Part shown: positions 1 through 36,420 of the stretch, in pieces
Layout: each line of letters begins with the position of its first letter
Position numbering within the stretch: position 1 is the stretch's first letter
Source: a bacterium
Lineage (GTDB): Bacteria > Patescibacteriota > Minisyncoccia > Minisyncoccales > GWA2-46-15
Direction of reading: 5' to 3'
Assembly: GCA_030704795.1 (NCBI GenBank)
Contig: JAUYCZ010000028.1
Span: 147,202-183,621, forward strand
Length of the DNA: 36,420 nucleotides
Notes under the pieces: generated by a model
The model's input: the letters and a program-made list of their open reading frames with translations, nothing else
What the model was told of the DNA's origin: nothing
Database searches by the model: none
Translations under genes and position numbers: made by a program

Positions 1-22
1 TTAATTTAGCAACAACTTCCAT
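1..22 (-). CDS. rplV: Ribosomal protein L22, first codons only (partial)
   Basis: Read on the minus strand, the first 22 bases begin with ATG and encode MEVVAKL before leaving the window. This matches the usual opening of bacterial L22, and L22 follows S19 in almost every S10 operon. The ATG sits one base after the S19 stop codon, typical of translational coupling. Only seven residues are visible, so the call rests on start sequence plus gene order. Confidence is moderate. Confidence 0.6.
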
Positions 23-23
23 G

Positions 24-368
24 TTAAGGTTTTTTTGTTTCTGGAGCATTTTTAACTGCGCTCACTTTGGCCGCCTCGGTTTCAACTGCCTTGGCCTCAA
101 CCTCTCTTTGCATCCTACCGCCGTGACGAGAAAATTTGGTTGTCGGTGAAAATTCGCCTAGCCGATGGCCAACCATTTCTTCGGTGGCATAAACTGGGAT
201 GAATTCCTTGCCATTATGAACGCCAAAGGTAAAACCAATCATCTCCGGGGTAATGGTACAGCCTCTAGACCAAGTCTTGATGATTTCCTTAGATCCCGAC
301 TTCAATTTCTTGATTTTCTCTATTAATTTTGGGTCAATGTAAGGACCCTTTTTGAGCGATCTTGACAT
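24..368 (-). CDS. rpsS: 30S ribosomal protein S19
   Basis: S19 binds 16S rRNA in the head of the small subunit together with S13. The 114-residue protein opens with [12 protein letters not shown], the family signature, and carries the conserved [18 protein letters not shown] segment near residues 67-84. The family is usually about 92 residues; the extra 20 or so form an Ala/Lys/Glu-rich tail after the conserved core, probably disordered. It lies between L2 and L22 as in the standard S10 operon. The start ATG is 5 bases from the L2 stop. Confidence 0.97.
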
Positions 369-373
369 GGTGA

Positions 374-1150
374 TTACTTTTTCTTTCTTCTTTGTAAAAT
401 AAACTTATCTGTCCACTTACTTCTTCTGGTCTTGACTCCTTTGGCAGGCTTTCCCCAGGGAGTTTTTGGGTATTTCAAACCGATTGGGGTTTTGCCTTCA
501 CCGCCGCCGTGGGGATGATCAACCGGATTCATGGCCGTGCCTCGAACGGTGGGCCTGACACCCCGCCAACGATTGGCTCCGGCTTTGCCAATATCCTCAA
601 ACATATGTTCTGAATGAGAAACCGTACCAATGGTGGCAAAGCAGTTTCCGGAGATTTTCCTCACTTCTCCCGAAGGCATGACCAACTGTGTTTCTCCGCT
701 GTCTTGAGCCAAAACCTTGGCGCTATTGCCCGCGGATCTGACTAATTTGCCGCCCCGATTGGGCTCTAATTCAATATTGAAAACCATGATGCCGACCGGC
801 ACATTTTTCAGTCTCAAACGATTGCCAGACTTTATTTCGGCCTGGTCCGCGACAATCACTTCGTCTCCGGGTTTTAAATCCTGAGGAGCAATGACATAGC
901 GACGGTCTTTGTCTGAATATTCCAAAAGAGCGATATAGGCGGTGCGGAAAGGATCATATTCTATGGATAAAACCTGGGCAGGCTGATTAATTTTTTCCTG
1001 GCCAAAGTCCAAAAGACGATAGAGCTTCTTGGCTCCGCCGCCGCGATGACGGACAGTGATGCGGCCCGAATTGCCACGACCGCCTTTCTTCTTGATGAAT
1101 TCCAAAAGTCTCTTTTCCGGTTTGTTTTTTGATAATATCGTCTTGATCAT
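374..1150 (-). CDS. rplB: 50S ribosomal protein L2
   Basis: L2 is a primary 23S rRNA binding protein near the peptidyl transferase centre. The 258-residue product has the [19 protein letters not shown] block near the N-terminus and the [12 protein letters not shown] motif near residue 208 that contains the functionally important histidine. E. coli L2 is about 273 residues. The N-terminal 15 or so residues before the KKGGR block are missing, so the leading extension that contacts rRNA is shortened. It follows L23 with a 5-base gap. Confidence 0.97.
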
Positions 1151-1155
1151 GATGA

Positions 1156-1557
1156 TTAAACCGTGATGGCTTCAATCTTCTGTCCTTTTTTAATCTGAAC
1201 AATGGCTTTTTTGTAGCCCTTCTTCCAGCCCTGTGTTTTGCCCAGTCTTCTCTGCTTGGCCGGCACATTGATAACCCTGACGCCGATGACCTTGACACGG
1301 TAAAGGCTTTCGATGGCTTTCTTAATTTCGATCTTATTGGCCTTGGAAAAAACCTTAAAAACGTATTGATTATCACTGGAAAGCAGGGTGGCCTTTTCGG
1401 TAATGTGGGGCGAGGTTAAAACCAAGGCGCTTTCGATCCCCTTTGACTTTAGGAGAACTGCCCGAGGTTTTTCCACGAGTTTTTCAGTGGGTGAAACTTT
1501 TTTCACCTCAACTTTTTCGAGTCTTTCCTTTTTTTTAAAAATTCCTTTGAAAACCAT
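1156..1557 (-). CDS. rplW: 50S ribosomal protein L23
   Basis: L23 sits at the exit of the peptide tunnel and forms part of the docking site for trigger factor and SRP. The C-terminal 95 residues match the family (ITEKATLLSSDNQYVFKV, then the basic KRRLGKTQGWKKGYKKAIV loop). An N-terminal extension of about 35 Lys/Glu-rich residues precedes it; such extensions occur in CPR L23. I chose the ATG at 1557, which follows the L4 stop. An in-frame TTG at 1599 would add 14 residues and overlap L4 by 20 bases; neither start has a clear ribosome binding site. Confidence 0.93.
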   Translation of the reverse strand: MVFKGIFKKKERLEKVEVKKVSPTEKLVEKPRAVLLKSKGIESALVLTSPHITEKATLLSSDNQYVFKVFSKANKIEIKKAIESLYRVKVIGVRVINVPAKQRRLGKTQGWKKGYKKAIVQIKKGQKIEAITV

Positions 1558-1579
1558 ACTGGTTAATTTACTCAACTTG

Positions 1580-2254
1580 TTAGGTTTGCTCGCTCTCAAT
1601 GACTTCGTCCTTTTGTGAAAATAACTTCTTCAAAGAGGAAATCGTTTCCTTGGTCATTATTAAATTCTTAAAAGAAAGTATTTTCAGAGCATTAATATTC
1701 CGAGCTTCAATCGTCTCGACGTCGGATAAATTATGAGTAGCCCTGATTATCTTTTCGTCTTTATAGGGCAGGATAAAAAGGAGGCTGCCTTTCTTTAAAC
1801 TCGCCACTTTTGATCTTAATCCTTGGATCATTTTGGCCATTTCTCTGGTCTTCGCCTCTTCCACCTTTAAACCATCGAGGACCACCAATTCCTGTTCCTT
1901 GGCCTTGCCCGAAAGCGTCATCAAAAGGGCTTTCCTGGCCATTTTTCTGTTGATCTTCTGCTTGTAAACCTTGTCTTTAGTTGGTCCGAAGGTGACTCCC
2001 CCGCCTCGCCATAAGGGCGACCGGATCGAAGCGTGTCTGGCCCGACCGGTTCCTTTCTGACGCCAGGGTTTTTTGCCGCCGCCCCGAACTTCGCTTCGGG
2101 TCTTGGTGTGAGCTGTTCCCTGACGCTGATTAGCCATTTGCGAACGAACGACCTGATGCAATAAATCAGAATTGACCTTGACCTCAAAGATAGCCTTGGG
2201 CAGTAAGGTTTTTCCCGTTTCTTCTCCGCTTTGATTGTAAACTTTAATAAACAT
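1580..2254 (-). CDS. rplD: 50S ribosomal protein L4
   Basis: L4 is an early-assembly 23S rRNA binding protein whose loop lines the exit tunnel. The 224-residue product contains the conserved loop signature GGGKKPWRQKGTGRARHASI near residues 58-77 and the following SPLWRGGGVTFGP. Length is normal. The start codon overlaps the L3 stop (TAATG), so translation is probably coupled. In E. coli L4 also represses the S10 operon, but nothing in this sequence shows that such a leader exists here. Confidence 0.97.
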   Translation of the reverse strand: MFIKVYNQSGEETGKTLLPKAIFEVKVNSDLLHQVVRSQMANQRQGTAHTKTRSEVRGGGKKPWRQKGTGRARHASIRSPLWRGGGVTFGPTKDKVYKQKINRKMARKALLMTLSGKAKEQELVVLDGLKVEEAKTREMAKMIQGLRSKVASLKKGSLLFILPYKDEKIIRATHNLSDVETIEARNINALKILSFKNLIMTKETISSLKKLFSQKDEVIESEQT

Positions 2255-2856
2255 TAGCCTCTAATTTCCAGCAAGGTGCCTCTTCTTCCGGGAATCGCTC
2301 CTTTGATGGCCATAATATTATTCTCTTTATCAATCTTAGCGATTTTCAGGTTCTTGACGCTGACTCGTTCCGCTCCCAGCCGGCCCGACATTTTTCTGCC
2401 TTTTCTGACACGGCCCGGCCCGGAAGAACCAACAGACCCGAGGGTCCGTAATTCGTGCTTCTGGCCGTGAGTGGCGGAAAGCCGGCCATGAAATCCCCAG
2501 ATCTTGACGGCGCCCTGATAGCCTTTGCCTTTGGAGATTCCGGCAACAATAATCTTGTCGCCTTCGTTAAAAATGCCCGCTTGGAGCGTATCTCCCGGCT
2601 TGTAATTCTCTAAATCCTCTTTTTTGACCAGAAATTCCCGTAAATAGCGGAATTCTTTTCCTTTCTGCGTCTTTTTAATTTTCTTTGTTTTAGTTATTTT
2701 TTCTAAGCCCAGCTGAACGGAACAATAGCCGTCTTTCTCCATATTTTTAACCTGAGTGATCTCGCAGGGCTCCACCTCAACCAAAGTCACGGGAATGGCT
2801 TTCCCTTCAGAAAATACCTGGGTCATGGTGATTTTTTTACCCAGCAAGAATTTCAT
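2254..2856 (-). CDS. rplC: 50S ribosomal protein L3
   Basis: L3 is one of the first proteins to assemble on 23S rRNA and reaches toward the peptidyl transferase centre. The protein has 200 residues, close to the usual 205-210. It opens with MKFLLGKKITMTQVF and carries the GKGYQGAVKIWGFHG and THGQKHELRTLGSVGSS segments expected of the family. It is the first gene after a 193-base gap separating it from rpsJ, which contains two hairpins and a palindromic repeat. Confidence 0.97.
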   Translation of the reverse strand: MKFLLGKKITMTQVFSEGKAIPVTLVEVEPCEITQVKNMEKDGYCSVQLGLEKITKTKKIKKTQKGKEFRYLREFLVKKEDLENYKPGDTLQAGIFNEGDKIIVAGISKGKGYQGAVKIWGFHGRLSATHGQKHELRTLGSVGSSGPGRVRKGRKMSGRLGAERVSVKNLKIAKIDKENNIMAIKGAIPGRRGTLLEIRG

Positions 2857-2882
2857 GGCTTAATTTAGGATGGGGAACCAAA

Positions 2883-2901
2883 AATCGGGCATAGCCCGAT
2901 T
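2883..2901. repeat. Short inverted repeat between rplC and rpsJ
   Basis: Perfect 8-base arms AATCGGGC / GCCCGATT with a 3-base loop. A related hairpin with arms AATCGGAC / GTCCGATT lies at 3028-3050, and a third similar one at 32914-32928. There is no clear T-run on either strand, so a terminator role is uncertain. Confidence 0.55.
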
Positions 2902-2961
2902 CAGTCTTGGCTATTTGAAAATGTCTCTTTTTAACTTTTAATTGATCTTCCCGTCATAGTG

Positions 2962-2983
2962 ACCTCGCCCTAGCGAGGCTAAG
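2962..2983 (+). repeat. Dispersed palindromic repeat, copy 1
   Basis: A 22-base intergenic element containing CCTCGCCCTAGCGAGG followed by CTAAG. The same 22 bases occur exactly, in reverse orientation, at 23829-23850. A one-mismatch copy lies at 12687-12706, and a related copy with a different hairpin loop at 25221-25249. All four are between genes. Confidence 0.7.
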
Positions 2984-3027
2984 CTTTGCTTATACTAAAT
3001 CAAATTTTGATAGCGGTCAAGACCGAA

Positions 3028-3050
3028 AATCGGACATCGCACGTCCGATT
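3028..3050. repeat. Inverted repeat abutting the rpsJ stop codon
   Basis: Arms AATCGGAC / GTCCGATT with a 7-base loop, ending on the first base of the rpsJ stop codon. It may stabilise the mRNA 3' end or slow transcription between rpsJ and rplC. The flank is AT-rich on the rplC side but has no long T-run. Confidence 0.5.
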
Positions 3051-3394
3051 CACATCTTAATCTCGATATCAACCCCCGTCGGCAGATTGAGGTTGGTCAG
3101 GGCGTCGATGATCTTTTGATTAGGCTCTAAGATATCAATCAGCCTCTTGTGAACCCTCATTTCGAACTGCTCGCGGCTGTCTTTGTGGACGAACGAAGAA
3201 CGGTTAACCGTGTATTTCCTAATTTCCGTTGGTAAAGGAACCGGCCCTAAAACCTGAACACCAAATCGGGCCGCAGTATCAACGATCTGACGGCAGCTCG
3301 CATCAAGAATTTTGTGATCGTAGGCGCGCAATCGAATACGGAGTTTAGTCACCTCAATCTCTGCTTTTTCTGGAGTCTTGGTTTTAGTTGCCAT
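3050..3394 (-). CDS. rpsJ: 30S ribosomal protein S10
   Basis: S10 is part of the small-subunit head; in E. coli it also works as NusE in antitermination. The 114-residue product has the family pattern: [14 protein letters not shown]-like opening (here [14 protein letters not shown]), then [21 protein letters not shown] and [13 protein letters not shown] 12-residue Lys/Glu/Thr-rich extension precedes the core. It lies 42 bases after the tuf stop, so it is probably transcribed with the str genes. Confidence 0.97.
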
Positions 3395-3436
3395 CTCGGA
3401 ATTTTCTCGAAACTATTTTAAGATAATAACTTTTGA

Positions 3437-4636
3437 CTAAACGTTAATTTTCGCCACCACGCCGGCACCAACGGTCTTGCCTCCTTCTCTGATAGCAAAC
3501 CTTTGTTTCTCTTCCATCGCCACCGGCACAATTAACTTCACTTTGACATTAACCGTATCGCCGGGCATGACCATTTCCGTTCCGGCGGGTAAAGCCACAT
3601 CACCCGTCACGTCGGTTGTCTTGAAATAAAATTGAGGTTTGTAACCGGTAAAGAAAGGGGTGTGTCGGCCACCTTCTTCCTTAGTCAAGATGTAAACCTC
3701 GGCATCAAATTCTGTGTGAGGCGCAATCGTGCCGGGAGCGGCCAAAATCTGACCGCGTTCCACCTCTTCTTTCTTTAATCCTCTCAAGAGAATGCCCACA
3801 TTGTCTCCGGCCCGACCCTCATCAAGAATCTTATTAAACATCTCGATACTGACGGCGGTTGTCTTGACCGTTGGCCTCAGTCCCAATAATTCCACCTCAT
3901 CATTAGCACGAATAATGCCTCTTTCCACCCGTCCCGTGGCCACCGTTCCCCGACCCTCAATGGTAAAGATGTCTTCAATGGCCATTAAAAATGGTTTGTC
4001 CACCTCCCGAGAAGGTTCGGGAATGGCGTCATCCAGGGCTTGAACCAAGTCCAAAATTCCCTTGACCCATTGATCATCAGCCGAAGTGGCTTCCAGGGCC
4101 TTTAAGGCCGAGCCGCGAATAATGGGAATGGTATCGCCGGGATAACCATACTTCTTCAATAATTCTCGGACTTCTGATTCCACTAAATCAATAATCTCCG
4201 GATCATCCACCGCGTCGACTTTGTTCAAAAAGACGACCAAAGCGGGCAAGCCTACCTGGCGAGCCAAAAGGAGGTGCTCTCTGGTTTGAGGCATCGGGCC
4301 ATCGGGAGCAGAGACGACCAAAATGGCGCCATCCATTTGAGCCGCTCCGGTGATCATGTTTTTGATGTAGTCGGCGTGTCCCGGACAATCAATGTGAGCG
4401 TAATGACGATTGGCCGATTCGTATTCAACGTGACAAACATTGATCGTCACGCCACGGGCTCTTTCTTCCGGAGCCGAATCGATTTCATTAACGCCTTTTT
4501 CCGACGCCTTAAAACCCTTCAGTTTTAAAGTCTTAAGGATGGCGGCGGTTAAAGTTGTCTTACCATGGTCAACGTGCCCAATGGTACCCACATTAACGTG
4601 AGGCTTTGTCCTCTCGAACTTTGCTTTTTCTGCCAT
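3437..4636 (-). CDS. tuf: Elongation factor Tu
   Basis: EF-Tu is the GTPase that delivers aminoacyl-tRNA to the ribosome. The 399-residue protein has normal length. G1 is GHVDHGKT (residues 20-27), G3 is DCPGHADY, and G4 is the canonical NKVD. Domains 2 and 3 follow, with [13 protein letters not shown] and the C-terminal [12 protein letters not shown]. The intact NKVD here contrasts with the altered motif in EF-G next door. Only one tuf copy is visible. Confidence 0.98.
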
Positions 4637-4710
4637 GTTTTTTACTGTAAACCTTTAATGTTATTATCTGCTTATTTTAGACTAACTGGTTGAAAAGAAA
4701 ATGTCAAACC

Positions 4711-6819
4711 TTATTTTCTTTTCCCCTCAATGATTTCCTGAGCAATATTATTTGGCACTTCCTGGTAGTGGGAAAATTCCATGGTGAAAGTTCCCCGGCC
4801 TTCGGTCAAAGATCTCAAGGCCGTCGCATAGCCAAACATTTCAGATAAAGGAACCGTACCATCAATAATCTTTGAGTCAAGCCGGTCCGAAGTCTCTTTA
4901 ATCTGACCCCGGCGGCCATTGAAGTTGCCAATGACTTCGCTGAAAGATTTCTGCGGACAAACAATTTCAATCTTCATGATCGGCTCCAGGAGAACGGCCT
5001 TGGCTCTTTTGGCCCCATCTCGTATGGCTTGAATCGCCGCAATCTTAAAGGCCAGTTCCGAAGAGTCAACTTCATGGAAAGAACCGTCATAAAGAGTCAC
5101 CTCCGTATCCACCATGGGATAACCCGCCACCACGCCTTTTTCCATCGCTTCTTTGACGCCTTTTTCCACGGCCGGAATAAATTCATGAGGAATGGTGCCG
5201 CCCCTGATTTCATTGATAAACTCAAAACCCGTGCCCCTCTCCTTCGGCTTCAGTTTCAACCAAACATGACCATATTGGCCTCGGCCACCAGACTGCTTGA
5301 CATACTTACCCTCGACATCCGCCTCGCCCTTAATCGTTTCCTTATAGGCGACCTGGGGTCGGCCGACATTAGCCTCGACGCTAAACTCTCTTTTCATTCG
5401 ATCAACAATGATTTCCAAATGCAGTTCGCCCATGCCGGAAATGATGGTTTCTCCCGTTTCAATGTCGCCCCGCATCTTGAAGGTCGGATCTTCTTCGGTC
5501 AGTCTCCTTAAAGCCAAGCTCATTTTTTCCTGATCCGCCTTGGTCTTGGGCTCAATCCGGACCGAGATAACCGGTTCCGGGAAGATAATGGTTTCTAAAA
5601 CAATGGGATTATTTTCATCGCAAAGAGTGTGACCGGTGCCCGTGTTTTTTAAACCGATGGTGGCGCCGATTTCTCCGGCATAGATTTCCTCCACCTCTTC
5701 TCTTTCGTTGGCGTGCATTCTCAGAATCCGGCCGATTCTCTCTTTCTCGCCGGTGGTCGTGTTTAAAACATAGGAGCCGCGCGTCAGTTTTCCAGAATAA
5801 ACTCGGAAAAAGGTTAGCGTACCGACATAGGGATCCGCCGCGACCTTAAAGGCCAGAGAAGCAAAGGGCTCTTCGTCCGAAGTTTTTCTTTCGGTGGTCT
5901 GACCCGTCCGGGGATCAATCCCCTTGATGGGCGGCAGATCTAACGGCGAAGGCAGAAATTGAATAACCGCGTCTAAAATAGTCTCCGTGGTGGCCTTGCG
6001 ACCATCGCCCGCGAGAATCGGAAAGAACTGGCCGGAAAGAGTTGATTTTCTGATGCCGATTAAAAGCTCTTCATTGGTCAAAACGTTGTCCGAGAGGAAC
6101 TTTTCCATTAACTCATTGTCCGCCTCAATCGTTCTTTCAATTAACTGGCCGCGGTACTTTTCCACCAATTCCTTCATGTCGTCGGGAACCTCAACCTCTT
6201 TTAGGGAAAGCCCCTCGTCATCGGCATAGACATAGGCCTTCCGGGTAATTAAATCCACCACGCCCTTGAGAGTCCCCTCCTCTCCGATGGGCAGCTGGAT
6301 GGGCGAAGCATTGGGAGCCAATTTCTTCTGGATCGAATCCACGCTTTCATAGAAATCTCCACCCGTCAGATTAAGTTTGTTGATATAGCACATTCTGGCC
6401 ACCTGGTATTTATCGGCCTGGCGCCAAACGGTTTCTGACTGGGGCTGAACGCCTTCTTTGCCGTCAAAAATAACCACCGCTCCGTCCAAAACCCGGAGAG
6501 ATCTCTGAACCTCAGCCGTAAAATCAATGTGACCCGGCGTGTCAATAATATTGATGCGGAATTCGTCTTCGCCCAGAGGGCCAAAATCCATGGTCTTGGC
6601 TTTCCAAAAACAAGTCGTGGCGGCGGCGGTAATGGTAATGCCCCTCTCTCTTTCCTGGGCCATCCAATCCATTTGCGTATCGCCCCGATCAATATTGCCA
6701 ATTTTATGGGTTTTGCCCGTGTAATACAAAAGCGTCTCGGTCGTGGTGGTTTTCCCCGCATCAATGTGGGCGATAATCCCAATGTTTCTGACTCTTTCGA
6801 GTGGATAAAGTCGAGGCAT
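4711..6819 (-). CDS. fusA: Elongation factor G
   Basis: EF-G drives translocation of tRNA and mRNA using GTP. The 702-residue product has G1 AHIDAGKTTTTE, switch II DTPGHIDF and all five domains to the C-terminal end. The striking point is G4: residues 147-150 read NKLN instead of NKxD, so the aspartate that normally recognises guanine is asparagine (codon AAT, complement of 6370-6372). I chose ATG 6819, one base after the S7 stop; a TTG at 6840 would add seven residues and overlap rpsG. The surrounding motif aligns unambiguously with E. coli EF-G. Confidence 0.97.
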   Translation of the reverse strand: MPRLYPLERVRNIGIIAHIDAGKTTTTETLLYYTGKTHKIGNIDRGDTQMDWMAQERERGITITAAATTCFWKAKTMDFGPLGEDEFRINIIDTPGHIDFTAEVQRSLRVLDGAVVIFDGKEGVQPQSETVWRQADKYQVARMCYINKLNLTGGDFYESVDSIQKKLAPNASPIQLPIGEEGTLKGVVDLITRKAYVYADDEGLSLKEVEVPDDMKELVEKYRGQLIERTIEADNELMEKFLSDNVLTNEELLIGIRKSTLSGQFFPILAGDGRKATTETILDAVIQFLPSPLDLPPIKGIDPRTGQTTERKTSDEEPFASLAFKVAADPYVGTLTFFRVYSGKLTRGSYVLNTTTGEKERIGRILRMHANEREEVEEIYAGEIGATIGLKNTGTGHTLCDENNPIVLETIIFPEPVISVRIEPKTKADQEKMSLALRRLTEEDPTFKMRGDIETGETIISGMGELHLEIIVDRMKREFSVEANVGRPQVAYKETIKGEADVEGKYVKQSGGRGQYGHVWLKLKPKERGTGFEFINEIRGGTIPHEFIPAVEKGVKEAMEKGVVAGYPMVDTEVTLYDGSFHEVDSSELAFKIAAIQAIRDGAKRAKAVLLEPIMKIEIVCPQKSFSEVIGNFNGRRGQIKETSDRLDSKIIDGTVPLSEMFGYATALRSLTEGRGTFTMEFSHYQEVPNNIAQEIIEGKRK

Positions 6820-6820
6820 T

Positions 6821-7285
6821 TTAACGAGCAAAATGGGCAAAGGCCCGATTGGCTTCGGCCATCCGGTGAGTGTCTGATTTCTTTTTCACGGCCGAACCGT
6901 CGTTGTTAAAGGCTAAAATTAATTCTTCGGCTAACTTTTCTCTCATCGGTTTTCCTTTCTTGGTTTTGGCCGCTTGAATAATCCAGCGCATGGCCAAAGC
7001 AATTTTGCGATCTCCCTTGACCTCAACCGGCACCTGATAAGTTGCTCCGCCCACTCTTTTTGGCCTAACTTCCAAGAGCGGAGCCGCATTGATTAAAGCT
7101 CCTTCAAAAACCTCGAGAGGTTCTTTCTTGGTCTTTTCTTTCATGATATCAAAAGCCTGATAAACGATTTTTGTGGCGATCGTTTTTTTGCCGCGACGCA
7201 TAACCTGATTGATTAATTTGCTCACCAGAACATTGTCATAAATAAAGTCTGGCTGAGTTTCGTGTCTTTTTATTTTTCCTCTCAT
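6821..7285 (-). CDS. rpsG: 30S ribosomal protein S7
   Basis: S7 is the primary assembly protein of the 30S head and contacts E-site tRNA. The 154-residue product has the family N-terminal region with [13 protein letters not shown] and the [11 protein letters not shown] segment. The C-terminal [20 protein letters not shown] helix is complete. Length is typical. It lies between S12 and EF-G with gaps of 8 and 1 bases, the standard str operon order. Confidence 0.97.
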
Positions 7286-7293
7286 CGTAATTG

Positions 7294-7704
7294 TTATTTA
7301 GGTCTCTTTACGCCGTACTTTGATCTTTCCTGTTTCCGGCCTTCGACCCCGCTCGTATCCAGAATGCCTCGGACAATATGATATCGGACGCCGGGCAGAT
7401 CCTTGACCCTACCCCCGCGCAGCATCACCACCGAGTGCTCCTGGAGATTATGGCCCTCGCCCGGAATATAGGCGGTCACTTCCATGCCATTGGTTAAGCG
7501 AACCCGGGCGACTTTTCGCAAAGCCGAATTTGGCTTCCTCGGCGTGGTGGTAAAAACCTTGAGACAAACGCCTCTTTTAAAAGGGGAAAAATAGTCCTGA
7601 GGACGATTCTTCAAAACATTAAAACCATAAGTCAGGGCCGGGGTCTTGTCCTTATGAGTAGCTTTCTTTCTGCCCTTTTTTACTAATTGATGGATCGTTG
7701 GCAT
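7294..7704 (-). CDS. rpsL: 30S ribosomal protein S12
   Basis: S12 sits at the decoding centre. The 136-residue protein has [19 protein letters not shown] and [20 protein letters not shown], with the lysine of TTTPRKPNS conserved at the position where streptomycin resistance mutations arise in other bacteria. Between PALTYGF and KRGVCLKV there is an insertion of roughly 12-15 residues compared with E. coli S12. A similar insertion is common in CPR genomes. It is the first gene of the visible ribosomal operon. Confidence 0.97.
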
Positions 7705-7763
7705 AGTCAGAATTCAAAAATATTCAAAAACTTGATTAAACTTAACAAATCCTCAAAATAAAG

Positions 7764-8363
7764 TCAACCGACGAGAAAACGAAAAGCGGCAAAAACGAGA
7801 ATGTTCAAAAACTTGAAGCCGAAGAAAATGAAGAATAAAAGTAAAAACATTCCCCAGCGAGAGAGAAACTCCTTAACCTCCCAAAACCTGGCCGGCAGCA
7901 AAGAAAAAAGAATCTGCGAGCCGTCTAGGGGCGGAATCGGCACGAGATTAAAAAATCCCCACAAGAGGTTGTAAATGACAATAATCCCCAAAAGTTGGGA
8001 AAATTGCCCGGGAAACGAAAAAAACCTGATAATAAGCCCGAAAAAGATGGCCACCAAAAAGTTAGATAAGGGACCGGCCAAAGCCACTTTAAGCGTCCCC
8101 CACTTTTGATCGCGGAAGTTATAGGGATTGATGGGGACGGGTTTGGCCCAACCGAAAAGGGGTCCTTGTCCCAAGGTGGTGACATAGAGAATCAGGGGAA
8201 CCAGAACTGAGCCTAGAGGATCGAGATGCTTTAAGGGATTTAAAGACAACCGGCCTTCATCTTTGGCCGTGCTATCCCCCAACAGCAAAGCCACCCAGCC
8301 ATGAGAAACTTCGTGAAGAACCAGAGAAAAAAGCAAAACAATTAAGGTGAAAATTGTCAGCAT
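7764..8363 (-). CDS. Site-2-protease-type (M50) membrane metalloprotease
   Basis: This 199-residue polytopic membrane protein belongs to the small M50 family of intramembrane zinc peptidases. HEVSH at residues 17-21 supplies the two zinc histidines and catalytic glutamate, and the NLVPIPPLDG segment near residue 140 supplies the third zinc ligand aspartate. There are four or five hydrophobic segments and no PDZ domain, which places it with the short bacterial homologues rather than RseP. It lies 59 bases upstream of rpsL on the same strand and may share transcription. Substrate unknown. Confidence 0.9.
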   Translation of the reverse strand: MLTIFTLIVLLFSLVLHEVSHGWVALLLGDSTAKDEGRLSLNPLKHLDPLGSVLVPLILYVTTLGQGPLFGWAKPVPINPYNFRDQKWGTLKVALAGPLSNFLVAIFFGLIIRFFSFPGQFSQLLGIIVIYNLLWGFFNLVPIPPLDGSQILFSLLPARFWEVKEFLSRWGMFLLLFFIFFGFKFLNILVFAAFRFLVG

Positions 8364-8399
8364 GGATATATCTTACCCCAACGAAGTCAAAAATCCAAC

Positions 8400-8428
8400 T
8401 TGTAAAAATTATCGGTTCCTGATAAACT
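8400..8428 (+). promoter_or_regulatory. Probable promoter of rpmB
   Basis: A TTGTAA hexamer at 8400-8405, a 17-base spacer and TAAACT at 8423-8428 resemble a sigma-70 promoter. The start site would fall very close to the rpmB ATG at 8436, implying a leaderless or near-leaderless mRNA. No good Shine-Dalgarno sequence is present. Confidence 0.4.
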
Positions 8429-8435
8429 AGGTCAT

Positions 8436-8624
8436 ATGGCAAAAATTTGTTCAATCTGTGAAAAAACTTCCGTCATGGTTTGGCATCGGAAAAAGCTCCG
8501 CGGCCGATACAACCCCACCATCAAAAGAAGAAAATATCCCAATCTCCAATGGGTCAGGTTAGCTTCGGGAAAACGAGTCAAGGCCTGCGCCAAGTGCATC
8601 AAGGCGATGGCCAAAACCAAGTAG
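8436..8624 (+). CDS. rpmB: 50S ribosomal protein L28
   Basis: L28 is a small late-assembly 50S protein. The 62-residue product has the family core HRKKLRGRYNPTIKRRKYPN and the terminal KRVKACAKCIKAM. Two CxxC pairs (CSIC near residue 4 and CAKC near residue 51) indicate the zinc-binding form of L28. It is divergently oriented to the M50 gene and followed within eight bases by a tRNA gene. Confidence 0.95.
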   Translation: MAKICSICEKTSVMVWHRKKLRGRYNPTIKRRKYPNLQWVRLASGKRVKACAKCIKAMAKTK

Positions 8625-8631
8625 TTCTGCC

Positions 8632-8702
8632 CGGGCTGTAGTACAACAGTAGTATTTGCCCTTGGGGTGGGTAAGACCTGGGTGCAACTCCCAGCAGCCC
8701 GA
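8632..8702 (+). tRNA. tRNA-Pro (anticodon GGG)
   Basis: A 71-base cloverleaf folds completely by eye. The acceptor stem is CGGGCTG / CAGCCCG (8632-8638 with 8695-8701), with discriminator A8702 and no encoded CCA. The D stem is GTAC/GTAT, the anticodon stem TGCCC/GGGTA, and the loop TTGGGGT gives anticodon GGG at 8664-8666. The T stem is CTGGG/CCCAG. C1-G72, A73 and G37 all fit tRNA-Pro. Oddities: the D loop is only 7 bases (AACAGTA) without the GG pair, and the T loop TGCAACT has G where T55 is nearly universal. Confidence 0.85.
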
Positions 8703-8767
8703 CACTTCGACTTTGCTCAGTGCCTTCGGCCAAGACTTTTTGACTAATACTATTTAATTAAAAAAAC

Positions 8768-9457
8768 GTGGTTAAAAATATAAATCAAAACAGCCGATCG
8801 TATTGGCAATGTTCAGAGTGCGGTTTTAAATATGCAGGAAAAGAGTGGGCGGAAAAATGCGAAGCCTGGTGTCGCGAACACAAAACCTGCAACGTCGAGA
8901 TAACTAAGCAGGCGATTCAGGAAGTTTCCGGCAAGGAAAAATGGATTCAAAAACAGGCGGAACGGGAAGAGGGACAGAAAAAGATACAGCAGAAGAAAAA
9001 AATGAAAAAGATAGTTAAAATCGTTTTGATTTTCTTAATTGTTGGCACGGGAACATTTGCTTTAAACTGGTATTTTTCTTCAAGGCCGAAGTTAATGGAA
9101 TCAGAGACGATCGCTAGAAACGGCCTTCATTGGCATCCGGAAATTAAAATCACGATTTTGGGTAAAAATCAGGAGATTCCGGCAAATATCGGGCTGGGCA
9201 TTACGGAAAGACCAATCCATACCCATGATAATATGGGCGTTATCCATCTTGAATTTCCGGGTCTAGTGAAAAAGGAAGATGTGCGCTTGGGCCGCTTTTT
9301 TGAAATCTGGGGAAAACAATTCAACCAAAACTGTATTTTTGATAGTTGCAATGGACCCGAAGGCCAGCTTAAAATGTTGGTTAACGGCCAAGAAAATTTT
9401 GAATTTGAAAATTATACCATGAAAGATGGGGATAAAATTGAAATAATTTTTAAATAA
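8768..9457 (+). CDS. Membrane-anchored protein with zinc-ribbon-like start and His-rich extracellular domain
   Basis: I do not have a named family for this 229-residue protein. It starts at GTG. The N-terminal 45 residues carry CSEC (15-18) plus Cys31, Cys35 and Cys41, suggesting a metal-binding knuckle. A basic linker leads to one membrane helix around residues 80-103. The outside domain has HWHPE (121-125), HTHD (151-154) and His160 in IHLEF, then WGKQFNQNC. I recall similar HWH/HTHD domains as uncharacterised secreted proteins; the clustered histidines suggest copper or another transition metal. It heads a group with CDGSH and cupredoxin genes. Confidence 0.75.
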   Translation: MVKNINQNSRSYWQCSECGFKYAGKEWAEKCEAWCREHKTCNVEITKQAIQEVSGKEKWIQKQAEREEGQKKIQQKKKMKKIVKIVLIFLIVGTGTFALNWYFSSRPKLMESETIARNGLHWHPEIKITILGKNQEIPANIGLGITERPIHTHDNMGVIHLEFPGLVKKEDVRLGRFFEIWGKQFNQNCIFDSCNGPEGQLKMLVNGQENFEFENYTMKDGDKIEIIFK

Positions 9458-9494
9458 AAGTCGAGGATTAAAATTAATCAACTACTAACTGAAT

Positions 9495-9695
9495 ATGTCA
9501 AGAAAAATATTAAAAACCGCGAATGGCCCTTTTGAGATAAAACCGCAAGAAAAATCCGCTTGGATTTGTCTCTGTGGTCTGTCTCAGAATCAGCCTTTTT
9601 GCGACGGCAGTCATAAAAAAACTTTAGATGAGCCAGAAGATAAGACATACGAATACGACGAGCAAGGCCATCGAAAAGAAGTAGAAAGCAGATAA
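9495..9695 (+). CDS. CDGSH-type iron-sulfur protein
   Basis: The 66-residue protein matches the CDGSH (mitoNEET-type) signature exactly: CLCGLSQNQPFCDGSH, giving the 3Cys-1His ligands Cys25, Cys27, Cys36 and His40 for a 2Fe-2S cluster. There is no signal peptide or membrane helix, so it should be cytosolic. Family members carry out electron or cluster transfer. It lies 37 bases after the His-rich membrane protein and 12 bases before the cupredoxin gene, all on the plus strand, which suggests one transcript and a shared redox role. Confidence 0.93.
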   Translation: MSRKILKTANGPFEIKPQEKSAWICLCGLSQNQPFCDGSHKKTLDEPEDKTYEYDEQGHRKEVESR

Positions 9696-9707
9696 GTAAC
9701 ATTCAAT

Positions 9708-10121
9708 ATGAATAAAACAATTTTAGTCATCGCCGGCGTTTTAATCGTCATCGTCGGAGGCTATTTTCTTTTGAGAGGGACGCCAGGCCCAGGCGCGGGG
9801 CAGCCGGTAGAAACACCCCTCGCCACCCAAACCCCGGCGGCCGGAGTGACGGAAATTAGTGTCAGCGGAAATGAATTTAGTTTTAGCCCCGCCAGCATCA
9901 ACGTTAAGGCCGGCGAACGAGTAAAAATAACTTTCCGCAACATTGGCCAAGCTCCCCACAATCTCGTCCTGGAAGGGCTGGGGATAACGACAAAGACCAT
10001 CAACGGCGGGCAAACAGACGTGGTTGAGTTTATTGCGCCGGCGGCGGGAACTTATGCTTTTTTCTGTTCGATTCCCGGTCACCGATCGGCCGGCATGGAA
10101 GGAAGCCTAAAAGTTGAGTGA
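9708..10121 (+). CDS. Membrane-anchored cupredoxin (type 1 copper protein)
   Basis: The 137-residue protein begins with a hydrophobic signal anchor (residues 4-22) and a Pro/Gly/Thr-rich linker, then a cupredoxin domain from about residue 48. The type 1 copper ligands are all visible: His84 in PHNLV, Cys120 in FFCSIPGH, His125 and Met130. This places it with plastocyanin-like electron carriers on the outer face of the membrane. The neighbouring genes suggest electron transfer or copper handling, but no oxidase or reductase partner is seen in the window. Confidence 0.92.
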   Translation: MNKTILVIAGVLIVIVGGYFLLRGTPGPGAGQPVETPLATQTPAAGVTEISVSGNEFSFSPASINVKAGERVKITFRNIGQAPHNLVLEGLGITTKTINGGQTDVVEFIAPAAGTYAFFCSIPGHRSAGMEGSLKVE

Positions 10122-10151
10122 GCCTATCTTTAAGGATGAGTAAAAAAATTC

Positions 10152-10391
10152 ATGCCAACTTTAATCTGGGGGCAAGATTTGCTTTTCTGGATCGCGGTTC
10201 TGTTGACGGTGGTATTTTTTATCGACCTATCAACTTGCTGGTGGTATAACTCGCTCAACTGGGGACCGTTAAAGAAATTCCGGGACAAGCTTGTTAAGTA
10301 TCATAAATATACCCGAATTCTACTGATTCTGCTGGTGATAATCCATCTTCTCTTGCATATATTGTTTCAAGTTTTCGGAGTCATCTTTTAG
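10152..10391 (+). CDS. Small two-helix membrane protein with histidine-bearing helix
   Basis: This 79-residue protein is not assigned to a family. Helix 1 spans about residues 10-31 and helix 2 about residues 54-79. His51 and His65 are 14 residues apart at and within helix 2, with His69 one turn later. A 13-14 residue spacing of histidines along one helix is how cytochrome b and ferric reductase domains ligate two stacked hemes, so a small heme-binding protein is possible but unproven. It is 30 bases after the cupredoxin gene and ends the cluster before a terminator. Confidence 0.65.
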   Translation: MPTLIWGQDLLFWIAVLLTVVFFIDLSTCWWYNSLNWGPLKKFRDKLVKYHKYTRILLILLVIIHLLLHILFQVFGVIF

Positions 10392-10436
10392 TCTGTGATT
10401 GGCACGGCGTTCAGTAATTGCGATTGAGCGGAAAAC

Positions 10437-10475
10437 CCAAAAACGCCCGACCGAAAAGGTATAGGGCGTTTTTGG
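10437..10475 (+). terminator. Rho-independent terminator after the redox cluster
   Basis: A perfect 12-base stem, CCAAAAACGCCC at 10437-10448 and GGGCGTTTTTGG at 10464-10475, with a 15-base loop. The T-run lies inside the 3' arm, so it could act on both strands. A smaller hairpin, CTGCC/GGCAG at 10482-10499, follows. Confidence 0.8.
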
Positions 10476-10646
10476 TTGGTCCTGCCACCTTTCCGGCAGA
10501 TTAATCCGGTAAAAAATTCAAGTGGGTGCCCGCTCCCCCGGCCCGAAAGCCGAAGGAATAAAGGCTCCCGAAAAAAGGTATTGCCAGAATCTACCTAGAA
10601 AGGAACAGGACCGCTTTCATCCTATCCCAAAAGCAAATAAGTGGTC

Positions 10647-10677
10647 AAATTGTGGGAGGTCGGACCTCCCACAATTT
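10647..10677 (-). terminator. Long perfect hairpin at the end of the adenylate-kinase-like gene
   Basis: Fifteen-base arms, AAATTGTGGGAGGTC and GACCTCCCACAATTT, are separated by one base (the real loop will be a few bases). It overlaps the stop codon of the minus-strand gene ending at 10676. The T-rich end of the arm gives a terminator-like profile. Confidence 0.6.
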
Positions 10678-11746
10678 AAAGATTCAAAGTTTGAGCGAGT
10701 TGTTTTATTAAAGAAACGACCACGGCCGGCGCCAAAAGACTTACCGACGGAACGCCATCGTCATCGGGAAAGATCCAGGGTTTTTCCAAGACCCTGACCT
10801 CTTTTACTTGCTCCAGCCATTCATAGCTGTACTCGGGAGTGATTTCGTACTGATCGGCTAGCTCTAACGATCGGTCAACCGGCAAGTGGTTCCTTAAAAG
10901 AATCTTGGGAACGCCGTGCAGTTTTAAAGCCTCCTTCATCAGGTTCTCTTCTGCCGTCAATCTTTCCCTTAAGGCTTCGAGGCCCAGGTTATCCCCTTCC
11001 TTGCCCCGGTTTAATCTTTGCCCCCGGCAAGCGGGATTGTCACAGATCAAATAAAACTCTTTCTGGACTTCATCGTAACCAACTCTTTTGGTCGGATTGA
11101 GTTTGAGATTAGGCGTCGTCTGGCACCTGGGGCAGACGACCCGATACTTCATTCTTTCTTCAATTACTTTCTCCGGAATATCGATCAGAACAAAAATGTC
11201 TGGGTCATCCCGGTAACCGATTAAATCACGAAAAAACAAGGAATAGGAAATCTGATCCAGATTGCGAGGAAAGCCGTCGAGAAAAAGCGCTTTTTTGCCG
11301 AACTGGGCGATCTCCCTCTTAACCAAAGCTAAGATAAACTCAGAAGGCAAAAGCTTTTTGACATCGCGCCCTAAAAGAGCCTCCAGAGCCTCTTCAATCG
11401 AGATATAACCTCGGTAGTTTTTCTCCAAGAATTTAACCAATTCATCTTTTTCCGGCCCGTTGGCCAAAGCGGTCTGATGAACTCTCCGGACTAAATCTCC
11501 AATCGAGACTTGAGCCGTTTTTTCCGGCCCGAAGATCTCCAAAAAAAGTTTGGCATAGGTTCCCTTGCCCGAATTCTTCTTGCCGAGCAGATAGACAATA
11601 AAACTGTTTTTAACTAAATACTCCCGGATCTTCTCAATCTCCGGCCCGACTTTCAGATAAAAATATTCCTGCCTTTGGACGGGGTCAGCCAATTTAAAGG
11701 TTTGAGCCACGCCTTCAATCTTAGTTTTGTGGAAAGGAAAGTTCAT
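10676..11746 (-). CDS. Adenylate-kinase-like nucleoside monophosphate kinase with extended ends
   Basis: The enzyme transfers phosphate between nucleotides. The P-loop GKKNSGKGT lies at residues 55-63, the family signature DGFPRN follows about 115 residues later, and a Cys4 zinc LID is formed by CPRC and CDNPAC. At 356 residues it is much longer than typical Adk (about 215). Roughly 50 extra residues precede the P-loop and about 70 follow the core. I chose ATG 11746 because GGAG lies six bases upstream; another ATG at 11758 would put that GGAG inside the gene. Its start overlaps the preceding ComEC-like gene. Confidence 0.88.
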   Translation of the reverse strand: MNFPFHKTKIEGVAQTFKLADPVQRQEYFYLKVGPEIEKIREYLVKNSFIVYLLGKKNSGKGTYAKLFLEIFGPEKTAQVSIGDLVRRVHQTALANGPEKDELVKFLEKNYRGYISIEEALEALLGRDVKKLLPSEFILALVKREIAQFGKKALFLDGFPRNLDQISYSLFFRDLIGYRDDPDIFVLIDIPEKVIEERMKYRVVCPRCQTTPNLKLNPTKRVGYDEVQKEFYLICDNPACRGQRLNRGKEGDNLGLEALRERLTAEENLMKEALKLHGVPKILLRNHLPVDRSLELADQYEITPEYSYEWLEQVKEVRVLEKPWIFPDDDGVPSVSLLAPAVVVSLIKQLAQTLNL

Positions 11747-12602
11747 AGTTTTCTCCATTGCTAATTATTTTAATATCACCTTGTTCGTCGGTTCTCAGAA
11801 TCTTGATACCATAATTCTTTAATCTCTCCAACACTTCTTGATTCGGATGGCCGTATCGGTTGTCTCGGCCGACTTGAATGACGGCGATTTCCGGAATTAC
11901 CGCCTCAAGCCAGGCTTGGCTGGTTGAACTCTTTGAGCCGTGGTGGCCAACCTGCAATATCTCGACGCCTAAGTCGCTCTTCATTATTTCCACCAGCTCT
12001 TTCTCGATTGAAACCGGCGCGTCACCGGTCAGTAAAAAATCAGTTTGGCCGTAAGAAACTTTAAAAACCAGAGAGGAAGTATTATAGTCTTTGACCTCTC
12101 GACCAACAAAATCTTCCAGAGGAGCTAAAACCTCAATCTTTAAATCTCGGCCCACGCGAATTGTCTCTCCCCTCTTTAAAATGATCTTTTCGGCTCCTTC
12201 TTGGTTAGTCTTGGTCATAAACTCTTCGAACTCCGCCGTCTGACCCTTGACCCCGGTCGAACCGACCGCCTCGACCTGATAACTTTTTAAAACCTCAACC
12301 AAACCCGCCAAATGATCAAAATCAGGATGGGTGGAAATAATTAAATCAATCGATCGGTCAAAAAAGGGCATGGTCCGGCCCAGTTTCTCAACAATTTTAT
12401 TTGAGGGGCCGCCATCAATCAGAATCTGGGCGTGTTGGGGCGTCTCGATAAAAACGCTGCTGCCCTGGCCAATGTCAAAAAAAACTACTTTTAAAGAATG
12501 GGGTGGCGATTCCTTAAAAACCAGGCTCCAGGCCAATAGGTTAAAACAAGCGAGAACGATAACGATCCAGATAATTGGATTATTTTTCGAATCAGAGCCC
12601 AT
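11721..12602 (-). CDS. Stand-alone ComEC/Rec2-type metallo-beta-lactamase domain protein
   Basis: One N-terminal membrane helix (residues 10-28) precedes a complete metallo-beta-lactamase domain resembling the C-terminal domain of ComEC. Visible metal motifs are STHPDFDH, LLTGDA and QVGHHGSKSS. The domain would face outside the cell. In ComEC it is linked to DNA uptake and probably degrades the non-transported strand; here the Competence channel domain is absent from this 293-residue protein. The gene overlaps the start of the kinase gene by 26 bases. A role as an extracellular nuclease or phosphodiesterase is inference. Confidence 0.88.
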   Translation of the reverse strand: MGSDSKNNPIIWIVIVLACFNLLAWSLVFKESPPHSLKVVFFDIGQGSSVFIETPQHAQILIDGGPSNKIVEKLGRTMPFFDRSIDLIISTHPDFDHLAGLVEVLKSYQVEAVGSTGVKGQTAEFEEFMTKTNQEGAEKIILKRGETIRVGRDLKIEVLAPLEDFVGREVKDYNTSSLVFKVSYGQTDFLLTGDAPVSIEKELVEIMKSDLGVEILQVGHHGSKSSTSQAWLEAVIPEIAVIQVGRDNRYGHPNQEVLERLKNYGIKILRTDEQGDIKIISNGENYELSFPQN

Positions 12603-12625
12603 TGATCAATTGTAAGCGAAGCTAG

Positions 12626-12660
12626 AAAAAAAACCAACCCCGCCGGCGCGTGCCGGCGGG
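12626..12660 (-). terminator. Rho-independent terminator after the DUF5679 gene
   Basis: On the minus strand a perfect 9-base stem (CCCGCCGGC / GCCGGCGGG, 12639-12660, loop of 4) is followed a few bases later by eight T residues (12626-12633). It separates the DUF5679 gene from the ComEC-like gene. Confidence 0.7.
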
Positions 12661-12686
12661 ATGGTATGCTCTTGAAAAGGTTGTTG

Positions 12687-12706
12687 CCTCGCTCTAGCGA
12701 GGCTAA
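12687..12706 (+). repeat. Dispersed palindromic repeat, copy 2
   Basis: CCTCGCTCTAGCGAGGCTAA differs by one base from the repeat at 2962-2983, and is in the same orientation. It lies between the terminator at 12626-12660 and the end of the DUF5679 gene. Confidence 0.65.
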
Positions 12707-12713
12707 AGTTCCT

Positions 12714-12878
12714 TTACTTGGCGTTGCCCAAAATCTTGAACATCTTGGTGCCACACTTGGGGCAAATGCCGGTCATGGCACGTCTCTTTGTCCCGCCCTT
12801 CCCCTTCATGGAGATTTCCTTCGGATCATTCATCTCTCCTTTGGCCTTACATTTCACGCAATAAGCAGTTTCCGCCAT
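12714..12878 (-). CDS. DUF5679-type small zinc-ribbon protein
   Basis: The 54-residue protein begins MAETAYCVKCKAKGEM and has a second pair, CPKC, near residue 40. The two CxxC knuckles flank a basic stretch, KGKGGTKRRAMTG, the pattern of the DUF5679 family, whose function is unknown. The likely fold is a zinc ribbon that may contact nucleic acid. The ATG at 12878 is chosen; the frame continues upstream for ten residues without family resemblance. It is a single-gene unit with its own terminator. Confidence 0.85.
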   Translation of the reverse strand: MAETAYCVKCKAKGEMNDPKEISMKGKGGTKRRAMTGICPKCGTKMFKILGNAK

Positions 12879-12979
12879 AGTTTTAGATAAAAAATTTGGT
12901 TTAATCAAGCGACCTTTGTTCGACTGGTTAGATTGTTTTACCTTAATTTAAGCCAAAAGACAAGTCAAGGCCCTGGTCC

Positions 12980-14155
12980 CTAGCCGAACATCAAAAGTTC
13001 AGGCTTAAAAACTAAAGCGGCGCCCAATAAAAGCATTAAGAGACCGCCCAGAAGCGCGCTCCATTTGGCATATTTATCGGTAAAGCCGAGTTTTTGCAGA
13101 GTCAGAACCGCCAGAGAAAAAACGATGATATCGTCGAGCATGTAGAAGATGACATAGACAAGGATGTAAAGGTAGCGCGTTAAAGAAGAAACGTTTTGAA
13201 CCGCCAAAACCTGGGTAAAAATGGCCGGAAAACCGGCCGAGCAGAAAAATTCCACCAGGTTAACCGAGAAAGCCAAAGCAACAATGCCTAGAAAAGTCGC
13301 GGGCAGGGCCGCCGGAACTAGCAGACTGCGGATTTTCTGCTCGATTTTACCGTGGGATTTCTCATCGCCGACTTTGCAGACGCCTGACTGCCAAGTAAAG
13401 AAGTCTTTGATTCGCCAGACGCCGGCGGCAACGGCGATGGCGCCGATGATGACTCTGGTCAAGCTGACGTAGCCGATAAAAAGAAAGAAGTTCAGCCAAG
13501 CCGTCATAAAAAGAAAATAAAGGAGGCCGGAAACAGCAATAAAGGTACCGCCGACCAACCATAATTTCTTTTTTGACCGAACGGTCAAAAGCAAAGAAAT
13601 CAGCAAAAGCAAAACCCACATGGCACAGGGGTTAAAACCGTCCATCAATCCAAGCGCAATTGATAATAAAGGTAAAGAAACTTTTTTGGCGTCAAACCCG
13701 CCAATGAGGGGCAGGTTAAAAATCTTTGGCTTTTCTTCTTCTTTTATTTTCTCTAGAGGATCGGAGCAGGAATTTTCTTGGCAAAATTTTATCGCCTCTT
13801 TAATTTCTTTGCCGGTCGTCTCATCATCGGCATAACCGATAATGGTTTTCTCGCCGATAAAAATCACCGGCACAGCTAAAGGCCCGGTCAATCCCGCCGC
13901 CTTGAAAGCCTTTTGGAATAAAACGGCGTTTTCTTTGTTTCCAAAAACCTCAAAAAGAATAATCTCCAGGTCGGGGTAATCAGGTTTTACCTTTTCGAAA
14001 AACTCTTCTGCTTTCTGGCAATGCGGGCAGGTTGAACCATAGAAAAAATAGAGCGGCGTTTTTTCCGCCGCAAAAGTAAAGCCGGCGGCAATCAAACCGC
14101 CGAGAACAAAAAAAACAAAAAAAGAAAGAGTTTTCTTTGACATCGTCTTGATCAT
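12980..14155 (-). CDS. Thioredoxin-fold / CcdA-like membrane thiol-redox fusion
   Basis: After a signal anchor (residues 9-30), a thioredoxin-like domain carries CPHC at 43-46 and a cis-proline region AVPVIFIG. A linker leads to six or more membrane helices from about residue 165, with GFNPCAMWVL and EFFCSAGFPAIF each holding one cysteine, like CcdA and the DsbD beta domain that carry electrons across the membrane. The 391-residue fusion would pass reducing power to exported thiols. The ATG at 14155 follows the pgeF stop by one base. An internal start four residues later is possible. Confidence 0.9.
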   Translation of the reverse strand: MIKTMSKKTLSFFVFFVLGGLIAAGFTFAAEKTPLYFFYGSTCPHCQKAEEFFEKVKPDYPDLEIILFEVFGNKENAVLFQKAFKAAGLTGPLAVPVIFIGEKTIIGYADDETTGKEIKEAIKFCQENSCSDPLEKIKEEEKPKIFNLPLIGGFDAKKVSLPLLSIALGLMDGFNPCAMWVLLLLISLLLTVRSKKKLWLVGGTFIAVSGLLYFLFMTAWLNFFLFIGYVSLTRVIIGAIAVAAGVWRIKDFFTWQSGVCKVGDEKSHGKIEQKIRSLLVPAALPATFLGIVALAFSVNLVEFFCSAGFPAIFTQVLAVQNVSSLTRYLYILVYVIFYMLDDIIVFSLAVLTLQKLGFTDKYAKWSALLGGLLMLLLGAALVFKPELLMFG

Positions 14156-14156
14156 A

Positions 14157-14885
14157 TCAAATCCGACCGATCACTGCTAGCATCGCTTCGATTTCCTCGG
14201 GCTTATCCCGCCGGGCGGAAAAGTATTTGTCCTTAAGGCAAAAAGTGCACTCCGGATTCGTCTCAATGTTTTCTTCCTTCAGGCCAAGCTTCACCAGCTG
14301 CAACCGGACAATCTTTTTGAGATCGAGAAATGTCCTGCCCTCCCGCCTGGCCAAAGCTTCTGCCCGGAACTCCCGGAATCTTTCCAGAACGTCGTCTTGG
14401 ACTTCAAAATGGCAGGCTGAGATAGCGGGACCGATGCCAATCAGGACGTCAATTGGATTACTGCCAAAGCCATTTTTGAACTCTTCAACAGCCGCCGCCA
14501 GAATGCCCTTGTCTAACCCTTTCCAGCCGGCGTGAACCAGGCCAACGGCCTCTTTTTGCGGATCATAAAGAAAAATCGGCAGGCAATCAGCCACGGTTAG
14601 AGTTAGAAACAATCCCCTCTCTTCAGTTAATAGACCGTCAGTCCTTAAAATCGTTTTGTTTTTATCTTTACTTCCGATAATTTTAACCTCGCTGCCGTGA
14701 ACAATATCTGCTGCGACGGTATTTTCTTCTCCGATACCCAGTTGTTCAAAAAACCGTCGGCGGTTACCGGTAATAATTTTAGCCGACTGAGCATCACCAA
14801 CTATTTTCATTGACCCATCTTTTTTCTCTGATAAAGTTACTGTCAGATCAGAGAATTCCTGAAAAACCTTAAACATCGCCAACAT
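14157..14885 (-). CDS. pgeF: PgeF/YfiH-type peptidoglycan editing factor
   Basis: The 242-residue protein belongs to the Cu-oxidase_4 (DUF152, YfiH/LACC1) family. Motifs are HGSEVKII, TVADCLPIFLYD, VGLVHAGWKGL and GPAISACHFEV, covering the conserved zinc-binding His/Cys residues. Members have been reported as purine nucleoside-cleaving enzymes and, in E. coli, as correcting wrongly incorporated cell-wall precursors. The start at ATG 14885 has AGGA about eight bases upstream; a GTG at 14927 would add 14 residues and run through a tandem duplication. It forms a two-gene unit with the thioredoxin/CcdA gene. Confidence 0.9.
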   Translation of the reverse strand: MLAMFKVFQEFSDLTVTLSEKKDGSMKIVGDAQSAKIITGNRRRFFEQLGIGEENTVAADIVHGSEVKIIGSKDKNKTILRTDGLLTEERGLFLTLTVADCLPIFLYDPQKEAVGLVHAGWKGLDKGILAAAVEEFKNGFGSNPIDVLIGIGPAISACHFEVQDDVLERFREFRAEALARREGRTFLDLKKIVRLQLVKLGLKEENIETNPECTFCLKDKYFSARRDKPEEIEAMLAVIGRI

Positions 14886-14940
14886 CACAATTTTCCTACG
14901 ATCGTCGGATTTTAACCATTTTCCCACGATCGTTGATTTT
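14886..14940 (-). repeat. Tandem near-duplicate of 27-28 bases upstream of pgeF
   Basis: Two adjacent copies (14886-14913 and 14914-14940) share AAAATC, ACGATCGT and GGAAAAT on the minus strand, with several substitutions and one indel. Each contains the palindrome CGATCG. The copies sit between the CYTH-like remnant and the pgeF start, so they could be a scar or a paired operator. Confidence 0.6.
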
Positions 14941-14980
14941 TGGTAAAGTTGAGAAACTTAACCTCGATTTCTTCAGCCAT
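14912..14980 (-). pseudogene. Possible remnant of a CYTH (class IV adenylate cyclase-like) gene start
   Basis: A 22-codon frame opens MAEEIEVKFLNF, which closely resembles the start of CYTH-domain proteins, where the ExExK motif is the first catalytic signature. It then runs into the tandem repeat and stops at 14912. Nothing further of the CYTH domain is seen in any frame downstream, where pgeF begins. It is either a truncated gene remnant or a short upstream peptide; the match covers only about a dozen residues. Confidence 0.4.
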
Positions 14981-15058
14981 ATATTGATATTCTAGCAAGG
15001 GTGAAAAGATGCTACAATATGGAAAGGGTCGGTTAATAAAATTAATTATTTCAAAAAT

Positions 15059-15535
15059 ATGGATAACAATAATCCCTGTTTCGCTTACAATAGTTCCTTG
15101 AGGTTTACCAGAAATGCCTTTGGCGTCCTGGCCCTCTTGGCATTTTTCATTCAAAGTGAATGGTTTGTTTTTATCCTGGGCCTGGTCATGGCCGTGGCCG
15201 CGATTTCCTTAAAATATAATCTCGCCTACCAGTTTCATGCCCGTTTCCTTAAGAAATGGCTGAAAACTGATGCCGAAGAGCCCGTGGCTAAAGATTCGGG
15301 CGAGCTTTCCTTTGCCTGGGCCATGGGCGCTTCTTTTCTTTTAATCCCGGCTTTACTTTTCTATCTGAACCAGTGGCCAGCGCTCGCTTGGGGCTTAGTT
15401 ATACTCGATGCCATGCTTCTGCTTTTGGCCGGGATTGCCGGCACCTGTGTCGCTTCGATTATGTACGCCTCGTTAATCAAAAAATGGTTTGTCAAAGAAA
15501 AGAAAACCACTCCTTCAGAGAATCAAAATCCTTAA
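15059..15535 (+). CDS. DUF4395-like small membrane protein
   Basis: The 158-residue protein has four predicted membrane segments (about 22-37, 38-56, 92-108 and 112-135). Its layout resembles DUF4395 proteins: an N-terminal Asn/Cys segment, an Arg before the first helix (SLRFTRNAFGVL), and a late helix ending with a cysteine-containing turn, here AGTCVASIMYASL. The DUF4395 assignment is tentative. It is divergent from pgeF and followed 17 bases later by a coiled-coil membrane protein, suggesting co-transcription. Confidence 0.65.
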   Translation: MDNNNPCFAYNSSLRFTRNAFGVLALLAFFIQSEWFVFILGLVMAVAAISLKYNLAYQFHARFLKKWLKTDAEEPVAKDSGELSFAWAMGASFLLIPALLFYLNQWPALAWGLVILDAMLLLLAGIAGTCVASIMYASLIKKWFVKEKKTTPSENQNP

Positions 15536-15552
15536 TCGGTTAACGATCTTAA

Positions 15553-16152
15553 ATGGAAGAGTCAGAGAAACCACTCTCAAAAAGAATCGGCCAGCCTGAT
15601 TATGTCAATGAAAACTGCTGGCTGGCCATGACTCTGGGCTATCCCCCAGCCAAACGCTGTTGGTATTGTGAATTAAAATTCCGCCACTGCCCCTTCACTC
15701 AATATCTGGGAATGAGCCTCGTTCTAACCCTGGCTTCTTTTAGCATTCTCTATCTCTCCAGCGGAAAAATCACCCGAGCGGACGTTTTCGTTGTCTTTGT
15801 ACTGGTTCTTTCCTATGGTTATTTCAGCACGATAAGCACGGAAAAAATCATTGAAGCTAATTTTGCCGAGAGAAAAATCCGGATTGCCCTGGAAAAAACC
15901 AAGTCTTCCTTAGAAGACAACGTCGCTCAGAGAACTAAGGAATTGCGGGAAATGACCCAAACCCTCGAACAACAGGTAAAAGACAGGACTAAAGAACTCC
16001 AAGAAAAAGTGGAAGAATCAGAAAGAATCAACAGATTGGCGGTGGGCCGTGAATTAAGAATGATCGAACTCAAGGAAAAAATCAAGAAATTAGAGCAAAA
16101 TTTATCTGATGAACAACAAAAAAATCAAAGGTCGAAAATCTCTATAGATTAA
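15553..16152 (+). CDS. Membrane protein with Cys-rich head and long coiled coil, resembling a sensor without a kinase
   Basis: In 199 residues this protein has a cytoplasmic-looking head with Cys22, CWYC and a further Cys (CWYCELKFRHCPF, about residues 36-48), two membrane helices (about 52-70 and 76-95), then a coiled coil to the end containing two related AQRTKELREM/KDRTKELQEK repeats. The same arrangement is found at the front of CPR histidine kinases, but no HisKA, HATPase or output domain follows: the stop is at 16152. It may be a dimerising signalling partner or a shortened kinase. Confidence 0.65.
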   Translation: MEESEKPLSKRIGQPDYVNENCWLAMTLGYPPAKRCWYCELKFRHCPFTQYLGMSLVLTLASFSILYLSSGKITRADVFVVFVLVLSYGYFSTISTEKIIEANFAERKIRIALEKTKSSLEDNVAQRTKELREMTQTLEQQVKDRTKELQEKVEESERINRLAVGRELRMIELKEKIKKLEQNLSDEQQKNQRSKISID

Positions 16153-16163
16153 CTTTTTTCAAC

Positions 16164-16649
16164 ATGATGAAGAAAATTCTAGGAACGGTAATTCTTCTTT
16201 CTTTTGCCGCACTGGCCCAGGGCGCAATTTTAGCCCAGACAGAATCGCCGGCGCCAATGCCTCCTCCACCGCTGGCCTCGCCCTCTCCCAGTCCATCGCC
16301 CTTAATAAAAGCTAAAAATCTTGACTCAGCCTGTATGCAAGCAGCTGTCGACAAAAGAGAGACGGCCATTATTGCCGGGGTGGACGCTTATTCTGCGACG
16401 GTAAGATTAGCTCTGAGCGCCAGAAAGGATGCTCTCAAAGTCGCTTGGGGAATTGCCGACGCTAAAGAAAGGCGAATGGTTCTCAAGAAAGTCTGGAAAG
16501 ATTTTAAAGTTACCTCGGAAAAAGCCAGAAAAGATTTTAAGCTGGCCAAAAGAGCGGCTTGGGATCAATTCAATCGGGACAGAAAAGCCTGCGGATCCTC
16601 GGGCGCTTCGGACGACCCGACTAATGTGAGCGCGGACAACAATCTGTAA
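16164..16649 (+). CDS. Secreted helical protein with Pro/Ser-rich linker and cysteine pair
   Basis: A signal peptide (MMKKILGTVILLSFAALAQG) is followed by a Pro/Ser-rich linker (residues 28-48) and an Ala/Lys/Arg-rich helical domain of about 90 residues. Cys57 near its start and Cys142 near its end could form a disulfide closing a helical hairpin. The tail is Ser/Asp/Asn-rich. I know similar secreted helical proteins from CPR genomes only as hypothetical proteins. It is 11 bases downstream of the coiled-coil gene and ends with a terminator. Confidence 0.75.
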   Translation: MMKKILGTVILLSFAALAQGAILAQTESPAPMPPPPLASPSPSPSPLIKAKNLDSACMQAAVDKRETAIIAGVDAYSATVRLALSARKDALKVAWGIADAKERRMVLKKVWKDFKVTSEKARKDFKLAKRAAWDQFNRDRKACGSSGASDDPTNVSADNNL

Positions 16650-16662
16650 CAAAATACGAACG

Positions 16663-16695
16663 ACAAAACCGCCTGTTTTCTGGCGGTTTTGTTTT
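16663..16695 (+). terminator. Bidirectional Rho-independent terminator between convergent genes
   Basis: Eleven-base arms ACAAAACCGCC (16663-16673) and GGCGGTTTTGT (16682-16692) with an 8-base loop and T-rich flank. It lies between the plus-strand secreted protein gene and the minus-strand ABC permease gene and can serve both. Confidence 0.8.
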
Positions 16696-16702
16696 CTGCG
16701 CG

Positions 16703-17950
16703 CTACTCGTAACGTAGCGCTTCGATCGGATCTTTTTTGGCCGCGGCTTTCCGGGCCGGATAGAGGCCGAAAATCAATCCCACCAGCGAAGAAACGATTA
16801 AGCCCGCGGCCGCGGCCGAAAAGGGAAAACTAAAACCCCAACCAAAACCAACTACCTGAGTGAGAATCAATGAAGTCAGGAAAGAAAAACCCGCGCCGAC
16901 CGCAATGCCGATGATCCCGCCGATGGCCGTCAATAAAACGGCTTCTAAAAGAAATTGAATTAAGATGTCATTTTCGGTTGCCCCCACCGCTTTCCTCAAA
17001 CCGATCTCGCGGGTTCTTTCGGTCACCGACACTAGCATAATGTTCATAATGCCGATGCCGCCAACGATCAAAGAAATGGCCGCCACCGAAAGCAAGAGCG
17101 CCGTCAAAGCGTCGGTGACAATCCCGACCCTCTCGGCCATTGACACCTGAGTCATCACGTGAAAATCATCTTTCGAAGGATCATCGATATTGTGAAGCTC
17201 CCTCAAAGTCCTTTCAATGTCTCCGGCAACGCGGGTCACGGCCGCCTCGCCTTCTGCTTGGACCAAAATCGTGTTGTAAAAATTAGTTCCGAGAACATAT
17301 TTTTGCAAAGTGGTGTAGGGAACAACCACCATATTGTCAACGTCAAACATCCCCACTCTGCCCTTTTGCGGCAAGGCGCCGATGACTTTAAAATTCCTGT
17401 CTTTAATTTTGATTTTCTCTCCCAGGGCGTCGGAATCGCCGAACAGTTCCTTCTTGACCTCATAACCCAGAACAACAACTGATGAATACTGTTTAATTTC
17501 TTCTTCGCCGAAAAATATGCCTTTCTCGGGGTAAATCTCCATAATTTCCATCAGCAGATCGCTGGCGCCGACAACGTTTATCCTTTTGGTCTCGTTTTCA
17601 AAGGCGACGGTCATAACCTGGAGAACTATTGGCGACAACCTCTTTACCCCCGGCACCATGGCCGGGTCCTTCAATGCTTCCACTTCTTTGTTTTTGAGAG
17701 AGTCGGACAGAATTTCCGTAAATTCTGACGGCCCTTGCGGTTCCCGACCGGGACCGACGAAAATCGTTTCCGAGCCCAGGCCGCGAATTTGGTTTAAAAT
17801 TAAATCCTGAGCTCCTTGGCCAATGGCCATAATTAAAATGATGGCGGCAATGCCAATGACAATACCCAGAATCGTCAGTGAAGAGCGCGACTTGTTGGCC
17901 TTTAATCCGTTGAGGGCGGTTTTAAAACCGTAGATCAAATACGTGTTCAT
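16703..17950 (-). CDS. MacB/FtsX-type ABC transporter permease
   Basis: The 415-residue protein has the MacB permease layout: one helix near residues 21-44, a periplasmic domain of about 230 residues (MacB_PCD), then three helices in the FtsX domain (about 282-305, 330-355, 370-400). The GTNFYNTILVQ and TERTREIGLRKAVGA segments are typical, the latter being the coupling motif to the ATPase. Its start overlaps the stop of the ATPase gene by four bases. With the adaptor upstream it should form a mechanotransmission-type exporter; with no outer membrane expected in CPR, the adaptor's role may differ from Gram-negative MacA. Confidence 0.93.
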   Translation of the reverse strand: MNTYLIYGFKTALNGLKANKSRSSLTILGIVIGIAAIILIMAIGQGAQDLILNQIRGLGSETIFVGPGREPQGPSEFTEILSDSLKNKEVEALKDPAMVPGVKRLSPIVLQVMTVAFENETKRINVVGASDLLMEIMEIYPEKGIFFGEEEIKQYSSVVVLGYEVKKELFGDSDALGEKIKIKDRNFKVIGALPQKGRVGMFDVDNMVVVPYTTLQKYVLGTNFYNTILVQAEGEAAVTRVAGDIERTLRELHNIDDPSKDDFHVMTQVSMAERVGIVTDALTALLLSVAAISLIVGGIGIMNIMLVSVTERTREIGLRKAVGATENDILIQFLLEAVLLTAIGGIIGIAVGAGFSFLTSLILTQVVGFGWGFSFPFSAAAAGLIVSSLVGLIFGLYPARKAAAKKDPIEALRYE

Positions 17951-18630
17951 TTTGTTTTGTCGCTTTCAATGCGACCATCACGTAAACGAATAATCCTCTG
18001 AGCATAATCGGCGATCTCGGTGTCGTGAGTGATTAAAATAATGGTATGCCTTCTCTTCTGGTTGAGCTGACTAAGAATCGCCATCACCTGCTGGCCGGAT
18101 TTTGAGTCAAGGTTGCCCGTCGGTTCGTCGGCAAAGATAACTTCCGGCCCCATGACCAGAGCTCGGGCAATGGCCACCCGCTGTTGTTCGCCACCCGACA
18201 ACTGGGAAGTTCGGTAATCAGAACGATGACTCAGGCCAATTTCTTTGATGGCTTTTCCGGCCAATTCTTCCCAGAGAGATTCCTTTATCTCAGAATAAGG
18301 CAGGGGTAGCCTCACGTTTTCCAGAACCGTGGTTCTGGGTAATAAGTTAAAGGACTGAAAGACAAAGCCCATCTTGGTATTCCGGATCCGGGCCAATTCT
18401 GTTTCCGAATAGTCATTCATTCTTTTGCCTTCAAAGAAATAGTCCCCGGCGCTGGCTTGGTCTAAAAAGCCCAAGATGTGCAATAGAGTCGATTTGCCCG
18501 AGCCCGAAGGTCCCATAATGGCGACAAACTCCCCCTGGGCGACGGAAAAAGTCAAGCCGCGCAAGACTTCGGTCTTAACGTCATCGGTCAGGTAGGTTTT
18601 TTCCAGGTTTTTGACTTCGATCAAAGGCAT
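17947..18630 (-). CDS. MacB/LolD-type ABC transporter ATP-binding protein
   Basis: The 227-residue ATPase has Walker [10 protein letters not shown] (residues 40-48), Q-loop FQSFNLLP, signature [15 protein letters not shown], Walker [14 protein letters not shown] and the switch histidine in ILITHD. These match the MacB/LolD/FtsE group that pairs with FtsX-type permeases. It is flanked by its permease (4-base overlap) and an EamA transporter gene four bases upstream, so the genes are one operon. Confidence 0.96.
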
Positions 18631-18634
18631 GAAT

Positions 18635-19507
18635 TTATTTTTCCCGCTGGATAATGTTGGGCAAGGCCGCTCCGAAAATAATCAGAGCGCCGCCGATCAA
18701 TGAATAAATTGTCAGCAATTCTCGATAAAACAGCCAGCCGAGAATAACTCCAAAAACGGGCTCCAGCAACATAATTAAGCTGCCCTCTTGCGCTCCGAGG
18801 CGCCGGAAGCCAAAGATGTTCAAAAAAGCTGCGCCGATGACCAGCAAAGCGAATAAGATGACGATGAGCCAGGGAAAAGAAAAGCTGGGCAAGATGATGT
18901 TTTCTTTGAAGCCCAAGGTTAAAAACAAACTACTGACGGTAAAAATCAGATTGTCTATCGTCATAATTTGAAGTAAAGAATACCGATTGGAAACTTTTTT
19001 GGAAAGAACTTGCCAACCGGCAAATCCCAAGCCAGCCAAAACCGACGATAATAAATAAAAAAGTTTCGCCGGTTCGAAAGTCACGGAAAATATAACAAAA
19101 AGGCCGGCGAAAGAAATTAAAAGAGAAATGATTTTAGTTCTCGTCAGTCTTTCTCGAAAAAGAATGGCGCCGAGAAAATAGCCGCCGAGCGTCGAGGCGG
19201 CGTAAAGGACAAATAAGGCGGTGCCGATGGTCAGATAGTTAAAGGCGACAAAAGCGCTAACCGTTGACAACAATCCCAGCAAACTCATCCCCAAAAACCA
19301 TTTATAATCTGCCGGTAAAATCCTTTTCCAATCTCTTTTCAAGAGAAGAACGCCGGATAAAATCAGAAAAACAATCAAGCCTCGGGAAAACGCCTGGTAA
19401 AAGATTCCGAAATCAATGCCCAACAGCCTGGAAAAAACACCCCAGAAACTCCAAAGGAGAGCGGCGAATAGCAAAGAAATAATGCTGGCAGTTTTGTTTT
19501 TATCCAT
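18635..19507 (-). CDS. EamA-family (DMT) transporter
   Basis: The 290-residue protein has ten hydrophobic segments in two EamA halves, with the family's repeated pattern: GVFSRLLGIDFGIFYQAFSR near the start, and GSLIMLLEPVFGVILGWLFY in the second half. DMT carriers move small metabolites; the substrate cannot be read from sequence. It is inserted between the adaptor gene (stop and start overlap as TAATG) and the ABC ATPase gene, an unusual place for a DMT gene. Shared regulation is likely, joint function is not shown. Confidence 0.92.
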   Translation of the reverse strand: MDKNKTASIISLLFAALLWSFWGVFSRLLGIDFGIFYQAFSRGLIVFLILSGVLLLKRDWKRILPADYKWFLGMSLLGLLSTVSAFVAFNYLTIGTALFVLYAASTLGGYFLGAILFRERLTRTKIISLLISFAGLFVIFSVTFEPAKLFYLLSSVLAGLGFAGWQVLSKKVSNRYSLLQIMTIDNLIFTVSSLFLTLGFKENIILPSFSFPWLIVILFALLVIGAAFLNIFGFRRLGAQEGSLIMLLEPVFGVILGWLFYRELLTIYSLIGGALIIFGAALPNIIQREK

Positions 19508-21162
19508 TATTTTTCAGACAGCGAGATGATCGCCTTGTCTCCTTCTGACAATCCCTCTGTAATTTCGATCTCTCCCGCCGATCCCCTCAGGCCGATTTTG
19601 ACCTTGACTTCCTTGACCGCGTCGCCGACCAAGATCCGGACGATTTTGTCTCCGTTCCGAGTGATAACGCTTCTTTGCGGGATGGCCATCACGTCCTTCT
19701 TCTGGACGGTTAAGATATCAATGTCGGCCGTCATCCCGGATCGAGGTCTCTCGTCGCCGGAACTCAAAAACTGGAGGATGACTTTGTAGGTGGGCAAGCC
19801 TTCGACCATCGTTTCCGCCGGATCAATTCTGACCACTTTGGCTTCAAAAACAACTTCCGAACCATAAGCATCCAGGGTGACTCGCGAGGCGTCATTCAGT
19901 TTGACTTTGGCAATATCAACCTCGGGAATCTTGGCCTCGATCTCAAACTCGGCCGAGGAAATCAAAGAAACAACCGGAATGTTGGGCGAAACATTTTCTC
20001 CGACTTCAATCTCTTTCTTGGTAATGACACCGGCGATCGGAGAAAAGATAACGGTTTTGCCGATTTGAACCTTGATATTTTCCACGCCCGCTTCCACTGC
20101 CCTCACGGCTGCCGTCTGCGCCAGAAGCTGTTCTAGGGTGGCACCCGCCTCTTTCAATTTCAAAGAATCACGGGCACTGTCGAGAGCATTCTGGGCCGCG
20201 GTCAAAGATGCTCTGGCCGCCGCCAAACTGCTTTCATTAGTCGCTTTCTGAACCAAGATCGTTTGTGTTTTTTGAGAGATCGTCGTGATCTCGGTGGCGA
20301 TATTGGTTTTTTCGGTGCTCAGATTGGTTTTTTCCGTCGAGGTTAAATCCGAAGTGACGGGCACCGTTGCTAAAACGTCTTTGACTTTCTGTAGGGCCCC
20401 AGCCGTCGTTAATAAGGCCTCGTCGATATTCGGATAGTTGGGAGTAGAGACGGCTTTCTGAACGTCGCCCCAGGCTCCGCCAGAAAGATTATTAATCGCC
20501 GAGCTAGTCCAGCGGCCGGCATCCTCGGTCCCCAGTAAAACCAAAACCGCGATTTGCTTGGCTTTAATTAGATCGCTGTTTTCAATGAAATGAGCGTACT
20601 GGATATCGGTCAGGATCAGCAGAGAACCCTTGGCCACGGTCGCGGATTTCTGGGCCGAAACCAGAGCCGAATTATAGGCATTGTCGAGGTCGGCGGCGGC
20701 TTTATTCTGAACGCTTTCCAGATTTACCCGGGCGTCCTGCAAAGACTTTTCCGCGTTCAAGGCAGCGGTTCTCGCCATCTCTAATTCCTCGGTTCTCGTT
20801 CCTTTCTTCAGTTCTTCTAACTGGGCTTTTTCCACTTCCAGATTGGCTTCGGCCTGCCTTAATTGGGCAAAGAGCTGGCTGCTTTCTAATTCCATAATTT
20901 TACTGCCGGGGAAAACCTGGCTGCCAACCTGAACCGAGATTCGGCTGATACGGCCGCCTGTCTCAAAAGCCAAATCAATCATTTCCGCCGGCTTGACCTT
21001 GCCCGTGACGCTGACTTCTTGTTTTAAGTCTGCTCGCGTGACCGTCACCAAATTATAGGTTGGTTTTTTATTGCGATTCAAAAGAAAATAGCCGGAACCC
21101 AGCACCAGGGCCACGGCCGCGAAAACGACGAGGAAATTCTTTTTGAAGAGAAAGTTTTTCAT
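19507..21162 (-). CDS. HlyD/MacA-type membrane fusion adaptor protein
   Basis: A signal anchor (residues 8-28) is followed by a split barrel-sandwich (VSVTGKVKPAEMIDLAFETG on one side, SPIAGVITKKEIEVGENVSP on the other). Between them lies a very long helical hairpin of roughly 270 residues, containing a Thr/Ser-rich segment near residues 270-300. Beta-barrel and membrane-proximal domains complete the 551 residues. MacA is about 370 residues, so the hairpin is much extended. It should bridge the ABC permease to the wall or a partner. Its start overlaps the GT2 gene by four bases. Confidence 0.92.
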   Translation of the reverse strand: MKNFLFKKNFLVVFAAVALVLGSGYFLLNRNKKPTYNLVTVTRADLKQEVSVTGKVKPAEMIDLAFETGGRISRISVQVGSQVFPGSKIMELESSQLFAQLRQAEANLEVEKAQLEELKKGTRTEELEMARTAALNAEKSLQDARVNLESVQNKAAADLDNAYNSALVSAQKSATVAKGSLLILTDIQYAHFIENSDLIKAKQIAVLVLLGTEDAGRWTSSAINNLSGGAWGDVQKAVSTPNYPNIDEALLTTAGALQKVKDVLATVPVTSDLTSTEKTNLSTEKTNIATEITTISQKTQTILVQKATNESSLAAARASLTAAQNALDSARDSLKLKEAGATLEQLLAQTAAVRAVEAGVENIKVQIGKTVIFSPIAGVITKKEIEVGENVSPNIPVVSLISSAEFEIEAKIPEVDIAKVKLNDASRVTLDAYGSEVVFEAKVVRIDPAETMVEGLPTYKVILQFLSSGDERPRSGMTADIDILTVQKKDVMAIPQRSVITRNGDKIVRILVGDAVKEVKVKIGLRGSAGEIEITEGLSEGDKAIISLSEK

Positions 21163-21962
21163 AGCCGATTGATTAAGTGTGATTTTTCCAGATAGCGAAG
21201 AACGTATCGTTTTAAAATCTGCTTCAGCCTCTGGCTCTTCAGCTCTCTGACGCCGAGTTCAAAATCCTTCAGCACGGGCTTGGCGGCCAATCTCTTGATT
21301 TTCTGGTAATCCTCGGCGGAGATGACTTCCTTTCTTCCCAACTCCAGGCCGATATCAATACCCATGACCAAATACTGTTTCAGGGCTAGTGACGCGCTCC
21401 ATTTAGCTTCTTTGGCCAGCGCGATCACGCCGACCAAAGGGACGATGCGAATCTTCTTTTTACGGTGCAGGCCGTTTAAATAAATTTCCACGCCGGACCT
21501 CGCTTTAGCCATCCTCTTTAAGTGCGGCAGAATCAGGTGGCGCCAGTAAACTCTTTGTCCGGTCAGATAAAGATCATTCCAGGGATAACGCCCCTTGGGA
21601 GCATGCACCCCCAGCACGACTTCGACGCCTTGGTTTAAGATCGGATCCAACAGGGACCGAACGTGATCTGGAGAAAAATTGACGAGATCGCTGTCGAGAA
21701 AGACGACGATCTCTCCCCGGGCCGCTTTGGTGCCGACGGCCAGGGCAAAACCCTTACCGTGATTGCGCTTCAGGTTGATCAACTTGATCCTCGTGCCAAA
21801 GCCCTCCAAGACGGCCAAGCTTCTGTCTTTGGAACCGTCGTTGACGACGACGACTTCCGAGACCAAGTCTGAGCCCAGAAACGCCTCAATTATCCTGGCC
21901 ACGGTCTTTTCTTCATTGAAGACCGGGATGACCGCCGAAACAGTTTTTCCTGCTATATCCAT
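21159..21962 (-). CDS. GT2-family glycosyltransferase, copy A
   Basis: The 267-residue enzyme has the GT-A fold motifs of family 2: VIPVFNEEKTV, VVVNDGSKDRS, HGKGFAL and the metal-binding VVFLDSDLV. There are no membrane helices. The C-terminal half is Lys/Arg-rich and helical. The closest relative visible is the gene at 25247-26032, with the same motifs in the same order. It heads the adaptor/EamA/ABC operon. Acceptor and sugar are unknown; glucosyl-3-phosphoglycerate or dolichol-phosphate-type GT2 enzymes are the nearest groups. Confidence 0.9.
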   Translation of the reverse strand: MDIAGKTVSAVIPVFNEEKTVARIIEAFLGSDLVSEVVVVNDGSKDRSLAVLEGFGTRIKLINLKRNHGKGFALAVGTKAARGEIVVFLDSDLVNFSPDHVRSLLDPILNQGVEVVLGVHAPKGRYPWNDLYLTGQRVYWRHLILPHLKRMAKARSGVEIYLNGLHRKKKIRIVPLVGVIALAKEAKWSASLALKQYLVMGIDIGLELGRKEVISAEDYQKIKRLAAKPVLKDFELGVRELKSQRLKQILKRYVLRYLEKSHLINRL

Positions 21963-22017
21963 AAATACTATCTTAGCGCCGTTGAGACGCTAAAATCAAG
22001 AGGCGCTCCATCGCTGA

Positions 22018-23733
22018 CTAGGGAGCGAACAAAGCTTGGCAAGCGGATTTCGTGCTCGTCTTCTTGATCGCCGAACAGAAAGTCGGATCTTTGGCCGCCC
22101 CGGCCAGGCAATAATTTCTCCAGTCAAGACTGATTACCTTTTGACAGAGAGAGGAATCTGGTTTGATTTCGGCCACAGCCCGATAACATTCGTCTTTCCA
22201 GCCCTGGCTGCCCTTTCCCTTCATTTCCTCACAAGCAAGGCTATTGACGGCTGCCTTGGCCACGCCATAATAGCAATCATTTCTTTTACTCAAAGAAGCG
22301 ATCAGTTGACAATCGTCTCTCTCTAGACTGGAGAGGGCCAGGTCGAAATAGCATTGGTCCTTTTCTGAAGCGGGTTTTTGGACGCAGTCTTCAATGGTTT
22401 TCGCTCCCAGCAAACCTTGGAAAACCAAACCCAGAGCCTCTTCTAGCGATTTCGTCTGGGCGGGGGCCTGAACGTCAACCGGCTGGTTGAAATTCTTTAG
22501 AAAAACAGTAGCCTGGAGGCGACCAGCGAATTTCGTTTCTTTTTCCTCGCCCTTCACTTCCAATTTCAAAGTCAATTTATGGGGCAAGAGATCTTTCTGG
22601 CCGATCCAAATTTCTCCTTCGATGGATCCCAGAGAATCAAACGACCGAAAGAAATCATTTCTGGTTTCCTCGTCCCATCCTTTTTCGCCGGAGAGCCGAT
22701 CCATTTCCTGAATCAGTTTTTTGACGGCTTCTTTTTCAATAACATATTTGTAATGATAAGTGTTTTGACCGTCAATTTTCTCTCCGCTGAGCTTAGCCGT
22801 GATTTTCAGAACTTTGAACTCCTTCAAAAGTTCGGCCATTTTCTCCGAACTGATTTCCGGCGCTTTCCAGGCTTCCTCAAATTCTTTAACATCTTTTTCT
22901 GCCGTGCCCATCTGTCTCATCTGACTGGCCACTTCCTCGGGATCAATCTTGACCCACTGACCCACCAGACCAGAGGCATCTTGTCCCAGACCGGACAACT
23001 CATTGATTTTGAGATAAACGACTTGGTCTAGACCGCGCATTTCCAGGCCGAAAAAGGGTTTTCGGCTCTCCGCGGGTTCGTCCTTGTTGACTAAGTTAAA
23101 AACGAAAAAGTAACGGGGATGGCTCGGCTCTTTTAGATCGGCGGCCATTTCAAACTCAGTGGTCAGTCCTAAGATTACCTTAGTCGAAAGGGGTGAGCCC
23201 GAAGGAGGTGAATCAGGCGTTTCCCCGCCCAGAAAACTACTGAGCAGGCTATTGCCGCTGACTTCCAGTTCTAGGTCGGCCTGCCCGGAATAATGCTCGG
23301 ACTTAACCTGAGCTGACTTTTCCAGCATCTGGGCGATGATTCTTTCCGGTGACTGGGAATAGTAAAAATAGGCCGCCGCTCCGCCGCCAACTAAAGAAAC
23401 TCCCAGAGCCAAGAGGATAATTAAAAGTCGTTTCTTGTCGAGAAAGTTTGAAGAAGAAGAGTCTTTTTTAAAAATCTGCGCTTCTTCTTCGTCGGTCAGA
23501 TCGCTATCTAAGCCTGTTCTTCTAACCGATGGTTGGCTGGCCGGGGGCGAAAACGAAGGCAGGGGTGGCCGAACCGCTACTGGCGGCACAAAAGAAAGAT
23601 CCATCCTGCCGAAAGCTTCATTGAGATCGGCTTCAGGCCAACCCTGGCCCCTCAAAGCCGAGGCGATCTCCTCTTTTGCTTTTCCCTCTCTTAGTTGTTT
23701 ATTGATATAAGCGACGAGTTCCGGAGTAATCAT
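22018..23733 (-). CDS. Membrane-anchored protein with UBA-like head and C-terminal paired-cysteine repeats
   Basis: The first 45 residues (VAYINKQLREGKAKEEIASA, then GWPEADLNEAF) form a small helical module that I recall at the front of many CPR membrane proteins. A Pro-rich linker precedes one membrane helix (about 104-127). Residues 150-430 look like a mostly beta extracellular domain resembling LppX/DUF6612-type lipid-binding folds. The last 120 residues carry about ten cysteines in helical repeats, with pairs such as DQCYFDLALSSLERDDC. The protein has 571 residues and function is unknown. Confidence 0.75.
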   Translation of the reverse strand: MITPELVAYINKQLREGKAKEEIASALRGQGWPEADLNEAFGRMDLSFVPPVAVRPPLPSFSPPASQPSVRRTGLDSDLTDEEEAQIFKKDSSSSNFLDKKRLLIILLALGVSLVGGGAAAYFYYSQSPERIIAQMLEKSAQVKSEHYSGQADLELEVSGNSLLSSFLGGETPDSPPSGSPLSTKVILGLTTEFEMAADLKEPSHPRYFFVFNLVNKDEPAESRKPFFGLEMRGLDQVVYLKINELSGLGQDASGLVGQWVKIDPEEVASQMRQMGTAEKDVKEFEEAWKAPEISSEKMAELLKEFKVLKITAKLSGEKIDGQNTYHYKYVIEKEAVKKLIQEMDRLSGEKGWDEETRNDFFRSFDSLGSIEGEIWIGQKDLLPHKLTLKLEVKGEEKETKFAGRLQATVFLKNFNQPVDVQAPAQTKSLEEALGLVFQGLLGAKTIEDCVQKPASEKDQCYFDLALSSLERDDCQLIASLSKRNDCYYGVAKAAVNSLACEEMKGKGSQGWKDECYRAVAEIKPDSSLCQKVISLDWRNYCLAGAAKDPTFCSAIKKTSTKSACQALFAP

Positions 23734-23828
23734 ATATTAACGTTGATATCATCAGTTGATTTTACCGTCAATCAGACAAAGTCGCAATCTCTTTGTTTTT
23801 AAAGCCGCTGGTTGTATGATAAGGAAAC

Positions 23829-23850
23829 CTTAGCCTCGCTAGGGCGAGGT
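23829..23850 (-). repeat. Dispersed palindromic repeat, copy 3
   Basis: The exact reverse complement of the 22 bases at 2962-2983. It lies 14 bases before the start codon of the S41-like gene at 23864, so it occupies that gene's 5' leader and could form a hairpin there. Confidence 0.7.
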
Positions 23851-23863
23851 TAACAGTAGTCAA

Positions 23864-25210
23864 ATGAAACCAAGTTTAAGCGCTTTCAAAGAAAGGGTGA
23901 AAAACCATTGCCTAAAATATCGCCGATCTTACCAGCGGGGCGGCTTGGTTTTTCTTTTGCTCGCCGTTTTCCTGACCGGAATCGTCGGAGGTTATCTCTA
24001 TTCGAATCGCCAAGAAAAAGAAAAGCTCTTTCAGAAAGACATTTACCTGGGCTTCCTTTCTGAGGTCTATAACACGATTAAAGAAAACTATTGGGAAAAG
24101 ACCACCGACGAACAATTGACCGAACTCTTTAAGTTGGGAGCAGAAAAAATTACCGGTAAAACTCAGATTCTGGAAAAAGCCGACCAGGCCGGCTTAAGAC
24201 AGATGGCCCTGATCACCATGAAAGACATGAGCTCAGATCAAAAGAAAGAATTCGTCACCCAGCTGGCCAACATCGTTTTGGTCAATCTCAAGCCCTTTGG
24301 CCGCAGCCAGCTCTATACCACCAAAGAAGAAACTCAGCTGAGAGAAACCGTAAAAAATATTGATAAGGGCACCGACCTCTACCAGTCTCTGGGAGTGGAA
24401 AAAACGGCCTCTCCACAACAGATCCAAAAAGCCTACGAGCAAAAAGTGGCGGAATTAACTCCTCAAAAAGAAACTTCCCCCCAAGCGGCTCAGGAACTGG
24501 CCCAGGCCCAGCGGGCTTTTGAGGCCTTAGCCGAACCCGAAAGCCGCCAAATTTATGATCAAAGCGGCGTCGAACCAACCGTCTTTGCCAAATTATTGAC
24601 CCCGGATATTGTTCATCTTCGGCTGACCAAACTCTCACCGCAAACCTTTGAAGAATTCCAGAAGGTGACCGCGGAGGTTGACAAAACTTCTCGGGCCAGT
24701 TCTCTGATTCTGGACTTGAGAGGCAATGTCGGCGGCGCTATCGACCTTTTACAATATTTTCTGGGGCCTTTCATCGGCCCGGGACAGTATGCCTATGACT
24801 TCTTTCACCGAGGCGATTACCAGCCCTTCAAAACTCAGATCGGCTGGCTCCCCTCTCTGGTGCGCTACAAGAAAGTCGTTATATTGGTTGATAACCAGAC
24901 CCAGTCTTCGGCCGAATTGATGGCCGCCGTCTTGAAGAGATACAATGTCGGCCTCCTGGTCGGCCAGACGACCAAAGGCTGGGGCACGGTGGAAAACACT
25001 TTCCCATTAAAGCAGCAACTCGATCCGAACGAGAAATATTCTCTTTTCCTGGCTCACAGTTTAACTTTAAGAGAAGACAATCAGCCGATCGAGGGCCGGG
25101 GCGTGGACCCGGTTATCAACGTGGCCGCGGCCGACTGGCCAAGACAACTTTTTGGCTATCTCCACTACGAAGAACTGGTCAAAGCGGTTGAGGACTCGGT
25201 CAAGAAATAG
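23864..25210 (+). CDS. S41-type peptidase with a degenerate J-domain in place of PDZ
   Basis: After a membrane anchor (residues 27-47) and a helical region, residues 171-235 read as a J-domain: DLYQSLGVEKTASPQQIQKA, then RAFEALAEPESRQIYDQSG. The HPD tripeptide that activates Hsp70 is replaced by TPQ (199-201). Residues 248-425 are an S41 (C-terminal processing) peptidase core with LILDLRGNVGG and QTQSSAE, where Ser348 aligns with the nucleophile. The lysine of the usual GxxTxGKG motif aligns with Trp373 (GQTTKGWGTV); Lys371 is two residues earlier. The usual PDZ domain is not seen. It may be catalytically altered. Confidence 0.85.
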   Translation: MKPSLSAFKERVKNHCLKYRRSYQRGGLVFLLLAVFLTGIVGGYLYSNRQEKEKLFQKDIYLGFLSEVYNTIKENYWEKTTDEQLTELFKLGAEKITGKTQILEKADQAGLRQMALITMKDMSSDQKKEFVTQLANIVLVNLKPFGRSQLYTTKEETQLRETVKNIDKGTDLYQSLGVEKTASPQQIQKAYEQKVAELTPQKETSPQAAQELAQAQRAFEALAEPESRQIYDQSGVEPTVFAKLLTPDIVHLRLTKLSPQTFEEFQKVTAEVDKTSRASSLILDLRGNVGGAIDLLQYFLGPFIGPGQYAYDFFHRGDYQPFKTQIGWLPSLVRYKKVVILVDNQTQSSAELMAAVLKRYNVGLLVGQTTKGWGTVENTFPLKQQLDPNEKYSLFLAHSLTLREDNQPIEGRGVDPVINVAAADWPRQLFGYLHYEELVKAVEDSVKK

Positions 25211-25220
25211 CTCATCCTCT

Positions 25221-25249
25221 ACCTTCTTCGGAAGGCTAAGCCCTGCTTA
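25221..25249 (+). repeat. Related dispersed repeat, divergent loop, copy 4
   Basis: ACCTTCTTCGGAAGGCTAAG followed by CCCTGCTTA. The flanks match copy 1 (ACCT...AGGCTAAG, then CTTTGCTTA), while the palindrome centre differs but is still self-complementary. It lies just after the S41-like gene stop and overlaps the last codon region of the GT2 gene at 25247. Confidence 0.5.
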
Positions 25250-26032
25250 CCCTTTGAAATGCTGGCTCAAAGAAGAAAAGTATTTCTTCAAGGCTTCTAA
25301 AACTTCTTTATCGCTGACCCGGGCCAGGGCTCTAATCAGATCCTTGGTTGTTTTTATCCTGGGATGATTTAAGATTGGCATTTTCTTCCCCAGCTTTTTT
25401 TCATTATTCCACAGCAGAGTCCGGCTGACCTCTAGCCATTCGATAAAGTATTCTTTTGAGGTTTCGGAAAACCCCCTTTTTTTGTGTTTGATGACGTGCC
25501 CCAGACCCTTGAGCCAAACGACTTCAACCCTCTTCTTCTTGAAGGCTTCGTTCAGATAGACTTCGACGCCGTATCTCGTCTTGGCCATATTATTCAGATG
25601 AGACAAAAGGTCTTTTCTCCAATAGGCTCGCTGACCGACAAAGGGTAAGAGGAACGAGCGAAGCCTCGGATTATGGATGGCCCCCAAAGTCGCTTCGGCC
25701 CTCTTCTCTAAAAGAGGAGAAACCAGTTGTTGGAGATGCCCTTCGGTCAAATCAAAGAGATCCGAATCCAAAAAAACAACGACTTCTCCGCCGGCTTCCC
25801 TGAGGCCCGCGACCAGGGCAAAACCCTTGCCCCGATTCTGAGTAAGATTAATGATCTTGATCCGGTCTTTGAAGGTCTGGACTATTTCACCACTTTTATC
25901 GGTTGAACCGTCGTTGACGCAGATGATTTCGGCCACGCTGCCAAAGCTCAAAAGCGAGGTCAGCACCCCGCCCACGGTTTTTTCTTCGTTAAAGACCGGC
26001 ACGATAACAGAAATGGAGGAGTAATTTCCCAT
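25247..26032 (-). CDS. GT2-family glycosyltransferase, copy B
   Basis: A 261-residue paralogue of the gene at 21159-21962, with VIVPVFNEEKTVGG, VNDGSTDKS, RGKGFAL and VVFLDSDLF. The two share motifs, length and a Lys/Arg-rich helical C-terminal half, so they arose by duplication. I chose the ATG at 26032; the frame extends to a TTG at 26056 without family resemblance. It is convergent with the S41-like gene and divergent from the GC-rich gene at 26165. The sugar donor and acceptor are unknown. Confidence 0.9.
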   Translation of the reverse strand: MGNYSSISVIVPVFNEEKTVGGVLTSLLSFGSVAEIICVNDGSTDKSGEIVQTFKDRIKIINLTQNRGKGFALVAGLREAGGEVVVFLDSDLFDLTEGHLQQLVSPLLEKRAEATLGAIHNPRLRSFLLPFVGQRAYWRKDLLSHLNNMAKTRYGVEVYLNEAFKKKRVEVVWLKGLGHVIKHKKRGFSETSKEYFIEWLEVSRTLLWNNEKKLGKKMPILNHPRIKTTKDLIRALARVSDKEVLEALKKYFSSLSQHFKG

Positions 26033-26077
26033 TAGGAAATTATAGCAGAAAATCAAATCTGGCGATCCCCGTTAGTC

Positions 26078-26106
26078 TTGACATTTATTAAAAATGTGGT
26101 AGTATT
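26078..26106 (+). promoter_or_regulatory. Strong sigma-70-type promoter of the GC-rich HbpS-like gene
   Basis: A perfect TTGACA at 26078-26083 is followed by AGTATT at 26101-26106 (17-base spacer) or TAGTAT one base earlier. It is the best -35 element noticed in the window. Transcription would begin near 26112 and give a leader of about 50 bases. Confidence 0.65.
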
Positions 26107-26123
26107 TGGCCAGTATCCAATCC

Positions 26124-26143
26124 GCGCCTTTGGGCTAAGGCGC
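26124..26143 (+). promoter_or_regulatory. Leader hairpin upstream of the HbpS-like gene
   Basis: Seven-base arms GCGCCTT / AAGGCGC with a 6-base loop lie in the 5' leader, ending 9 bases before the ribosome binding site AAGGAGG (26153-26159). The hairpin may protect the mRNA or control translation. Confidence 0.5.
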
Positions 26144-26164
26144 ATCACAACTAAGGAGGATTCA

Positions 26165-26983
26165 ATGGGAACTTTGAAAATTCTCACCAGTACGGAGGCG
26201 TGGCGGATCGCCTCAAGCATCCGCAACTCCCTGCTCGACGCCAGGCTCCAAGCCAACATCTGCGTCGTCAACCGGGACGGTCGCCCGCTCTGCGAAATCA
26301 CGATGGACGAAACGCGCCCCTTTACCGCCACGCTCGCTTTCCACAAAGCGCAGCAGGCGACTCTCGTCGGTCGCCGCACGCGCTGGATCCGCGACCAGGT
26401 CGCCGACGGCGAAATTGGTCTCGACGCTCTGGGCATTGACCCCGCCAAGTTCGTCAGATGGGCGGGCGGCGTGCCCATCTACGATAGCCAGGGTACCCTG
26501 CTCGGCGGCGCCGGCGTTAGTAACTTATCGGAAGAGCAGGATGAAGCGTTCTGCGCCGCCGGCGTCGAGGCGTGCCGCTACGCTTCGGACCGCGATCAGC
26601 CGTCGCCCGATGGCAATCCCGAAGGCGTCATCACCGCGCATCACACCGCTTTTGGTCTACCCCACCGCGAAATGGTGGAGCGTTTCGTGGAAATACTGCA
26701 GAAACGCGGCGCCATCATCGTCAGCAGCGACGATGTGAAATGCAAGTACTTTCTCCGGATCAACCCCTGGGACGAGGCGCTGCTGGAAGTCTTCCTGGAA
26801 GACAACCGCGGCACCAGCGTCCACGTAGACTATGCGGTCGAAAGCCTGGGCGTGGTCAAGCAAGTCCACGCTGTCGCCGACGACCTCTTGGACGTCGGGT
26901 TGCCGAACATGGTCTTCCTCATCGCCGCCAAGGAAACCGCCGACGGACCCGTCACCGCCGAAATCGCTTTCAGCCAGCGCTAG
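26165..26983 (+). CDS. GlcG/HbpS-like heme-binding domain protein with unknown C-terminal domain
   Basis: Residues 1-145 resemble the GlcG/HbpS (Haem_degrading) family: an ICVVNRDGRPLCEITMD strand pair, AFHKAQQATL helix, and GGVPIYDSQGTLLGGAGVSN followed by EEQDEAFCAAGVEA. Residues 150-272 form a second alpha/beta domain I cannot place. The start at ATG 26165 follows a perfect AAGGAGG. Base and codon use differ sharply from neighbours: very GC-rich, with many CGC, GCC and GTC codons. The gene has its own promoter, leader hairpin and terminator, and is opposite in strand to its neighbours, all suggesting acquisition as a unit. Confidence 0.8.
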   Translation: MGTLKILTSTEAWRIASSIRNSLLDARLQANICVVNRDGRPLCEITMDETRPFTATLAFHKAQQATLVGRRTRWIRDQVADGEIGLDALGIDPAKFVRWAGGVPIYDSQGTLLGGAGVSNLSEEQDEAFCAAGVEACRYASDRDQPSPDGNPEGVITAHHTAFGLPHREMVERFVEILQKRGAIIVSSDDVKCKYFLRINPWDEALLEVFLEDNRGTSVHVDYAVESLGVVKQVHAVADDLLDVGLPNMVFLIAAKETADGPVTAEIAFSQR

Positions 26984-27019
26984 ACAAGGAGGACGGAATC
27001 GCCCACCATCCTTCCAAGC

Positions 27020-27054
27020 AAAACGCCCCCACCACTCTAAGGAGGGGGCGTTTT
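27020..27054 (+). terminator. Rho-independent terminator of the HbpS-like gene
   Basis: Eleven-base arms AAAACGCCCCC (27020-27030) and GGGGGCGTTTT (27044-27054) with a 13-base loop. The T-run is in the 3' arm. It ends 14 bases before the convergent beta-propeller gene and may work for both strands. Confidence 0.8.
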
Positions 27055-27067
27055 CAGTTGGAGAGAA

Positions 27068-29083
27068 TTAAAAACTGAGTTCGTTCACTTTCGTCCAGTC
27101 GAGTTCGTTTAAAACCACGATTTTGCTGTCGCCAATGAGGTAGAGATAGTCATCGAGATAGATAGCCCGGCGGACCGAAGTCTCGCTGACGGCTCTTTTC
27201 ATCTCCAGCCGTTGGCCTTTGTAGGAAAAAATATAAGCGCCCTGACCGCCCGGCAAGAAGAAGATCTCGTGCTTTTTATCCAGGAGAAAAGCGTGGTGAG
27301 TCGAAAGGACTTCCGACCAGCCTTCGTTCAAAATGTATTTGTCCAACTCTCGGGGATTCTGAGCCGAACTGACGTCAAAAAGAGAAATCTTGACTTGCCC
27401 GCCTTCCTGGCCGATCCCCAAAACCAAGTCTTTGTCGATCGGTTCCAGATAAGAGGAATAACCCGGGATTTTTAGCTCGCCTTTCATTTGAGGATTCCTC
27501 GGATCAGATAAATCCAAAACATAGAAAGGATCAGTTTGCCGGAAAGTGACCAAATAGCCCCTCTCTCCGACAAATCGGGCCGAGTAAATTCTCTCTGTCA
27601 GACCCAAGTTTAAGACTTGGCCAACCGTCTTTAAATTCTTGTCTAAGACATAGACGTCGTTGGCCGATTCCGGCTGGCTGCCGCCGAAGCCCCAACCCCA
27701 CCAGCCCTGGCCCACGGTCGTGGCGAGCCGTAGATTATCTTGATATTCATCTAAAGAAAATTGATTCAGGGGCTGGCCGGGCACGCTGCCCGAAGCCAGA
27801 ACCGTAAAAGAATCTAAGCCGATTTTAACAATGCCCGTCTTCTGCAAATCCCGGAGATGAGCCTTTAAATAGTCTGTCATCCGGTTATTTAGCTCGTTTC
27901 CTAGTTTTAAACTTTCGTCGTCCGACAAAGAACTCTGATATTTCTGCAGAATTAACTGCAGCTCCATCATCTTGGCCTGCTGGCTGAGGTCATAGCCGGC
28001 TAGCTTTTCCATTTTATCCATAACCCAACTGGGGAAAAGATCTCGGGAGTTTTCCTTGACGAAGTTAAGGAAAAACTGGGTCGTGTCTTCGTAATAGGAA
28101 TAGGCCAGATAAACAGCCTGGTTCGACATATAGACGACCGAGTTTCCCGAGGAGCTGACAAAAGAGATGTTCTTTTCGACCCGACCAGAAGCCGGATCCA
28201 AAATCATGGCCGTTGAGGTCGTATCAACCGGCAGAGGGCTGACGGGGTGATAAATGTCCGTGCAACGAATGCTCAAGGGGCTGTCTCCTCCTTTTAATAT
28301 TTCAATCGGACAGGGATTGGCATCGTTGATGGCGGTCTGGGTGACCAAGTAAATCTTGTCGCCTTTCAGGCGGGCGGCCACTAGCCAGACATTATTTTCC
28401 AGCTCTAAGCTCCATTTCTTTTCGGGCTTCTTGGAATCCGAGACGTCGTAACCCAGGATTTCCTGGCCCGAAAAGATGATCAACCTATTCTTGACCAGCA
28501 AAAGGTTGCCGGCTTTATCAATCTGGCTGTCTTTGGTTAAATCAGCCGGCGGAAAAGCTCTGATCAAATTGGTTCTGTTTTGATACTCCGGAGCGATCAT
28601 TTTTTGCTCCCCACCCCACCAGCCATAGCCTTCTTTCGAAAAATAGATTTCTCGGCCATCGGTTTTGACAATATCTGGTTCATCGATGCCCGCCACCTGA
28701 ACCGTGGTTTCAGAGACCCTTTCCGGACCGCCTCCGGCTTTGGCCTGAGGCGAAAACACTTCTTCGCGCAGAGCAAAATCTGCTTCACCGCCGAAACCGC
28801 CCGGGTAATTAGTTATCTCTCTGCCCTTGGCTAGATAATCTTTAAAATCGGCTTCGGAAACAAACTTCTTGACGTCTCGGGCCGCGGAAGTCGCCGGCAA
28901 GAAAGGAATTTTTGGTAAGGAAATGCGTGGGAGTTTCGAACGGAACTCGGAAAAAGAAAAATTCAGCTGGGGCAAAATATCTTGCGACTCAAGCCAAACC
29001 AGCCCGAGAACCAGGGAAAAGGTGGCCAGCAGAACCAAAGCTACTACCCGGCCGTTCAAATCTCTTTGAAAAAAATTATTCAT
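27068..29083 (-). CDS. Membrane-anchored beta-propeller domain protein
   Basis: A 671-residue protein with an N-terminal signal anchor (about residues 11-29). The segment VSETTVQVAGIDEPDIVKTD begins the domain known as Beta_propel (PF09826), an uncharacterised exported propeller, and the repeats continue to the C-terminus (YLVTFRQTDPFYVLDLSDPR, AIYLDDYLYLIGDSKIVVL). A helical insertion lies near residues 330-410. The start overlaps the 29076-29708 gene by eight bases, so it is co-translated with the surface-protein genes upstream. A binding or scaffolding role outside the cell is likely. Confidence 0.88.
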   Translation of the reverse strand: MNNFFQRDLNGRVVALVLLATFSLVLGLVWLESQDILPQLNFSFSEFRSKLPRISLPKIPFLPATSAARDVKKFVSEADFKDYLAKGREITNYPGGFGGEADFALREEVFSPQAKAGGGPERVSETTVQVAGIDEPDIVKTDGREIYFSKEGYGWWGGEQKMIAPEYQNRTNLIRAFPPADLTKDSQIDKAGNLLLVKNRLIIFSGQEILGYDVSDSKKPEKKWSLELENNVWLVAARLKGDKIYLVTQTAINDANPCPIEILKGGDSPLSIRCTDIYHPVSPLPVDTTSTAMILDPASGRVEKNISFVSSSGNSVVYMSNQAVYLAYSYYEDTTQFFLNFVKENSRDLFPSWVMDKMEKLAGYDLSQQAKMMELQLILQKYQSSLSDDESLKLGNELNNRMTDYLKAHLRDLQKTGIVKIGLDSFTVLASGSVPGQPLNQFSLDEYQDNLRLATTVGQGWWGWGFGGSQPESANDVYVLDKNLKTVGQVLNLGLTERIYSARFVGERGYLVTFRQTDPFYVLDLSDPRNPQMKGELKIPGYSSYLEPIDKDLVLGIGQEGGQVKISLFDVSSAQNPRELDKYILNEGWSEVLSTHHAFLLDKKHEIFFLPGGQGAYIFSYKGQRLEMKRAVSETSVRRAIYLDDYLYLIGDSKIVVLNELDWTKVNELSF

Positions 29084-29708
29084 GTTTTTTCCTTTTAATA
29101 TTGACTTGGAAACTAAATAATTTGCCGAGCAAAACCGCTAGAAAGGCGAAAGCCACTATTAGTATAATAACATATGTCCAGGGAGAATAACGATTCAAAA
29201 AGGAAGAAAAACGGTAATAGATTCCCTGAAAAATGTTGGCTGGTACCACCCTGAAATGAAGTTCGCTGGCCGCGGCGATGCCAAAGGTCGTGCCTGATTC
29301 TTGTTTTAAAATGGGTTTGGCCTCGATGTAGGCGAAATAATCTCCGGGCTTGATTTTCAAGGGCAGTTCCAATTGCAGGGACACGTTTTTCAGCTCTCCT
29401 CCGGCCAGCTTGAACGAAGAGGGAGAAAACCCGAGCCAAGCCGGGTCGGGCCTCTCCTGCGGCTGGTCTTGGTGATAGGCCAGGCTGACCTGGAACTCGC
29501 CTTCGGTATCGCCGGTATTGATCACTCCGATCGTCGGCAGATCATAAGTTGCCCCGGGTTTTAGCAGTTCATCGACGACGATCCGACCGAAGTTGAGGCC
29601 AACGCCGACCCCGGCAAAAGAAACTGTCGGTCCAAACAGAGAGATAAAAACCAGCGTCCAAACAAAAAATGCTGGGAATTCCCTGAAAAAATTCCTTTGG
29701 TTAGACAT
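29076..29708 (-). CDS. DUF916-like Ig-fold surface protein with C-terminal membrane helix
   Basis: The 210-residue protein has a signal peptide (cleavage near residue 32), an Ig-like beta domain (residues 35-155), and one membrane helix (about 175-197) with a basic tail, RKKHE. The beta domain pattern (FGRIVVDELLKPGATYDLP, VINTGDTEGEFQVSL, IKPGDYFAYIEAKP) resembles the DUF916 domain of WxL-locus surface proteins in Firmicutes. This likeness is judged by eye only. It is followed by the beta-propeller gene and preceded 20 bases by a secreted beta-rich protein. Confidence 0.7.
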   Translation of the reverse strand: MSNQRNFFREFPAFFVWTLVFISLFGPTVSFAGVGVGLNFGRIVVDELLKPGATYDLPTIGVINTGDTEGEFQVSLAYHQDQPQERPDPAWLGFSPSSFKLAGGELKNVSLQLELPLKIKPGDYFAYIEAKPILKQESGTTFGIAAASELHFRVVPANIFQGIYYRFSSFLNRYSPWTYVIILIVAFAFLAVLLGKLFSFQVNIKRKKHE

Positions 29709-29728
29709 AGTTCAGAGGGACCAACCAG

Positions 29729-30286
29729 CTACTGCCCGGCCCAAACCGCGGCAATGGTCACGTTGGTCGAGTAAGCCTTGCCCAAAGCAGTTTCAGTTCC
29801 GGCTGTCGTCGGCGTGTAGAACTTCAAGACAAAACTGGTGGCTGCCCCCGGCGTCACGTTGCTCGCCAAAGTCTGGTTGGCCGCAGCTAGATTAGTCTCA
29901 GCGCCGCCGGCTGGGGTAAAAGTATAGCGGTAACTATCTACCCCCGGCGCACTGGACAGCGCCCAATTACAATTATCCTGAGCCGCCGTGCTGGCGCATT
30001 TTGTCGCCTCTCCGGTCGCCTCGACATAAGTCGCGTCAGACCCCTTAATCAGAAAATTCTCATTGACATTGCCGTTGTTGGTGACGACAAGCGAGCTCGA
30101 TGACTTGGCCGACCCCAAGGGCATGGCACCGTAATCGTAAGATGCCGCACTGACCGTCACCGAAATCGTACCGGGAGTAACGGTGACCAGTAAAGAAGTT
30201 GACTCGGCGGCCTGGATGACAGCGGAGACGACTACTCCGGCTAAAATTGAACTAGCGACAATGGTTAAAAAAGATTTTTTTGACAT
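29729..30286 (-). CDS. Secreted Thr/Ser/Ala-rich beta-sandwich protein
   Basis: The 185-residue protein has a signal peptide (MSKKSFLTIVASSILAG, cleavage near residue 27) and an Ala/Thr/Ser-rich beta domain with YDYGAMPLGSAKSSSSLVVT and NNGNVNENFLIKG. Two cysteines (CASTAAQDNC) may form a small disulfide loop. The C-terminus ends YSTNVTIAAVW, somewhat like the ending of WxL domains, and the overall style also recalls TasA/camelysin-like surface proteins. Neither family is certain. A TM helix after the signal is absent, so it is probably released or held by partners. Confidence 0.7.
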   Translation of the reverse strand: MSKKSFLTIVASSILAGVVVSAVIQAAESTSLLVTVTPGTISVTVSAASYDYGAMPLGSAKSSSSLVVTNNGNVNENFLIKGSDATYVEATGEATKCASTAAQDNCNWALSSAPGVDSYRYTFTPAGGAETNLAAANQTLASNVTPGAATSFVLKFYTPTTAGTETALGKAYSTNVTIAAVWAGQ

Positions 30287-30401
30287 TTCTTTTCCTTGTA
30301 AAATATTTTACGACCTTTCTATCCCTCCCTCTTAGTGACAATAGCTAATTTTATCGACAGTCAGACGCCGCGTCAAGCCCTGTTTTCCGATTTCAACGAA
30401 C

Positions 30402-31256
30402 TTAATCGATTTGGTTTAATTCTTTCAAAAGCTGGATGACTTTGGCCAACTGATCGGCCATCTCCTGGAGCATCTTAATCACCTGGCTCAAGTCTTTACC
30501 CGGCGGCACGACGCTACCGGTAATGGTAAAAGCATTGTCGCTCTCGTCCCAGCTCATTGATGGGGCCGGCCAGATCTGCGTTGTCGGCAGAGACCCGCCT
30601 TCCTGTTCGTATTTGTAAAGCGGTATGATATTCCGGCCCACGCTCACCCGGATGACATAGTCTGAACCGTTGGCGATGTCATTGCTGACCTTCCAGGAAT
30701 AAGAACCGTCAAAGAGATTGACCATAGCCAGATGTTTGACAAAAGTCGGCATCGGATAAAGCAGAGGACAAATTTTCTGTCCGTCAGGTCCGGTCTGGCA
30801 TTTTATTTCAGATTTTCTGAATAAATCAATTGAGGCTTTCGTCCAAAATGGCCTGGGTATGCTTTTCGTTTCCGTTTCCGCCACCGGCGAAATACCAACC
30901 GCGTTCCATTTAATCGTTTGAATCTGTCCCCGATCCCAAGTTTCCCCACCATTCGGAGAAACAACCGTTATCTGGTAATCGACCGGAAAAATGCACTTTT
31001 CTGTGTCGTCGTCGACTATCCCGGTCTGGAGCAGACCGCACTTGGCCTGGACCTTAGTCACGGCTTTTTTGGTCGCTTGACCAAAATAACCGGTGACCAA
31101 GCCCTCGGGATAAAGGGATTTATCGGTTTTTAGAACTTCCTGAATGGCTTTGACTTCGTCGCTTCTAGACCCAAGAGAAATCGCTTTTTCGCTCTGCGCC
31201 GCGGCCGCCCCGGCCAAAAGCAGAGAGAAAAGGGAAACCATTAAGATTTTTTTCAT
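30402..31256 (-). CDS. Secreted peptidoglycan-binding-domain protein with KRE9/KNH-like domain
   Basis: A signal peptide (MKKILMVSLFSLLLAGAAA) is followed by a PG_binding_1 domain (residues 25-88: LGSRSDEVKAIQEVLKTD, YFGQATKKAVTKVQAKCGL). Residues 95-255 begin VVSPNGGETWDRGQ, the opening of the KRE9/KNH-type beta domain frequent in CPR surface proteins. A short helical tail follows (VIKMLQEMADQLAKVIQLLK). The protein has 284 residues. It would anchor to the wall and present its beta domain. It is 184 bases downstream of the anti-sigma gene, separated by a palindrome cluster. Confidence 0.88.
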   Translation of the reverse strand: MKKILMVSLFSLLLAGAAAAQSEKAISLGSRSDEVKAIQEVLKTDKSLYPEGLVTGYFGQATKKAVTKVQAKCGLLQTGIVDDDTEKCIFPVDYQITVVSPNGGETWDRGQIQTIKWNAVGISPVAETETKSIPRPFWTKASIDLFRKSEIKCQTGPDGQKICPLLYPMPTFVKHLAMVNLFDGSYSWKVSNDIANGSDYVIRVSVGRNIIPLYKYEQEGGSLPTTQIWPAPSMSWDESDNAFTITGSVVPPGKDLSQVIKMLQEMADQLAKVIQLLKELNQID

Positions 31257-31351
31257 GATCGCTATAATTAATTCTTAGTATCAACTTTTTATCAACCGTC
31301 TAAAACAAAACGTTTTCGTCTCAATAAGGTTGCGCCTTTTTTCAACGGCTA

Positions 31352-31451
31352 ATTATTTGGTATACCCCGCGGCTCCGTCCGCGGGGAACCAAATAATGAG
31401 GATTCCAAAGGAGGCTACTCCTTTGGTCGCCCCGCGGGGTTTAAGGCCCCG
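31352..31451. repeat. Cluster of nested palindromes after the anti-sigma gene
   Basis: Three hairpins lie in 100 bases. The first pairs ATTATTTGG with CCAAATAAT around an inner CCCCGCGG/CCGCGGGG stem (31352-31397). The second is CCAAAGGA/TCCTTTGG (31405-31426). The third involves CCCCGCGGGG and GGCCCCGCGGG (31430-31455), reaching the stop codon of the minus-strand gene. It could terminate the sigma/anti-sigma transcript or be a mobile palindromic element. Confidence 0.65.
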
Positions 31452-32007
31452 CGGGTGAAATACCTTTAAAAATATTGTAATTTACTTTTCGGACGCTCGT
31501 CACTTTGTTTTCCTTGAAATCAACATCGACTGAAAAAGTGGTAAATGTAACGGCTTCTTTTGATGGTTTGCTAAAAAATTGCTGATTCTCAGCCGGGAGA
31601 GAATCGGCCGGTCTTTCGATTTTTTCAGTCTTGGCAACGCCCCTGCTTGACCGAGTAACCGGCTTGATCAACAAAAGACGGGCCCTCCCCTGAACAATCT
31701 GAATATCCTGGATAATACCGCCTTCTTCTATTAGGGCTCGCACCTCGGGGCTTCGCAGGGCAATCTCCTTGGCCAAAGCCAGACTCGGCTGGGAAAAGAA
31801 CGAAGCATTCAAAATCGCTGCCAATAAAATCGCAAAGGCGAAACCGCCAGCCAAGACCGGCCGCAAAAACGCGAAAACCTCTCCCCTCTTTTGTTCAACA
31901 GAGTATCGGCTCATCAAAAACAGGCGCAATTTATGCTTGTGGCCCAAAAGCTCAACTTCGGGAAGCTCTATTCTCTCTAATTTTTTAATTAAATCTTCTT
32001 CTCTCAT
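31441..32007 (-). CDS. Probable membrane anti-sigma factor
   Basis: The 188-residue protein has an N-terminal cytoplasmic part of about 45 residues (MREEDLIKKLERIELPEVEL), one membrane helix (about 51-68) and an outside domain. This layout, plus its position 14 bases after the ECF sigma gene, fits an anti-sigma factor. There is no ZAS zinc motif (HxxxCxxC), so it would be a non-zinc type. The outer region starts with SLALAKEIALRSPEVRALIE, a pattern seen in other CPR proteins beside sigma genes. The call is from context. Confidence 0.65.
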   Translation of the reverse strand: MREEDLIKKLERIELPEVELLGHKHKLRLFLMSRYSVEQKRGEVFAFLRPVLAGGFAFAILLAAILNASFFSQPSLALAKEIALRSPEVRALIEEGGIIQDIQIVQGRARLLLIKPVTRSSRGVAKTEKIERPADSLPAENQQFFSKPSKEAVTFTTFSVDVDFKENKVTSVRKVNYNIFKGISPAGP

Positions 32008-32021
32008 TTAAACAAAACGCT

Positions 32022-32597
32022 TTAATGGCTCAATGGTGGCAGATCTCTTCTCAGTCTTTCGATGCCCCGATGAATCAAAGATTTTATCGTCCCCTCTCTT
32101 TTTCCCAGAATTTCGGCGATCTCTTTAATCTGCTTTTTCTCAAAAAATCTCAGAGTCAAAACTTCCTGGTATTTCTCGGGCAAGGTCATGATTTCTTTCT
32201 GAACCATCAAGAAATCCTGATGCCGGGCTAGTTTTTCCTGAGCTCGAGCAATTTCTTCCAAGATGTTTTGGTCAGACGAAGGATCCGAGATAATTTCCAG
32301 GGAAACGGTCGGTTTTTTCCGGCGCCAGAAATTGACGATTTCGTTGGCGGCGATACGGTAAAGCCAGGCCCCGAAAGAAGAGTTGCTCCGGAAAGCTCCG
32401 ATCCATTTAAAACGCCGGAGATTTTTGAGGGCCTTGAGAAAAGTTTCGGAAACCACGTCTTGGGCCATCTCCAGATTAGCCGTTCTCCTCAAGACATAGC
32501 CAAAGATTCGAGGGTAATATTCATCATAAAGCCGGCCGAAAGCTTCGGGATCTTTTTTAGCTTTTTTAACCAGCTTTTTCTCTTCATCCAGAGTCAT
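32022..32597 (-). CDS. ECF-family RNA polymerase sigma factor
   Basis: The 191-residue protein has sigma region 2 (FGRLYDEYYPRIFGYVLRRT, AQDVVSETFLKAL, FGAWLYRIAANEIVNFWRRK) and region 4 (LPEKYQEVLTLRFFEKKQIK, REGTIKSLIHRGIERLRRDL). ATG 32597 is chosen because GAGG lies six bases upstream and the conserved part starts right after. The frame continues upstream to 32669, but that part overlaps the ATP-cone gene. It should direct transcription of an envelope or stress regulon; the exported proteins downstream are candidates. No matching promoter motif was identified. Confidence 0.93.
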   Translation of the reverse strand: MTLDEEKKLVKKAKKDPEAFGRLYDEYYPRIFGYVLRRTANLEMAQDVVSETFLKALKNLRRFKWIGAFRSNSSFGAWLYRIAANEIVNFWRRKKPTVSLEIISDPSSDQNILEEIARAQEKLARHQDFLMVQKEIMTLPEKYQEVLTLRFFEKKQIKEIAEILGKREGTIKSLIHRGIERLRRDLPPLSH

Positions 32598-32610
32598 TCT
32601 AAGCCTCGAT

Positions 32611-32892
32611 CTAGCCAGCCCTCTGCTCTTTCTTGTATTCTCTCCAAGCGGCAGAAGCGGCGGGCTCAACCACGTCCAGTTCGCTGAGAATCTTGTCTCT
32701 TATCGCCAGGGTCGGAATCTCTTCTCTTCCCTCGGCGGATTGAAGAACCTTGGCTAAAACTTCTTCGACGACGACCACGGTTCTTTCTTCGGAAAGATTG
32801 GCTTTACGGGTGGCGGCGCGAATGCCTTTTTTAATTTTCTCCGGGTCAAAAGACTCTTTTGTCCCGTCTCTTTTAACGACGAATTTAATCAT
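32611..32892 (-). CDS. Stand-alone ATP-cone domain protein
   Basis: The 93-residue protein is an ATP-cone: FVVKRDGTKESFDPEKIKKG, then IRAATRKANL and the AIRDKILSELDVVEPAASAA helix. This nucleotide-sensing domain normally heads ribonucleotide reductases or ends NrdR, but here nothing is attached: no zinc ribbon of NrdR and no reductase. It ends 13 bases before the ECF sigma gene, so nucleotide-dependent regulation of that unit is an attractive but unproven idea. Similar free ATP-cones are known in CPR and archaea. Confidence 0.88.
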   Translation of the reverse strand: MIKFVVKRDGTKESFDPEKIKKGIRAATRKANLSEERTVVVVEEVLAKVLQSAEGREEIPTLAIRDKILSELDVVEPAASAAWREYKKEQRAG

Positions 32893-32913
32893 GATAAATA
32901 AAATTGATCATAA

Positions 32914-32928
32914 CGGGCAGAATGCCCG
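32914..32928. repeat. Short inverted repeat upstream of the ATP-cone gene
   Basis: Arms CGGGCA / TGCCCG with a 3-base loop, 22 bases upstream of the ATP-cone start. It resembles the hairpins at 2883-2901 and 3028-3050. No T-run follows on the minus strand. Confidence 0.45.
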
Positions 32929-32981
32929 ATATATCGTACTCGCTATTAATTGCCGACCTTTACGACTCTCTTTCTCTTACC

Positions 32982-33545
32982 CTACCATGCTTTGCTACCA
33001 AGACAAAACCAACCAATCCGCAAGCCCCTCTTTCCCAGGCGCAGACAAAGAAGAAAGATGCCGGCCAGAAGAAAAATTGAGACGAGAGAAATCTGAACCA
33101 TCTCCTTCTCCAGTAAAGAAGGAGTCTTTAAAAGAAGTAAAGCGGAATAAAAAAGAAAACTCATCTGCAAAGTCATGGAAATCATGTGCCAATAGCCGCC
33201 GGCGTTCCATTTCCAGGGTTCGGGCATTATCCAAACTTTCCATCTCCGGACGGACATAAAAATGTGAGCCGTCACCATCGAAATAAAGCCCGTCAGGAAG
33301 GCCAGCGTCAGATCTTGAACTAAAACCTTAAACCTAAGCTCAAGCAAAAGGTTCAGAGCAATAATATTAATCAGTCCGGCCAAAATCCCGTCCATGACAA
33401 TACCCCAGATATTACAGCCGCCCTGACCGCGGTAACCTTTCCGACCAAACTGGCGGAAATAGATGGCGAAAGGAATCAGCAGGTTGTTGAGCAGCGACAA
33501 ACAAAGAATCAGAATGAAAAAGGGTAATTTTTCCGACAACTCCAT
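32982..33545 (-). CDS. Polytopic membrane protein of unknown function
   Basis: I do not recognise a family. The 187 residues contain about five hydrophobic segments (roughly 8-28, 46-68, 80-98, 120-140, 148-168). Between segments two and four are a Gly-rich stretch (FGRKGYRGQGGCNIWG) and an amphipathic loop with WIMPEPWKWNAGGYWHMIS, rich in Trp. There is no signal peptide or catalytic motif. It lies nine bases after the DUF192 gene and shares its strand with ychF and the sigma genes, so it is probably co-transcribed. Confidence 0.65.
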   Translation of the reverse strand: MELSEKLPFFILILCLSLLNNLLIPFAIYFRQFGRKGYRGQGGCNIWGIVMDGILAGLINIIALNLLLELRFKVLVQDLTLAFLTGFISMVTAHIFMSVRRWKVWIMPEPWKWNAGGYWHMISMTLQMSFLFYSALLLLKTPSLLEKEMVQISLVSIFLLAGIFLLCLRLGKRGLRIGWFCLGSKAW

Positions 33546-33554
33546 AGAGCGTTT

Positions 33555-34016
33555 TTAATAACTTAATTCTAATTGGTCGCCTGGCTTTAAATCAATGGCC
33601 CGGGCCCGGCCGCCGGAGATTTCCCAGACGTAACGGGCATTTTGTCCGGGATTGATAACCGGACAGGGATCCTGACGACAGGGCGTCGCTGTTTCTTTAA
33701 TGAAGATGACTCTCTGCTCTTGGTCGATCCAGATTATGTCCAGAGAAATTAAGGTATTCTTCATCCAGAAGGGCAGTTCTTTTTCTTGGTCATAGATGAA
33801 AAGCATGCCCTGGTCTTGGCCCAGCTCTTTCCTAAACATCAGCCCTCTCTGCCGCGTCTCCGGCGTCCGGGCCAATTCAACAAAAAAACACTTCTCGCCA
33901 AAACAAACCGTTCCAGTTTCCTTTCTCCCAAAGAAGATAAAAACGACGGCAATAAATCCTATTGCCAAAACGAAAGAAACAACAACCTTAAGCGCTATGC
34001 TTGATTTCAATGACAT
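33555..34016 (-). CDS. DUF192-family exported protein
   Basis: A signal anchor (residues 8-30) precedes a DUF192 domain: FVELARTPETRQRGLMFRKE, GMLFIYDQEKELPFWMKNTL, ISLDIIWIDQ and the ending GDQLEL. DUF192 proteins form a small beta-barrel exported by many bacteria and archaea; function is unknown. Two cysteines (CRQDPC) form a likely disulfide loop between two strands. I chose ATG 34016; a GTG directly before it is also possible. The start lies 29 bases inside the 3' end of ychF. Confidence 0.9.
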   Translation of the reverse strand: MSLKSSIALKVVVSFVLAIGFIAVVFIFFGRKETGTVCFGEKCFFVELARTPETRQRGLMFRKELGQDQGMLFIYDQEKELPFWMKNTLISLDIIWIDQEQRVIFIKETATPCRQDPCPVINPGQNARYVWEISGGRARAIDLKPGDQLELSY

Positions 34017-35070
34017 CACCGTCCTGGATCAGATAGTCTTTGCCTTCGGTCCGGATCAGACCCTTTTCCCGCGCCGGAACAAAACCGCCGGCCTTGATCA
34101 AATCGGCGTAAGCGATGACCTCGGCCTTGATGAAATGACTTTCAAAATCAGAATGGATGACGCCGGCGGCCTGAGGCGCCCGCGTTCCCTTTTTAACGGT
34201 CCAGGCGCGAGTTTCATCCGGACCGGTCGTAAAAAAGGTCAAAAGATTTAGAAGGTCGTAAGATTTTTTTATCAAAACATCAAGTTCGGACTCCGCCGGC
34301 AAACCCAGAGAAACCCTTTCCTCGCGGACAAAAGACGAGTCCGCCGCTTCAAACTCGGTCAAAACGTCAACGATCAAGAACGGAAAACCCTTCTCTTTAA
34401 AAGAATTGATGACGACGGGATCCACCTCCTCATCCCGGCCATTTAAGAGATAAAGCCGGGGTTTGGCGCAGAGCAACTGTGAGTTCTGCATCAGCCCTCT
34501 TTCTTCTTCGCTGAAGTCCGCGACGTCCAAAAGCCGCCCCTGATCTAAGAAACCCTTGATCTTCTTTAGCGCCTCTGTCTCCTTGGCCGCTTCTTTTTTG
34601 CCGGCCCTAACCTCGCCTTCCAGATGATCCAGCTTTTTCTGAATCGTCTCAAAATCTTTCAAAACCAGTTCCGTCTCGAGGATCTCTTTTTCCTGGAGAG
34701 GATCGATGCCGGTTTGAGTGTTAATGACGTCAGTCTTTTGAAAAGCTCGCAGCAGATAAATGACGGCGTCCACTTCGCGGATGTGGGAGAGAAATTTGTT
34801 GCCTAACCCTTCGCCCTGGCTGGCGCCCTTGACCAAGCCAGCAATATCGACAAACTCGATGGTGGTATAGATTTTCTTGGCCGATTTTTCCCGCTCGGCT
34901 AATTTATCCACCCTTTCGTCGGGCACGCCAACGACGCCGACATTGGGATCGATGGTGGCAAAAGGATAATTGGAACGGTCCACCTGTTTCCGGGTCAAGG
35001 TCTGGAAAAGGGTGGATTTGCCCACGTTGGGCAGGCCGACAATGCCGATGGATAGTTTTGTACTCGACAT
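33988..35070 (-). CDS. ychF: YchF/OLA1-family ATPase
   Basis: YchF is a conserved Obg-related P-loop protein that prefers ATP and interacts with ribosomes. The 360-residue product has normal length: P-loop GLPNVGKST (residues 12-20), switch region [31 protein letters not shown], a helical hairpin, and the C-terminal TGS domain ([20 protein letters not shown]). The start is ATG 35070. There is no ribosome binding site, because the bases before it are the 3' end of the serine recombinase reading frame. That suggests its original upstream region was displaced by integration. Confidence 0.95.
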
Positions 35071-36420
35071 GGTTTATGTTTTCTATGGGTATGTAGCCGT
35101 ATACCTGTAATCCGTTTGGCGAACCCATGATTTTATCTACGGTGTTCCTAATTATGACTTTTCTTGCCTCAAAATTCAAGTTTTGAAGGGCTTTTACCGC
35201 TTTCTCGGCGAATGACTCTACTTCGCCCTGGCCGGGCAGAGTAGCTTCATTTATTTGTCCTCGTTCCACCTGTGCTTTTATAATCTGCTCCTCAAGGGAA
35301 GAGGCTCTCTCTCGTAATGGATTAGTGTATTCCTTCAGCCTCTCTATCGAAAATAGGCCGGCGCCATAAGCCTTAGCATAACGATCTTCTTCTTTCCTTA
35401 ATCTAACGATCTCTTTCTTTATGGAATCAACATCCGCCGTCGAACCGCTTGTTTGACTACGCCTCTCATCCGACCAACGCCTGATCTGTTTAAATAGTAA
35501 CTCTGGAGAACTCATAAGCTTTGAGATTTTTTGCCAAACCAGTTTATCGGCGATTCTCGCATTTATTCCTTTTTCGACACACGTTGGCGGCAAGGGAAAA
35601 CTATGAGTTCTATTTGTGCATCGGTAATATAAATACTTCCCGTGCTGGGGGCCTTCGCCAGCTCTCCTCTCTCCACAGCTGCACCATATCTTGCCGGCAA
35701 GTAAATATTCATTCTTCTTATTTCTCTGGCATAAATCAAAGTTAGTTTTCAGTTGCGTTCGCGCTCGCGTAAACAAATCTCTGTCAACAATCACCGGCAC
35801 GGGAATCTTGGATGCGATCCATTCTTCTTCTGGTTTTATTCTCCGGCTGCTCTTTTTCATTTTCCTATATTTTTCTCTATTGGTAGGATTTTCTGGAACT
35901 ACGGCATACGAGCTGCCCCAGCGGGCTTCTCCTATGTATGCTCTGTTCCTTAGCATGGTGGTTAGGGTGCTTGTATTCCAAACGCCCCTCTTACTTTTTC
36001 GTGGCTTTATACCTAATTCCTGCAATCTTTTGACCACCTTTCTAAAAGTTAAGCCCTCTCCGGCAATCCAACCAAATATCATTTTTACAACCCTCGCTTC
36101 GGCCGGGTTTATTTCATAATAACCGTGAATTTTCTTTTCTTTATCTCCTCGGATGTAGGTATATCCATAGAGCGCTTCACTTACTAATAAATGCCCCTCT
36201 CTGACTTTCCGAAGTTTACCTAATCGGAAACGTTCAGAAATTTTTGCTCTTTCATATTGAGCAAACAAACCCTTAACTCCATATAGAATTTTGTCCTCCT
36301 CGTTTTTAGGAGTAGACGTGGTAACAAATAGTACTTCTATCCCAGCTTCTCGCAGTTCATCCATAACCAATTCCTGATATGAATATCTACGGGCTAATCT
36401 ATCCGGGTCGTATATCAAAA
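34904..36420 (-). CDS. Large serine recombinase, N-terminus outside the window, C-terminus overlapping ychF
   Basis: The visible part starts within the resolvase catalytic domain (DPDRLARRYSYQEL, KGLFAQYERAKISERFRLG), followed by the Recombinase domain (near WNTSTLTTMLRNRAYIGEAR), a zinc ribbon (CSCG ... YYRCTNR ... C) and a coiled coil. The catalytic serine lies beyond the right edge. About 55 C-terminal residues, after [16 protein letters not shown], are translated from the 5' end of ychF in another frame and look like shadow sequence. The true tail was probably changed when the element integrated. The region is more AT-rich than ychF. Confidence 0.88.
   Translation of the reverse strand, partial: LIYDPDRLARRYSYQELVMDELREAGIEVLFVTTSTPKNEEDKILYGVKGLFAQYERAKISERFRLGKLRKVREGHLLVSEALYGYTYIRGDKEKKIHGYYEINPAEARVVKMIFGWIAGEGLTFRKVVKRLQELGIKPRKSKRGVWNTSTLTTMLRNRAYIGEARWGSSYAVVPENPTNREKYRKMKKSSRRIKPEEEWIASKIPVPVIVDRDLFTRARTQLKTNFDLCQRNKKNEYLLAGKIWCSCGERRAGEGPQHGKYLYYRCTNRTHSFPLPPTCVEKGINARIADKLVWQKISKLMSSPELLFKQIRRWSDERRSQTSGSTADVDSIKKEIVRLRKEEDRYAKAYGAGLFSIERLKEYTNPLRERASSLEEQIIKAQVERGQINEATLPGQGEVESFAEKAVKALQNLNFEARKVIIRNTVDKIMGSPNGLQVYGYIPIENINHVEYKTIHRHCRPAQRGQIHPFPDLDPETGGPFQLSFCHHRSQCRRRWRARRKGG
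35071..36420. mobile_element. Edge of an integrated element next to ychF
   Basis: The large serine recombinase abuts and reads into ychF, which is intact. Integration into or beside a housekeeping gene start with the recombinase at the junction is typical for phage-like and integrative elements using this enzyme class. Only one end is visible; the other end and any cargo lie past 36420. The exact attachment core cannot be placed without the empty site, but should be near the ychF start, about 35000-35075. Confidence 0.5.

Follow-up and report, generated by a model that had tools for sequence, protein, structure and literature searches.

A candidate WxL/WxLIP-like display cassette beside an ECF sigma factor unit in a Patescibacterial genome

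Two adjacent genes at positions 29076-30286 of the window (the whole 36,420-nucleotide stretch of DNA that was analyzed) are read here as a WxL/WxLIP-like display cassette, lying beside a separate ECF unit that targets a gene for a peptidoglycan (PG)-binding/Kre9 protein; we put the probability of this reading at roughly 0.6. The window belongs to the 637-kb genome of an ultra-small Patescibacterium (G000; the contig of the locus is C30 in the analysis). The cassette, or pair, encodes a small secreted beta-sandwich protein (sandwich) and an Ig-fold, membrane-anchored protein (Ig-TM). The membrane-anchored Ig domain would keep the sandwich domain on the cell surface and, as proposed for WxLIP and WxL, could donate one strand that completes the beta-sheet of the sandwich. 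Proteins ending in a sandwich domain would thereby be displayed, the present genome having retained the small cassette member alone. The ECF sigma factor and its anti-sigma would form a separate unit, with the PG-binding gene under their control.

The Patescibacteria that have been cultivated live as episymbionts, and little has been learned about the ways in which they display adhesins and enzymes. If the reading is true, a recognizable display domain at the C-terminus, paired with its own membrane partner, would make surface proteins findable from sequence alone, and a distant phylum would be added to the range of a system described almost exclusively from Bacilli.

Organization of the locus

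The genes and putative control elements of the locus all lie on the minus strand:

27068-29083, minus strand: membrane-anchored beta-propeller protein, PF09826 (Pfam 9e-106)
29076-29708, minus strand: Ig-TM protein, with a signal peptide, one WxLIP_PGBD/PapD-like Ig domain and a C-terminal TM helix
29729-30286, minus strand: small secreted beta-sandwich protein, whose domain recurs C-terminally in large secreted proteins of relatives
30310-30319, minus strand: leader element GAAAGGTCGT, with the core octamer AAAGGTCG
30348-30376, minus strand: predicted sigma-70-type promoter TTGACG-N17-TAAAAT of the sandwich gene, with hexamers and spacing conserved in the sibling genome G003
30402-31256, minus strand: secreted PG_binding_1 and Kre9/KNH protein (Pfam PG_binding_1 3e-11, Kre9_KNH 8e-6)
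31308-31333, minus strand: predicted ECF-type promoter GCAACCTT-N13/14-CGTT of the PG-binding gene (motif match)
31441-32007, minus strand: membrane anti-sigma-like protein with one hydrophobic segment, directly after sigma in 7 relatives
32022-32597 (from ATG), minus strand: ECF sigma factor with region 2 and region 4 (Pfam Sigma70_r2 4e-16, r4_2 5e-15)

The sigma reading frame extends to 32669 if an upstream TTG is taken as the start. The genes are real: their order and the sandwich sequence are kept in G003, where the order to the contig end is sigma, anti-sigma, PG-binding, sandwich and Ig-TM, and where the sandwich protein is 91% identical. The descriptions that a sequence-only reading had given to the six genes agree with the Pfam matches, the models and the gene order of G003, and the conservation of order that it had proposed as a check extends, in G003, over the five genes from sigma to Ig-TM. 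The same reading had counted the propeller as a member of a locus at 29076-32597; the gene is present on the same strand, with a start that overlaps the Ig-TM stop by 8 nt, but its position falls outside that interval. The octamer AAAGGTCG is the top enriched leader 8-mer across the fetched loci, and an Rfam scan of 29000-33200 gave no match.

The sandwich domain and its linkage to Ig-TM

The Ig-TM gene occurs in 6 of the 60 nearest genomes. With a profile built from four rows, 34 of 380 genomes from the phylum gave matches: close members (E below 1e-15) in about ten, and distant matches in the others. Six Ig-TM loci come from the named collection, in which the related loci are all from Patescibacteria. 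Of 18 separate loci in which Ig-TM is clear (L030 and G034 are the same locus, counted once), a sandwich-domain gene adjoins Ig-TM or lies one or two genes away in 17, the exception being locus L070 of G222. A large secreted protein ending in the sandwich domain is found near Ig-TM in 11 of these 17. The large partners are subtilases in L007, L008 and L027 and subtilase-like by sequence in L009 and L028-L031; elsewhere their N-terminal parts are DUF7483, Gly-rich or unknown.

In relatives, the domain thus occurs both as a small protein and at the C-terminus of large secreted proteins, and profile comparison places the two forms in one family (99.9%). Large proteins with the domain are also found unlinked to Ig-TM, in G267 (816 aa, L156) and G077 (1476 aa, L157). 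The sharing of the domain and its linkage to Ig-TM indicate that it acts as a common module for display or sorting, served by a membrane partner of its own. Both proteins of the window's pair carry export signals.

The sequence of the sandwich itself lends no support to a WxL affiliation. The protein has no Pfam match, and a PDB sequence search with it yielded nothing useful. The Pfam WxL family (PF13731) matched none of 19 sandwich sequences even at E 10 and has no match in the window's own genome; a PDB search with the sandwich profile returned no WxL chain, and comparison with Patescibacterial WxL-like profiles reached only 4-27%. In an alignment of 26 sequences the two W-x-L motifs are absent: one W is conserved (NWALSS in the window), and a C-terminal W-x-L does not occur. 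The AlphaFold2 model is mostly beta but weak (mean pLDDT 60), and Foldseek found no fold for it at E 0.001. The pair, with the sandwich lacking sequence support and a strong model, is therefore not filed under WxL/WxLIP.

Relationship of Ig-TM to WxLIP and comparison with known systems

The Ig-TM protein has 210 aa, a hydrophobic N-terminus and a TM helix at residues 176-208; the signal peptide and C-terminal TM segment are conserved in 15 relatives. Its model shows a single beta-sandwich with about eight strands and block pLDDT values of 76-89 across residues 41-130. The second domain of WxLIP proteins (DUF3324/HBD), sought between the PGBD and the TM segment, is absent, the single Ig domain being followed by the TM helix.

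At the sequence level, profile comparisons indicate a relationship between the Ig domain and Patescibacterial WxLIP-like proteins. The profile A6, built from two-domain proteins of this kind, matches the solved E. faecium EfmWxLIP1 at 1e-8, spanning both domains. A6 also finds Ig-TM among the open reading frames of the window at 2e-8, scoring 25.2 bits where the best of 1000 shuffles reached 6.5; with the Ig domain alone the score is 22.5 bits against 1.9 in shuffles. Profile against profile, Ig-TM and the WxLIP-like family compare at 97.7-97.8%, with other-family comparisons within the loci at about 53% or less. Of the distant matches of the Ig-TM profile, 19 were scanned; PF06030 recognizes 11 of these at an E of 0.01 or lower, five of them over the cut-off.

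Direct searches of Pfam and PDB with the Ig-TM family give generic Ig matches rather than WxLIP: 12 of 16 members match fn3_5, 8 of 16 NPCBM_assoc and 2 of 16 WxLIP_PGBD. The window's protein has no direct PF06030 match, and a PDB sequence search with it gave nothing useful. These results, together with a sandwich that cannot be related to WxL, would suit convergence: Ig-TM would then belong among generic Ig membrane proteins of NEW3/fn3 type, the sandwich would be an unrelated domain for sorting, and the likeness to WxL would lie in layout only. We regard convergence as rather unlikely, given that whole-genome searches with the Ig-TM profile single out WxLIP-like proteins, and that its alignment with their family is far stronger than the 5-48% reached by G, the other Ig family at the locus.

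Structure comparison, the other check proposed in the sequence-only reading, is ambiguous. With the Ig-TM model, Foldseek finds the PapD-type chaperones DraB, FaeE and Caf1M, and the WxLIP structures 9i1y and 9i25 at about 2e-4; the scores do not separate WxLIP from PapD-like folds. The chaperone matches raise the idea of a thin pilus-like fiber, in which the sandwich would polymerize by donor-strand exchange, with Ig-TM as a membrane-held PapD-like chaperone or assembly factor and the large proteins as tip subunits. Weak structural matches of the sandwich do include FimF, FimG and FimA; however, every one of them is at E 0.04 or worse, and no camelysin/TasA or fimbrial family is among the Pfam matches of 19 sandwich members. 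PapD-type chaperones share the Ig fold and a Foldseek score of the same order as WxLIP, but they are soluble, periplasmic, two-domain proteins of diderms without a TM anchor, whereas Ig-TM is anchored, and no usher or sortase gene was recognized beside the cassette. In the large proteins the domain moreover follows subtilases and other enzymes at the C-terminal end, and so looks like a display tag. A pilus-like fiber is accordingly the most doubtful of the alternatives weighed here.

The display cassette can also be compared with the WxL/WxLIP clusters of Firmicutes (PMC10599100, PMC9772566; PDB 9i1y, 9i25), the phylum that holds >91% of WxL sequences (PMC9772566). Those clusters likewise have a small protein consisting of the beta domain alone, large secreted proteins that carry this domain C-terminally (here in relatives), and a neighbor with a signal peptide, a DUF916-related Ig domain and a C-terminal TM helix. 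AlphaFold2 modeling has suggested a role for a DUF916 hairpin, one strand of which would fill a gap in the sandwich of WxL (PMC10599100, PMC9772566). The present cassette differs in belonging to Patescibacteria rather than Bacilli, in a sandwich devoid of W-x-L motifs and of WxL sequence matches, in an Ig-TM with one Ig domain, not two, and no NQIDK-type motif seen, and in its genome, where only the small form and no large sandwich-bearing partner was found. The earlier description of the locus as WxL/DUF916-like thus holds for its architecture and for the Ig domain and fails for the sandwich at the level of sequence. Overall, the two exported proteins resemble a reduced and diverged form of the Firmicute system. 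Judged on these likenesses, the pair most likely works like WxL/WxLIP, and it might serve in attachment to wall or host.

More standard proteins of this type also occur in the phylum. In a sample of 143 Patescibacterial genomes, PF06030 exceeds its cut-off in 22, and sub-threshold WxL (PF13731) matches in five genomes all lie within 4 kb of a PF06030 match. The PF06030 proteins (e.g., L062, L074, L085) resemble Ig-TM in having a signal peptide, a DUF916-type Ig domain and a C-terminal TM segment, and in L071-L074 they adjoin secreted beta-domain proteins. Most of them, however, measure about 310-340 aa and contain a further Ig-like part, and their partners belong to another beta-domain family than the present sandwich. 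The Patescibacterial WxL-like proteins keep the first motif, D-x-R-G...W, and the second W is missing; a PDB search with their profile (A8) returned no WxL chain, and tblastn of a WxL-like protein against plasmids, seeking true WxL sequences, gave no match. No paper on WxL in Patescibacteria was found in the open-access library searched, and such systems appear to be undescribed there. A broader and tentative proposal is that Patescibacteria possess a branch of WxL/WxLIP display of their own, with a beta domain that has lost the WxL signature altogether, a single tethered Ig domain and strand complementation, which would present proteases, along with further domains for binding or degradation, on cells that have to attach to hosts.

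The ECF unit and its relation to the cassette

The sigma pair has the features of ECF sigma/membrane anti-sigma units: a sigma with regions 2 and 4 only and an adjacent anti-sigma-like protein with one TM segment. Homologues of the sigma are found in 8 relatives, and its nearest NCBIfam equivalog is the BldN family, below cut-off. The anti-sigma-like protein matches no Pfam family and has about 45 cytosolic residues followed by the single hydrophobic segment. Its C-terminal part is shorter than that of the G003 counterpart; a frameshift was considered as the cause, and other frames held no remnant of a longer C-terminus.

The ECF sigma likely targets the PG-binding/Kre9 gene, by way of an AACC-N15-CGTT promoter. 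The exact motif, AACCTT-N13-CGTT, occurs once genome-wide, at this gene, a result that is independent of the counts upstream of homologous genes. The looser AAC-N16/17-CGTT precedes the PG-binding gene in 4 of 4 genomes and, as in known ECF pairs, the anti-sigma gene in 5 of 10 and the sigma gene in 3 of 9; it precedes none of 12 sandwich, 6 Ig-TM and 2 propeller genes (shuffle means 0.04-0.14); these counts are descriptive and not an independent test, because the motif was first noticed on some of the same sequences. Searching the relatives' genomes with one mismatch allowed gave matches at about background level, which were therefore not used to define a regulon. Of the three sites at which a shared motif had been predicted, the one upstream of 31256 bears it, and those upstream of 30286 and of the sigma gene (32597) do not; in the latter respect the present genome departs from typical ECF pairs.

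A housekeeping-type promoter of its own probably drives the cassette; the spacer sequence of this promoter differs in G003. If sigma to propeller formed a single ECF-switched operon, the pair would be co-induced with the PG-binding protein, and read-through across the 115 nt between the PG-binding and sandwich genes is possible. Such an operon would fit the common strand, the short gaps, the order kept in G003, the ECF promoter upstream of the PG-binding gene and the overlap of the Ig-TM and propeller genes. It is nevertheless unlikely, given the pair's conserved sigma-70-type promoter, the lack of the ECF motif at sandwich genes, and the separability of sigma pair and cassette in relatives, even within the genus (G001). 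The claim that the surface genes are switched by the sigma factor is thus not borne out. Since the ECF sigma appears to control another gene, the surface system and the switch are better seen as neighbors than as one unit.

The two parts also occur apart. The sigma pair is found without the exported pair in G001, G002, G009, G024 and G044, an outcome that the sequence-only reading had itself named as refuting, and the cassette lacks an adjoining sigma pair in G022, G026, G034 and others. In G026 the two are about 120 kb apart; in G034 the cassette is present and the anti-sigma was not detected; in G022 the cassette is on one contig and sigma, anti-sigma and PG-binding genes are together on another. 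The PG-binding gene adjoins the sigma pair in G001, G003 and G022. No sandwich or Ig-TM gene was detected anywhere in the G001 genome, where the order is sigma, anti-sigma, PG-binding/Kre9, DUF5661 and propeller. The propeller is there a neighbor of the ECF operon, and is not assigned to the cassette. In the simplest reading, the cassette was inserted between the PG-binding gene and the propeller in the G000/G003 lineage, or lost in G001.

A leader octamer shared by exported-protein genes

When leader 8-mers in the collected loci were ranked by enrichment, AAAGGTCG came first, with 15 of its 41 occurrences in these loci lying within the 20-60 nt zone. The start codon is mostly found 25-75 nt downstream of the octamer. 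Three copies are present in the window:

16127-16134 (+), octamer
30310-30319 (-), element with the octamer as its core, in the leader of the gene for the small secreted beta-sandwich protein
32954-32961 (-), octamer

It also occurs in loci L008, L009, L010, L031, L105-L112, L162 and L170-L172. Many genes for exported proteins carry it upstream (sandwich, peptidoglycan-binding, anti-sigma and one prepilin), as do ATP-cone genes. An Rfam scan of 29000-33200 gave no match.

Upstream of the anti-sigma gene

In L108, L111 and L112, the ECF promoter (AAC-N16/17-CGTT) and AAAGGTCG, both 5' of the anti-sigma gene, have between them a potential hairpin-forming sequence such as GAGCATCAAAAGATGCTC. The promoter spacer there contains TCGACC, the reverse complement of leader GGTCGA.

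Related and neighboring genes

Subtilase-type loci (L007-L009, L027-L029 and L031) have a conserved exported Ig-like protein of ~180 aa downstream of the gene for the membrane-anchored Ig-domain protein (Ig-TM); the window has no such protein. An arrangement related to the sandwich/Ig-TM locus is found in L011 (genome G031), with a recombinase-like gene and phage-like genes as neighbors:

L011 6392-9446, genes for an exported protein (322 aa), a TM protein (284 aa), the sandwich and a second Ig protein

The window also encodes, on the strand opposite to the sandwich and Ig-TM genes:

26078-26983 (+), HbpS-like haem-degrading family protein

GC around this gene is 0.54, above the remainder of the window.
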